Below, in pieces: positions 1 to 31,382 of a DNA stretch of 31,382 nucleotides. How positions within the stretch are numbered: position 1 is the stretch's first letter; every line of letters starts with the position of its first letter. The notes under the pieces are model-generated. The model was not told the DNA's origin and did no database searches. It worked only from the letters and a program-made list of their open reading frames with translations. The stretch comes from a virus: the IMG/VR virus record IMGVR_UViG_3300005842_000035, positions 1 to 31,382 of that record. One strand, 5' to 3'. Both the position numbers and the translations under genes were made by a program.

Positions 1-1170
1 GTCGAGGCGCCCCTGATCGTCTACCGCCTGCACCGTGAAGTAGTGACCACTGGACCCAGGAGACGACAGGCCCACGGGGTTCCCGTTGCGAACCTCCTGC
101 GCGATCAGGTTCACGTCTATCGGGCCGGTCTTGGACTTCACGCCGATAGAGTTGAGCGCGGCCACCTGACTCTCAGGCCCGGCCATGCCGCCCTCTGGCG
201 TCCACCCGGCCTTACGCGCCGCCTCTTTCGCCGTCTGGTAGTCGATGGGCTGGCCCTTCATGGCCGCAAACGCCATGATCCCCAACGGCCCGCACACCGC
301 CCACTTGTCAGGGTCATCGAGCAAGTCCTGGCGCGGGTACAGGTCAGCCGTCTGGCGCCCACCGGGCACCGCGTCCTCGGGCATCGGGCCTGTCCGCGAC
401 TGCGGGGCCCCTTGCTGGTACTTCGAGCGGTTCTGCTCAAAGATCGACTGATACTGACTATCCGTCGTGCCGCCTGCGTCGGCGCCAACGCCGAAGTACA
501 ACCGTCCGGCCGCGTTCCAGTCGCCGCCAGCCATACGGTACTTCTCTTTGAGTGCGCGGGCGCCCTGACGGATACTGGTGGTCGGGTCGGCCGCGTCCTC
601 GCCCGGCAGATCGAAGCCCTGCCCAGGGACAACCTGCATCAGCCCACGGGCGCCGGCTGACGACACGCTCGTCTCGCCGCTGTCCTCGGTATCGAGGATG
701 GCCGCCAGCACATCGGCCGGCACGCCTTCCTCGGCGGCCACGCGTGCGATCTCGTTGGCGAATCTGGATGCGCGCGTGCCCGCGTTCCCGATGAGCGTCA
801 CATTGCCGAGGCTCTCGCCCGGCCGCAAGGCTGGCGACTGATCACCTGTGGTGAACGTGCTGGTCATCCCGCCCGTGCGCGGCGCGTTGCTCGGCATACC
901 TGACGGGGTTCCGCTGGGCGTGGGCTTCGGCTGTTCCTTCCACCGCGCGGTCGCCTCTTCAAGCGATGGCAGCGTGATCTCAGGCAGCGGCGCGGGATCG
1001 GCGGACGGCATCGGCGCGGCCTGCATCGGAGACATGGGCTGCCAGCCGGCCTGCTGCATGTTGGACTGCGCCTCGGCAGCGCCGATCTGCTGGAGCTGCG
1101 GCTCCGTCTCGGCAGCGAAGCCCATGCCTGCAAGCGCCTTATGCACACTCCGAGGCCAGTACACCGTCAT
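1..1170 (-). CDS. Virion peptidoglycan hydrolase: SLT transglycosylase plus C39-like cysteine peptidase (C-terminus cut by window edge)
   Basis: The first 390 residues of a larger protein; the frame is still open at base 1. Residues 1-130 are Pro/Ala/Gln-rich and look like a linker. Residues 138-245 match a lytic transglycosylase (SLT) fold: a helix ending TEDSGE (Glu162 the likely catalytic acid), then SAGARGLMQVVPGQG, the family's most conserved segment. Residues 288-385 look like a papain-fold C39-type peptidase, with WAVCGP (Cys293) and GHYFTVQAVD (His376). One chain would thus cut glycan strands and peptides or cross-links, as expected of a virion enzyme that opens the cell wall during DNA entry. 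ATG lies 3 bases after the previous stop, in an operon with the portal and terminase. The SLT call is firm; the peptidase call is good but rests on two motifs. Confidence 0.85.
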   Translation of the reverse strand, partial: MTVYWPRSVHKALAGMGFAAETEPQLQQIGAAEAQSNMQQAGWQPMSPMQAAPMPSADPAPLPEITLPSLEEATARWKEQPKPTPSGTPSGMPSNAPRTGGMTSTFTTGDQSPALRPGESLGNVTLIGNAGTRASRFANEIARVAAEEGVPADVLAAILDTEDSGETSVSSAGARGLMQVVPGQGFDLPGEDAADPTTSIRQGARALKEKYRMAGGDWNAAGRLYFGVGADAGGTTDSQYQSIFEQNRSKYQQGAPQSRTGPMPEDAVPGGRQTADLYPRQDLLDDPDKWAVCGPLGIMAFAAMKGQPIDYQTAKEAARKAGWTPEGGMAGPESQVAALNSIGVKSKTGPIDVNLIAQEVRNGNPVGLSSPGSSGHYFTVQAVDDQGRLD

Positions 1171-1173
1171 CGC

Positions 1174-1677
1174 TTAGCTTTCAGTCCACGGATGGTTGTC
1201 ATGAGGGATCGTCATGGTCACCATTTCGCCATCCAGGATCGACTGAACGGCTCGCGCCTGCCGACTCTCCTGCCGCGCCTCTTCGACTAGTCGCCCCCGG
1301 TTGTAGCCGTCCGCCCGAGCCTGCTCGATGGCAACAGAGGAGCCGAGCACAGTGCCTGAATGCAGCGTGACGTAGCCACCGTCTGATGCTGCGGCATCGA
1401 CGGCCGCCTGAACCGCAGCCGAATCGTCAGTCGCGCCATCGCACAAAGCACCGTAGTCGCGAATGTCGTGGACCGTGCAGCACTCGAACCTCACGCTGCC
1501 GGTCCACGTCAGCGCATCGGTGCCCGACTTGAACGCCAGTGGCTCAACGTTCGATAGGCGTAGCGTTCCCTTGCTTGGGGCAGCGCTGGCCGTCTCCATG
1601 CTGGCGGCAGGCGCGAGGGCGGCGGCTGCGGCGCCGAGGCCGAGCATCTGGAGTAGGGATCGTCGGGTGGTCTTCAT
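1174..1677 (-). CDS. Tat-signal protein with truncated pectate-lyase/tailspike-like head
   Basis: 167 residues. The N-terminus is a textbook twin-arginine signal (TTRRSLLQML, then an Ala/Leu-rich hydrophobic stretch to about residue 32 with an Ala-Ser-Ala-Ala cleavage region). Residues 70-110 carry VHDIRDYGALCDGATDDSAA and a following GGYVTLHSGT segment. These match the start of the right-handed beta-helix family of pectate lyases and phage tailspikes, in which this motif is normally followed by 200 or more residues of beta-helix. Here only about 55 charged, mostly helical residues follow, so the catalytic part is missing. GGAGG lies 6 bases before the ATG and overlaps the previous gene's stop. 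A Tat export signal on a protein inside a virion gene block is odd. It may be secreted, be a decorated head fibre, or be a fused remnant; the function is not established. Confidence 0.7.
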   Translation of the reverse strand: MKTTRRSLLQMLGLGAAAAALAPAASMETASAAPSKGTLRLSNVEPLAFKSGTDALTWTGSVRFECCTVHDIRDYGALCDGATDDSAAVQAAVDAAASDGGYVTLHSGTVLGSSVAIEQARADGYNRGRLVEEARQESRQARAVQSILDGEMVTMTIPHDNHPWTES

Positions 1678-1686
1678 GTCGCCTCC

Positions 1687-2727
1687 TTAGCCTGTCGCGT
1701 ACGCTCGTGATGCCGTTGGGATTCGAGTCCTACCCAGGTCTTGAAGCCAACGATTCCCCCCGTTCGGCGCCACTCTATCGAACGTGCCCAGAATGGTGTC
1801 CTGCTCGTCGGGCATCAAGCTCTCCCACTTGCCCTCCCCGATCTTGCCGGCGCCGTTCTTGTACATCTCGGTCAGCAACTGGATCGTCGCCGCATCACGC
1901 CCGCTCATCCCCACCGTACTGCTCGGCGGTGACAATTTCGCGATACCGGCAATCGCCTTCGTCGTCTCGGCAGTCGGGTCCGCCGCTGCCGCTGCCTGGT
2001 TGCCGCTCGCATCGGCCACGGTCTGCCCGAGGCTGTTCATCTGCGGCGTGCCGGCACCCTTGCTCTGGAAGGCCGGGTTGCTGATGTTGGCCGCCAGGTT
2101 CTGCATGTAGACCGGGATGCCGGCGCCGGCCCCGCCGCGCTCCCAGTCGAGCGAGTCGAGCCACGAGCGCGGGGTCTTGGCGTAGTCGATGCTCTGCTTG
2201 TTGTAGTCGAGCGCGAGGCGCGAGGAGTCCAGCCCGTACTTGCGCTCCAGGTCGAGGATGCGAGCATCCGACTCCTTGACGTTCTGGCCGAACTTGTCCT
2301 TCTCTAACTGGAACTCCGGCCCCGTCTTGAAGCCGAACTCATCACGCTGGAGTCCGTACTGGTCGTTCCACTTGGACTTGTCGAAGTTGAGCTGATCCTT
2401 CGACATGCCCTGCGAGAAATTCTGCGCGTTCTTCTGGAGGCCGTAGGTGTTCTCGTAGCGGCGTTTCTCCTCATCAGACGCCGCCTGCCGGGTGCTGATG
2501 TAGTCCTGTCCCATCGGAGACGCCAGCCATTGCGTCCCGTAGTCGATGGTCTGCTGCATGGTGTTGGTGTCGCCGGACTGTATGGCCTGAGCGAGTTGCG
2601 GGTTGGCGCCAGCCTCGCGCACCTTCTCGCCCGTGCTCAGATTCCAGACGGCCAATGACCCGTCGTCGTAGATGTAGGTGGTGGTGCCGTCGCTGTTCGA
2701 CTTGTTCCAGACTGCGCGAGCTGCCAT
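1687..2727 (-). CDS. Putative virion structural protein (346 aa), Gln/Asp-rich with helical aromatic repeats
   Basis: Not recognised as a named family. The frame extends upstream, but ATG at 2727 follows the preceding stop by one base and has GAGGAAG in front, so it is preferred. Residues 5-30 are a short beta-like segment (TTTYIYDDGSLAVWNL). Residues 60-190 are rich in Gln, Lys and Asp, with regularly spaced Tyr/Phe in helical stretches (YGLQKNAQNF, WNDQYGLQRDEFGF, KYGLDSSRLALDY), looking like a quasi-repetitive helical rod. Residues 240-285 are Ala/Gly/Asn-rich and flexible. Its place between the portal and the wall-degrading protein suggests an internal virion or ejection protein. That is inference from position and composition only. 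Confidence 0.7.
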   Translation of the reverse strand: MAARAVWNKSNSDGTTTYIYDDGSLAVWNLSTGEKVREAGANPQLAQAIQSGDTNTMQQTIDYGTQWLASPMGQDYISTRQAASDEEKRRYENTYGLQKNAQNFSQGMSKDQLNFDKSKWNDQYGLQRDEFGFKTGPEFQLEKDKFGQNVKESDARILDLERKYGLDSSRLALDYNKQSIDYAKTPRSWLDSLDWERGGAGAGIPVYMQNLAANISNPAFQSKGAGTPQMNSLGQTVADASGNQAAAAADPTAETTKAIAGIAKLSPPSSTVGMSGRDAATIQLLTEMYKNGAGKIGEGKWESLMPDEQDTILGTFDRVAPNGGNRWLQDLGRTRIPTASRAYATG

Positions 2728-2728
2728 G

Positions 2729-3001
2729 TCAGTCTTCCTCCCCCTGCGGCGGAAGGCTCGCCTTCGCGAACATGGCCCCCAGATCCGCGTATCGGCCACA
2801 ACTGCTTTCCACCTTGACGGACACGAGTTCCACTGTTCCATCGTCGTTGGTAAGCGGCATAACGCCCGTCTTCAGCACGCGGCGGCGACGTGCCCGCTCG
2901 GCCGCAGCCTCTTCGGGCGGAAGAAGCCCAAGTCCGCCGGGGTGCGTGCAGTAGCACTGGTCCCCGTGACGCCATCCCCCTGTGTGAATCCACTCCACCA
3001 C
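2729..3001 (-). CDS. Hypothetical small phage protein (90 aa)
   Basis: No family recognised. It starts at GTG one base after the TAA of the gene at 3003-3206 and ends one base before the ATG of the next gene, so it fits tightly into the operon. Residues 1-25 contain CYCTHPGG, two close Cys and a His, and residues 25-45 are an Arg/Glu-rich helix. Residues 47-70 read VMPLTNDDGTVELVSVKVES, a likely beta hairpin. The frame is supported mainly by the fit to both neighbours; the other frames here are broken or misplaced. Confidence 0.6.
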   Translation of the reverse strand: MVEWIHTGGWRHGDQCYCTHPGGLGLLPPEEAAAERARRRRVLKTGVMPLTNDDGTVELVSVKVESSCGRYADLGAMFAKASLPPQGEED

Positions 3002-3002
3002 G

Positions 3003-3206
3003 TTACTTGTCTCCCTTCCAGGGCATCAGGCCACGCGTTCGTGTCACGCGCGAGTCGTATGGATAGTGCCCATATGCGCGCTCGTGCGTGTCCGCGAACG
3101 GCCAATAGCCCCCAAACCTGCCATCTGCCGCGTGCTGGCTGTAGACGACGCTCTCGACCGGGCGCCCGCACTCCGCGCACGAGATCAGCAGGCCACAGAA
3201 CGGCAT
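3003..3206 (-). CDS. Small zinc-ribbon-like phage protein (67 aa)
   Basis: Its ATG overlaps the previous stop in a TGATG junction, implying translational coupling. The N-terminus MPFCGLLISCAECGRP has Cys4, Cys10 and Cys13, suggesting a metal-binding knuckle, but no second Cys pair is visible, so a complete zinc ribbon is not shown. The rest is rich in Tyr, His and Arg (HERAYGHYPYDSR). It sits among small genes after the portal. Function unknown. Confidence 0.55.
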   Translation of the reverse strand: MPFCGLLISCAECGRPVESVVYSQHAADGRFGGYWPFADTHERAYGHYPYDSRVTRTRGLMPWKGDK

Positions 3207-3700
3207 CAGACTGCCCCCTGCTCAGGCGGCGCGTTCCCGTCGCTCACGGGCGCCCATCCCTGCGCTTCCATGTTCGTCATCATCTCGCGCTGCTGCCGCG
3301 CCTGTACACGCTTTGCCACCTGCTTCGCTTTGGTGATCTGGTTCTCCAGCCCTTCCACCCCGAGCGTGTAGGTCAGGTGTCTGAATGGGTATTGGGCGAG
3401 CGTCTGGCGCCCCTGAACCGCCACGGCTATCTGCTCGGGCGTCCACATCGGCGTGCCGTCCTCGTTGGTCTGCTGGCTCAATTCCTGGGCGGTCTGCACG
3501 GCGATCTGCTGAAGATGCTCGGGGAGCACCTTCGGGTCACGCTGGGTCCACGCTTCGTACTCGTCGTCCTCATCAGTCGGTGACGAGTCCGGCGGGCGCC
3601 CCTGTACCCCGGCCAGCGCGCGGCCGTACTGGTCGAGCATCTGCTCGCGCTGCTTCGACAGCACTTCCTCGAAAACGGGTGTCGGCTTCCGTGCTGGCAC
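3206..3700 (-). CDS. Hypothetical virion-block protein (164 aa), acidic N-half, helical C-half
   Basis: No family recognised. The GTG at 3700 follows the upstream stop by one base and has GGAGATCGAGG in front; in-frame ATG codons further upstream lie inside the neighbouring gene and are rejected. The N-terminus is basic, then an acidic stretch (SSPTDEDDEYEAW) leads into helices. Residues 100-150 (GRQTLAQYPFRHLTY, then ENQITKAKQVAKRVQARQQR) look like a coiled coil. Its position after the portal is where scaffold or head-completion proteins often sit, but nothing specific identifies it. Confidence 0.65.
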   Translation of the reverse strand: MPARKPTPVFEEVLSKQREQMLDQYGRALAGVQGRPPDSSPTDEDDEYEAWTQRDPKVLPEHLQQIAVQTAQELSQQTNEDGTPMWTPEQIAVAVQGRQTLAQYPFRHLTYTLGVEGLENQITKAKQVAKRVQARQQREMMTNMEAQGWAPVSDGNAPPEQGAV

Positions 3701-3701
3701 G

Positions 3702-3902
3702 CTAAACCTCGATCTCCAGCCCCATAAATGCTTCAATGTACGGGGCCGCCACGTCGGGTTTGATAGCGCCGGCAGCGGCGGCTTCCAGTGCAAGCTTCGC
3801 CTTACGCTCAGCAAGATCGATCTTCATCGCCATAATCGCGAGGTCGTAGTTGATCGCAGGCTCATCCATCGGATGTCCGCTCATCTGCTCGTCTTCGTCC
3901 AT
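3702..3902 (-). CDS. Small hypothetical protein after the portal (66 aa)
   Basis: Its ATG is fused to the portal stop as TGATG, so it is probably translated by re-initiation from the portal message. The N-terminus is very acidic (MDEDEQ). Residues 18-50 form one long Lys/Glu/Ala helix (AMKIDLAERKAKLALEAAAA), and the C-terminus is short and hydrophobic. No domain recognised. A small helical partner of the portal or scaffold is possible but is only inference. Confidence 0.6.
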   Translation of the reverse strand: MDEDEQMSGHPMDEPAINYDLAIMAMKIDLAERKAKLALEAAAAGAIKPDVAAPYIEAFMGLEIEV

Positions 3903-6037
3903 CAGCCCATCCCACTCTGCAACGCCTGCTGCGCCTGTGCGTCCATATTGGCCGGCCCCTGGCCCATCGCGCCGGATATCGTGGCGTTCAGGCTGTTCTG
4001 CGCCGGGTTCCCGAGCGCGGTCGGCCCGTTATTCCCCTGCGGCGGGCCTCCTGGCGGCAACGCTGGCTGTGCGCTGCCACCCTCAAGCGCGGCCGTTGGC
4101 GTGCCGTCAGCCGTTGCCTCCTGCGCCTGGACGGCTGCCAGCAGCTTCTGCCGCTCCACATCGCCCCTGAGCACGGCGCCGCGCATCTGAAGCTCCGCGA
4201 TGCCGCGCGGGTCTTGCAGCAGGTAGCGCCAGTTCGCGATCTTCGCGATCTCGATGGTCGTGTTGCGGACGCCCTTCTTCTTGAGCACGTTCTCAACATG
4301 GCTGAACCCGCGCTCAGCGAGGCTGGCCTCCTGCTCGATCTCCAGCGCGTTCCCGCGCTCAGGGAACTCGGCCTTGATGTCGTACTGACCGTCCAGCCAC
4401 CGCTCCTTGAGCGGCAGAATGGTCATCCGCGTGCGCTCCTCGCCCGTGTCAAGGACTTCCTCGTCGGCCTTGAAGACCGGCCAGTCAATCGAGCGCTCGC
4501 CCTTCTTCGGCTTGTGCTGCAAGTCCGCGATGTACAGTTTGGCCGAGGCGACCGACTCCGCACAGCCGAGGATGCCGTCGCGCAACTGCCGCTTGCCGGA
4601 CATCAGCAAGTCGTGCCCGACCACCTTCGCATGGCCCGACTGATCCTGACCGCTGCCGCCGTACTGCGAGTCGTCCGGCGACCCCATCACCAACTGTTGC
4701 CGATGCTCGGCCAGCATCTTGTACGCGTCGTCACCCACGCGGGCCTGCTCAACGGGGCTGATCTCGCCGTAGACCGGCTTGGTCTGCCCGGGGCCGGGAT
4801 CTTCCCACGGCTTGAACTGTCCGTGGCCGTCGAGGTACGCGGACGGCGGCACGTTCGGGTCAGGCCGAATGACCTTGCCCGTGAACGAGTTGCGCCATGC
4901 TGCGGCGCCAATGGCCGTCCGCAAACCTTCGAGGTTCAGGAGCGTCGGCACCAGCGGCCAGATGAACGGCACGCCTCGGAAGGCCGGGTCATCCTCGAAG
5001 TGCAGTCCGTAGTGGTGGTCCCAGGTCTTCCGCTCCAGCCCGTGATCCTTGTACAGATCGATGACGGCTTCACGGTCGCCCTTATCGGTCACCTGCCACG
5101 TCTCGTCGCCACCCACGCTGTAGGTGCAGAACGGCATCCCGTCCTCATCGAGCAGGTACGCCTCGTACAAGTAGACCATGCCGCCGTCGCCGTACCGAGA
5201 GTCCGTCCCGTGCTCGCGGGGGATCATCTCGGTCTTGCCCATGCCGGCCCACTCCCAGCCGCGCGCGATCAGCGCTTCTGGCTCGTAGCGGGTGCGAATC
5301 ACCAGCCCTGTACATTCCCAGCGCTTGCGCCCGAAGCCCCGCGTCATGACGTTGGCAACGTCGGTGGCACTGATCAGGCGGGTTTCCCAGCACGGATTCT
5401 TTGCCAGCCATCGCTCATACGCCTGGTCGTAGGCTTTACGCGACTGTCGCTCGGATCGGCCCTTGTAGTCGGGCTTGTCGGCCGGGCGCCCGCGCTCGTC
5501 GCGGTCGTAGGTGTCCTTCGGCTTCAGGATGGTGACGTTGCCGCTCGCGTCCTCGGTCCGCTTCTCCATGTACGACGGCGGGCGCCGCATGCCAGCCGTC
5601 CGTGGCAGCACAAGGCTCGACCACTCGCCATCCTGCACGGCAAGGCCGGTCATCGCGTCGTAGTCGGTGCCGCCGTTCTCGTCAGCCTCGGCCGCGTTGA
5701 TCCATGACTCGCACTCGTCGGCGTCCTCCTGGGCCGTGTCGGTGGTCCCGAGCGGCGTGCGGGTGAACGTCGGGATATCCTCCCCGAGCACGTTGGACAG
5801 GTTCAGGTCGAGCTGCCAGCGCTCGGGCACGGCCGACTCCAGCCATTGCCCCTCCAGCCCCTTGAGCCAGGTCTGCGGGATGCGGACCGTGAACAGCCCG
5901 CGCCTGATCGCCCGACAGATGGCGATGCGGCGCCGAGACGGCGCCACGCGAGCAGCCGTGCTTTCCCACAAGTCGTTGATCATCTTGTGGTCGGCGTTCT
6001 TGGCCGAGATCGGCTGCTGGCGCTGGCTGATGATCAC
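3902..6037 (-). CDS. Portal protein
   Basis: 711 residues from GTG at 6037, one base after the previous stop; an earlier in-frame GTG at 6079 lies inside the upstream gene and lacks a ribosome site. The portal is the dodecameric ring at the capsid vertex through which terminase pumps DNA. Support is its place two genes after the large terminase, its size (large portals run about 500-750 aa), an N-terminal region of basic helices followed by an extended mixed domain, a helical part around residues 560-640 (LAERGFSHVENVLKKKGVRN, then NWRYLLQDPRGIAE), and a low-complexity Gln/Ala/Pro/Gly tail. No catalytic motif is expected. The call rests on synteny and architecture rather than a diagnostic motif. 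A 497-codon frame on the opposite strand is its mirror image. Confidence 0.75.
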   Translation of the reverse strand: MIISQRQQPISAKNADHKMINDLWESTAARVAPSRRRIAICRAIRRGLFTVRIPQTWLKGLEGQWLESAVPERWQLDLNLSNVLGEDIPTFTRTPLGTTDTAQEDADECESWINAAEADENGGTDYDAMTGLAVQDGEWSSLVLPRTAGMRRPPSYMEKRTEDASGNVTILKPKDTYDRDERGRPADKPDYKGRSERQSRKAYDQAYERWLAKNPCWETRLISATDVANVMTRGFGRKRWECTGLVIRTRYEPEALIARGWEWAGMGKTEMIPREHGTDSRYGDGGMVYLYEAYLLDEDGMPFCTYSVGGDETWQVTDKGDREAVIDLYKDHGLERKTWDHHYGLHFEDDPAFRGVPFIWPLVPTLLNLEGLRTAIGAAAWRNSFTGKVIRPDPNVPPSAYLDGHGQFKPWEDPGPGQTKPVYGEISPVEQARVGDDAYKMLAEHRQQLVMGSPDDSQYGGSGQDQSGHAKVVGHDLLMSGKRQLRDGILGCAESVASAKLYIADLQHKPKKGERSIDWPVFKADEEVLDTGEERTRMTILPLKERWLDGQYDIKAEFPERGNALEIEQEASLAERGFSHVENVLKKKGVRNTTIEIAKIANWRYLLQDPRGIAELQMRGAVLRGDVERQKLLAAVQAQEATADGTPTAALEGGSAQPALPPGGPPQGNNGPTALGNPAQNSLNATISGAMGQGPANMDAQAQQALQSGMG

Positions 6038-6039
6038 CG

Positions 6040-6495
6040 CTAGCTCTTTTCGTCGCGCTTGCCCCAAGGCGGCGTCCACGGCGCGGGGGCAGCCGGCTTC
6101 TCGGCTACCTTCGGCGCCTTCTTGACCTTCGGCTTCGGCCTGGCTTTCGGCTTCCTGGCCTCGACAAACGGCAGGGATTCCGCGATATCGGGCGTGCCGT
6201 CCGCGTCGCTGTCGTCGTCCTCAGCCTTCGTCATGGCGATGCCGACTTCGATCCACTCGACGCCGCGCTTCTCGACCGTGCCCAACTGGGCCATCTCGTT
6301 CGGGTTGAGCATGTGCAGCCCGACCGCTTCGCGCTTGCCGCCATCGGCGCACTCGCAGCGCACGCCTTCCGGCTGGTGGAACGAGGTTTTGCCCGTATCG
6401 AAGCCGCCGTCAACGGTGAGCGGACCGCTCATGACCGTGTAGACCCTGTCACACGCTCGCGGCGCCAGTCGGTGCACGTATCGAACCTCAACCAT
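6040..6495 (-). CDS. Hypothetical protein with calcium-loop-like acidic motif and Lys/Pro tail (151 aa)
   Basis: Preceded by AAGGAGGT, one of the best ribosome sites in the window. It sits between the large terminase and the portal. Residues 1-85 form a compact domain with CEC at about residue 48 and His residues nearby. Residues 93-105 read DDDSDADGTPDI, which resembles the Asp-rich calcium loops of thrombospondin type 3 or dockerin repeats. Residues 112-140 are an alternating Lys/Pro/Ala stretch, probably extended and positively charged. A head-associated or DNA-contacting role is conceivable. Not recognised as a named family. Confidence 0.6.
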   Translation of the reverse strand: MVEVRYVHRLAPRACDRVYTVMSGPLTVDGGFDTGKTSFHQPEGVRCECADGGKREAVGLHMLNPNEMAQLGTVEKRGVEWIEVGIAMTKAEDDDSDADGTPDIAESLPFVEARKPKARPKPKVKKAPKVAEKPAAPAPWTPPWGKRDEKS

Positions 6496-6510
6496 GTCAG
6501 ACCTCCTTCG

Positions 6511-8076
6511 CTACCACTTGGCCGATTCCAGCCAACCCTGCTGCTTCTCAGCGTCCTGCGCGGCCCACGGCGCCCCTGGACGCTCTGAGGGCGCATTCCA
6601 GGGCAGTTTCGCCTCGTCAGGCGTCAGAATGTTGGCGGCCTGCCCGCTCCAGGCATGAGCAAGCATCTGGTCTTGCAGGCGTGGAGCAAAGGCGAGCATC
6701 AACGCCTCGGCGCGGTCTGGGGACTTGACCCCGCGCTTCGCTGCCTGCTCCTTGCGCTCAATCTCCGTCTTGCCCTTGCTGTTCGGCGCCCACAGAATCG
6801 ACGCAAGCTGGCTGATCGTGGTCTGATCCGTCAAGCCGCTCACCAGCCCGTCTCGGAACTGCTCTCTCAGGCCCCAGTACAACTCAGCCTTGAGGTTCGC
6901 GTACACGTCTTTGGCAGTACGCCCGTCGAGGTTCATGGCGTCGGTCGGGCTGCTGCCCACGTTGATGCCGTTGACGGTGATGGTGCTCGGCAGGTTCTCT
7001 CGCAGGTGCAGCATGAAGTAATGCCCGTCGCCAGCGCTGTCCACGTTGACCGTCTTCAGCCCTCGATGCAGCCACGTCTGAAGCACCGATAGCGTCTCAC
7101 CGCGACTGTCGGGGGACGGAAACGGGTACATGCCGAGTACGCGCGTACCCTGCCTGACATAGACGACCGTCTCGTCCTTGCCCGGGCCGGCCACGTCCAC
7201 GCCTGCGACAACGTCACCGCCCTTCTCAGACCAGACACCCGGCCGCGCCTTTGCGGCTTCCAGCCACGCCAGCGAGATCAGGCTGTTGGACGCCTGATCG
7301 GGGAAGCGACCACGCACGCGAGACTGCCACAGTGGACTGTCTTCGCCCCACTCGTAGTACCGAGCACGCACCCAGCGGCGGGTCACGAGGTACGGGCGGA
7401 CGTTGTTGTCCAGCTCGTGCTCTGGCAACGCCAGGAGCGACGCCAGGTCCAACCCTTCGAGGTTCGGGGAGTCGAAGGCGTCGATGGTGAAGCGCTCCCA
7501 GTCAGGATCATCGCTCGTGAAGATGTCGTAGACCGGGCCGGAGGGGATCGTCGGGTTGAACAGGTACAGGCGCCGCACGTCGCCGCCAGCAGAGAAGCCT
7601 TCGACGGCCTCGAAGATGCCCGGGTTCACGCCGAGGGCCTCATCGATCACGACCACCAGGGCCGATCCTGGCCGTGCATGGTGCCCCTGGAATCGGACGC
7701 CGCCCTCTTCAGGCTTGGTTGCAAGGCCCACGGCAAACTCGCCAGTCGGCATCCTGATCTCGGTCAGGTTGATCGTGCCCCACACGGAGCGGGCGATGGT
7801 CGGGCTATTGTCGATAGCCCGCCTGATGTGGCCCCACAGCAGCCGCTCAACCTGCTCCTGCGTCGGCGCCGTCGTCACCACGTCGTAGCCGTTCAACAGA
7901 GCCAGGAGGACTACGTCGGCGGCGGTGAACGTCTTCGAGCTGGAGTGGCAGGCTTTGACGGCCACCTTCGCGTTCGGCTTGTCCATCGCTCGCAGGATGG
8001 CCGCGCTGGTCTTCCAGTGATCATGTCCGAACGCCCACCGCGCGATAGCGACCGGATCGGCAGCCGTCACAGTCAC
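6511..8076 (-). CDS. terL: Terminase large subunit
   Basis: 521 residues. This is the motor ATPase and nuclease that packages DNA into proheads through the portal. A Walker A-type loop with a degenerate form (ACHSSSKT, residues 42-49) follows a beta strand. Walker B is VVVIDE (residues 141-146), with Asp145 and Glu146 as metal ligand and catalytic base. The C-terminal RNase H-like nuclease shows GVDVAGPGKDET (Asp294), NVDSAGDG (Asp346) and a final Asp454 in SPDRAEALMLAF, the usual three-acid set. The GTG start overlaps the stop of the small subunit gene. The ATPase loop lacks the classical GxGKT glycine, as in several phage terminases with HSSSK or similar loops. Very sure. Confidence 0.95.
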   Translation of the reverse strand: MTVTAADPVAIARWAFGHDHWKTSAAILRAMDKPNAKVAVKACHSSSKTFTAADVVLLALLNGYDVVTTAPTQEQVERLLWGHIRRAIDNSPTIARSVWGTINLTEIRMPTGEFAVGLATKPEEGGVRFQGHHARPGSALVVVIDEALGVNPGIFEAVEGFSAGGDVRRLYLFNPTIPSGPVYDIFTSDDPDWERFTIDAFDSPNLEGLDLASLLALPEHELDNNVRPYLVTRRWVRARYYEWGEDSPLWQSRVRGRFPDQASNSLISLAWLEAAKARPGVWSEKGGDVVAGVDVAGPGKDETVVYVRQGTRVLGMYPFPSPDSRGETLSVLQTWLHRGLKTVNVDSAGDGHYFMLHLRENLPSTITVNGINVGSSPTDAMNLDGRTAKDVYANLKAELYWGLREQFRDGLVSGLTDQTTISQLASILWAPNSKGKTEIERKEQAAKRGVKSPDRAEALMLAFAPRLQDQMLAHAWSGQAANILTPDEAKLPWNAPSERPGAPWAAQDAEKQQGWLESAKW

Positions 8077-8366
8077 GCTACCACCCTGATGGCTTCGCGG
8101 ATCGCCTCGACCGACGTGACCTTGTGGTCAACCTCGCCACTGTGATCCACCGGCTGCATGGACTTTCCGAGCACGCGGTCGATGCAATACGCCAGCAAGG
8201 CACGGTCGCCGGCCAATGCCATCTCGACCGCCTTCTCGACCAGCTCGGGCAGATGCTCTGAAAGTTTCAACTCGGCAATGCGAATAGGTGACTCGGCGCG
8301 CGGATGCAGCCGCAGCCCCGAAGGCTTTCGGCCTGCCCCTGCCCGCTTGCCTCCGCGCTGCGCCAT
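8073..8366 (-). CDS. terS: Probable terminase small subunit
   Basis: 97 residues directly upstream of the large subunit, overlapping it by 4 bases. Small subunits recognise the packaging site and regulate the large subunit. The N-terminus MAQRGGKRAGAGRKP is the Gly/Lys/Arg-rich opening common to phage small terminases and related DNA-binding packaging proteins. A helical region follows (LSEHLPELVEKAVEMAL, then YCIDRVLGKSMQPVDH). It is short compared with typical 140-180 aa small subunits. The call rests on position and the N-terminal motif. A GGGGCGGA sequence precedes the ATG. Confidence 0.75.
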   Translation of the reverse strand: MAQRGGKRAGAGRKPSGLRLHPRAESPIRIAELKLSEHLPELVEKAVEMALAGDRALLAYCIDRVLGKSMQPVDHSGEVDHKVTSVEAIREAIRVVA

Positions 8367-8416
8367 ATTGATTCCGCCCCAATTTCAAATCGAATCAAAG
8401 ACCGCTACGGTGTCGG

Positions 8417-8797
8417 CTACGGCGTAGGACGATCCACGGACGCGTCAGCAGCCTTGATAGCGTCGGTGATGGCCGTGCCGCGCGTCACCACGTCGTCGGT
8501 GATCTGCTTCAACTCCGCGATCTGCGCTTCCTGGGCTGCGTCGTTGGCAGAAGCGGCGAGGGCGGCATCGAGCTTCGTGTTCATCTCGGTCATCTTGGCG
8601 TTCACGTCACCGATGTAGTCGGTCACCGTGGCCGACAGGTCGGTCAGCATCTGCTCTGTCTCGGCTTTGGTTGCCATCTTCTTCAGGTCCTCTCGGATGT
8701 CAGCAAGGTCGGTATGGAGATCGACGCCACCAGTGAGTGCTGAGACGATGTGCGCCACCAGCCGCCGCAGACTGGTGAGCAGCGCGGGCGGTGTCAC
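8417..8797 (-). CDS. Coiled-coil protein upstream of terminase (126 aa)
   Basis: Starts at GTG, 7 bases after the stop of the small membrane protein gene. A short N-terminal segment (PALLTSLRRLVAHIVSAL) could be an amphipathic or membrane-touching helix. Residues 35-110 are a long predicted coiled coil with heptad-like spacing (LKKMATKAETEQMLTDLSA, then VNAKMTEMNTKLDAALAA). No family recognised. The first genes after a late promoter in temperate phages are sometimes lysis or regulatory genes, and a membrane-anchored coiled coil beside a two-helix membrane protein would fit a lysis accessory, but this is only a suggestion. Confidence 0.6.
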   Translation of the reverse strand: MTPPALLTSLRRLVAHIVSALTGGVDLHTDLADIREDLKKMATKAETEQMLTDLSATVTDYIGDVNAKMTEMNTKLDAALAASANDAAQEAQIAELKQITDDVVTRGTAITDAIKAADASVDRPTP

Positions 8798-8804
8798 GGA
8801 CGCC

Positions 8805-8954
8805 CTACGCTTTGACGAAGTACGGGCCGACGAAGCCGAGACACACACACACGAACAAGGCCCCGACCACGACCGGGGTAAACGGCAGGACTCCCAGCAT
8901 CAGCAGCACTGAGAAGATCAGGACAAGAATCGCAGCGACACCTGGAATGTACAC
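8805..8954 (-). CDS. Small two-helix membrane protein (49 aa), possible holin-like
   Basis: The sequence begins VYIPGVAAILVLIFSVLLML and is almost entirely hydrophobic, with two predicted membrane helices (about residues 6-24 and 26-44) around a short GVLPF turn, ending in the basic FVKA. GTG at 8954 has GGAAA upstream. It is the first gene after the terminator at 8979-9020, so it would lead the late transcript. Size and topology would suit a small class II holin, but the endolysin is far away at 30014-31138 and nothing diagnostic is present. Confidence 0.55.
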   Translation of the reverse strand: MYIPGVAAILVLIFSVLLMLGVLPFTPVVVGALFVCVCLGFVGPYFVKA

Positions 8955-8978
8955 GTCGTTTCCAATCTGCCCCGGAAC

Positions 8979-9020
8979 AACAAGAAAGCCCGCCTCACGT
9001 CACACAGACATGAGGCGGGC
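8979..9020 (-). terminator. Strong leftward rho-independent terminator
   Basis: On the minus strand GCCCGCCTCA (9020-9011) pairs perfectly with TGAGGCGGGC (8997-8988) across a 13-base loop, then runs into TTTCTTGTTG. It divides the early/middle block on the right from the late virion block on the left. Confidence 0.85.
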
Positions 9021-9036
9021 GTACTCCGCTCACAGG

Positions 9037-9065
9037 ATTATAACCAAGATTCGCTCTGTTGTATA
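9037..9065 (-). promoter_or_regulatory. Leftward sigma70-type promoter just ahead of the terminator (late promoter candidate)
   Basis: A perfect TATAAT (9042-9037, minus strand) lies in an AT-rich patch of otherwise GC-rich DNA. A 17-base spacer separates it from TATACA (9065-9060), a 4/6 match to the -35 consensus. The start point would be near 9030, about 10 bases before the terminator stem. The layout recalls lambda pR'-tR'. Confidence 0.55.
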
Positions 9066-9269
9066 TCACCCGACCGCCAGACTGGTCATCGCCGTAGTCT
9101 GCGGCGAGTAGGACCAGCAGCGCACACGCTGGCAGCGGGGACAGGTGATGCCCGCGCGGTCAGGGCCGAGGATCGTCTCGCCGTGGCCGAGCAGCCGCAG
9201 TCCGCCCTGCACGTACTCGCCCAGCGGCATGCGGCAATGCTCGCAGTCGAACGCTGCTCGTCGGCTCAT
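9066..9269 (-). CDS. Com-like zinc-finger protein (67 aa)
   Basis: Two Cys pairs (FDCEHC at the N-terminus, ITCPRCQRVRCW in the second half) frame a hydrophobic middle, as in the small Com zinc fingers of Mu-like phages, which bind mRNA to allow translation of a downstream gene. Com-like CPRC knuckles also occur in many phage proteins of unknown role, so an RNA-regulator function is not proven. The ATG at 9269 is 4 bases after the previous stop. It is the last gene before the promoter/terminator pair, so it lies at the early/late boundary. Confidence 0.65.
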   Translation of the reverse strand: MSRRAAFDCEHCRMPLGEYVQGGLRLLGHGETILGPDRAGITCPRCQRVRCWSYSPQTTAMTSLAVG

Positions 9270-9273
9270 CCGC

Positions 9274-9639
9274 CTACGCCTCCGCATCCCCGAGCTGTGG
9301 CGCCGCTGCTGCTGGTGGCTCGGTTGCGAGGAGTGCGCGGGCGCGGACCTTCCGGTAGCGCCGCATCGCTCGCAGGATCAGGCAGGCCGGGTGCTCGCAC
9401 GCCTCGTTGCAATCGCTGACGATCATGGCCGCGCTGACCGTTGCGTACAGCACGTCTGCCAACTCTAGGCAGCGCTCGGCGTCCTCAATCTCCGCATCCC
9501 TTGCGGTGAACCCGCCGGCGAACGTCTCGAACAGGTTGGCGTAGCGACCGTTGAGGCTCTCGGCCCACGCCTTGAACGCGGGCGCCATCTGCCGACAGAG
9601 CGGCGTGACCTCGCTGACGATTGGTCGGTCGTTGCTCAT
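9274..9639 (-). CDS. Hypothetical helical protein (121 aa)
   Basis: The start MSNDRPIVSEV at 9639 overlaps the previous stop (ATGA) and has CAGGAGGCGACAGG in front, an unusually good ribosome site shared with the next upstream gene. Residues 25-80 are helical (AFKAWAESLNGRYANLFETF, then AEIEDAERCLELADVLYATV). A Cys pair with His follows (SDCNEACEHPAC), and the tail is Ala/Pro-rich. Not recognised. It belongs to the overlapping run of tiny early genes. Confidence 0.6.
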   Translation of the reverse strand: MSNDRPIVSEVTPLCRQMAPAFKAWAESLNGRYANLFETFAGGFTARDAEIEDAERCLELADVLYATVSAAMIVSDCNEACEHPACLILRAMRRYRKVRARALLATEPPAAAAPQLGDAEA

Positions 9640-9794
9640 GAGCCTGTCGCCTCCTGTCGCGTCCAGAGAATCACCAACGACGACCCTATGCACAGTCCCG
9701 AGAGGTACGCACCAAAAGGTCCGTCCCCGAACATGAACAGAACTCCTAGCCCAATCAGTCCCAGACCAAGCCCACGCGTGAGTTGGCGACTCAC
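9636..9794 (-). CDS. Small membrane protein (52 aa), two hydrophobic segments
   Basis: Starts at GTG (9794) in a GTGA overlap with the upstream HTH gene and has AGGAGG ahead. The sequence has two glycine-rich hydrophobic segments (GLGLGLIGLGVLFMF and YLSGLCIGSSLVILW) separated by GDGPFGA, with a basic N-terminus and a short hydrophilic tail. A small inner-membrane protein of unknown role. Confidence 0.6.
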   Translation of the reverse strand: MSRQLTRGLGLGLIGLGVLFMFGDGPFGAYLSGLCIGSSLVILWTRQEATGS

Positions 9795-10111
9795 CCTGTC
9801 GCCTCCTGTCCCCACCACAGGGCGCCCATCTCGACGCCGAGTGCACGGGCTATCCGCGCCACCGTATCCGCCTGCACGCACCAGCCCCGCTCCCATTCGA
9901 CGCCACGGATGGGAGTGACCGACAGCCCGCAGTTCGTGGCGAGTTGCGTTTGCGTCAGGCCGCGACGCTCTCGGAGATCCTGCACGCGGTCCCCGAACGA
10001 CTGGCCGTTGGCGTCCACGTTGATGCGGCACGGAACGCGCATCACACGTAGTCTCGTGATCCACGTGGCGCCCTGGGCAGCATCGAGGGCGACGGTGGTG
10101 ATGGTGGTCAT
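9791..10111 (-). CDS. XRE-type helix-turn-helix DNA-binding protein (106 aa)
   Basis: Residues 38-100 form a Cro/cI-type HTH: FGDRVQDLRERRGLTQTQLA, then CGLS with recognition-helix region VTPIRGVEWERG, then VQADTVARIARALGVEMGAL. The WERG motif is the classic end of the third helix. The first 35 residues are a variable arm. The ATG overlaps the previous stop (ATGA). It sits inside the early operon rather than at the main switch, so it is more likely a secondary regulator of early or late promoters than the lysogenic repressor. Confidence 0.8.
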   Translation of the reverse strand: MTTITTVALDAAQGATWITRLRVMRVPCRINVDANGQSFGDRVQDLRERRGLTQTQLATNCGLSVTPIRGVEWERGWCVQADTVARIARALGVEMGALWWGQEATG

Positions 10112-10326
10112 GACGCGCGCTCCTTTCCACGGCAGCCGAAGCACACGCCGCGAGACGCGTGAGGGTGGTCCGTGCGCCCGCACGCCGTACACGCGCTGTA
10201 GCGGCGCGACCATTGGCCGGGCGGCAACGGCGCCGGTCCGTGCGTCTGCGGACGACGGTCGCCGCGTGCGTGCACGGGGAAATCGGGGCCGATGTCCCAG
10301 TTTGGGCCAGTCCAGTCACTCGCCAT
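10108..10326 (-). CDS. Small zinc-ribbon protein (72 aa)
   Basis: The C-terminal third carries two Cys pairs (SACTACGRTDHPHASRGVCF and GCR), matching a CxxC-x11-CxxC zinc ribbon. The N-terminal half is Trp/Pro-rich and probably extended. It is chained by ATGA to the HTH gene downstream. The start MASDWTGP was chosen because it lies closest to the upstream stop. Function unknown. Confidence 0.6.
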   Translation of the reverse strand: MASDWTGPNWDIGPDFPVHARGDRRPQTHGPAPLPPGQWSRRYSACTACGRTDHPHASRGVCFGCRGKERAS

Positions 10327-10612
10327 CTGGAGTCCTCCGCTCGCAAACACATCTCACGCCCCGCTGGCGCTCCCGGCCACAACGGGCGCAGATCACCGAC
10401 CCGCCCTTGTCATCGTCCACCGGAGCCAGTCGGGCCAGTGCTTTCGGCGTGATCGAGGTGGTGGAGCCCTTGACGAAGTTGACGCGGCGCCCGGCCATCG
10501 CGCACGGCGGGCTACAGAACTTGCCCTTGCCGGCTGCTTGATGGCACGGGCTGATCCTGAACTCTGTTCCGCACGGACACGTCTTGACGATGCTGCCGGT
10601 GCGAACCGTCAT
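10316..10612 (-). CDS. Double zinc-finger protein (98 aa)
   Basis: The N-terminal finger reads TCPCGTEF, then HQAAGKGKFCSPPCAMAGRR, resembling the treble-clef knuckles found at the front of phage HNH nucleases, but no HNH catalytic region follows. A second C-terminal knuckle is ICARCGRERQRGVRCVC. It overlaps the upstream gene by ATGA and the downstream one by about 11 bases. It may be a nucleic-acid-binding accessory protein or a remnant of a homing nuclease. Confidence 0.6.
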   Translation of the reverse strand: MTVRTGSIVKTCPCGTEFRISPCHQAAGKGKFCSPPCAMAGRRVNFVKGSTTSITPKALARLAPVDDDKGGSVICARCGRERQRGVRCVCERRTPDGE

Positions 10613-11253
10613 CGAACGTGCTCGACAACGCCCATGTGATCTGGGGCCTGCCACGCTCGTAGCCGGTTGACCCCGAGCTTTGCATCGATGACGGCCGTCA
10701 GGTCGCTGACGCTCAGGCCGAGGGTGAGTGAGAGCGCCGCCGCGAGAATCACCACGTCCGCCAGTTCAAGCACGTTCGTCGGCTCCTCCACCAACTCCAT
10801 CACTTCACGGCGCAGATGCTCAACGACAGATGCCGGTGTTGCGGTCGGGAACGTGACCGCCTGCCAGGCGTTGACCTCACGGATCACACTGTCGAGCGTC
10901 AGGACCGAGGGTCGGTAGCGGTACTGGACGCCACAGATCTGCATGGCGTCTCGGCAGTCGGGGCAGACGACGCGTGGACCGACGACGTACATCGTGGCGC
11001 CGTAGGTCTGCACGGTCGCGTTCGTCAGGGCGTTACGCTCGGCGTGCAGCGAGGCGAGACAGTGCGGCAGCGCCAGATGCTCAGGCGTGGCCGGACAATG
11101 CGGTTGGCCGGAGGGCGGACCGTTATAGCCCGTAGACAGGATCTTTTTGTCCTTGACGAGCAGGGCGCCCACGGATGCGCGCGGACAGGTCGCTCGGGTC
11201 GCCACCGTGGCAGCGACCTGGAAGAAGTAGTCATCCCAGCTTGGTCGGCTCAC
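10609..11253 (-). CDS. Fused dCMP deaminase and MazG-like (DUF550-type) nucleotide pyrophosphohydrolase
   Basis: 214 residues in two enzyme domains. Residues 1-115 are a dCMP deaminase: it opens MSRPSWDDYFFQVA, has the substrate loop LSTGYNGPPSG, zinc/catalytic HAE (in LHAERNAL) and VVCPDCRDAMQICGV. It converts dCMP to dUMP, the thymidylate precursor. Residues 120-205 match the DUF550/dATP-dGTP diphosphohydrolase type of all-alpha NTP pyrophosphatase: NAWQAVTFPTAT, then HLRREVMELVEE and LELADVVIL, giving the MazG ExxE...ExxD metal motif, and a C-terminal K..VNRLRAW. Together it would clean and rebalance dNTP pools during replication. It overlaps both neighbours by ATGA. The fusion order is unusual. 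Both domain calls are strong; substrate specificity is inferred. Confidence 0.88.
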   Translation of the reverse strand: MSRPSWDDYFFQVAATVATRATCPRASVGALLVKDKKILSTGYNGPPSGQPHCPATPEHLALPHCLASLHAERNALTNATVQTYGATMYVVGPRVVCPDCRDAMQICGVQYRYRPSVLTLDSVIREVNAWQAVTFPTATPASVVEHLRREVMELVEEPTNVLELADVVILAAALSLTLGLSVSDLTAVIDAKLGVNRLRAWQAPDHMGVVEHVR

Positions 11254-11564
11254 ACAGCCCCCTCATCAGCGCGCGGCGCGGCGTCAGTGCTATCTGTGGG
11301 CACTTTTGGCGTTTTCGACGCTGTACGAGGCTCCTGGACGCTCTGGCGGTGCACCCGCGCCCACTCTTCGCCCTTGCTCATCGTGTCGAGGCGTGATGAC
11401 CGCATTCCGCAGGTGCAATGAGCGCGGTACTCAAACGACGGCGTCCAGGTACCATCAGTCACGGTGCCCATCGGGCTGACGCTCACCGTGTGCTCGGCCC
11501 GCCCGCTGCGGTCCTGCTGGAGCTTGGCCTGCGATGCGTGGAAGGACTCGCGGGATGTGGTCAT
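11250..11564 (-). CDS. Hypothetical protein with paired Cys (104 aa)
   Basis: Start MTTSRESF at 11564 makes an ATGA overlap with the membrane protein gene upstream; the long upstream extension in this frame is rejected. Residues 20-65 look like a small beta-rich domain (RAEHTVSVSPMGTVTDGTW, then RAHCTCGMRSSRLDT), where HCTC may bind metal. The tail is Thr/Pro/Lys-rich and probably disordered. No family recognised. Confidence 0.55.
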   Translation of the reverse strand: MTTSRESFHASQAKLQQDRSGRAEHTVSVSPMGTVTDGTWTPSFEYRAHCTCGMRSSRLDTMSKGEEWARVHRQSVQEPRTASKTPKVPTDSTDAAPRADEGAV

Positions 11565-11773
11565 CGGAACAACCTTCCCATTCCGATCATCAACGGGATG
11601 GCAAAACAACACGCGGCGGCGTACAGCTTCCAGTGCTCCAGGAACATCACGCGACTCGTGTATTCCGGATGTTGGAACCACCAGATGTATTCGATGTAGC
11701 CACCAATCGCGATCAGCGCGATCAGGGATGGAACGACAAAGACCAGTGCGACAACCGTGCTCGCATGCTTCAC
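11561..11773 (-). CDS. Small inner-membrane protein, two helices (70 aa)
   Basis: GTG at 11773 overlaps the stop of the 43-aa gene (GTGA) and has GGAGGACGGGAGG in front, so it is preferred over an ATG at 11815 in the same frame. Two clear membrane helices: TVVALVFVVPSLIALIAIGG and LYAAACCFAIPLMIG, joined by an aromatic loop (YIEYIWWFQHPEY). Possibly a superinfection-exclusion or lysis accessory protein, but nothing specific supports either. Confidence 0.6.
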   Translation of the reverse strand: MKHASTVVALVFVVPSLIALIAIGGYIEYIWWFQHPEYTSRVMFLEHWKLYAAACCFAIPLMIGMGRLFR

Positions 11774-11901
11774 GGCCTCCCGTCCTCCGTCCACAGACCT
11801 GACAACTGCCGCCATGTGAAACACGCCTGCGCCCACCGTCGCACCTCGTCCTGATGCCACTGACGCACGGCCCAATCACTCACCGCTCGTCTGCGCGTCA
11901 T
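11770..11901 (-). CDS. Micro-protein, basic and Trp-rich (43 aa)
   Basis: Runs from an ATG overlapping the previous stop (ATGA, 11901-11898) to a TGA overlapping the next GTG (GTGA, 11773-11770). Both junctions are exactly the type used by its neighbours, which is the main support. The product, MTRRRAVSDWAVRQWHQDEV and on, is a basic amphipathic helical peptide with five Trp residues. No homologous family recognised. Confidence 0.5.
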   Translation of the reverse strand: MTRRRAVSDWAVRQWHQDEVRRWAQACFTWRQLSGLWTEDGRP

Positions 11902-12146
11902 GCGTCTGCCGCCTTCCCGCCGTCGTCGTCCGTGGCCGCGCCACTCTCAAAGTCCAGGACATCGGCCCGCCCTACGGGAACATCAGGGCCGGCACTCTCG
12001 ATGTACGCCTCAGCGCCGGCACGCGTGGTAAAGACCACCATGTAGCCAGCCACGTCCTTGTCGTCGCAGTGCAACCCCTGCCCGGTTGCGTTCAGCCGGA
12101 TCGACTTCCACGGCATGACCGCCGATACCACGTAGAACTTGCTCAT
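11898..12146 (-). CDS. Hypothetical small protein (82 aa)
   Basis: ATG at 12146 is preceded by GGAGGAGGGATAGGG, a strong ribosome site. Residues 1-65 read as a beta-alpha-beta fold (MSKFYVVSAVMPWKSIRL, then YMVVFTTRAGAEAYIESAG), resembling the shape of small ferredoxin-like phage proteins, followed by an acidic tail (ATDDDGGKAADA). No named family. It begins the run of overlapping micro-genes downstream (to 9066). Confidence 0.6.
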   Translation of the reverse strand: MSKFYVVSAVMPWKSIRLNATGQGLHCDDKDVAGYMVVFTTRAGAEAYIESAGPDVPVGRADVLDFESGAATDDDGGKAADA

Positions 12147-12209
12147 CCCTATCCCTCCTCCAGCCATCGCGCAGCGCGCGCCCGCTCCTCGGCCTGGTGC
12201 TCCTGGTGG

Positions 12210-12845
12210 TCATTCACGCTTGAAGCAATCGAGCTGCTCGGCCCACGCCAGCGCGGCCACCCACCCGGCATCGAAGGTGGCGCCTCTGCCGGCCATCGTC
12301 CGCTCGAAGCGCATCCGCGCGCTGGCCTCGTCGGTCAGGTCGTCAGGAGTCGGCCGCCACGCCTCGTCAGCGGCGCACACAGGCGTGCTGGCAGCGTCGA
12401 TAGCCTTCAACGCCTCCTGCACAGCCTTGACACGCACCATCAGGTCGCGCGTGCTCAGACGCTCCGTCAACGCCTCTTCAAGCAGCGCGGTACGGTCGTA
12501 CGGCTCCAGCTCGGCGGCTACCCGATGATGGGTGTACGACAGCCCCGCGATCCGCTGGTTACGCGGGTATTTCGTCGCCATCCAGGCCGCTTGCTTGAGA
12601 CGTGACTGCCGGCTGCCATCTGGGTCTTCGTCGGCTGTCGGGAGCGCCTGGGTGTACTGGGTGGGGAAATGGTGCTCCCCGTACGCCATGAGATCCACGA
12701 GGAACCACGGGCCGGCCGAGACGATCAGGTCGGCGTGCTCCAGGGCGCCCCGCCACTCGTCGTACGTGAGGTTGCCCGGTAGTTGCAGGCCGTTGGTCAG
12801 CGGCGTGCCGATCAGGCCCGTGCGTGGCGCGAGCGTCATCGTCAT
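12210..12845 (-). CDS. Phage/plasmid-type helical protein with YGEHHF motif (211 aa)
   Basis: ATG at 12845 makes an ATGA overlap with the HNH gene. The middle is a helical domain: LVDLMAYGEHHFPTQYTQAL, then WMATKYPRNQRIAGLSYTHH and RVAAELEPYDRTALLEEALT. This pattern (G-E-H-x-F/Y, an R-x-x-x-LSxxHH core, then LL..A) recalls a family of uncharacterised phage and plasmid proteins, some annotated as DNA-binding. I recognise the pattern, not a named function. The C-terminus has MRFERTMAGRGATFDAGW. It sits in the replication block after SSB and HNH. Confidence 0.6.
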   Translation of the reverse strand: MTMTLAPRTGLIGTPLTNGLQLPGNLTYDEWRGALEHADLIVSAGPWFLVDLMAYGEHHFPTQYTQALPTADEDPDGSRQSRLKQAAWMATKYPRNQRIAGLSYTHHRVAAELEPYDRTALLEEALTERLSTRDLMVRVKAVQEALKAIDAASTPVCAADEAWRPTPDDLTDEASARMRFERTMAGRGATFDAGWVAALAWAEQLDCFKRE

Positions 12846-13342
12846 TCCGTCTGACATGAGCACGTCCCCCCGCCCTCGTGCGACCGAACACCGATGGAAT
12901 GCTCGTAGTGATCCCGCATCGAATCGTCATCCTCGTAGAGCGCCCACGCTCCCGTCCGCATGTCATCGACGTGGATCACCTGTCGCTTCGTCTCTGATCC
13001 GACGAACCAGTCGAAGAACCTCACGACGTACAGCCCGTCCCCAAGAGAGCCGACGACCTGTCCCTGCTGCTGCACGCGACCGCCAGAGCACATGGAGTGA
13101 AAGAACTTGCCGAGGAGCGCGTTCCAGTCCGTCCGGCTCAGGTCGATGGTGCGGTCGCCCTTGCCCCGATTGCAGTCTCGGCAAGCACTCACGAGGTTCG
13201 ACGTGTCGTCGCTCCCACCCTTCGAGCGCGGCACGACGTGATCGACTTCGAGTTCCGTCTCGGGCGCCCGCTTGCCGCAGAAGCGACAGGTGAAGCTGTC
13301 CCGCTCAAGAATCTGAAACCGCATGCTCAACGAAATCGTCAT
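12842..13342 (-). CDS. HNH endonuclease with extra C-terminal domain (166 aa)
   Basis: Residues 8-60 are a complete HNH nuclease: the RFQILERDSFTCRFCG opening, catalytic LEVDHVVPRSKGG (Asp34-His35), Asn49 in the SNLV segment, and CRDCNRGKG. The four Cys (19, 22, 54, 57) bind structural zinc. Residues 75-160 form an additional mixed domain (VVGSLGDGLYVVRFFDWFVG, then KRQVIHVDDMRTGAW) not seen in minimal HNH proteins and unrecognised. HNH enzymes in phages act in packaging, homing or host DNA attack; the position beside SSB and away from terminase favours the latter two. Confidence 0.85.
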   Translation of the reverse strand: MTISLSMRFQILERDSFTCRFCGKRAPETELEVDHVVPRSKGGSDDTSNLVSACRDCNRGKGDRTIDLSRTDWNALLGKFFHSMCSGGRVQQQGQVVGSLGDGLYVVRFFDWFVGSETKRQVIHVDDMRTGAWALYEDDDSMRDHYEHSIGVRSHEGGGTCSCQTE

Positions 13343-13351
13343 CTCATCCCC

Positions 13352-13738
13352 CTAGAACGGCAGGTCGCCATCGGTGGATGACTCCTGTCGGCGGGGCGTT
13401 TGCTGCTGTCCTTCCTCACGAGACGACATAAATTCGACGGTGTCAGCGATCAGCTCCAAGCCGGCCCGAACGCCCCCCTGCTGGTCAGTCCAGGGCTTTG
13501 CTTCCAGGCGCCCTGATACGTAGACCCGCATGCCTTTTTTTAGGTACTGGGTCAGAGATTCGGCGCGCTGACCAAACACCGTGCACCGCACCCACTCGGT
13601 CTTGTCTTCCCAGTTCCCCTCTTGCGTCTTCACCCGACCGTTGGTTGCCACATTGAATCGAAGAAATGGCGCCCCATTCGCTGAATACTTCAGCTCTGGA
13701 TCGCTGCCGAGGTTCCCAATCGCACTACCGCTGAACAT
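13352..13738 (-). CDS. ssb: Single-stranded DNA-binding protein
   Basis: 128 residues with the standard SSB OB-fold pattern: SGSAIGNLGSDPELKYS, then FLRFNVATN, TEWVRCTVFGQRAE, YLKKGMRVYVSGRLEA. A short disordered linker leads to the acidic tip DGDLPF, the partner-binding tail of bacterial SSBs. ATG at 13738 has GAGGGGAG 8 bases ahead; a TTG two codons earlier is possible but too close to that site. It coats ssDNA for replication and for the annealing protein encoded upstream. Very sure. Confidence 0.95.
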   Translation of the reverse strand: MFSGSAIGNLGSDPELKYSANGAPFLRFNVATNGRVKTQEGNWEDKTEWVRCTVFGQRAESLTQYLKKGMRVYVSGRLEAKPWTDQQGGVRAGLELIADTVEFMSSREEGQQQTPRRQESSTDGDLPF

Positions 13739-13921
13739 CTTCAAAACTCCCCTCGGTTGTTTGCTGTTGCTGCTACCGTTCCTAAAGGCTGACCGCCGAT
13801 TGAGGTCACACCTACCTACACCCCTACTACTACGTGCGTAGAGCAGGGGGGACAGAGAGACGACGGGGAAAAAAGAGAAACAGGCCGCTATGTGAACCCC
13901 TCCACCGCGTCTACTCTGGTC

Positions 13922-14132
13922 ACCCGTCGCTCAGACCCCAACTTCTTTCCCCACTTTGTTCCCACTTTCTTCCCCAAAGTTCCCCTTCTTTCCCCACCAC
14001 TCATCACTTCTTTCACCCTTCTTTCCCTTATTTCCCCGCCAGGGCAACCGGCGCAAAATTGACCACTTTGCCGTTGGGGCTTCTTTCCCCACTTTCTTCC
14101 CCCTTATTTCCCCTTTCTTCCCCTTCCACGTT
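13922..14132 (-). repeat. Purine-rich GGGGAARRAA-type repeat tract (about 12 copies, 10-13 bp period)
   Basis: On the minus strand the last codons of the helicase-like gene and about 100 bases beyond are built from units such as GGGGAAGAAA, GGGGAAATAA, GGGGGAAGAAA, GTGGGGAAAGAAG and GGGGAACTTT. The strand is almost pure purine and the G-tracts recur about once per helical turn. The remaining space to the ssb gene (13739-13921) holds no convincing gene. Confidence 0.75.
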
Positions 14133-15341
14133 CGGCAGCAGTCGCACGATGACGCGGCGCCCACGACCAGCGGTCGCCTCGCTTTTCTCGTCAATCTCGC
14201 CGCGCTCCTTGAGCGTGATGAGCAGGCGGTCCAGCTCGTTCGCCTGACACTTCATCCGCTTGAGCAGCGTGCTCCGGTCGGTCTGGGCGCCGATGAACCG
14301 CAACGCCTTCTGAGCCTGTTGCTCGAACTTCGAGAACGTGACCCGCTCCTCGAACACCCGCGAGGTGCCAGCCAGCACCCACTCCATGAAGGCAATCGCC
14401 CGCTCAGCAGCGTCCTCGGTAACCTCGTAGGCTGGCTCGATTCCTTCATCAGAGACGGTGATGAGCGCACAGACTTTGGCGAGGTGGTGCCCGAGTCGGC
14501 TGTACAGTCCCATCAACTCCTCGGGCGCGTTGCCGCTCTCTGCGAACGTGCTGTGATCGGCCGTCCACTCCACGAATCGGCGCCGAACCACCTTGAACGA
14601 CAGCTCGGCGCGCTTCATCCTGGACATCGACGCCAGATGGCGTGTGATGATCGAGACGGCGTGAGCGTCACCCGATGCGAGGTATCCCCCTGGCGGCTCT
14701 GCTTCCTTGACGGTCGGTGCGATGAACAGGAAGCGCGGCATAAAGCCTGACCGCATGTCTGTCTCGGTCAGCGACTCCACCAGCCAGTCCAGCGTTGATG
14801 CGGCCAGGATGGTCAGTGCTGGCTTGACGATGCTGATGCGCTCTCCACGCCCCTCAGCACCCCTCAGCGTGCGGTCGTAGGTGTCCTGGCAGTCGAACAG
14901 GTCGGTGAGCCGTTGCTTCATGCCTTGCATGTAGCTGGACTTCATCCGCTCCAGCAGCGATCCGAACTCGGACTCCTTGAGCACGCTCGTCGGATGGGCT
15001 GCGAGGTTGCGGATGAACTGCTCAGGGCTGAACTCTCGGTCCAGAATTACCCCTGGTACGGCGTTGCCAAGTGGGTAGGTCGGCAGATCCACGCTAGTGC
15101 TCTTGCGGAACACACCGGACGGCGCCAGCAGCAGCACGTACAGGTTCGGCCACTGCTCGCGCCCGCCGCCGCCCTTCCAGTAGACGTTGCTGCCGATAGC
15201 GCCCGCCATCGCTGCAAGACCACCAGCCACATGGAAGGCTAACGGGGCGTCGGTCATCTTACGCGCGTATTCCACGTAGTTCCCGAGCCACCCGTTTGTT
15301 GGGCCTGCCACGTACCGCATGATCTCGCGTTCGTCTGTCAC
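14028..15341 (-). CDS. DUF3987-family helicase/primase-type ATPase
   Basis: 437 residues. The front (YVEYARKMTDAPLAFHVAGG) and the P-loop strand-loop LYVLLLAPSGVFRKSTSVD (residues 68-85, Walker A-type APSGxxRKS) match the DUF3987 family, phage and plasmid proteins thought to act as replicative helicases beside a CHC2 primase. Further conserved parts are VLKESEFGSLLERM, DLFDCQDTYDR, TILAASTLDWL and a basic arginine region SGFMPRFLFIAP. The C-terminal 90 residues look like a winged helix (DRSTLLKRMKCQANELDRLL). The last residues are encoded by the purine repeat tract. GTGA/ATGA coupling to the primase gene supports a common complex. Confidence 0.8.
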   Translation of the reverse strand: MTDEREIMRYVAGPTNGWLGNYVEYARKMTDAPLAFHVAGGLAAMAGAIGSNVYWKGGGGREQWPNLYVLLLAPSGVFRKSTSVDLPTYPLGNAVPGVILDREFSPEQFIRNLAAHPTSVLKESEFGSLLERMKSSYMQGMKQRLTDLFDCQDTYDRTLRGAEGRGERISIVKPALTILAASTLDWLVESLTETDMRSGFMPRFLFIAPTVKEAEPPGGYLASGDAHAVSIITRHLASMSRMKRAELSFKVVRRRFVEWTADHSTFAESGNAPEELMGLYSRLGHHLAKVCALITVSDEGIEPAYEVTEDAAERAIAFMEWVLAGTSRVFEERVTFSKFEQQAQKALRFIGAQTDRSTLLKRMKCQANELDRLLITLKERGEIDEKSEATAGRGRRVIVRLLPNVEGEERGNKGEESGERSPNGKVVNFAPVALAGK

Positions 15342-16033
15342 AGACGGCTCTCCAGATGGCGCACGGCTCCAGCGAAGTCCAGCCCGTAGCGCAGTTCAAG
15401 GTAGGTAAAGGCGTCCCCGCCGACGTTGCAGCCACGACAGATCCAGACGCCTTTCCTGGTGTCGATGTCGAGACTCGGATGCTGGTCAGCGTGGAACGGA
15501 CAGCAGCACTTCCATTTGCCGTTGCTGGTCGGCTGGCCCTGGTCGTTCTCGTAGGCGATGAGCATGGCAAGGTCAACAGATGAGCGGACCCTGTCTACAC
15601 GGTCGCGCCATGCGATGTCAGCCTGGATGCGGTCGGCTCCCTTGTTGCCCGCCCGCTGGCGCCAACTCAACTCTGACGACGCCATCTCGTGACGGTCGCG
15701 GGTCAACTCGTCCAGGAAGTCGCGGCCAGCCTCGCCAGCCATGACGATCAGGCGCCGCAGACGTGCGACATGCTCCACGAGCAACCCGTCTGACATCTCG
15801 CGGACGGCCTCGCGCTCGCGAATCTTGAAGCGTTCCGAGAACAGGTACTCCGACTTCTCGACGCTCGGATCAAGCCCTGAGCACCCGCTGACTCGCACCA
15901 GCCACAGACGGGCCGCTGGTGCTGGTCCGTCGATGTACCCGCCGAACCGTTCTTCAACGGGTTCGGCAAGCACGCCACTGCCCTTGCACGTCGGGCACAC
16001 GTCAGCCGCCTGATGCAGCATCCCGCCCGTCAC
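15338..16033 (-). CDS. CHC2 zinc-finger primase-type protein (231 aa)
   Basis: Residues 165-230 are a DnaG-type CHC2 zinc-binding domain: [18 protein letters not shown], then [20 protein letters not shown], the part of primases that recognises template ssDNA. No TOPRIM polymerase domain follows, so this is a primase zinc domain presumably working with the helicase-like gene immediately downstream. The N-terminal 120 residues have an isolated knuckle (CPTCKGSG) and a long charged helix, unrecognised. GTG at 16033 overlaps the stop of the annealing protein gene. Confidence 0.8.
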
Positions 16034-16944
16034 GATGCGGCCCTGTTGGCTTTCCTGGCCTCGGCAGCAATACGGTCGCTGACGGCCTTGACGAGCGCCG
16101 CAGCCTCCTCGTTTGTTGCTTGATCGAGGAATGCCGCCAGCGATGTGAACTTCTCGCCCGTGTGGTAGCCAATGAACTTAGCCCGCACATCATCGGCATC
16201 AAATCGCGTGTTCTTGACGGTCGTGTGCCAGCCGACCAGGAACGCCTTCTTGTTGCAGGGCACACGCTTCGGCGGCTCCTCTGGCGCATCAGTAACGACG
16301 GGCTGTAGGTCCACGATGGTGGGTGCCGTCGCAGGTTCGTCCTTGTCGGCCTGTGCCATCTCTTCGGCGGTGTAGAGGCCCGACAACTCCTGTGGGAATG
16401 CGCGGCGCAGTGCCAGCGACTCCGCACACTTCGCCAGCATGACCTCGGGCATCTTCTGCCACATGGTGCCGACGCTTTCCTTGCCATCGCGCTTGAACGT
16501 CTGCACGTAGGACTTCCAGGTGGCGACGGCGTACAGCGGTTCCTTCCAGTCGTTCCGTAGGACGCCGACCTTTGCCGCTGACGGGAACTCGTCGGCCAGC
16601 CACACGTCCGTCCAGACGCCATCCTTGCCGCACCAGAACGGCCCAAGCTGTCCGCCGTAGTGGCGCGTGCGCTCAGCGATCAGGCGGAACCCGTCGATGC
16701 TGACCTGAGTCTGCATCACCTCTCGGCGCTGCTTGCTGTCCCACCGCATGACGGCGTAAATCTGCCGTGCGAACGGATCGAGGCCGGTCCGCCGACACTG
16801 GCCCAGGAACAACTCCAGCTCGTCGGGCTGGGCGCCCTTGCAGATGGTCCGTGTAATGAGCGCGATCTGCTCGTCGGTGAACATCACGGCGGGCATGTCG
16901 TTCCGCTCCCGAACGGTCAACGCTGTCACGTTCTCAGCTACCAT
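16030..16944 (-). CDS. bet: Bet/RecT-type single-strand annealing recombinase
   Basis: 304 residues. Residues 20-200 match the phage Bet (RecT superfamily) annealing domain: [53 protein letters not shown], then the hallmark end [20 protein letters not shown] and GLYTAEEM. The remaining 100 residues are an acidic/Pro linker and a small C-terminal domain. It anneals complementary ssDNA during phage recombination or replication, working with SSB. No Red alpha-like exonuclease is adjacent; the VRR-NUC protein at 18011-18364 is a possible partner nuclease, by inference. It is the first gene from the promoter at 16978-17006. Confidence 0.9.
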
Positions 16945-16977
16945 GATCGGTCACCACCAGATAGGATGTGTGCTCTC

Positions 16978-17006
16978 ATTATACACAATTCAAATGGTCG
17001 TGTGTA
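16978..17006 (-). promoter_or_regulatory. Leftward promoter for the recombination/replication operon
   Basis: On the minus strand a perfect TATAAT (16983-16978) follows a 17-base spacer after TACACA (17006-17001, 4/6 to TTGACA). The start point would be near 16971, leaving a 26-base leader to the annealing protein ATG. The AT-rich setting contrasts with the surroundings. Confidence 0.6.
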
Positions 17007-17016
17007 GCTAGCTAAC
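17003..17016. promoter_or_regulatory. Operator-like palindrome over the -35 region
   Basis: TAGCTAGCTA is a perfect 10-bp palindrome that extends imperfectly (GTGTAGCTAGCTAACG). It touches the -35 element of the leftward promoter and lies upstream of the HTH gene on the plus strand. It shares the CTAG core with the repressor-region palindromes. Confidence 0.4.
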
Positions 17017-17054
17017 GTGTTACGATGTATGCATCGGGCGCTATCCTCTGAGCC

Positions 17055-17261
17055 GTGGACGGTGAGAAGTTGCTGACAATCCCAAAGGCTGCCGACTACC
17101 TCGGTGTCAGCCACATGACCATCCGGCGCTATATCGACGCCGGCCGTCTTCACCCGATCAAGCCCGGGCGTGACTACCTGATCGAGCGCGACGAGCTGGT
17201 AGCTCTCCAGCGCCCGAAGCCCGGCCCGAAGCCGAAGCCCCCCGCTCCCCCGCCGGCCTAG
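17055..17261 (+). CDS. Excisionase/MerR-like helix-turn-helix protein (68 aa)
   Basis: Residues 6-52 are a compact HTH_17-type DNA-binding domain: LLTIPKAADYLGVSHMTIRR, then YIDAGRLHPIKPGRDYLIER, the pattern of phage excisionases and plasmid-encoded regulators. A Lys/Pro repeat tail follows (RPKPGPKPKPPAPPPA). It is the only plus-strand gene in a long leftward region, facing the methyltransferase gene and diverging from the annealing protein gene, so it may regulate the 16978-17016 promoter. The GTG start has no obvious Shine-Dalgarno, so translation may be leaderless. Confidence 0.75.
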   Translation: MDGEKLLTIPKAADYLGVSHMTIRRYIDAGRLHPIKPGRDYLIERDELVALQRPKPGPKPKPPAPPPA

Positions 17262-17281
17262 CGCGGTGTCGGCGGCGGCGG

Positions 17282-17965
17282 TCATGCTGATTCCCCCATC
17301 GGCAGCACCATCTGATCCAATCTTCGGGCTGCGATCTCGCAGTACGCTTCGCTGATCTCGATGCCGATGCAGCGGCGACCTGTGTCACGCGCCGCTACGG
17401 CAGTCGTCCCTGAGCCGATGTAGGGATCGAGGATCAGGTCACCCGGCTGGCTGTAGTAGTCGATGAGCCAGCGGATCAGGGCGACAGGCTTCTGTGTCGG
17501 GTGGACACGACTCTCGCCGCGCTCCGTGCCTTTCATGAGGCCGATCCACTGGTGCCGCAACACACGGACGGGTCCGCCGATGTTCGTCCAGATCAGTTCC
17601 GCGTCGGCGTTGTCGTTGAACCCGAGCGCCCGATCTGATCTCAGGTTCGCCACCTTGTCCCAGACAAGCCACGATGGCGACTCTGGCAGGCGGCTGGCGA
17701 AGTGGTTGCCGCCGAATAGGATCAGGCGAGGGAATCGCAGCAGCAGAGACGGGTCATATGGCTCACTGTCGCCGTGTACGGGGGCGTAGTCGTTTGCCAG
17801 CGCAAGCGCACCGCGCTTGCGCTGGTGATTCGCCGTATCGAGCGAGATACCGTACGGCGGGTCAGACAGCGCCAGATCGACGCTGTCGGCCTCGAGGGTG
17901 GGCAACACGTCTCGGCAGTCGGCGTGATAGATGACGATGCCATCTCTCTCGAAGTACGGCTTCAC
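17282..17965 (-). CDS. Beta-class DNA N4-cytosine/N6-adenine methyltransferase
   Basis: 227 residues. Motif IV SDPPYGI (residues 34-40) is the catalytic DPPY of amino-methyltransferases. The SAM-binding motif I equivalent DPYIGSGTT lies near the C-terminus (180-188), preceded by HPTQKPVALIRWLIDY. The order IV before I defines the beta class. There is no partner restriction gene of known type. Phages use such enzymes to mask sites from host restriction or to regulate expression. Whether adenine or cytosine is methylated cannot be read from this. It is the last gene of the leftward operon and converges with the HTH gene 20 bases away. Length is near the minimum for the family. Confidence 0.9.
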   Translation of the reverse strand: MKPYFERDGIVIYHADCRDVLPTLEADSVDLALSDPPYGISLDTANHQRKRGALALANDYAPVHGDSEPYDPSLLLRFPRLILFGGNHFASRLPESPSWLVWDKVANLRSDRALGFNDNADAELIWTNIGGPVRVLRHQWIGLMKGTERGESRVHPTQKPVALIRWLIDYYSQPGDLILDPYIGSGTTAVAARDTGRRCIGIEISEAYCEIAARRLDQMVLPMGESA

Positions 17966-18010
17966 CCTACGCCCCTCCCGGCGCCACGACGCACGGATGC
18001 TGGTTGGTCA

Positions 18011-18364
18011 TCAGAGCAACCCCCAACGCAATACTTCCCAGTCCTGGGGCCGCACGATCCGAGCGTCCACACCGGGGACGGTGCTCAGATGGTCGATGGC
18101 CTCCTGTTGCTCTGGGCGGACTCTTCCACGAGCCTTCTTGAGTTCCCAGAACCACAAGCGGCCCGGTCGTTTCGGATGCCAGAACGTCAGATCAGGCACG
18201 CCTGCCGTAGTCCGCTTCATGATCGGGAACGTCCACACGACGTACCCGAGCGATGCCAACGTCGCCTTGACCTGACGCTGGAACGCTGCCTCGGACATCG
18301 CCAGCAGCACCGGCGAGATCGTCGTCGTGCCGGCTGCTCGGGCGGCGGTCACCGTCTTACTCAC
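18011..18364 (-). CDS. VRR-NUC domain nuclease
   Basis: 117 residues from a GTG overlapping the methyltransferase stop (GTGA). The core AGVPDLTFWHPKRPGRLWFW followed by ELKKARGRVRPEQQEAIDHL is the VRR-NUC signature: PD..., then ExK, the PD-(D/E)xK metal site. Stand-alone VRR-NUC proteins in phages are thought to cleave branched DNA such as Holliday junctions or flaps. Its N-terminus (MSEAAFQRQVKATLASLGYV) is the usual helix before the fold. It lies between two methyltransferase genes. Confidence 0.88.
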   Translation of the reverse strand: MSKTVTAARAAGTTTISPVLLAMSEAAFQRQVKATLASLGYVVWTFPIMKRTTAGVPDLTFWHPKRPGRLWFWELKKARGRVRPEQQEAIDHLSTVPGVDARIVRPQDWEVLRWGLL

Positions 18365-19463
18365 GGCCACACTCCAAAGGCGCGAAACCAGAGTGCTCGC
18401 AAGGCGGCTTCGGCTTGCTGTGGCACAACGGCGTTGCCGAGTCCGCGCAGTCGGTCCACCCGGTTCGCAGTCCCATGAGCGCCTCCACGAACCGCTCGTT
18501 CAATTGCAGGGGCGAGGTCGGGGTACTGGGCGAGGTAGGCTGCCCATCCGTCTCGGTCGTCAGGTCCGGGTGGGAATCCGGGCCAATCACTGCTCGGACG
18601 GCCTGCCGTCCGAGCAGTCCATTCGTCGGCACATCCGCATCCGCACAGGCTCCGTCCTTCCAGTCCCGTACCGTTGGCGTCGCCCAGGCTTTCGCCTGTC
18701 CCCGCAACAGCAACTCCCCTCGGCGGGCACCTGAGCGGCTCAGGTGCCCGCCCGTCGTGTCGGCCACGCTCGGCGTCTGCCATTGCCGCGCAGGAGACTG
18801 CGCGGCAATGGCGAGCGGAACGCCCGCGCCATTGCCGTTGTGATGCTTCTCCTTCAGTAGAACCGCCCGAGTTCGCCATGTCTCTGGCTGCTCGCCATCG
18901 TTCGGGTTCATGGCTGCCGGCGTCGGCCAGTTGCGTCCAGTCCCACGCGAGCAGCCACCAGCGGTCACGGCTATGAGTCGCGCCAATGTCGGCTGCTTTG
19001 AGACAGCCCCACTCCGCATCGAACCCGCTTTCGGCCAGCGATCCGAGTACGGCGTCGAGTCCTCGAACAGTGATTGCTGCGACGTTCTCCAGAAAGACGT
19101 AGGCTGGTCCCACGTCGCGAATGAGTCGCATGAGATCAAAGAAGAGTCCAGACCGTTCGGCGTGGATGCCGCCCCCCTTGCCGGCCAGCGAGAGGTCTTG
19201 ACAGGGGAACCCTCCGACCACCATGCCGACACGGCCGCTGAGAGCGTCTGTGGGGACCGTACGTACGTCTCCCCAAACAGGTGCGGCATCCAACTCGCCC
19301 GACTCCATGCGAGCCGCCAGAGTCGCCACAGACGGGATTTCCCTCTCCACGTAGAGGAGGCAGCGAGCATCTGGAAACACTCGTCCGATGGCGACATCAA
19401 GGGCGCCGATTCCAGAGAAGGCAGAGACGTAGGTAGCAGGGACTTCGGCACGTACAGCCACAC
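18357..19463 (-). CDS. Second full-length reading frame through the C5 methyltransferase gene (368 codons)
   Basis: A frame offset by two bases, starting at its own GTG and running past both ends of the methyltransferase. Its product carries a pattern I know from phage/metagenomic proteins associated with cytosine methylases: SDRWPKAGSMRSG, repeated W-x-TP elements (WPTPAAMNPND, WATPTVRDWKDG), GLLGRQA, and the ending LNERFVEALMGLRTGWTD. These correspond base-for-base to conserved parts of the real methylase (for instance WATPTVRDWKDG and LGDANGTGLEG are one DNA segment). So it may be a genuine overlapping gene, or a conserved artefact forced open by codon bias. No ribosome site distinguishes it. 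Translation is undecided. Confidence 0.3.
   Translation of the reverse strand: MWLYVPKSLLPTSLPSLESAPLMSPSDECFQMLAASSTWRGKSRLWRLWRLAWSRASWMPHLFGETYVRSPQTLSAAVSAWWSEGSPVKTSRWPARGAASTPNGLDSSLISCDSFATWDQPTSFWRTSQQSLFEDSTPYSDRWPKAGSMRSGAVSKQPTLARLIAVTAGGCSRGTGRNWPTPAAMNPNDGEQPETWRTRAVLLKEKHHNGNGAGVPLAIAAQSPARQWQTPSVADTTGGHLSRSGARRGELLLRGQAKAWATPTVRDWKDGACADADVPTNGLLGRQAVRAVIGPDSHPDLTTETDGQPTSPSTPTSPLQLNERFVEALMGLRTGWTDCADSATPLCHSKPKPPCEHSGFAPLECGRE
18361..19461 (-). CDS. dcm: DNA (cytosine-5) methyltransferase
   Basis: 366 residues from GTG. Motif I FSGIGALD (15-22), catalytic motif IV GGFPCQDLSLAGK (Cys87), motif VI ENVAAI (125-130), motif VIII-like THSRDRWWLLA and motifs IX/X ending DRLRGLGNAVVPQQAEAALR are all present and in order. 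The variable target region between is low-complexity with recurring ADA elements (QLADAGSH, MADAERGR, LGDANGTG), typical of phage enzymes. It transfers methyl groups to cytosine C5, probably to protect phage DNA. The same DNA carries a complete second frame (18357-19463). GTGA coupling to the nuclease downstream. Confidence 0.92.
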   Translation of the reverse strand: MAVRAEVPATYVSAFSGIGALDVAIGRVFPDARCLLYVEREIPSVATLAARMESGELDAAPVWGDVRTVPTDALSGRVGMVVGGFPCQDLSLAGKGGGIHAERSGLFFDLMRLIRDVGPAYVFLENVAAITVRGLDAVLGSLAESGFDAEWGCLKAADIGATHSRDRWWLLAWDWTQLADAGSHEPERWRAARDMANSGGSTEGEASQRQWRGRSARHCRAVSCAAMADAERGRHDGRAPEPLRCPPRGVAVAGTGESLGDANGTGLEGRSLCGCGCADEWTARTAGRPSSDWPGFPPGPDDRDGWAAYLAQYPDLAPAIERAVRGGAHGTANRVDRLRGLGNAVVPQQAEAALRALWFRAFGVWP

Positions 19464-19465
19464 TG

Positions 19466-19642
19466 TTAGCCCCCGCCCTGCTCAGTCGGCGGCACGGCTT
19501 CGAGTGCCTCCTCCAGTTGCTCCAGGTAGGCCGCTGGCAGGATCACGACCCGGTGCCCGTCGAACACGGGGTAGGTGATCGGATCTGAGGCCGCGTGGAT
19601 CAACGCCCATGCCGCCTGGGCCAGCCGGTCGGTGTCGGTCAT
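19466..19642 (-). CDS. Small hypothetical protein (58 aa)
   Basis: The start MTDTDRLAQAAW at 19642 makes an ATGA overlap with the zinc-finger gene upstream, and the end falls a few bases before the methyltransferase start. A helix (TDRLAQAAWALIHAA), a short beta hairpin (FDGHRVVILPAAYLEQL) and an acidic end. No family recognised. Confidence 0.55.
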   Translation of the reverse strand: MTDTDRLAQAAWALIHAASDPITYPVFDGHRVVILPAAYLEQLEEALEAVPPTEQGGG

Positions 19643-19959
19643 GAGGCCCTGCCCATGTTCTTGAGTGCACGCCGCGATCTGGTCACCTTGTTTGCGGCGT
19701 TCTTGCAGAGACGACAGCGGAATGACCGGCCGAGGTACTCCGTTCGATCGCGCGAGAACCCGGAGAGGGGCTTGGTTTCGCCACACCGACCGCACGTTCG
19801 GTCGAGTGGTTCACCGACATGCGATGCGCACGTTGGACAGATACGATCCGCGCACTGCTCAAGCCGGATGGCTTCGATGCGGTCTTCCAAGCCATCGCAC
19901 CACGCTATCCACCGGGGGTCGCTGTACGGGTCTCCGTTGAGCTTTGCCCAGAGCGTCAT
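19639..19959 (-). CDS. Zinc-finger protein related to HNH N-terminal knuckles (106 aa)
   Basis: Four Cys pairs: CPTC, CGRC, then CRLC with an upstream RCR, arranged as two fingers. TCGRCGETKPLSGFSRDRTE followed by FRCRLCKN is the treble-clef prefix typical of phage HNH proteins, but the catalytic HNH part is absent. The N-terminus (WAKLNGDPYSDPRWIAWCDG) is aromatic. The ATG overlaps the previous stop as TGATG. Possibly a DNA-binding remnant of a nuclease or an independent regulator. Confidence 0.6.
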   Translation of the reverse strand: MTLWAKLNGDPYSDPRWIAWCDGLEDRIEAIRLEQCADRICPTCASHVGEPLDRTCGRCGETKPLSGFSRDRTEYLGRSFRCRLCKNAANKVTRSRRALKNMGRAS

Positions 19960-20144
19960 CAGGCCGCTCCCTCCATCGCGGTGAGGCCGAGGACGCGTTT
20001 TGCCCACTGCACGCGGCTCTCGCCCTCCAGCGGCTCTGTCAGGAGCACACAGACCTGACAGATGCCTTCGCGGTCGCACGGCTCGCGGTCGTGCAAGCCA
20101 TCGAACGCGCCCGACCACTCGCTGCATCGGTAGTCGGTGCTCAC
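19959..20144 (-). CDS. Small Cys-containing protein (61 aa)
   Basis: GTG at 20144 has GGAGGGG ahead and overlaps the tiny membrane gene stop (GTGA). Cys residues at YRCSEW, EPCDREGICQVC suggest metal binding. The remaining part is helical (SRVQWAKRVLGLT). Not recognised. Part of the overlapping micro-gene run. Confidence 0.5.
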   Translation of the reverse strand: MSTDYRCSEWSGAFDGLHDREPCDREGICQVCVLLTEPLEGESRVQWAKRVLGLTAMEGAA

Positions 20145-20239
20145 GCGTCCCCCTCCAGTGCACCCGAGTCGCCCACCCACACCACCAGCCCGAGCACCAG
20201 CACGGCGAGCACGGCGAGGGCGAGGAAGATGGCGGTCAT
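20141..20239 (-). CDS. Single-helix micro membrane protein (32 aa)
   Basis: Defined by ATGA and GTGA overlaps at both ends. The sequence MTAIFLALAVLAVLVLGLVV continues to an acidic tail (GDSGALEGDA): one membrane helix with the charged end probably cytoplasmic or periplasmic. Similar micro-proteins occur in phages as lysis or membrane modulators; no specific evidence here. Confidence 0.5.
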   Translation of the reverse strand: MTAIFLALAVLAVLVLGLVVWVGDSGALEGDA

Positions 20240-21066
20240 GCTGGGGCCTTGCGAGATCGCTGACATGTCAAGCAGTCGCGCTTGTTGCCCTTGCTTCGAA
20301 AGGCCGTGTTTTCTTCGGTGAAGGCGTGCCCCTTCTGACACTGACCAGTCCGAGCCGCTATGGCACCGGATGATCGCCCTCGCCTCCAGTTTTCGTACTG
20401 AGTGACAGGCTCCAAGTGATCCGGGTTGACACAAGCTCTGTTTCGACAAAGATGGTCGAGCTGTAAACCCGGTGGAATCTCCCCAATCACTTGGGTGTAG
20501 ATCGCTCGATGCGCCGGCCACTGAGCACGCCTATAGGTGACTAACCCGTATCCGTTTGGGCTTATTCGCCCGAGAAAGAGCCAGCACCCACTATTTGGCT
20601 CGGGTATGTAGAAATCCTCTGGTTTTTCGTGAAGAGGCGCCGCAAACTCTGGCGGAAGAACAAGGACAGCGCGACATGGAAACTGTATGCAGCCTGGTCC
20701 GCAGGACAATCGCTGCTTGAAGTTGCTGATCCTCTCTCCTTGCTTGCGTGTCAACTCAAGGCCACATGTCTTGCAAGATCGAGCTGCGGGCATCGCTCTC
20801 GCCGCGCGCTGTGGATATCGGATGCAGACCTTGCTACAGAAAGCGCGATCTCTAAAATCACCCACTGTTTCGAGCGGTCTTCGGATCAACTCAACCGCGC
20901 AAGTCGCGCATTTCTTGGGGGTGGAGGGAAAGTGCGCCGCTGCAAAGGCGGCTCGAATCGCTAAGCCTGCACAGGTGCGATTGCAGAATCTCTGAGCCCT
21001 GAAATAACTGGCTCTCTGATTCGGACGACGGAAGAGTTCTGTCCCGCAGGTTTCACAGAAACGCAC
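20236..21066 (-). CDS. HNH homing-type endonuclease with three tandem zinc fingers (276 aa)
   Basis: Residues 158-225 are an HNH domain of the homing type: SGCWLFLGRISPNGYG, then GLQLDHLCRNRACVNPDHLE (catalytic Asp-His), followed by the usual C-terminal zinc site CQKGHAF, DCLTC. The N-terminus holds three copies of a C-x2-C ... C-x3-C finger at Cys 4/7/28/32, 53/56/77/81 and 98/101/122/126, each with 24 residues between the first Cys of each pair. They likely read DNA. The gene's base composition is more AT-rich than its neighbours and it overlaps the upstream gene by 14 bases, both fitting recent entry of a mobile free-standing endonuclease. The GTG start is weakly supported. Confidence 0.88.
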   Translation of the reverse strand: MRFCETCGTELFRRPNQRASYFRAQRFCNRTCAGLAIRAAFAAAHFPSTPKKCATCAVELIRRPLETVGDFRDRAFCSKVCIRYPQRAARAMPAARSCKTCGLELTRKQGERISNFKQRLSCGPGCIQFPCRAVLVLPPEFAAPLHEKPEDFYIPEPNSGCWLFLGRISPNGYGLVTYRRAQWPAHRAIYTQVIGEIPPGLQLDHLCRNRACVNPDHLEPVTQYENWRRGRSSGAIAARTGQCQKGHAFTEENTAFRSKGNKRDCLTCQRSRKAPA

Positions 21067-21286
21067 AGATCATCCTCACAGCCTCGTCGTGCCAGAGCGG
21101 CAGACACAGCCCAGCGAGCACGCCGCCGAACAGCACCAGTTCGATCAGGAGCGCGTTGCGGACGCCGGCCAGCAGCCGCGCCTCGGCCTCCTGCACGTCG
21201 TCGCTGATGGGCCGGCCGCACTGGAGACAGGACTCCCCGTCGATGCTCTGACCTCGGCATGCTCGGCAGCGCGAAAAACCGCTCAT
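21053..21286 (-). CDS. Zinc ribbon plus membrane helix protein (77 aa)
   Basis: Starts with a two-pair zinc ribbon (CRACRGQSIDGESCLQC), then a short helix and a hydrophobic segment (LLIELVLFGGVLAGLCLPLW) likely to span the membrane. Small zinc-ribbon membrane proteins are common in phages and bacteria with unclear roles. Its 3' end is overlapped by the HNH gene, which may have been inserted just behind it. Confidence 0.6.
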   Translation of the reverse strand: MSGFSRCRACRGQSIDGESCLQCGRPISDDVQEAEARLLAGVRNALLIELVLFGGVLAGLCLPLWHDEAVRMICAFL

Positions 21287-21528
21287 GACGTCACCTCGAC
21301 CACCTTCTCAACATCGAACAGTGGGTACGGATCAAGCCCGAGTAGCCCGCGCAGGCGCTTGATCTCCTCGTAGTAGCGGCGATTCAGCTTGCGGAAGGAC
21401 TCGCACGTTTCCAGTGCGTCACCGAGCATCCTGTCAGTGACTTCACAGGCTTCTGCGTACCCGCGCTGATACTGTTCGCTGTCCTCATCGGAGTCCGTGT
21501 AGCCGACGCCCACGTCGCTGTAACTCAT
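21283..21528 (-). CDS. Acidic helical protein (81 aa)
   Basis: ATG at 21528 overlaps the previous stop (ATGA). The N-terminus is Asp/Ser/Tyr-rich (VGVGYTDSDEDSEQYQ), and residues 28-65 form a charged helix (DALETCESFRKLNRRYYEEI, then KRLRGLLGL). Acidic small proteins are candidates for DNA mimics or anti-defence factors, but nothing identifies this one. Confidence 0.55.
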   Translation of the reverse strand: MSYSDVGVGYTDSDEDSEQYQRGYAEACEVTDRMLGDALETCESFRKLNRRYYEEIKRLRGLLGLDPYPLFDVEKVVEVTS

Positions 21529-21704
21529 GGCTCACGCTCCACTGACAAAAGCGCCTGAATCCTCGCGGCCAGCAGCTCGCCCTCAGCGGCCTCGTGGCCG
21601 TAGGCCGCCGCATTGATCGGTTGGCAAAGGCGCAGGTAGCGCGCCTCCTGGCGCCGCTGGCAGGAGGCCGTCTCTGTGTCGGCCGGGCGGAAGTGGCCGG
21701 TCAT
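21525..21704 (-). CDS. Small basic helical protein (59 aa)
   Basis: ATG at 21704 (MTGHFRPADTE) overlaps the previous stop (ATGA). Residues 15-55 are helical (CQRRQEARYLRLCQPINAAA, then GELLAARIQALLSV). Two Cys. No family recognised. Confidence 0.5.
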   Translation of the reverse strand: MTGHFRPADTETASCQRRQEARYLRLCQPINAAAYGHEAAEGELLAARIQALLSVEREP

Positions 21705-21928
21705 CGGTCGGCCTCTGGCGCGTAGCGTTGTCCGCAAAACGGGCAGAACGTCGGGACTATCGCCAGCGGGCGAGCGCCGCGCTTCTTCTCGATGATGTTG
21801 GTGACGAGTCGTACGGTCTGGTTGACCCCGCCAGTCTCCCGATTCATAAGGAAGTGAAAGCCGAGTTCAGTGTTGTGCTCAGCGAGCAGTTTGTTCGTCT
21901 CTTCGATGCACTCACATGTCTTGCTCAT
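21701..21928 (-). CDS. Small zinc-binding phage protein (75 aa)
   Basis: The ATG at 21928 gives MSKTCECIEETNKLLAEHNT. The N-terminal CEC and C-terminal FCPFCGQRY knuckle could share one zinc. The middle is a beta-like segment (GVNQTVRLVTNIIEKKRG). The arrangement resembles small phage proteins of unknown role. It overlaps the next gene by ATGA. Confidence 0.6.
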   Translation of the reverse strand: MSKTCECIEETNKLLAEHNTELGFHFLMNRETGGVNQTVRLVTNIIEKKRGARPLAIVPTFCPFCGQRYAPEADR

Positions 21929-22224
21929 GACGCCACGCTCTCTGGGCGTGGGTACTCGCAGATACGCTCGGTGTCGAACAGGAGTTGACCGAAGATGAGG
22001 CAGCGACCGACACGCGCATCGCCCTGAGCGATCCTGAGCGCCTCGTAGCGGTCGAGTTGGTCGGGGGTGTAGTCGTGATGCTCGCAGCCCTGTTCGACCG
22101 ACCACTGAGCAATGGACAACTCGTACTGGCCCTGAATCCGCTCGTGCTCGCGCTTGTCCGCGTCGTAGTGCACCTGCTGTGGTGATGGTGTGTGGCTGCG
22201 TGGGTTGCGGCTTCGGAAGATCAC
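21925..22224 (-). CDS. Hypothetical protein (99 aa)
   Basis: The GTG at 22224 overlaps the previous stop (GTGA), which fixes the start; in-frame sequence further upstream is rejected. Residues 18-70 are a charged helix pair (YDADKREHERIQGQYELSIA, then YTPDQLDRYEALRIAQGDA) and the C-terminus is a short beta segment (GRCLIFGQLLFDTERICEY). Not recognised. Confidence 0.55.
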   Translation of the reverse strand: MIFRSRNPRSHTPSPQQVHYDADKREHERIQGQYELSIAQWSVEQGCEHHDYTPDQLDRYEALRIAQGDARVGRCLIFGQLLFDTERICEYPRPESVAS

Positions 22225-22448
22225 GGGTTGGCCCCCAACTCGAACAACCGCGCCTTGATGTGCGCGCACTCGGCGGCGTTGCCGAGGTAGGTGTTGGCTT
22301 CGAGCAACTCGCGGTAGCCGGCCACGATCAGGTCACGGATGCGGGGCGCTGCGGGCTTGAGGTCGATGCCGGCTCGCATGTCGGCATAAAAGGGGGCGAG
22401 CATGTCGGTCGGTTCTGCTAGCATCTGTTCGGTGGAAGGGTCGATCAC
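22221..22448 (-). CDS. Hypothetical helical protein (75 aa)
   Basis: GTG start with GAGAAAGG upstream. Mostly helical (PFYADMRAGIDLKPAAPRIR, then LIVAGYRELLEANTYLGNAA, CAHIKARLFEL). It follows the 22449-22581 spacer and begins the uninterrupted overlap chain that runs to the methyltransferases. No family recognised. Confidence 0.55.
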   Translation of the reverse strand: MIDPSTEQMLAEPTDMLAPFYADMRAGIDLKPAAPRIRDLIVAGYRELLEANTYLGNAAECAHIKARLFELGANP

Positions 22449-22512
22449 GGTTCGGCCTTTCTCGGGGCTGGCTCGTTCAAGCGGGTCAGCCCTTTGCGTT
22501 GTGTGTGTGAAG

Positions 22513-22547
22513 CCCCGCAGGAACGGCGTGCTGGCCGCCCTGCGGGG
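22513..22547. other. GC-rich intergenic hairpin
   Basis: CCCCGCAGG (22513-22521) pairs with CCTGCGGGG (22539-22547), with an inner CGGC/GCCG stem. It fills most of the spacer between the 25-aa gene and the 75-aa gene. No T-run follows on either strand, so it is an mRNA structure rather than an obvious terminator. Confidence 0.5.
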
Positions 22548-22581
22548 TAGGTGTCCACTGGTCGGCGCCGGCGCTGCTCGG

Positions 22582-22659
22582 CTAGGCGGTCACTCGAATC
22601 TCAATGCCTGAAGTGCTGATGTAGGTTGCGGCGCTCGGAGGCCCTCGGCGCGTTGGCAT
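22582..22659 (-). CDS. Micro-protein (25 aa) with strong ribosome site
   Basis: Too short for ordinary gene finding, but the ATG at 22659 is preceded by AAGGAGAACGCAC, an ideal Shine-Dalgarno. The product is MPTRRGPPSAATYISTSGIE and a short IRVTA end: a basic arm plus a beta-like tail. It overlaps the end of the frame at 22601-22792. Support is the ribosome site alone. Confidence 0.45.
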   Translation of the reverse strand: MPTRRGPPSAATYISTSGIEIRVTA

Positions 22660-22792
22660 GTGCGTTCTCCTTGTGTGCCGGCCTATCGGGCAGAATGTCC
22701 GGCTGCTGCGCGTCCACACGGCGACGCACACCGAGATCGGCAGAGTGGCAATCAGCTATCAAGACCGCTCTGCGTGGATCGCATGGAATCAC
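22601..22792 (-). CDS. Possible small protein (63 aa)
   Basis: The GTG at 22792 overlaps the previous stop as GTGA, the same junction as its neighbours. The product (VIPCDPRRAVLIADCHSADL, then HKENAHANAPRASE) is basic and without clear structure. It may be real, or the true content here may be only the 25-aa gene with its own ribosome site. Confidence 0.35.
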   Translation of the reverse strand: MIPCDPRRAVLIADCHSADLGVRRRVDAQQPDILPDRPAHKENAHANAPRASERRNLHQHFRH

Positions 22793-23013
22793 GCCCTCGC
22801 CGCCGGCTGCGCGCGCCGCATCTGGCGCTCGGCGTCCGCTGCGCGGTTGGCGTCATGGTCGAGATCGCTACAGCGTCGGCAGTTGCCACCGGCGATCCGA
22901 GTTCGACAGGCGAACCAATGCACGTCGAATCGCGCTGCCGCCTCGGACGCCGCAACATTGGCGAGGTGCAGGGCGACGGCGGGGGTACGCGCGTACTCGG
23001 TTGCGGTGCTCAT
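22789..23013 (-). CDS. Small His/Cys-containing helical protein (74 aa)
   Basis: ATG at 23013 overlaps the stop of the excisionase-like gene (ATGA). The sequence begins as an Ala-rich helix (MSTATEYARTPAVALHLANV), then WFACRTRIAGGNCRRCSDLD, with three Cys that may bind zinc, and a basic end. Not recognised. Confidence 0.5.
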   Translation of the reverse strand: MSTATEYARTPAVALHLANVAASEAAARFDVHWFACRTRIAGGNCRRCSDLDHDANRAADAERQMRRAQPAARA

Positions 23014-23246
23014 CTCGCTGCCCTCCGTTGGGTGCGCACGACCACGAGTCGAGGCTTGCGGGACTGGCGGTGTGGCTGGCCGTCAGCAGCGACGATGCCG
23101 GCTTCGCGGTGGATGCGGATACTGCCGCCGATGCGGCGATGTTCAAGGCGCCCGTTGGCGACCGCCTCGTACACCGTTGAGCGTGGCATGCGGATCAAGG
23201 TCGAGAACTCGTTGACCGTCAACCAGACCGGGTCAGTGTTGTCCAT
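23010..23246 (-). CDS. Excisionase-like helix-turn-helix protein (78 aa)
   Basis: Residues 5-52 form an HTH_17 fold: VWLTVNEFSTLIRMPRSTVY, then EAVANGRLEHRRIGGSIRIH, close to phage excisionases and small regulators. A basic C-terminal tail follows (RQSRKPRLVVVRTQRR). It is second in the leftward early operon directly opposite the repressor and near the integrase, which makes it the best of three excisionase-like candidates in the window for Xis, or a Cro-like regulator. ATG follows the previous stop by one base. Confidence 0.7.
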   Translation of the reverse strand: MDNTDPVWLTVNEFSTLIRMPRSTVYEAVANGRLEHRRIGGSIRIHREAGIVAADGQPHRQSRKPRLVVVRTQRRAAR

Positions 23247-23247
23247 C

Positions 23248-23439
23248 TCATGCCACCTCATCCGCTTCTTCGGACAGATGACCCAGACTTCGTAGTCCGG
23301 CGACGAGAACTTCACGTACCACCAGCGAGCGTTTCTTGCCCTGCTTGGCAGCGAGTTCTTCAATGACCCCACGGAGGTCACCGAGGTAGATGCTGATTTG
23401 TGGGAACACCGTTTGGCGCTCCGTATCTTCTTGTCCCAT
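23248..23439 (-). CDS. Ribbon-helix-helix regulator (63 aa)
   Basis: ATG at 23439 has GGAGG 4 bases before it. Residues 14-55 give a beta strand and two helices (QISIYLGDLRGVIEELAAKQ, then GKKRSLVVREVLVAGL) with the Arc/CopG ribbon-helix-helix layout. It is the first gene of the leftward early operon, just behind a perfect GGTACA/TGTACC palindrome, so autoregulation is likely. A Cro- or Arc-like role in the lysis-lysogeny choice is inferred. Confidence 0.7.
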   Translation of the reverse strand: MGQEDTERQTVFPQISIYLGDLRGVIEELAAKQGKKRSLVVREVLVAGLRSLGHLSEEADEVA

Positions 23440-23455
23440 CGTGCCTCCGTGGATC

Positions 23456-23470
23456 GGTACACAATGTACC
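23456..23470. promoter_or_regulatory. Perfect palindrome in the RHH gene leader (operator candidate)
   Basis: GGTACA-CAA-TGTACC is a perfect 6+3+6 inverted repeat lying between the leftward promoter and the RHH gene start. Size and position suit binding by a ribbon-helix-helix dimer pair. Confidence 0.5.
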
Positions 23471-23484
23471 ACTTCCGTGGGGCT

Positions 23485-23514
23485 ATGGTACTTCCTAAAC
23501 TAGTCTAAAGTCAA
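23485..23514 (-). promoter_or_regulatory. Leftward early promoter
   Basis: On the minus strand TTGACT (23514-23509, 5/6) is followed after 18 bases by TACCAT (23490-23485, 4/6). It drives the RHH, HTH and downstream operon. A CTAG-containing operator-like sequence (23497-23509) occupies the spacer. Confidence 0.55.
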
Positions 23515-23567
23515 CCAGTTCAATATCTTTGCACCGGACGGAATATCACTGTGAAACTAGACTAGTT
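23497..23567. promoter_or_regulatory. Repressor operator region with CTAG palindromes
   Basis: AACTAG-A-CTAGTT (23555-23567) is a perfect 13-bp palindrome. AAACTAGTCTAAA (23497-23509) shares its TAGACTAGTT half in inverted orientation, and ACTAGAGTAG (23571-23580) is a third partial copy. They lie between the divergent RHH and XRE genes, as operators do at a lambda-type switch. Confidence 0.6.
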
Positions 23568-23589
23568 GCGACTAGAGTAGAGGGGTGCA

Positions 23590-24057
23590 ATGGCAATCGC
23601 CGTGTTGGAGTTCATGCTGAGTAAGCCGACTCCTGACAAGACATCCCCTGAAGGGCTGCTGCTCGCCGGCGTTCTCAAGGAGATTCGGCGTGAGCGGCGC
23701 TTGACTCAGCAGCAAGTAGCCGACAATTGGGATCTGACCGTTGACGGCTACCGTCCGTGGGAACGTGGCGAGCGGCACTTGCGCACAAACCAGATCACGT
23801 CGCTCGCTGCTGCTCTGACGATCTCAGAGGCAGACCTTATGACGCGCTTACGAGCGCAAGGTCTGCTCCCTGACGAAGGCGACTATCAGCCTTCCTTGCG
23901 GGCGCAATTGGCCGGACTGTTTGGCCCGGATTCTGCTGACGCGGTAGACAGCCTCGTCAGAGAACTCGCGGAGATGCCAGAGGCCGACCGCCAGCAGTTC
24001 CTCGCCACGATCCGCTACCAGATCGCCGGCTACCACGTCTCGCACCAGCGCGACTGA
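23590..24057 (+). CDS. XRE-family repressor (cI-like, 155 aa)
   Basis: Residues 25-80 are a Cro/cI HTH: LLLAGVLKEIRRERRLTQQQ, VADNWDLTVDGYRPWERGER and LRTNQITSLAAALTISEADL. The C-terminal half (residues 95-150) is helical (AQLAGLFGPDSADAVDSLVR, then QQFLATIRYQIAG) and probably mediates dimerisation. There is no LexA-type Ser/Lys peptidase, so RecA-driven self-cleavage is not expected and induction must work differently. ATG has AGGGG close ahead. Divergent from the early operon, with palindromes between them, and upstream of the integrase. The best candidate for the lysogenic repressor. Confidence 0.82.
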   Translation: MAIAVLEFMLSKPTPDKTSPEGLLLAGVLKEIRRERRLTQQQVADNWDLTVDGYRPWERGERHLRTNQITSLAAALTISEADLMTRLRAQGLLPDEGDYQPSLRAQLAGLFGPDSADAVDSLVRELAEMPEADRQQFLATIRYQIAGYHVSHQRD

Positions 24058-24136
24058 CCCCCTGCGCTGGCTGGTGCATCACTTCAACGCTGGATTCCGT
24101 ATTACAGCGCGTAGAACACATGATCTAGTAGGTTAT

Positions 24137-24150
24137 GTGCAATATTGCAC
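24137..24150. promoter_or_regulatory. Perfect 14-bp palindrome upstream of the integrase operon
   Basis: GTGCAATATTGCAC reads the same on both strands. It lies in the 24058-24259 spacer, which contains no gene, about 45 bases before the predicted -10. It could be a regulator or integration-factor site. Confidence 0.45.
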
Positions 24151-24165
24151 GGGGGCAACCGTTAT

Positions 24166-24188
24166 GACTAGTTATTCGTACCTATAAG
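24166..24188 (+). promoter_or_regulatory. Promoter-like element with operator half-site before the integrase operon
   Basis: TATAAG (24183-24188, 5/6 to TATAAT) follows GACTAGTT (24166-24173), an exact copy of the half-site in the repressor-region palindrome. No clear -35 is present, so activation or weak expression is likely. Confidence 0.4.
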
Positions 24189-24259
24189 GGGATACCAACC
24201 GGCGGTGCGAAAACGCTACTGTATCGGTTGAGGTGGTGGTCCGGCGCTGGAGGCGGGGT

Positions 24260-24514
24260 ATGAACACTCGACCGGCCGGAGATTCGCACACATGCGTCAT
24301 TGAGGACGTACTCATGGGAGGACACCTTGCTGCGCTGCTGGTTTACGTCAACCAGGCTGTTGCGCCACTCTTACGGATCAACCCCACTGTGGTCAGTCCA
24401 TCCCAACGCCCGGCCGTTTTGGCGTGGGCCGACGCCCTGATCCGCAATCGTCGTCAGTCTGGTATGTTGCGCGCCATCGATCTAAGGAGAGGAAGTGATG
24501 GCGCGGAAGTCTAA
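24260..24514 (+). CDS. Small protein coupled to the integrase (84 aa)
   Basis: ATG with GGAGG 7 bases ahead. The product has a hydrophobic helix (GGHLAALLVYVNQAVAPLLR), then PTVVSPSQRPAVLAWADALI and a basic end overlapping the integrase start by 17 bases. No family recognised. The overlap implies translational coupling, so it may set integrase levels or act in recombination directionality. Confidence 0.5.
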   Translation: MNTRPAGDSHTCVIEDVLMGGHLAALLVYVNQAVAPLLRINPTVVSPSQRPAVLAWADALIRNRRQSGMLRAIDLRRGSDGAEV

Positions 24515-25688
24515 GAAGCGCCTGTACGGCACGGGCACGATTACCCAGGTCGGAGATGCGTGGCGAGCGCAGCTCCCTCGCGGGGTTGATCCTGGTCGCC
24601 GGTCGAAATACTGCGCGACCTTTGCGGAAGCCGAGATCTGGCTGGCAGATCAGTGTGATCGGCATCTTCGCGGTCTGGCGCTTGATGATGGCCTGACCTT
24701 GCTCGGGGACTACGCGGACGCGTGGTTGGATCGGCACACCTGGGACACGGGGACCGAGGCGGCTTACCGGACTCGAAGGCGCCACCTTTCGCCCATTGAC
24801 TCCGTGTCCCTGGAAGATGTCAGGCCCAGCCATGTTGATACGGTCCTGGCCGAGATGCGACGCAAGAAGAATCGAAAGGGGGAACCGCTCAGCGAGCGGT
24901 ATCAACGACTGGTCGTCGGACTTCTATCGTCAATCCTGATGAGCGCTGTTCGTGATGGTGTTCTCAGTGCGAACATTGTCGATCGAGTTGTCCTACCGAA
25001 GCTTCCCCAGGTAGAAACGGTAGTGCTCTCAGAAACGGAAGCGCGGGCGCTGCTGCGCGTTGCGCGTGGCACGCGGTGGCACGCGGTTTGGTGGATCTTG
25101 CTCGCGGTCGGGTTACGATCTGGCGAGGTGCGTGGGCTGAAGAAGACTGACTACGATGATCGTACAGGTAGTCTTCGGATTCAGCGCTCGGTGCGCACCC
25201 CGCATGATATCGGCGCCACGAAAGGGAAGCGGGAACGATGGGTCCCGCTTCCCACCGCCTGTATCGCCAGCATCCGCGCTCACGCCGACCTCATCAAAGC
25301 TGATGCTGGCGTTCCAGCCCGGGGGCGCCGACGCGGATCGCCGTCTGTCGCCGGCTCTCCGTGGATGTTCCCGAGCCATGTGACGGGGCGACCGTACCCG
25401 AGTAACACGCTCTGGAAGAACCTGATGGCGCACGTGAAGGCCGCTGGTATCACCCGCTTGCGTCCTCACGACCTTCGCCACAGCGCGGCGACGTTCATGA
25501 TCGCGAACAAGCGGCCGTTGCCGGTGGTCGCTGAGATCCTGGGGCATCGGTCCTCAGCGTTCACCGTGGCACGGTACGGACACGTGCTCGGCGGCCAACA
25601 CCGCGAGGTTGCGGACATCATGGGCAACCTACTCAGCGAGGCGGAAGAGGGCGATTCCAGCACTTTGGCGCAGAAATTGGCGCAGTAA
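24498..25688 (+). CDS. int: Tyrosine-family site-specific integrase
   Basis: 396 residues from ATG with AGGAGAGG ahead (a GTG one codon earlier is possible). The N-terminus (RLYGTGTITQVGDAWRAQLP) is an arm-binding-type three-strand domain. Residues 65-160 are the SAM-like core-binding domain. The catalytic domain shows Arg207 (GLRSGEVRGL), Lys near 242 (ATKGKRERWVPL), His324-x-x-Arg327 (RPHDLRHSAATF), His350 (LGHRSS) and nucleophile Tyr360 (VARYGHV): the complete set. It integrates and, with an excisionase, excises the phage. Repeats and a tRNA-like segment lie just downstream. Very sure. Confidence 0.96.
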   Translation: MARKSKKRLYGTGTITQVGDAWRAQLPRGVDPGRRSKYCATFAEAEIWLADQCDRHLRGLALDDGLTLLGDYADAWLDRHTWDTGTEAAYRTRRRHLSPIDSVSLEDVRPSHVDTVLAEMRRKKNRKGEPLSERYQRLVVGLLSSILMSAVRDGVLSANIVDRVVLPKLPQVETVVLSETEARALLRVARGTRWHAVWWILLAVGLRSGEVRGLKKTDYDDRTGSLRIQRSVRTPHDIGATKGKRERWVPLPTACIASIRAHADLIKADAGVPARGRRRGSPSVAGSPWMFPSHVTGRPYPSNTLWKNLMAHVKAAGITRLRPHDLRHSAATFMIANKRPLPVVAEILGHRSSAFTVARYGHVLGGQHREVADIMGNLLSEAEEGDSSTLAQKLAQ

Positions 25689-25863
25689 GGAGGTGTCTAC
25701 CAGATACAGAGTTCGAGATGTGCGATATCCTCGACCAATCACTCGCCGTAGTACAAGAGATGTTGCCCTCTCGATAGAAACCCTGTCCGAGCAGTCCAGA
25801 TAGTCCGAGTCTTACCGATGAATTGGTGCCAAATTGGCTTCGTTGGCACCAGCATTGGCGCTG
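25665..25863. repeat. Cluster of TTGGCGC-type repeats (candidate integrase arm sites)
   Basis: TTGGCGCAG occurs twice in tandem across the integrase stop (25665-25673, 25677-25685), followed by TTGGTGCCA (25823-25831), TTGGCACCA (25843-25851) and TTGGCGCTG (25855-25863). TGGTGCCAA and TTGGCACCA also form a 9-bp inverted repeat with a 10-base loop. Arm-type sites next to int are expected in attP. Confidence 0.5.
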
Positions 25864-25883
25864 CCCCACCACCACCCCACCAG

Positions 25884-25911
25884 AAGGCCCGGCATCGGTT
25901 GCCGGGCCTTT
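25884..25911 (+). terminator. Rho-independent terminator of the integrase operon
   Basis: AAGGCCCGGCA (25884-25894) pairs perfectly with TGCCGGGCCTT (25900-25910) across a 5-base loop, ending in TTT. It lies about 195 bases past the integrase stop. Confidence 0.8.
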
Positions 25912-25951
25912 GACTGCCCTCCGCGCCGCTCCCCCGCGTGCAGGACATGCA

Positions 25952-25996
25952 AGAAGCCCCACGACCTAAACCCGAAGGCGTGTACGTGGGGCTTCT
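25952..25996. terminator. Long inverted repeat, probable bidirectional terminator
   Basis: AGAAGCCCCACG (25952-25963) and CGTGGGGCTTCT (25985-25996) match over 12 bp with a 21-base loop. Read leftwards it ends CTTCTTGC and could stop the operon that ends at 26176. Read rightwards it backs up the integrase terminator. The rest of 25689-26175 holds no gene. Confidence 0.6.
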
Positions 25997-26063
25997 CTGT
26001 TGCCGGCCAAGTACCGGCTGCCTGTCTCCTGGGCCGCTAGAGGACGCTACGCCGAAGCGCACG

Positions 26064-26080
26064 GCCGGATTCGAACCCAC
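26064..26080 (-). other. tRNA T-arm-like sequence (candidate attP core)
   Basis: On the minus strand GTGGG-TTCGAAT-CCGGC reads as a tRNA T-arm with the invariant TTCGAAT loop; four of the five stem pairs form (one G-G mismatch). No matching acceptor stem or anticodon arm could be folded around it, so it is not a complete tRNA gene. Integrases of this type often use tRNA 3' ends, which makes this a plausible piece of the crossover region. Confidence 0.35.
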
Positions 26081-26175
26081 GATTGCAGGCTCCGATCAGT
26101 ATACGCAGAACGGCCACCCTCCGAAGAGAGCGGCCGCCTGTATGTCTCTGTGGGTTGCCCCCCACCAAGACAAGG

Positions 26176-26481
26176 TCACGTGGACAGTATACCCCCAGTC
26201 CCATCGAACGTTCCCGTCAGCCGGTGGAAGAAGAAGTCACGGCCATCGACGGTCAGGATCGTGTAGCCCGTGGTGACGCGCACGGTGACGGTCTGGCGGG
26301 TCAGCTCGTCGGTGAACGTCATCGGCTGGATCGCGCCGGGAAAGCCACGACGGGTGAGCCAGGAGCAGAACAACTCTTCGATGCGCGAGCGCAGATGGCC
26401 GACCCAGGACGCGGCTGGCGTGGCGGTGGGTCGGCCTCTGAAGGTGGACAGATTGTTGATGATCGTCTCTCCTTCGCCCAA
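26176..26481 (-). CDS. Hypothetical protein (101 aa), start uncertain
   Basis: The C-terminal 60 residues look well folded (FTDELTRQTVTVRVTTGYTI, then LTVDGRDFFFHRLTGTFDG): a beta-rich small domain. The first codon is unclear: a TTG at 26481 has no ribosome site, while AAGGAGAG points to a start near an ATC codon about 10 codons later. Last gene of the leftward cluster from 27774. No family recognised. Confidence 0.55.
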   Translation of the reverse strand: MGEGETIINNLSTFRGRPTATPAASWVGHLRSRIEELFCSWLTRRGFPGAIQPMTFTDELTRQTVTVRVTTGYTILTVDGRDFFFHRLTGTFDGTGGILST

Positions 26482-26513
26482 CGAGCTGCGCGCGGCGGCT
26501 GGCGTGCGGCGGG

Positions 26514-26693
26514 TCAGGCCTCGGCTTCCGTGCGGGCCTTGCGCTCGGCCATTGCCATCTCGATGATTTCGTCGACGCGGTCGCGGAGTTTCTTTGCGAC
26601 CCGCCGCGCGTAGGCATCAGTTTTTGCGTCTACGAGGCAACGCACGGTGTAGCCGAGGTCACACTTCCATCGGAGATCCTTCGAGAGCGGCAT
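26514..26693 (-). CDS. Small basic helical protein (59 aa)
   Basis: ATG at 26693 overlaps the previous stop as TGATG. MPLSKDLRWKCDLGYTVRCL, then a charged helix (AYARRVAKKLRDRVDEIIEM). Could be a small nucleic-acid-binding protein. Not recognised. Confidence 0.55.
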   Translation of the reverse strand: MPLSKDLRWKCDLGYTVRCLVDAKTDAYARRVAKKLRDRVDEIIEMAMAERKARTEAEA

Positions 26694-26866
26694 CACTCCA
26701 CCTCCCGATCAGCGGCGGCCGGCTGCTCGCTCGTCTCTGGATCAACCCCGAAGTCAACATAGACCACTCGATGTCTGCATTGCGTGCACCACGCTTGCGA
26801 AACACGGCGCTCGCCAGTCCAACAGTCCGAAATCTCCAATTCGCCGTCGTGCTTGCAGTCAGTCAT
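26693..26866 (-). CDS. Small zinc-binding protein (57 aa)
   Basis: Start MTDCKHDGELEISDCWTGER at 26866, overlapping the end of the upstream gene by 8 bases. Cys4, His6 and Cys15, with a second knuckle WCTQCRHRVVYVDFG, give a probable zinc ribbon. The tail is acidic. Function unknown. Confidence 0.55.
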   Translation of the reverse strand: MTDCKHDGELEISDCWTGERRVSQAWCTQCRHRVVYVDFGVDPETSEQPAAADREVE

Positions 26867-27014
26867 CGCTCGTGTCCTCGCTCGTCGGCGCCGAGGCGGC
26901 CTGCTCGTCACACCACGGCAGATGATTCGGTGCGGCGAGGGAGCACCAGCCGCAACAGAGCGCCGTGCTGCCGTCGCCGCATTCGCCCATGACGTACTCT
27001 CTCGGGTCGCTCAT
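26859..27014 (-). CDS. Cys-rich micro-protein (51 aa)
   Basis: ATG at 27014 overlaps the previous stop (ATGA). The product MSDPREYVMGECGDGSTALC continues CGWCSLAAPNHLPWC: five Cys within 25 residues, fitting one zinc or a disulfide knot, then an acidic Ser/Thr tail. Short, but both junctions fit the operon. Confidence 0.5.
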   Translation of the reverse strand: MSDPREYVMGECGDGSTALCCGWCSLAAPNHLPWCDEQAASAPTSEDTSDD

Positions 27015-27208
27015 GCGTCAGTCTCCGAGCTGTCGGCGGCGGGGGGAGTGGCATCCTCTTCAGTCACGAGTTGCGCCTGTATTTCCATGAGCAGATCCAC
27101 ACGCCCGCGTAAATACGCCGCACGAACATCCAGTAGCGCAACCGCCGCTTTGGCCTCTCTGTACCCCGCAAGGATATGCTGAATCGCCTGCTTTTCTTCG
27201 TGACTCAT
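27011..27208 (-). CDS. Helical protein (65 aa)
   Basis: ATG at 27208 soon after the GIY-YIG stop. One long amphipathic helix pair (MSHEEKQAIQHILAGYREAK, then VRAAYLRGRVDLLMEIQAQL) and an acidic tail. Looks like a small coiled-coil protein. Not recognised. Confidence 0.6.
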   Translation of the reverse strand: MSHEEKQAIQHILAGYREAKAAVALLDVRAAYLRGRVDLLMEIQAQLVTEEDATPPAADSSETDA

Positions 27209-27211
27209 CAC

Positions 27212-27601
27212 TCACCCCTCCACGGCGCCAGCAGGCCGCTGGCCCTGCGGCGCGGGGCGGCGGTAAATCCCCCTTCGTCCAGGGAAACACCCCGCCCTTG
27301 CGGGGCGTTGGTTATAGAGGCCAGATGACGTGAGTCGAAGTTTGTCCATCCAACGGTTTTCAGCCGCGATGCGCGGCGTCTGATCCGTTGGTGTGACTTC
27401 CAAGATGCTGAAGGCGAACGCCTGCGGGCCATAGGTTATCCAAGCCGTCTGAAGCGGACGATTGTGATGGCTGCCGCGCTCCAGCGTCCCTATGTGGGAT
27501 TTGATGCGCTCATAGATGTTTCTACCGCTGCCAACATAAACCTCTCCCGTGATCCTATTACGAATACGGTAGACCCCTGCTGGAATAGTCAGCATCATCA
27601 T
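27212..27601 (-). CDS. GIY-YIG endonuclease (129 aa)
   Basis: AGVYRIRNRITGEVYVGSGR is the GIY-YIG signature in its GVY...VYVG form. It is followed by IYERIKSHIGTLERGSHHNR (catalytic Arg), FAFSILEV and AENRWMDKL (catalytic Glu), then a YNQR end typical of phage-encoded homing or stand-alone enzymes. The ATG run at 27601-27595 overlaps the HTH stop; the first of three ATGs is used here. A basic C-terminus (FPGRRGIYRRPAPQGQ) may bind DNA. Probably a free-standing homing nuclease, or one attacking competing DNA. Confidence 0.88.
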   Translation of the reverse strand: MMMLTIPAGVYRIRNRITGEVYVGSGRNIYERIKSHIGTLERGSHHNRPLQTAWITYGPQAFAFSILEVTPTDQTPRIAAENRWMDKLRLTSSGLYNQRPARAGCFPGRRGIYRRPAPQGQRPAGAVEG

Positions 27602-27774
27602 TCGCCCCGCTCCATCCTCTCGACTTCCGAGACGGGTACACGCCATCCGATGCGCGTACCGCCCGGTTTGACACCGACGAGCTTCCCAGATCGCAACCAA
27701 CGCAGCACTGTGACCTGCCCAATCTGGAGCCGTTCGGCCACTTGTTTGACTGTCAGCATACGTGGACTCTCCAT
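27598..27774 (-). CDS. Excisionase-family helix-turn-helix regulator
   Basis: 58 residues from ATG 27774, or 53 from ATG 27759, which has GGAGAG 8 bases ahead and may be the true start. MLTVKQVAERLQIGQVTVLR, then WLRSGKLVGVKPGGTRIGWR is a clean HTH_17 domain with the winged GTRIGWRVP end. It is the first gene of the leftward cluster, starting beside the divergent promoters and their direct repeats, so it probably regulates them. It is also a candidate excisionase. Confidence 0.75.
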   Translation of the reverse strand: MESPRMLTVKQVAERLQIGQVTVLRWLRSGKLVGVKPGGTRIGWRVPVSEVERMERGE

Positions 27775-27780
27775 GCACTG

Positions 27781-27786
27781 AGTATA
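27781..27786 (-). promoter_or_regulatory. Leftward extended -10 promoter
   Basis: On the minus strand ATGCTATACT contains TGC-TATACT, an extended -10 (TGn plus 5/6 TATAAT). The predicted start is close to the ATG at 27774, so the HTH message may be nearly leaderless. Confidence 0.5.
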
Positions 27787-27789
27787 GCA

Positions 27790-27862
27790 TGACGAGTCCT
27801 GACAAGTATACTCAAATACAGCTACTTTGGACGCTATATGTATTGACATGTCCTGAGAAGTA
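27790..27862. repeat. Pair of 19-bp direct repeats between divergent promoters (operators)
   Basis: TGACGAGTCCTGACAAGTA (27790-27808) and TGACATGTCCTGAGAAGTA (27844-27862) agree at 16 of 19 positions. One lies just upstream of the leftward -10, the other over the rightward -35 and spacer. Confidence 0.6.
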
Positions 27863-27871
27863 CGGTATCAT
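27843..27871 (+). promoter_or_regulatory. Strong rightward sigma70-type promoter
   Basis: A perfect TTGACA (27843-27848), a 17-base spacer and TATCAT (27866-27871, 5/6). The best consensus promoter in the window. It drives the plus-strand genes from 27901, where GAGGGAG serves as ribosome site. Confidence 0.75.
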
Positions 27872-27900
27872 GTACTTACGAACAGCGAGGGAGCACCGAA

Positions 27901-28068
27901 ATGACCACTGCAACCGCCAACATCATCAACCGCTACTTTGACGCTCGCGACGCCTTCAATGCTCACTTCGACATCTGCCGCACCTGCGGCTGCGGCGGTC
28001 GCCTCTGCGCCGCTGGCAACCGCCTCCACACCATTGCCGCCACTCTCAACAACAGCATCAACCGCTAA
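27901..28068 (+). CDS. Small Cys-rich protein (55 aa)
   Basis: First gene behind the strong promoter; GAGGGAGC precedes the ATG. The product MTTATANIINRYFDARDAFN continues HFDICRTCGCGGRLCAAGNR: four Cys (26, 29, 31, 36) in a tight zinc-binding turn between two helices. Strong early expression and small size suit a host-takeover or anti-defence factor, but that is speculation. Confidence 0.6.
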   Translation: MTTATANIINRYFDARDAFNAHFDICRTCGCGGRLCAAGNRLHTIAATLNNSINR

Positions 28069-28080
28069 TCACCCACCCCA

Positions 28081-28103
28081 GGCTCGGGCGACCAGCCCGA
28101 GCC
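28081..28103 (+). other. Intercistronic GC hairpin
   Basis: GGCTCGGGC (28081-28089) and GCCCGAGCC (28095-28103) pair perfectly around a 5-base loop in the gap between two plus-strand genes. No T-run follows, so it may protect or separate message segments. Confidence 0.55.
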
Positions 28104-28128
28104 GCCACCCACGAGGAGACGGACTGAG

Positions 28129-28356
28129 ATGGCAACGGCAAAGAAGGTTCGATTTACGAACATCAACGGACAGAAGATCGTCACCAGCGTTGCCAGTCTT
28201 GTGGAGATGAAGAAGTGGCTCGCGAGCAACGAGCAGCGACAATTCATCGACTGCACGGGTACACGGTTCACGACCAGTCCTGAGCGTATCGTCCGGGTTG
28301 AGAAGTTCACTATCCGAGTAGGAGCAGCGCGATTCTTCCCCTACTGGAGCCGCTAA
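28129..28356 (+). CDS. Small hypothetical protein (75 aa)
   Basis: GAGGAGACGGACTGAG precedes the ATG. The product begins MATAKKVRFTNINGQKIVTS and has a short helix (VEMKKWLASNEQRQFIDC) and beta-rich end (VRVEKFTIRVGAARFF): it looks like a compact alpha/beta domain, basic overall. No family recognised. Second gene of the rightward cluster. Confidence 0.65.
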   Translation: MATAKKVRFTNINGQKIVTSVASLVEMKKWLASNEQRQFIDCTGTRFTTSPERIVRVEKFTIRVGAARFFPYWSR

Positions 28357-28368
28357 CAACGACAAAGC

Positions 28369-28399
28369 GGCCCGCCCAGGTCATCACCCTGGGCGGGCC
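28369..28399 (+). other. Second intercistronic GC hairpin
   Basis: GGCCCGCCCAGG (28369-28380) and CCTGGGCGGGCC (28388-28399) pair over 12 bp with a 7-base loop between the 75-aa and SWIM genes. No T-run. Same placement as the hairpin at 28081. Confidence 0.55.
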
Positions 28400-28432
28400 T
28401 GCCGCAGCCACATCCGAAAGCAGGGAAGTGAC

Positions 28433-28759
28433 ATGACCTCAGCACAGATAGCTTCACATAGTCGGACGATCCGCGCAAAGGCCGAAGCCCTCCTCGCCAA
28501 GCGCAGCATGTGGGCGCGCGGCGAGGCCCGCGTCAACGGCGCCCTGATCGGCGTGGTGCTGTTCTCCAGTTCGCGCAACACGAAGATCGTGTACATGACG
28601 ATGGTGACCGGCGCTGGTTGCTCTTGCCCGGCCTCGCAGAAGTCGGCGTCAGGCCGCTGCTGCCACAGACTCGCCTGCGCACTCGCGTGTGAGCTGGCGC
28701 AGAACGCGGAGCCGCAGTACGACTACAGCGACGAGTTCGGACTCGTGGACATCGCATGA
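28433..28759 (+). CDS. SWIM zinc-finger-like protein (108 aa)
   Basis: CSCPASQKSASGRCCHRLAC (residues about 63-82) fits the SWIM pattern CxC-xn-CxH, a zinc finger that binds DNA or protein. It is preceded by a beta-rich segment (ALIGVVLFSSSRNTKIVYMT) and a basic N-terminal helix. SWIM proteins of this size in phages are unassigned. AGGGAAGTGAC precedes the ATG. The C-terminus is acidic (YDYSDEFGLVDIA). Confidence 0.65.
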   Translation: MTSAQIASHSRTIRAKAEALLAKRSMWARGEARVNGALIGVVLFSSSRNTKIVYMTMVTGAGCSCPASQKSASGRCCHRLACALACELAQNAEPQYDYSDEFGLVDIA

Positions 28760-28805
28760 CCACCACCACCCGCAGGCCCGACGAGCAGGGAGAGAGAGGC
28801 GACGA

Positions 28806-29054
28806 ATGCGCGAATTACAGCGAGGCGATCAGGTTGACGTGGTGATCCAGGGCGTCGGAGTCCGACGAGGCACCTTCGTTCGCATGGAGCAGGGCAAGCG
28901 CCACCCGCGCCTCTACGTCACGGTTCAGGACGAGAGAGGACGTAAGAACCTCATTTCAGCCGACTACGACGAGGTCATCCCGATCCGTCCCGAGCGATCA
29001 ACTGTCACCGCGCCGCCCTCGGAGGCCCAGCAATCAGAGGACGAAAGGACATGA
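28806..29054 (+). CDS. Small beta-rich protein (82 aa)
   Basis: GGAGAGAGAGG precedes ATG 28806. MRELQRGDQVDVVIQGVGVR, then GTFVRMEQGKRHPRLYVTVQ: alternating strands resembling an SH3-like or KOW-type barrel. A Pro/Ser/Thr-rich tail follows. It overlaps the next gene by ATGA. Function unknown; RNA or protein binding would fit the fold guess. Confidence 0.6.
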   Translation: MRELQRGDQVDVVIQGVGVRRGTFVRMEQGKRHPRLYVTVQDERGRKNLISADYDEVIPIRPERSTVTAPPSEAQQSEDERT

Positions 29055-29287
29055 CAATGCACGATGACCTGGAGTGGCTCGACGCCCTCGCCGCCGAGCG
29101 ATCCGCCAGGGCGGCGCTCGCTGCGGCGGGGGAAGCACTCTGGCTTGAGTTGCAAGATGCCACCTTCGGGTACGAAGGGGTGCATTGGAAGGTACAGCGA
29201 GATGCGCCGCCGGTGCTCGATGCGTGGCGCGCGTTGCTCGACCAGCAGCCGGGCCTCGCGGCGCTCCCAGGAGAGCAGGAGGAGTAG
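29051..29287 (+). CDS. Acidic Trp-containing helical protein (78 aa)
   Basis: The ATG overlaps the previous stop (ATGA); a second in-frame ATG lies two codons later. MHDDLEWLDALAAERSARAA, then WKVQRDAPPVLDAWRALLDQ: helical and acidic with four Trp. Not recognised. Confidence 0.55.
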   Translation: MTMHDDLEWLDALAAERSARAALAAAGEALWLELQDATFGYEGVHWKVQRDAPPVLDAWRALLDQQPGLAALPGEQEE

Positions 29288-29291
29288 CGGG

Positions 29292-29567
29292 ATGAGCCAG
29301 TTTCCGTACTCTACGGTGCCTTGTCGAGCATGTGGTGTCCAATATCCAAAGACCGATAGAAAGCACTACGCGTGCCCGGTGGAGAACGCCTGGGTCATGG
29401 GCATAAAACTCGTCGGGCTGCTGCTCATCGTGGCGCTTATTGGTGGAGCATGCTGGACCGGATGGGGGAATCAGGCCGCCACAGCAAAGACGGACGGAGA
29501 GGCTATGGTGATGGTGGTCGGTGTCCTCATCGGAATCGGCTTGATCTTGTACGAACCGAGTCTGTAG
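29292..29567 (+). CDS. Zinc-knuckle membrane protein (91 aa)
   Basis: GGAGGAGTAGCGGG precedes ATG 29292. The N-terminus has PCRACGVQYPKTDRKHYACP (C-x2-C ... C), then two hydrophobic segments (LVGLLLIVALIGGACW and VMVVGVLIGIGLILYE). An inner-membrane protein with a small cytoplasmic metal site. Last gene of the rightward cluster, facing the leftward lysis genes. Confidence 0.65.
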   Translation: MSQFPYSTVPCRACGVQYPKTDRKHYACPVENAWVMGIKLVGLLLIVALIGGACWTGWGNQAATAKTDGEAMVMVVGVLIGIGLILYEPSL

Positions 29568-29598
29568 CACTGACCGCTCGCCTATCAGTCTGACACGC

Positions 29599-29775
29599 TC
29601 ACTTCGCCTCGTTGATCTCCCGCACCCGCGACTCGCCCGCGTGCTGGACGACGTGCTGGATCAGCTCGTGCGGCACCTGTTCGATGGTCGCGTCCGACTG
29701 GTACTCGGCGTGGCCGGTTGCCGTGCCTCCCTTCGAGTCTCGGACAACCACCTCAATCTCGTAATGATCGGTCAT
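29599..29775 (-). CDS. Small hypothetical protein (58 aa)
   Basis: ATG 29775 has GGAGG ahead. MTDHYEIEVVVRDSKGGTAT, then a helix (TIEQVPHELIQHVVQHAGES): a beta hairpin plus helix, acidic. It ends the leftward lysis segment. Not recognised. Confidence 0.6.
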   Translation of the reverse strand: MTDHYEIEVVVRDSKGGTATGHAEYQSDATIEQVPHELIQHVVQHAGESRVREINEAK

Positions 29776-29789
29776 GCTGCCTCCGTGGC

Positions 29790-30017
29790 TTACAGGTGTC
29801 TTCCGCCATTGAGAGTCAGATGGCCGGTAGAGGTGACCGGATTCTGCCACCACTGAGGCGGGTAGGACTGGGTGATAGTTGACGTGTTCAAAATGAGGGA
29901 TGGCCGGGTCACCAGATAGGCGGCCATCTCGCGCGGCGTACGTCGCTCCTGCGCAGCCTTCTGCTCCAGCAGGGCGAACTCTTCGTCGGTCAACGTGATC
30001 ATGATGCGCTTACTCAT
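29790..30017 (-). CDS. Ribbon-helix-helix-type protein coupled to the endolysin (75 aa)
   Basis: MSKRIMITLTDEEFALLEQK, then AAQERRTPREMAAYLV gives a strand plus two helices as in Arc/CopG or MobC-like RHH proteins. The remaining third is Trp/Pro/Thr-rich and unstructured. The ATG overlaps the endolysin stop (ATGA), so the two are made together. A DNA-binding regulator within a lysis cassette is unusual; it may control late or lysis transcription. Confidence 0.6.
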   Translation of the reverse strand: MSKRIMITLTDEEFALLEQKAAQERRTPREMAAYLVTRPSLILNTSTITQSYPPQWWQNPVTSTGHLTLNGGRHL

Positions 30018-31138
30018 GCAACCAATCCTTTCAACTCAGTGAGTCGCTCATCGATCTCTCCGATCAGCACAAGCGCTCGGGATGGTGTCGGGGTTGGCGC
30101 CGTTCCTGGCATCGGCAGCGCCCAGAGCGCGTTCGCCATCTGCGTGAGTTCAGGCAAGCCGTCCGAGCCGCCCTGCACCAGCCGGCGGACTTCGGCCCAG
30201 TTGCCAATGGCTGCCGCCTGCGGAATGCGGTTCTGGCCGTCCCCGCCGTGGTCGCGGAAGTAGAGCGCGGAGACGGCCGCGCTGATGTCGGGGTCCAGCG
30301 CGCGGTCAGGCTCGCCCGCGAGGTTGAAGTCCGGTTGATCGGGGCTGGTCTGCCACAACTTCGCGATCTTTGGGCCGTACTCGGCGTAATTCGATTGATG
30401 TGTGAGCTGAATATAGCCGCGCCCGTAATACGGGTAGTACGTGAGGTTGGCGGCCCGCCACGCTTCGTCAAGCCAGAACGCCTCACGCACAGGTTCAAAC
30501 GTTCGGGCCGACTCAATCGCCACCGTGGCCGCCAGCGCAATCTGGGTTGGACGGCTGTTGTTGCCACAGTGCCCGAGTTGTTCGACCAGGCGCGGCCAGT
30601 TCGCGCGTACCGCGTCGACGGGGCAGTTCGTGATACTGGCGATCTGTTCCGCGCTGAACCACTCCCACGGGTCAGGTTTGCCCGCTACGGGCGCCTCAGC
30701 GGCAACCAGGGCCGGCAGCCGTCGCGCCTCGAAGAGATGTTCTTGCCAGTAGCCCGTGCTGATGTCGGTAACGGCCACGTCGGCGCCCTCACGCTCGTGC
30801 GCGTCCCACATCTTCCGCGTGCCGGCTCCGAGACTGATGCCGATGTGGCTGGCGATGCGCCCATCGGGACCGGCCGGGCCGGCGGCATCGTAGGTGCGCT
30901 CGAAGAACAGGAGGTCCCCCGGCAGCACGTCGGGGAACGGGATCGGTACGGTGGCCTGCCTGATCTGCTCGGCGGTCCTGACGCCTGTCAGCGGGGCGCC
31001 AGCAGATGCAGCCGCCTCCAGCACGAAGAGTGAGCAATCAATCGTGCCGTCGCTGGCGGACGGAGGCGGGTCCAGTCGGTACACGCGATCCTGTCGCGCG
31101 GCAGCCTCAGCAATGATCCGCTCTCTGATGTCACCCAT
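30014..31138 (-). CDS. Bifunctional endolysin: NlpC/P60 peptidase plus GH19 muramidase/chitinase-type domain
   Basis: 374 residues. Residues 1-135 are an NlpC/P60 cysteine peptidase with catalytic TIDCSLFV (Cys35) and ASHIGISLG (His98), which cuts peptide stems. Residues 158-335 are a GH19 lysozyme/chitinase-like domain: a helical front with catalytic-type Glu209 (VAIESARTF), then YYPYYGRGYIQLTHQSNY, the family signature. A Thr/Pro linker (GTAPTPTPSR) leads to a short C-terminal helix. There is no signal peptide, so it needs a holin. It overlaps both neighbours (ATGGGTGA upstream, ATGA downstream). A virion-associated role is the alternative, since similar fusions occur in tail proteins. Confidence 0.88.
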   Translation of the reverse strand: MGDIRERIIAEAAARQDRVYRLDPPPSASDGTIDCSLFVLEAAASAGAPLTGVRTAEQIRQATVPIPFPDVLPGDLLFFERTYDAAGPAGPDGRIASHIGISLGAGTRKMWDAHEREGADVAVTDISTGYWQEHLFEARRLPALVAAEAPVAGKPDPWEWFSAEQIASITNCPVDAVRANWPRLVEQLGHCGNNSRPTQIALAATVAIESARTFEPVREAFWLDEAWRAANLTYYPYYGRGYIQLTHQSNYAEYGPKIAKLWQTSPDQPDFNLAGEPDRALDPDISAAVSALYFRDHGGDGQNRIPQAAAIGNWAEVRRLVQGGSDGLPELTQMANALWALPMPGTAPTPTPSRALVLIGEIDERLTELKGLVA

Positions 31139-31382
31139 GCGACACGGTCCTCGCGTCAGGGAACCGGGCTCGTATCTCTTCGGCTCGTTTCTTCAGCAGC
31201 GCATCGGAGATACGGTCAACCTCCTCGGCCGTCAATGGCTGGCGGGCGTCCGGGTTGCCAGTAGCCTGCCGCACGGCCTCATCTTCGAGTGCTGACTTCG
31301 CGGCGGCAGACCCCACATCCGAGACGAGTCCGGAGATGTCCTCGCGGCCAGCCTTCGGCCGAAAAGAGGCGCCGGCTGCGGT
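31131..31382 (-). CDS. C-terminal part of an unidentified protein (cut by window edge)
   Basis: At least 83 residues; the frame is open to the last base, so the start lies outside. The visible part is charged and helical (SDVGSAAAKSALEDEAVRQA, then TAEEVDRISDALLKKRAEEI). A GTG at 31316 could start a 61-aa version but has no advantage over continuation. Its stop overlaps the endolysin start by 8 bases. Unrecognised. Confidence 0.55.
   Translation of the reverse strand, partial: TAAGASFRPKAGREDISGLVSDVGSAAAKSALEDEAVRQATGNPDARQPLTAEEVDRISDALLKKRAEEIRARFPDARTVSHG

Follow-up and report, generated by a model that had tools for sequence, protein, structure and literature searches.

The purine-rich repeats at the 3' end of the DUF3987 gene of this phage are likely to be the iterons of its replication origin, bound by the neighbouring DUF3987 initiator-helicase through a winged helix. 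Members of the DUF3987 family from several bacterial phyla show the same array-beside-helicase layout, each element using its own repeat word. The origin assignment, first proposed in a sequence-only reading of the window (the whole stretch of 31,382 bases analysed here), is favoured by inference from this family-wide association, from concerted changes of repeat unit and winged helix, and from the predicted MCM-like fold of the protein. By contrast, the GC-skew inflection proposed as a check is absent at the repeats; skew tracks the strand of the genes and changes direction near 21.5 kb.

Composition and setting of the repeat array

The minus (coding) strand between 13936 and 14123 carries 12-13 G-runs of the type GGGGAARRAA, in agreement with the earlier count of about a dozen units on one strand. 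The units cover both the DUF3987 3' end and the DNA beyond it, as had been described, but they form two separate clusters instead of a continuous tract (Table 1). G-runs start at 14123, 14113, 14103, and 14090 on the cluster A side and at 14037, 14027, 14018, 13995, 13985, 13975, 13963, 13952, and 13939 on the cluster B side, which gives successive spacings of 10, 10, 13, 53, 10, 9, and 23 bp, then 10s, 12, 11, and 13 bp. Ten units match a strict G(3-5)AA[AGT][AGT]A-like pattern and three are degenerate (GGGTGAAAGAAG, GGGGAACTTT, and GGGGTCTGA); the ninth G-run of the cluster B side (GGGG, 13936-13939) is degenerate, and the units as a whole are more degenerate than those of most relatives. 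Clusters A and B are 83% alike over 47 bp. The array is made up of a long direct set plus one or two inverted units, of which CGGGGAAAAAAGAGAAA is a candidate member of a second, opposed iteron set; no clear AT-richness marks the spacer between the direct set and this inverted unit. An imperfect inverted repeat (CCCCTACTACTACGTGCGTAGAGCAGGGG, 13821-13849), located beside the weaker inverted unit and between the array and ssb, may belong to the origin or be a terminator that lacks a T run.

Table 1. Coordinates of the repeat array, the DUF3987 gene, and flanking genes in the window.
Feature	Position	Strand	Basis
ssb, downstream of array	13352..13744	-	PF00436 E=1e-32
Weaker inverted unit GGGGGGACAGAGAGA, resembles GGGACAGAA iterons of L273	13846..13860	+	inference
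Inverted unit CGGGGAAAAAAGAGAAA, only plus-strand unit match in window, adjoins array	13864..13880	+	
Putative iteron cluster B, eight units, first supplies TAA stop (GGGGAAATAA), reaches ~85 bp beyond	13942..14037	-	
DUF3987 gene, 437 aa, predicted MCM-like AAA+ initiator-helicase	14028..15341	-	Pfam PF13148 E=2e-20
Predicted disordered tail (residues 405-437), coded by cluster A plus 3' edge	14031..14129	-	absent from homologues
Putative iteron cluster A, four GGGG(G)AARRAA units, 10/10/13 bp apart, inside DUF3987 3' end	14080..14123	-	
C-terminal winged helix, residues 338-401, predicted iteron-binding domain	14139..14330	-	model and family profile
CHC2 zinc-ribbon primase-type gene, upstream of DUF3987	15338..16033	-	PF01807 E=2e-14
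RecT annealing protein gene, upstream	16030..16944	-	PF03837 E=2e-32

The array is the densest tandem-repeat site of the window, which holds nothing comparable elsewhere. Its densest 210 bp contain 9 motif matches; 200 dinucleotide shuffles of the full window never gave more than 3, and none of 2000 local shuffles reached 9. With the amino acids fixed and synonymous codons drawn at random, 0.76 units would be expected in the coding tail, whereas 5 are observed (0 of 20,000 draws), an excess that points to constraint on the DNA itself or to its expansion. The suggestion of selection on the DNA in the coding tail is supported by this synonymous excess, but the statement that the repeats cross coding sequence without breaking the frame was too strong, because the TAA stop of the gene belongs to a unit. 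The best-fit period was 10.7 bp; however, helical phasing beyond plain tandem spacing was not confirmed, as phase coherence across the two large gaps was not significant (P=0.12). Folding of the region as RNA was no better than that of shuffles (z of -0.5 and -0.7), and a promoter and terminator search at the array returned nothing above shuffles that would explain it.

On the minus strand, the gene order is RecT, the CHC2 primase-type gene, the DUF3987 gene, the repeats, ssb, and HNH. The window, an IMG/VR virus record, also carries a TerL-like gene (phrog_2) and an integrase. After the integrase, on the plus strand at 26060-26100, GGCCGGATTCGAACCCACGATT resembles a tRNA 3' end read backwards and is a possible attP core; ARAGORN found no tRNA. 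Close to each other lie an N6/N4 DNA methylase gene (PF01555; 17282-17965) and an ORF resembling a C5 cytosine methylase (18361-19461).

Repeats at the 3' ends of DUF3987 genes

Searches of IMG/VR with the DUF3987 and TerL proteins returned no close relatives of the phage. RecT relatives were numerous in viral and genome contigs, and the flanks fetched with them contained no detectable DUF3987 gene. A scan of IMG/VR for the repeat pattern gave 50 contigs, whose arrays were differently built and belonged to unrelated phages. Two other IMG/VR phages have long arrays of ~12-bp units, of GGGAAGAACGGC type in L029 (1950-2400) and of GGGGAAAATATC type in L021 (750-1150), where they encode four-residue, NIGE-like protein repeats. 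Since no close phage relative was found, we tested a family-wide rule instead of the sequence itself. DUF3987 loci were collected by Pfam search from Chloroflexota, Actinomycetota, Pseudomonadota, Acidobacteriota, and phage and plasmid records, blind to repeats, and the main counts were made on a dereplicated set of 71 loci from which ten loci without a DUF3987 profile match had been taken out.

Tandem pairs of ~8 bp at a spacing of 8-13 bp occurred between -100 and +300 of the stop codon in 42 of 71 loci (59%), compared to 41 of 405 control windows taken elsewhere in the same loci (p=1e-18). In an earlier, unfiltered set, the corresponding counts were 46 of 79 for DUF3987, 55 of 389 for other ORF ends, and 14 of 98 for RecT 3' ends. 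Pairs peaked in the first 100 bp past the DUF3987 stop (41% of 93 loci), whereas the other well-covered bins mostly held pairs in 0-9% of loci, and the dominant lag was 9 bp (0.74 vs 0.09 per locus). Two or more direct units were combined with two or more inverted ones in 23 loci, with a single orientation switch in 18; the spacer between the opposed sets had a median length of 46 bp and an AT content of 0.56, compared to 0.46 for the locus. Unit sequence varies from element to element and is nearly uniform inside most arrays, and homologues with arrays mostly use units other than that of the window.

Among the closest homologues, iteron-like units were seen by eye at the DUF3987 3' end in L257 (34%), L189, L261, and L185, with GGGAA-type units on both strands in L189; none were seen by eye in L256 and L258, which are also among the homologues nearest the window protein. 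Neither score detected an array in 23 of the 71 loci, including all seven phages L265-L271 (Aeromonas AsC4_1, Vibrio D93, Pectobacterium Ymer, Pseudoalteromonas TW1, Manatee Spring, vir526, and Pantoea Vid5) as well as L256 and L258, and the 3' ends of the E. coli and Citrobacter YfjI genes (L275-L278) have no visible array. One viral contig (L216) has nine ATCGCGACA-type units 3' of an ORF without a DUF3987 profile match, which suggests that similar iterons may accompany other replication proteins.

The position of the array between DUF3987 and ssb would also suit an operator, at which the DUF3987 protein or a phage regulator controls ssb and the downstream genes while replication starts elsewhere. 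Autoregulation by initiators is common in iteron plasmids, and the lack of a promoter-like match at the array means that a bound regulator could matter. We consider this explanation unlikely, because the downstream gene varies in relatives while the array keeps to the DUF3987 3' end, and because opposed sets that flank a spacer richer in AT are more consistent with an origin.

The DUF3987 protein and concerted change of unit and winged helix

DUF3987 has been predicted to be a helicase of mobile elements (PMC5862659). The window protein matches PF13148 at 73.7 bits, against a curated cut-off of 27, and this is its sole Pfam match. An AlphaFold2 (AF2) model built with 50 homologues (pLDDT 89) ranked MCM chains at the top in both Foldseek (E 2e-8) and VIA-align (Z 21.0, rmsd 3.4, 271 residues); it replaced a model built with 9 sequences (pLDDT 54), whose whole-model matches were set aside. 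At its C-terminal end, the DUF3987 family profile meets winged helices such as those of LexA and MCM3. The protein is thus predicted to have an MCM-like AAA+ helicase fold with a C-terminal winged helix. Residues 405-437, most of them encoded by cluster A, are predicted to be disordered (pLDDT under 50 in AF2), and four homologues end 8-26 residues past the aligned domain without such a tail.

In a Pseudomonadota group (L237, L238, L240, and L241), proteins that are 76-89% identical accompany arrays of 8 or 9 exact copies each of TGCCGCCA, TGCGCCA, or TGTCGCCA, with a direct set in the terminal part of the gene and an inverted one that follows from its stop codon onward. Where near-identical proteins have different iterons, the protein differences lie near the recognition helix of the C-terminal winged helix. 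Likewise, in L179-L183, H or N at residue 502, which adjoins the recognition helix, tracks C or T at the last base of GTGTCAC/T in two sister pairs, with L180 being mixed (the other base in 3 of 11 units). Such winged-helix contrasts are limited in number and involve elements other than this phage, and shared descent may be a partial cause of them.

The degeneracy of the G/A units, the disordered and unconserved tail that they encode, and the resemblance of clusters A and B to a duplication could instead reflect a functionless, slippage-prone purine tract that grew at a tolerant gene 3' end. This origin of the repeats is highly improbable given that the position rule holds with unrelated, non-purine units in many elements, that an inverted unit lies beside the array, and that units change in concert in relatives. 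The sequence-only reading also raised quadruplex or triplex formation. We give almost no credence to a G-quadruplex or triplex, in DNA or in mRNA, that stalls polymerase or ribosomes: the GGGG runs are separated by loops of 6-8 nt (6, 6, and 8 in cluster A, where a criterion of four G-tracts allows at most 7 bases) and G4Hunter scores are moderate at 0.97-1.37 (1.06 for cluster A and 1.37 for cluster B), but RNA folding is no better than that of shuffles (z -0.5), and such a role is not needed because some of the units that relatives carry at this position are free of G-tracts (GAAGTGTCAC, TGCTTCCA, and GTTGACA).

Proposed mechanism and known systems

For this phage, we infer that the DUF3987 protein binds the units, that the DNA melts, and that replication starts here. 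Several DUF3987 copies would bind GGGGAARRAA units about one helical turn apart through their winged helices and would assemble a hexameric motor on the site. The region would then be melted, with the strand or spacer at which this happens being conjectural, and the CHC2 primase-type protein, SSB, and the host replisome would take over. The subset of iterons inside the initiator's own gene would encode a protein tail that is not needed, and this partial overlap implies that initiator and origin travel as one cassette. We also lean, with more reserve, towards the wider interpretation that DUF3987 proteins are, family-wide, self-loading MCM-like initiator-helicases. In this view, the C-terminal winged helix of each protein would recognize an iteron word that is specific to the element and sits at the 3' end of the protein's gene or within it. 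Protein and iterons would change as a pair, so that each phage or island obtains a private origin.

Apart from a few models, temperate phages mostly lack a known origin, and a rule to look at the DUF3987 3' end would predict an origin from annotation alone, in a directly testable form. DUF3987, a domain of unknown function, would gain a concrete role, and a winged-helix recognition code could be learned from the many natural initiator-site pairs.

Iterons within an initiator coding sequence are also found in the lambda O gene; however, lambda O is not a helicase and its iterons lie mid-gene, whereas the putative iterons of the window lie at the 3' end. In pRN1, ORF904 is likewise a winged-helix replication protein with an origin directly downstream of its gene, as is the putative origin here, but it has an SF3 helicase and a 100-bp stem-loop instead of iterons (PMC4234260). 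PICMI satellites share a DUF3987 primase, and their DUF3987 protein is needed for full replication of the element; the accessible portion of their description gives no iterons or mapped origin, and the window is from a phage (PMC10803314). A mention of iterons with DUF3987 was not found in the open-access text available from PMC5862659 and PMC10803314, and a description may exist elsewhere.

The closest parallels are the helicases SaPI Rep and SCCmec Cch2, both of which use a C-terminal domain to bind iterons that directly follow their own genes (PMC7581432, PMC6092414). The binding of downstream repeats by the C-terminal domain, as in Cch2, is predicted here by analogy; Cch2 belongs to the D5-type helicases and has three AAGTG iterons, in contrast to the 12-13 GGGGAARRAA units and MCM-like DUF3987 motor of the window (PMC7581432). 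The Rep helicase of SaPI and PICI elements is of the DUF927 or D5/Primase_Cterm type, whereas only DUF3987 is present here; those elements are satellites without virion genes, unlike this phage with its terminase and integrase, and the putative window iterons lie partly inside the gene (PMC7581432, PMC6092414). PICI origins consist of two opposed iteron sets around an AT-rich region (PMC6092414), and the wider DUF3987 set shows the same arrangement with an AT-richer spacer, although the spacer in the window is not clearly so. As in the SaPI and PICI elements, the window has short repeats immediately 3' of the putative initiator-helicase gene; their counterpart to the C-terminal DNA-binding domain would be the predicted winged helix of the DUF3987 protein, which may recognize the iterons (PMC7581432, PMC6092414).

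Follow-up and report, generated by a model that had tools for sequence, protein, structure and literature searches.

The C5-cytosine DNA methyltransferase gene of the virus record analysed here (IMG/VR record IMGVR_UViG_3300005842_000035, the whole 31 kb of which is referred to as the window) was found to be open in two frames over its full length, and both proteins appeared, as judged from sequence comparisons, to be preserved by evolution in hundreds of related viruses. Our preferred reading is that these frames, called A and B below, probably code for the subunits of one C5 methyltransferase, split in the manner of M.EcoHK31I, with overlapping starts and serving self-modification; no expression, binding or activity data are available to support it. 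Polypeptide A would be the large subunit, with C5 methyltransferase motifs I-VIII and X, and B would be a genuine second protein that begins 2 nt upstream, is encoded in the +1 frame and ends in the missing motif IX. Since B carries the piece that A lacks, the two polypeptides probably work together, associating into one active DNA methyltransferase like M.EcoHK31I, which the phage would probably use for modification of its own DNA against host restriction. Translation of B in the window phage, its association with A, the need for B in methylation and the anti-restriction use are inferred. The kind of enzyme is ordinary, split C5 methyltransferases having precedents; what is unusual is dual coding over the full length, in many phages and largely without annotation.

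Both frames are on the minus strand of the 31 kb record. Frame A (18361-19461, minus), the proposed large (alpha) subunit, codes for a C5-cytosine DNA methyltransferase of 366 aa with a GTG start. Frame B (18357-19463, minus), the proposed small (beta) subunit, codes for 368 aa, also from a GTG, and is shifted by +1 relative to A. It displays no internal stop, and its terminal stop lies 4 bases past that of A. An earlier, sequence-only reading of this DNA had already reported two complete overlapping frames at this place, and both ORFs are indeed present. The start codons overlap as GTGTG (19459-19463, minus), B starting at 19463 and A at 19461, the GTG of A thus being 2 nt downstream of the GTG of B (GTGTGGCT). 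Since the upstream ORF ends with TAA at 19466, A and B may use one common ribosome-binding site. The same start overlap was encountered in Acidovorax phages Alfacinha1/3 (ATGTGGCT). The overlap had previously been assigned to the target-recognition region, which proved too narrow: it spans nearly the whole methylase gene, and motif IX is found in frame B.

Neighbours on the minus strand are an N6/N4 methylase, a VRR-NUC protein (with a match slightly under the Pfam cut-off), RecT, a primase zinc-ribbon protein and an HNH protein. At its start, the VRR-NUC-like ORF (18011-18370, minus) shares a few bases (18357-18370) with the 3' ends of both A and B, which makes these bases common to three frames. 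The N6/N4 DNA methylase (17282-17965) adjoins the locus and, given its presence, DNA modification in this phage probably involves two enzymes.

The identification of frame A as a C5 methylase, first made from FSGIGALD, GGFPCQ, ENV and GNAV, was confirmed by matches to PF00145 (1.1e-25) and phrog_363 (3.6e-50). The Pfam match is restricted to residues 12-174 and ends at PF00145 profile position 162 of 324; likewise, M.HhaI residues 16-170 align with A residues 13-172. Frame A displays FSGIGALD, GGFPCQD, ENV, SRDRWW and GNAVVPQ, and catalytic motifs I, IV (PCQ), VI (ENV), VIII and X satisfy what is required of a C5 enzyme. Inspection of the A sequence did not reveal motif IX (L-T-P-x-E-x-x-R-L-Q-G-F-P), and relatives of the window type are likewise devoid of it in A.

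Frame B matched phrog_1008 'DNA methyltransferase' (2.3e-19), as did all 65 B sequences of alignment A3; no match was obtained for it in Pfam, NCBIfam or among PDB sequences. Its conserved core (residues 111-160, SFATWDQPTSFWRTSQ...DRWPKAGSMRSG...; 18984-19133, minus) overlaps motifs VI-VIII of A. Two beta hairpins are predicted there, with a local pLDDT of about 79-87 that is lower at residues 131-140, and A synonymous identity among relatives reached up to 0.89 against 0.27 expected. A W-x-TPT repeat segment (18654-18689, minus), previously noted for its two readings, does read LGDANGTGLEGR in A and WATPTVRDWKDG in B by direct translation, and its T-P columns are almost invariant in 97 B sequences. 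The motif-IX-like segment (B residues 321-338, LNERFVEALMGLRTGWTD; 18450-18503, minus) reads in A as part of ...AIERAVRGGAHGTANRVDR...; it is modelled with a helix at 323-330 (pLDDT about 85-91), and A synonymous identity among relatives amounted there to 0.88-0.98 against 0.3 expected. Taken as a whole, the AlphaFold2 models of B were of low confidence (mean pLDDT 58 for relative L119 and 55 for the window), the two beta hairpins and the motif IX helix being the only locally confident parts, and a Foldseek search of the window B model against PDB gave no match. A separate fold of B is not demonstrated by these predicted models, and folding of B with A is neither supported nor excluded by them.

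The sequence-only reading had left two alternatives, a conserved overlapping gene or a conserved out-of-frame artefact. According to the latter, B would have no product, its similarity would stem from the A amino acids together with codon bias, and the error would have been copied in databases. Some records do annotate B as a methylase and, when the window was scored with a profile of B relatives, synonymous shuffles of A still reached about 54 bits, a part of the similarity being forced. Yet the B similarity was far above this synonymous-shuffle null, with 137 bits for window B against 54 +/- 12 and a maximum of 86.5 in 500 shuffles. Part of the motif similarity is thus forced by the A amino acids and most of the score is not. 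Considering what shuffled A sequences score, the motif list alone, previously described as family-like, is weak evidence. Permuting the synonymous codons of A introduced 3.8 B stops on average, and B remained without any in only 0.44% of 5000 shuffles; the frame C control displayed 10 stops against 11.5 expected from the A shuffles.

A synonymous-shuffle null, keeping the A protein and codon usage, was applied to 21 A relatives with identities of about 25-45%. In 19 of the 21 (the exceptions being L023 and L025), the similarity of the B frame to that of the window was z=6-16 above this null. The aligned B stretches were nearly stop-free even in 47% GC contigs, stops being mostly encountered outside the aligned region. 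No close relatives of the window were found in the collections searched, and the constraint on its own copy was measured only against distant relatives. An artefact of A amino acids and codon bias was ruled out by the shuffle nulls and the depletion of B stops. As stop depletion was observed in frame B only and the codon-position pattern was reversed in places (see below), the artefact is a very improbable explanation of B; what remains of it is that misannotation does exist in databases (Alfacinha1/3 and W5_chr3).

A first large set of relatives was collected with a query consensus composed from B motifs, which inflated conservation at those motifs. The dual-coding argument rests not on that set but on sets ascertained through A, among them T1 (74 ORFs) and T2 (77 ORFs), collected via the A N-terminus only. 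T1 displayed 2.05 B stops against 6.70 expected. The longest open B segment began at A codon 0-1 in 73 of its 74 ORFs, with a median cover of 98% of A, and the usual two B stops were boundaries, namely the terminal stop and the TGA immediately 5' of the B ATG (start overlap ATGAATGAG). In T2, where B begins later within A, B stops amounted to 4.25 against 7.64 expected. Frame C stops were not depleted in either set.

Synonymous sites followed the extent of B. In T2, identity at A fourfold sites was 0.30-0.32 upstream of the B start (0.28 expected), rose to 0.6-0.9 in several blocks within B and was 0.29-0.35 past the B stop. In T1, where B starts with A, A fourfold constraint was seen from the first codons (0.75 against 0.33); flanking ORFs of similar divergence displayed a fourfold identity of 0.33 against 0.28 expected. 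Codon positions behaved accordingly: in the T1 block TWVEWLMGWP (B reading), differences at A positions 1/2/3 were 0.32/0.15/0.15, against about 0.19/0.08/0.65 in T2 regions coding for A only, and in some blocks the A third position, which is the B second, was the most conserved and the B third the most variable. Only translation of B, together with selection on it, would be expected to produce such a reversed pattern, which is taken as a sign that B is translated. Pairs of relatives are not independent, so these contrasts are descriptive and given without p-values, the weight resting on the within-gene controls. For T2, the data merely suggest that B has a fixed start and a ribosome-binding site, ATG occurring at one site in 39 of 73 and SD-like motifs numbering 25 against 13 expected. 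As the synonymous sites of A were over-constrained only where B extends, and codon positions displayed a B-frame pattern, A and B qualify as a dual-coding pair, and this evolutionary test establishes dual coding at the level of comparative sequence data.

Conservation beyond the A amino acids is nucleotide-level by construction, and it could also reflect constraint that acts on the nucleic acid itself, such as a recombination site or a structured RNA, instead of a protein. The constrained span, however, follows the B ORF boundaries, the B third position varies freely (a block from the second overlapping family, described below, behaves in the same way), and B can be aligned with gaps at the protein level across diverged A. 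This explanation is hardly credible.

Stand-alone B was not encountered, either among viral loci of the B-motif-collected set, where A overlaps B in 80 of 80, or in prokaryotic genomes, at any of the 10 loci where B was located (of 14). That B homologues should always overlap a methylase had been proposed beforehand as a refutation; this was what we observed (80/80 and 10/10), yet it did not refute B. The two other outcomes that would have counted against B were not observed, B stops being depleted in A-collected relatives and the excess of constraint at A synonymous sites being large. Together, this excess and the B stop depletion in relatives collected with A only speak for the conserved overlapping gene.

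The C-terminal consensus of B, LNxxFVExLMGxxxGWTD, resembles the motif IX missing from A. Its most conserved piece in relatives is LNPxWVEWLMGxPxGWTDL, and the window motif LNERFVEALMGLRTGWTD displays E and R at sites where most relatives have P. In L025, an ordinary C5 relative, motif IX is found in frame A (RRLTPVECERLQGFPDGWTDL). When scored with profiles of the A-frame and B-frame forms in 283 distinct genes, motif IX occurred in B only in 204, in A only in 48, in both in 2 and in neither in 29, and profiles of both forms did not detect it in frame C of any of the 283. Mutual exclusion between A and B was thus observed across these genes (Fisher p = 2e-31), the two genes with both being L302 and L131, the latter having an A ORF that continues into the B reading. 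The B-form profile recognised 46 of 50 A-frame motif-IX genes at 4 bits or more; a profile of the IX-X segment gave no methyltransferase match against PDB. In several actinophages, A ends after motif VIII and B bears IX and X; in other actinophages, IX and X are both in the A frame.

M.EcoHK31I and M.EaeI are bacterial restriction-modification enzymes, M.EaeI being similar to M.EcoHK31I as a two-polypeptide C5 methyltransferase. In M.EcoHK31I, too, the gene for the small subunit lies within that for the large subunit and uses a different frame; its product is about 176 aa long. The window pair differs in that it is a phage gene and that B (368 aa) covers all of A. It resembles M.EcoHK31I (YGGCCR), where motifs I-VIII and X belong to the larger subunit and only IX is on the smaller polypeptide (PMC3404938), by its large polypeptide with I-VIII and X and its motif IX on a second one. 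Motifs are split over two polypeptides in M.AquI (CYCGRG) as well, but its small subunit bears both IX and X (PMC3404938), whereas motif X of the window (GNAVVPQ) is in frame A. An M.AquI-like arrangement, with IX and X on B, was found in mycobacteriophage Isiphiwo (gp85/gp84), Streptomyces phage Euratis (gp33/gp34) and Arthrobacter phage KBurrousTX (gp79/gp80). At the AquI-like loci L273, L274, L275 and L086, SEA-PHAGES records annotate two adjacent methylase genes. The phrog_1008 profile, which matches window B, joins B content to motif X and thus corresponds to the AquI-like form; neither its description nor that of phrog_16143 ('DNA methyltransferase') mentions an overlap.

A single chain with motif IX could also arise by programmed frameshifting from A to B and back to A. 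The occurrence of the IX segment and X in the same frame in actinophages would fit, as would three metagenome contigs (L131, L171 and L136) in which a frameshift joins the A ORF to the B reading; these contigs are real variants or assembly errors. Two shifts would be required, however, since X is in A; moreover, B is provided with a start of its own (ATGAATGAG in T1), and the constraint on it sets in at the start codon, a long way 5' of the IX segment. We regard frameshifting as improbable.

Database records of the A/B pair were mixed, the underlying sequence pair being real. A tblastn search with B matched ten phage records and, in five annotated ones, the match was out of the annotated methyltransferase frame. 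The B frame is annotated as a gene in Acidovorax phages Alfacinha1/3 (L001 and L002), under the label 'cytosine-specific methyltransferase', and in Salmonella phage W5_chr3 (L009); in these phages the true methyltransferase motifs are in the other, also open frame, which the records omit. Paenibacillus phage Bloom has a nested +1-frame pair like that of the window, BLOOM_56 and BLOOM_57 (L445:974-2029 and 1176-1880), both annotated 'DNA cytosine methyltransferase'; it differs in that B starts well inside A and not, as in the window, 2 nt before it. A direct description of the A/B overlap was not found in the literature searched. In L189 and L092, both from contig 3300043331_001744, the methyltransferase gene was seen to be interrupted by an insert resembling a LAGLIDADG homing endonuclease (GLIDGEG), which is read in frame B.

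Single-chain C5 methyltransferases, many of which have motif IX in A, were found to hold a second overlapping family in their +1 frame. This family, B', matches phrog_16143. Its sequence reads ...SLSDVLETxxVPxKYYLSPKACxGILRRAEKRGKxLPxxLxxAL, and its loci are L282-L340 (group T3) and L360-L439 (group T4), e.g. L310:2143-2718 and L340:2092-2691. Among 74 A-ascertained ORFs, the B' motif was present in 54 and the B motif in none. For block ILRRAERRGK of B', the differences amounted to 0.66/0.36/0.21 at A positions 1/2/3, with a fourfold identity of 0.95 against 0.27 expected. As many of these enzymes keep motif IX in A, B' cannot serve to supply it, and motif IX supply is not the whole reason for such ORFs; the partner frame has an additional role, or else B' was gained separately.

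Because of this mismatch, some room was kept for B being a real and selected protein that overlaps A without being a methyltransferase subunit (acting, for example, in regulation, in the stabilisation of A or against host defence), B' being equally constrained in enzymes with motif IX in A. This remains unlikely, since motif IX occurs in one or the other of the two frames and nearly never in both, M.EcoHK31I and M.AquI provide precedents, and the AquI-like phages have IX and X both on B. Alongside the split enzyme that we favour for the window, a broader proposal can be made only tentatively, its chances being somewhat below even: in several large groups, almost every phage C5 methyltransferase would carry a conserved +1 partner, older than the motif IX split, which supplies motif IX in one class and has another role in B'.

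To our knowledge, long same-strand overlapping genes have rarely been proven in prokaryotes and their viruses. Here, searches with A only brought together far more than a hundred copies that show joint selection on two full-length frames, with internal controls within the same genes. The A/B overlap also accounts for a set of mis-assigned 'methyltransferase' records. When frame A is cloned or synthesised alone, above all after codon optimisation, its partner would be destroyed and the enzyme may be dead. If our preferred reading is correct, M.EcoHK31I would turn from a single biochemical curiosity into an example of a widespread phage arrangement.
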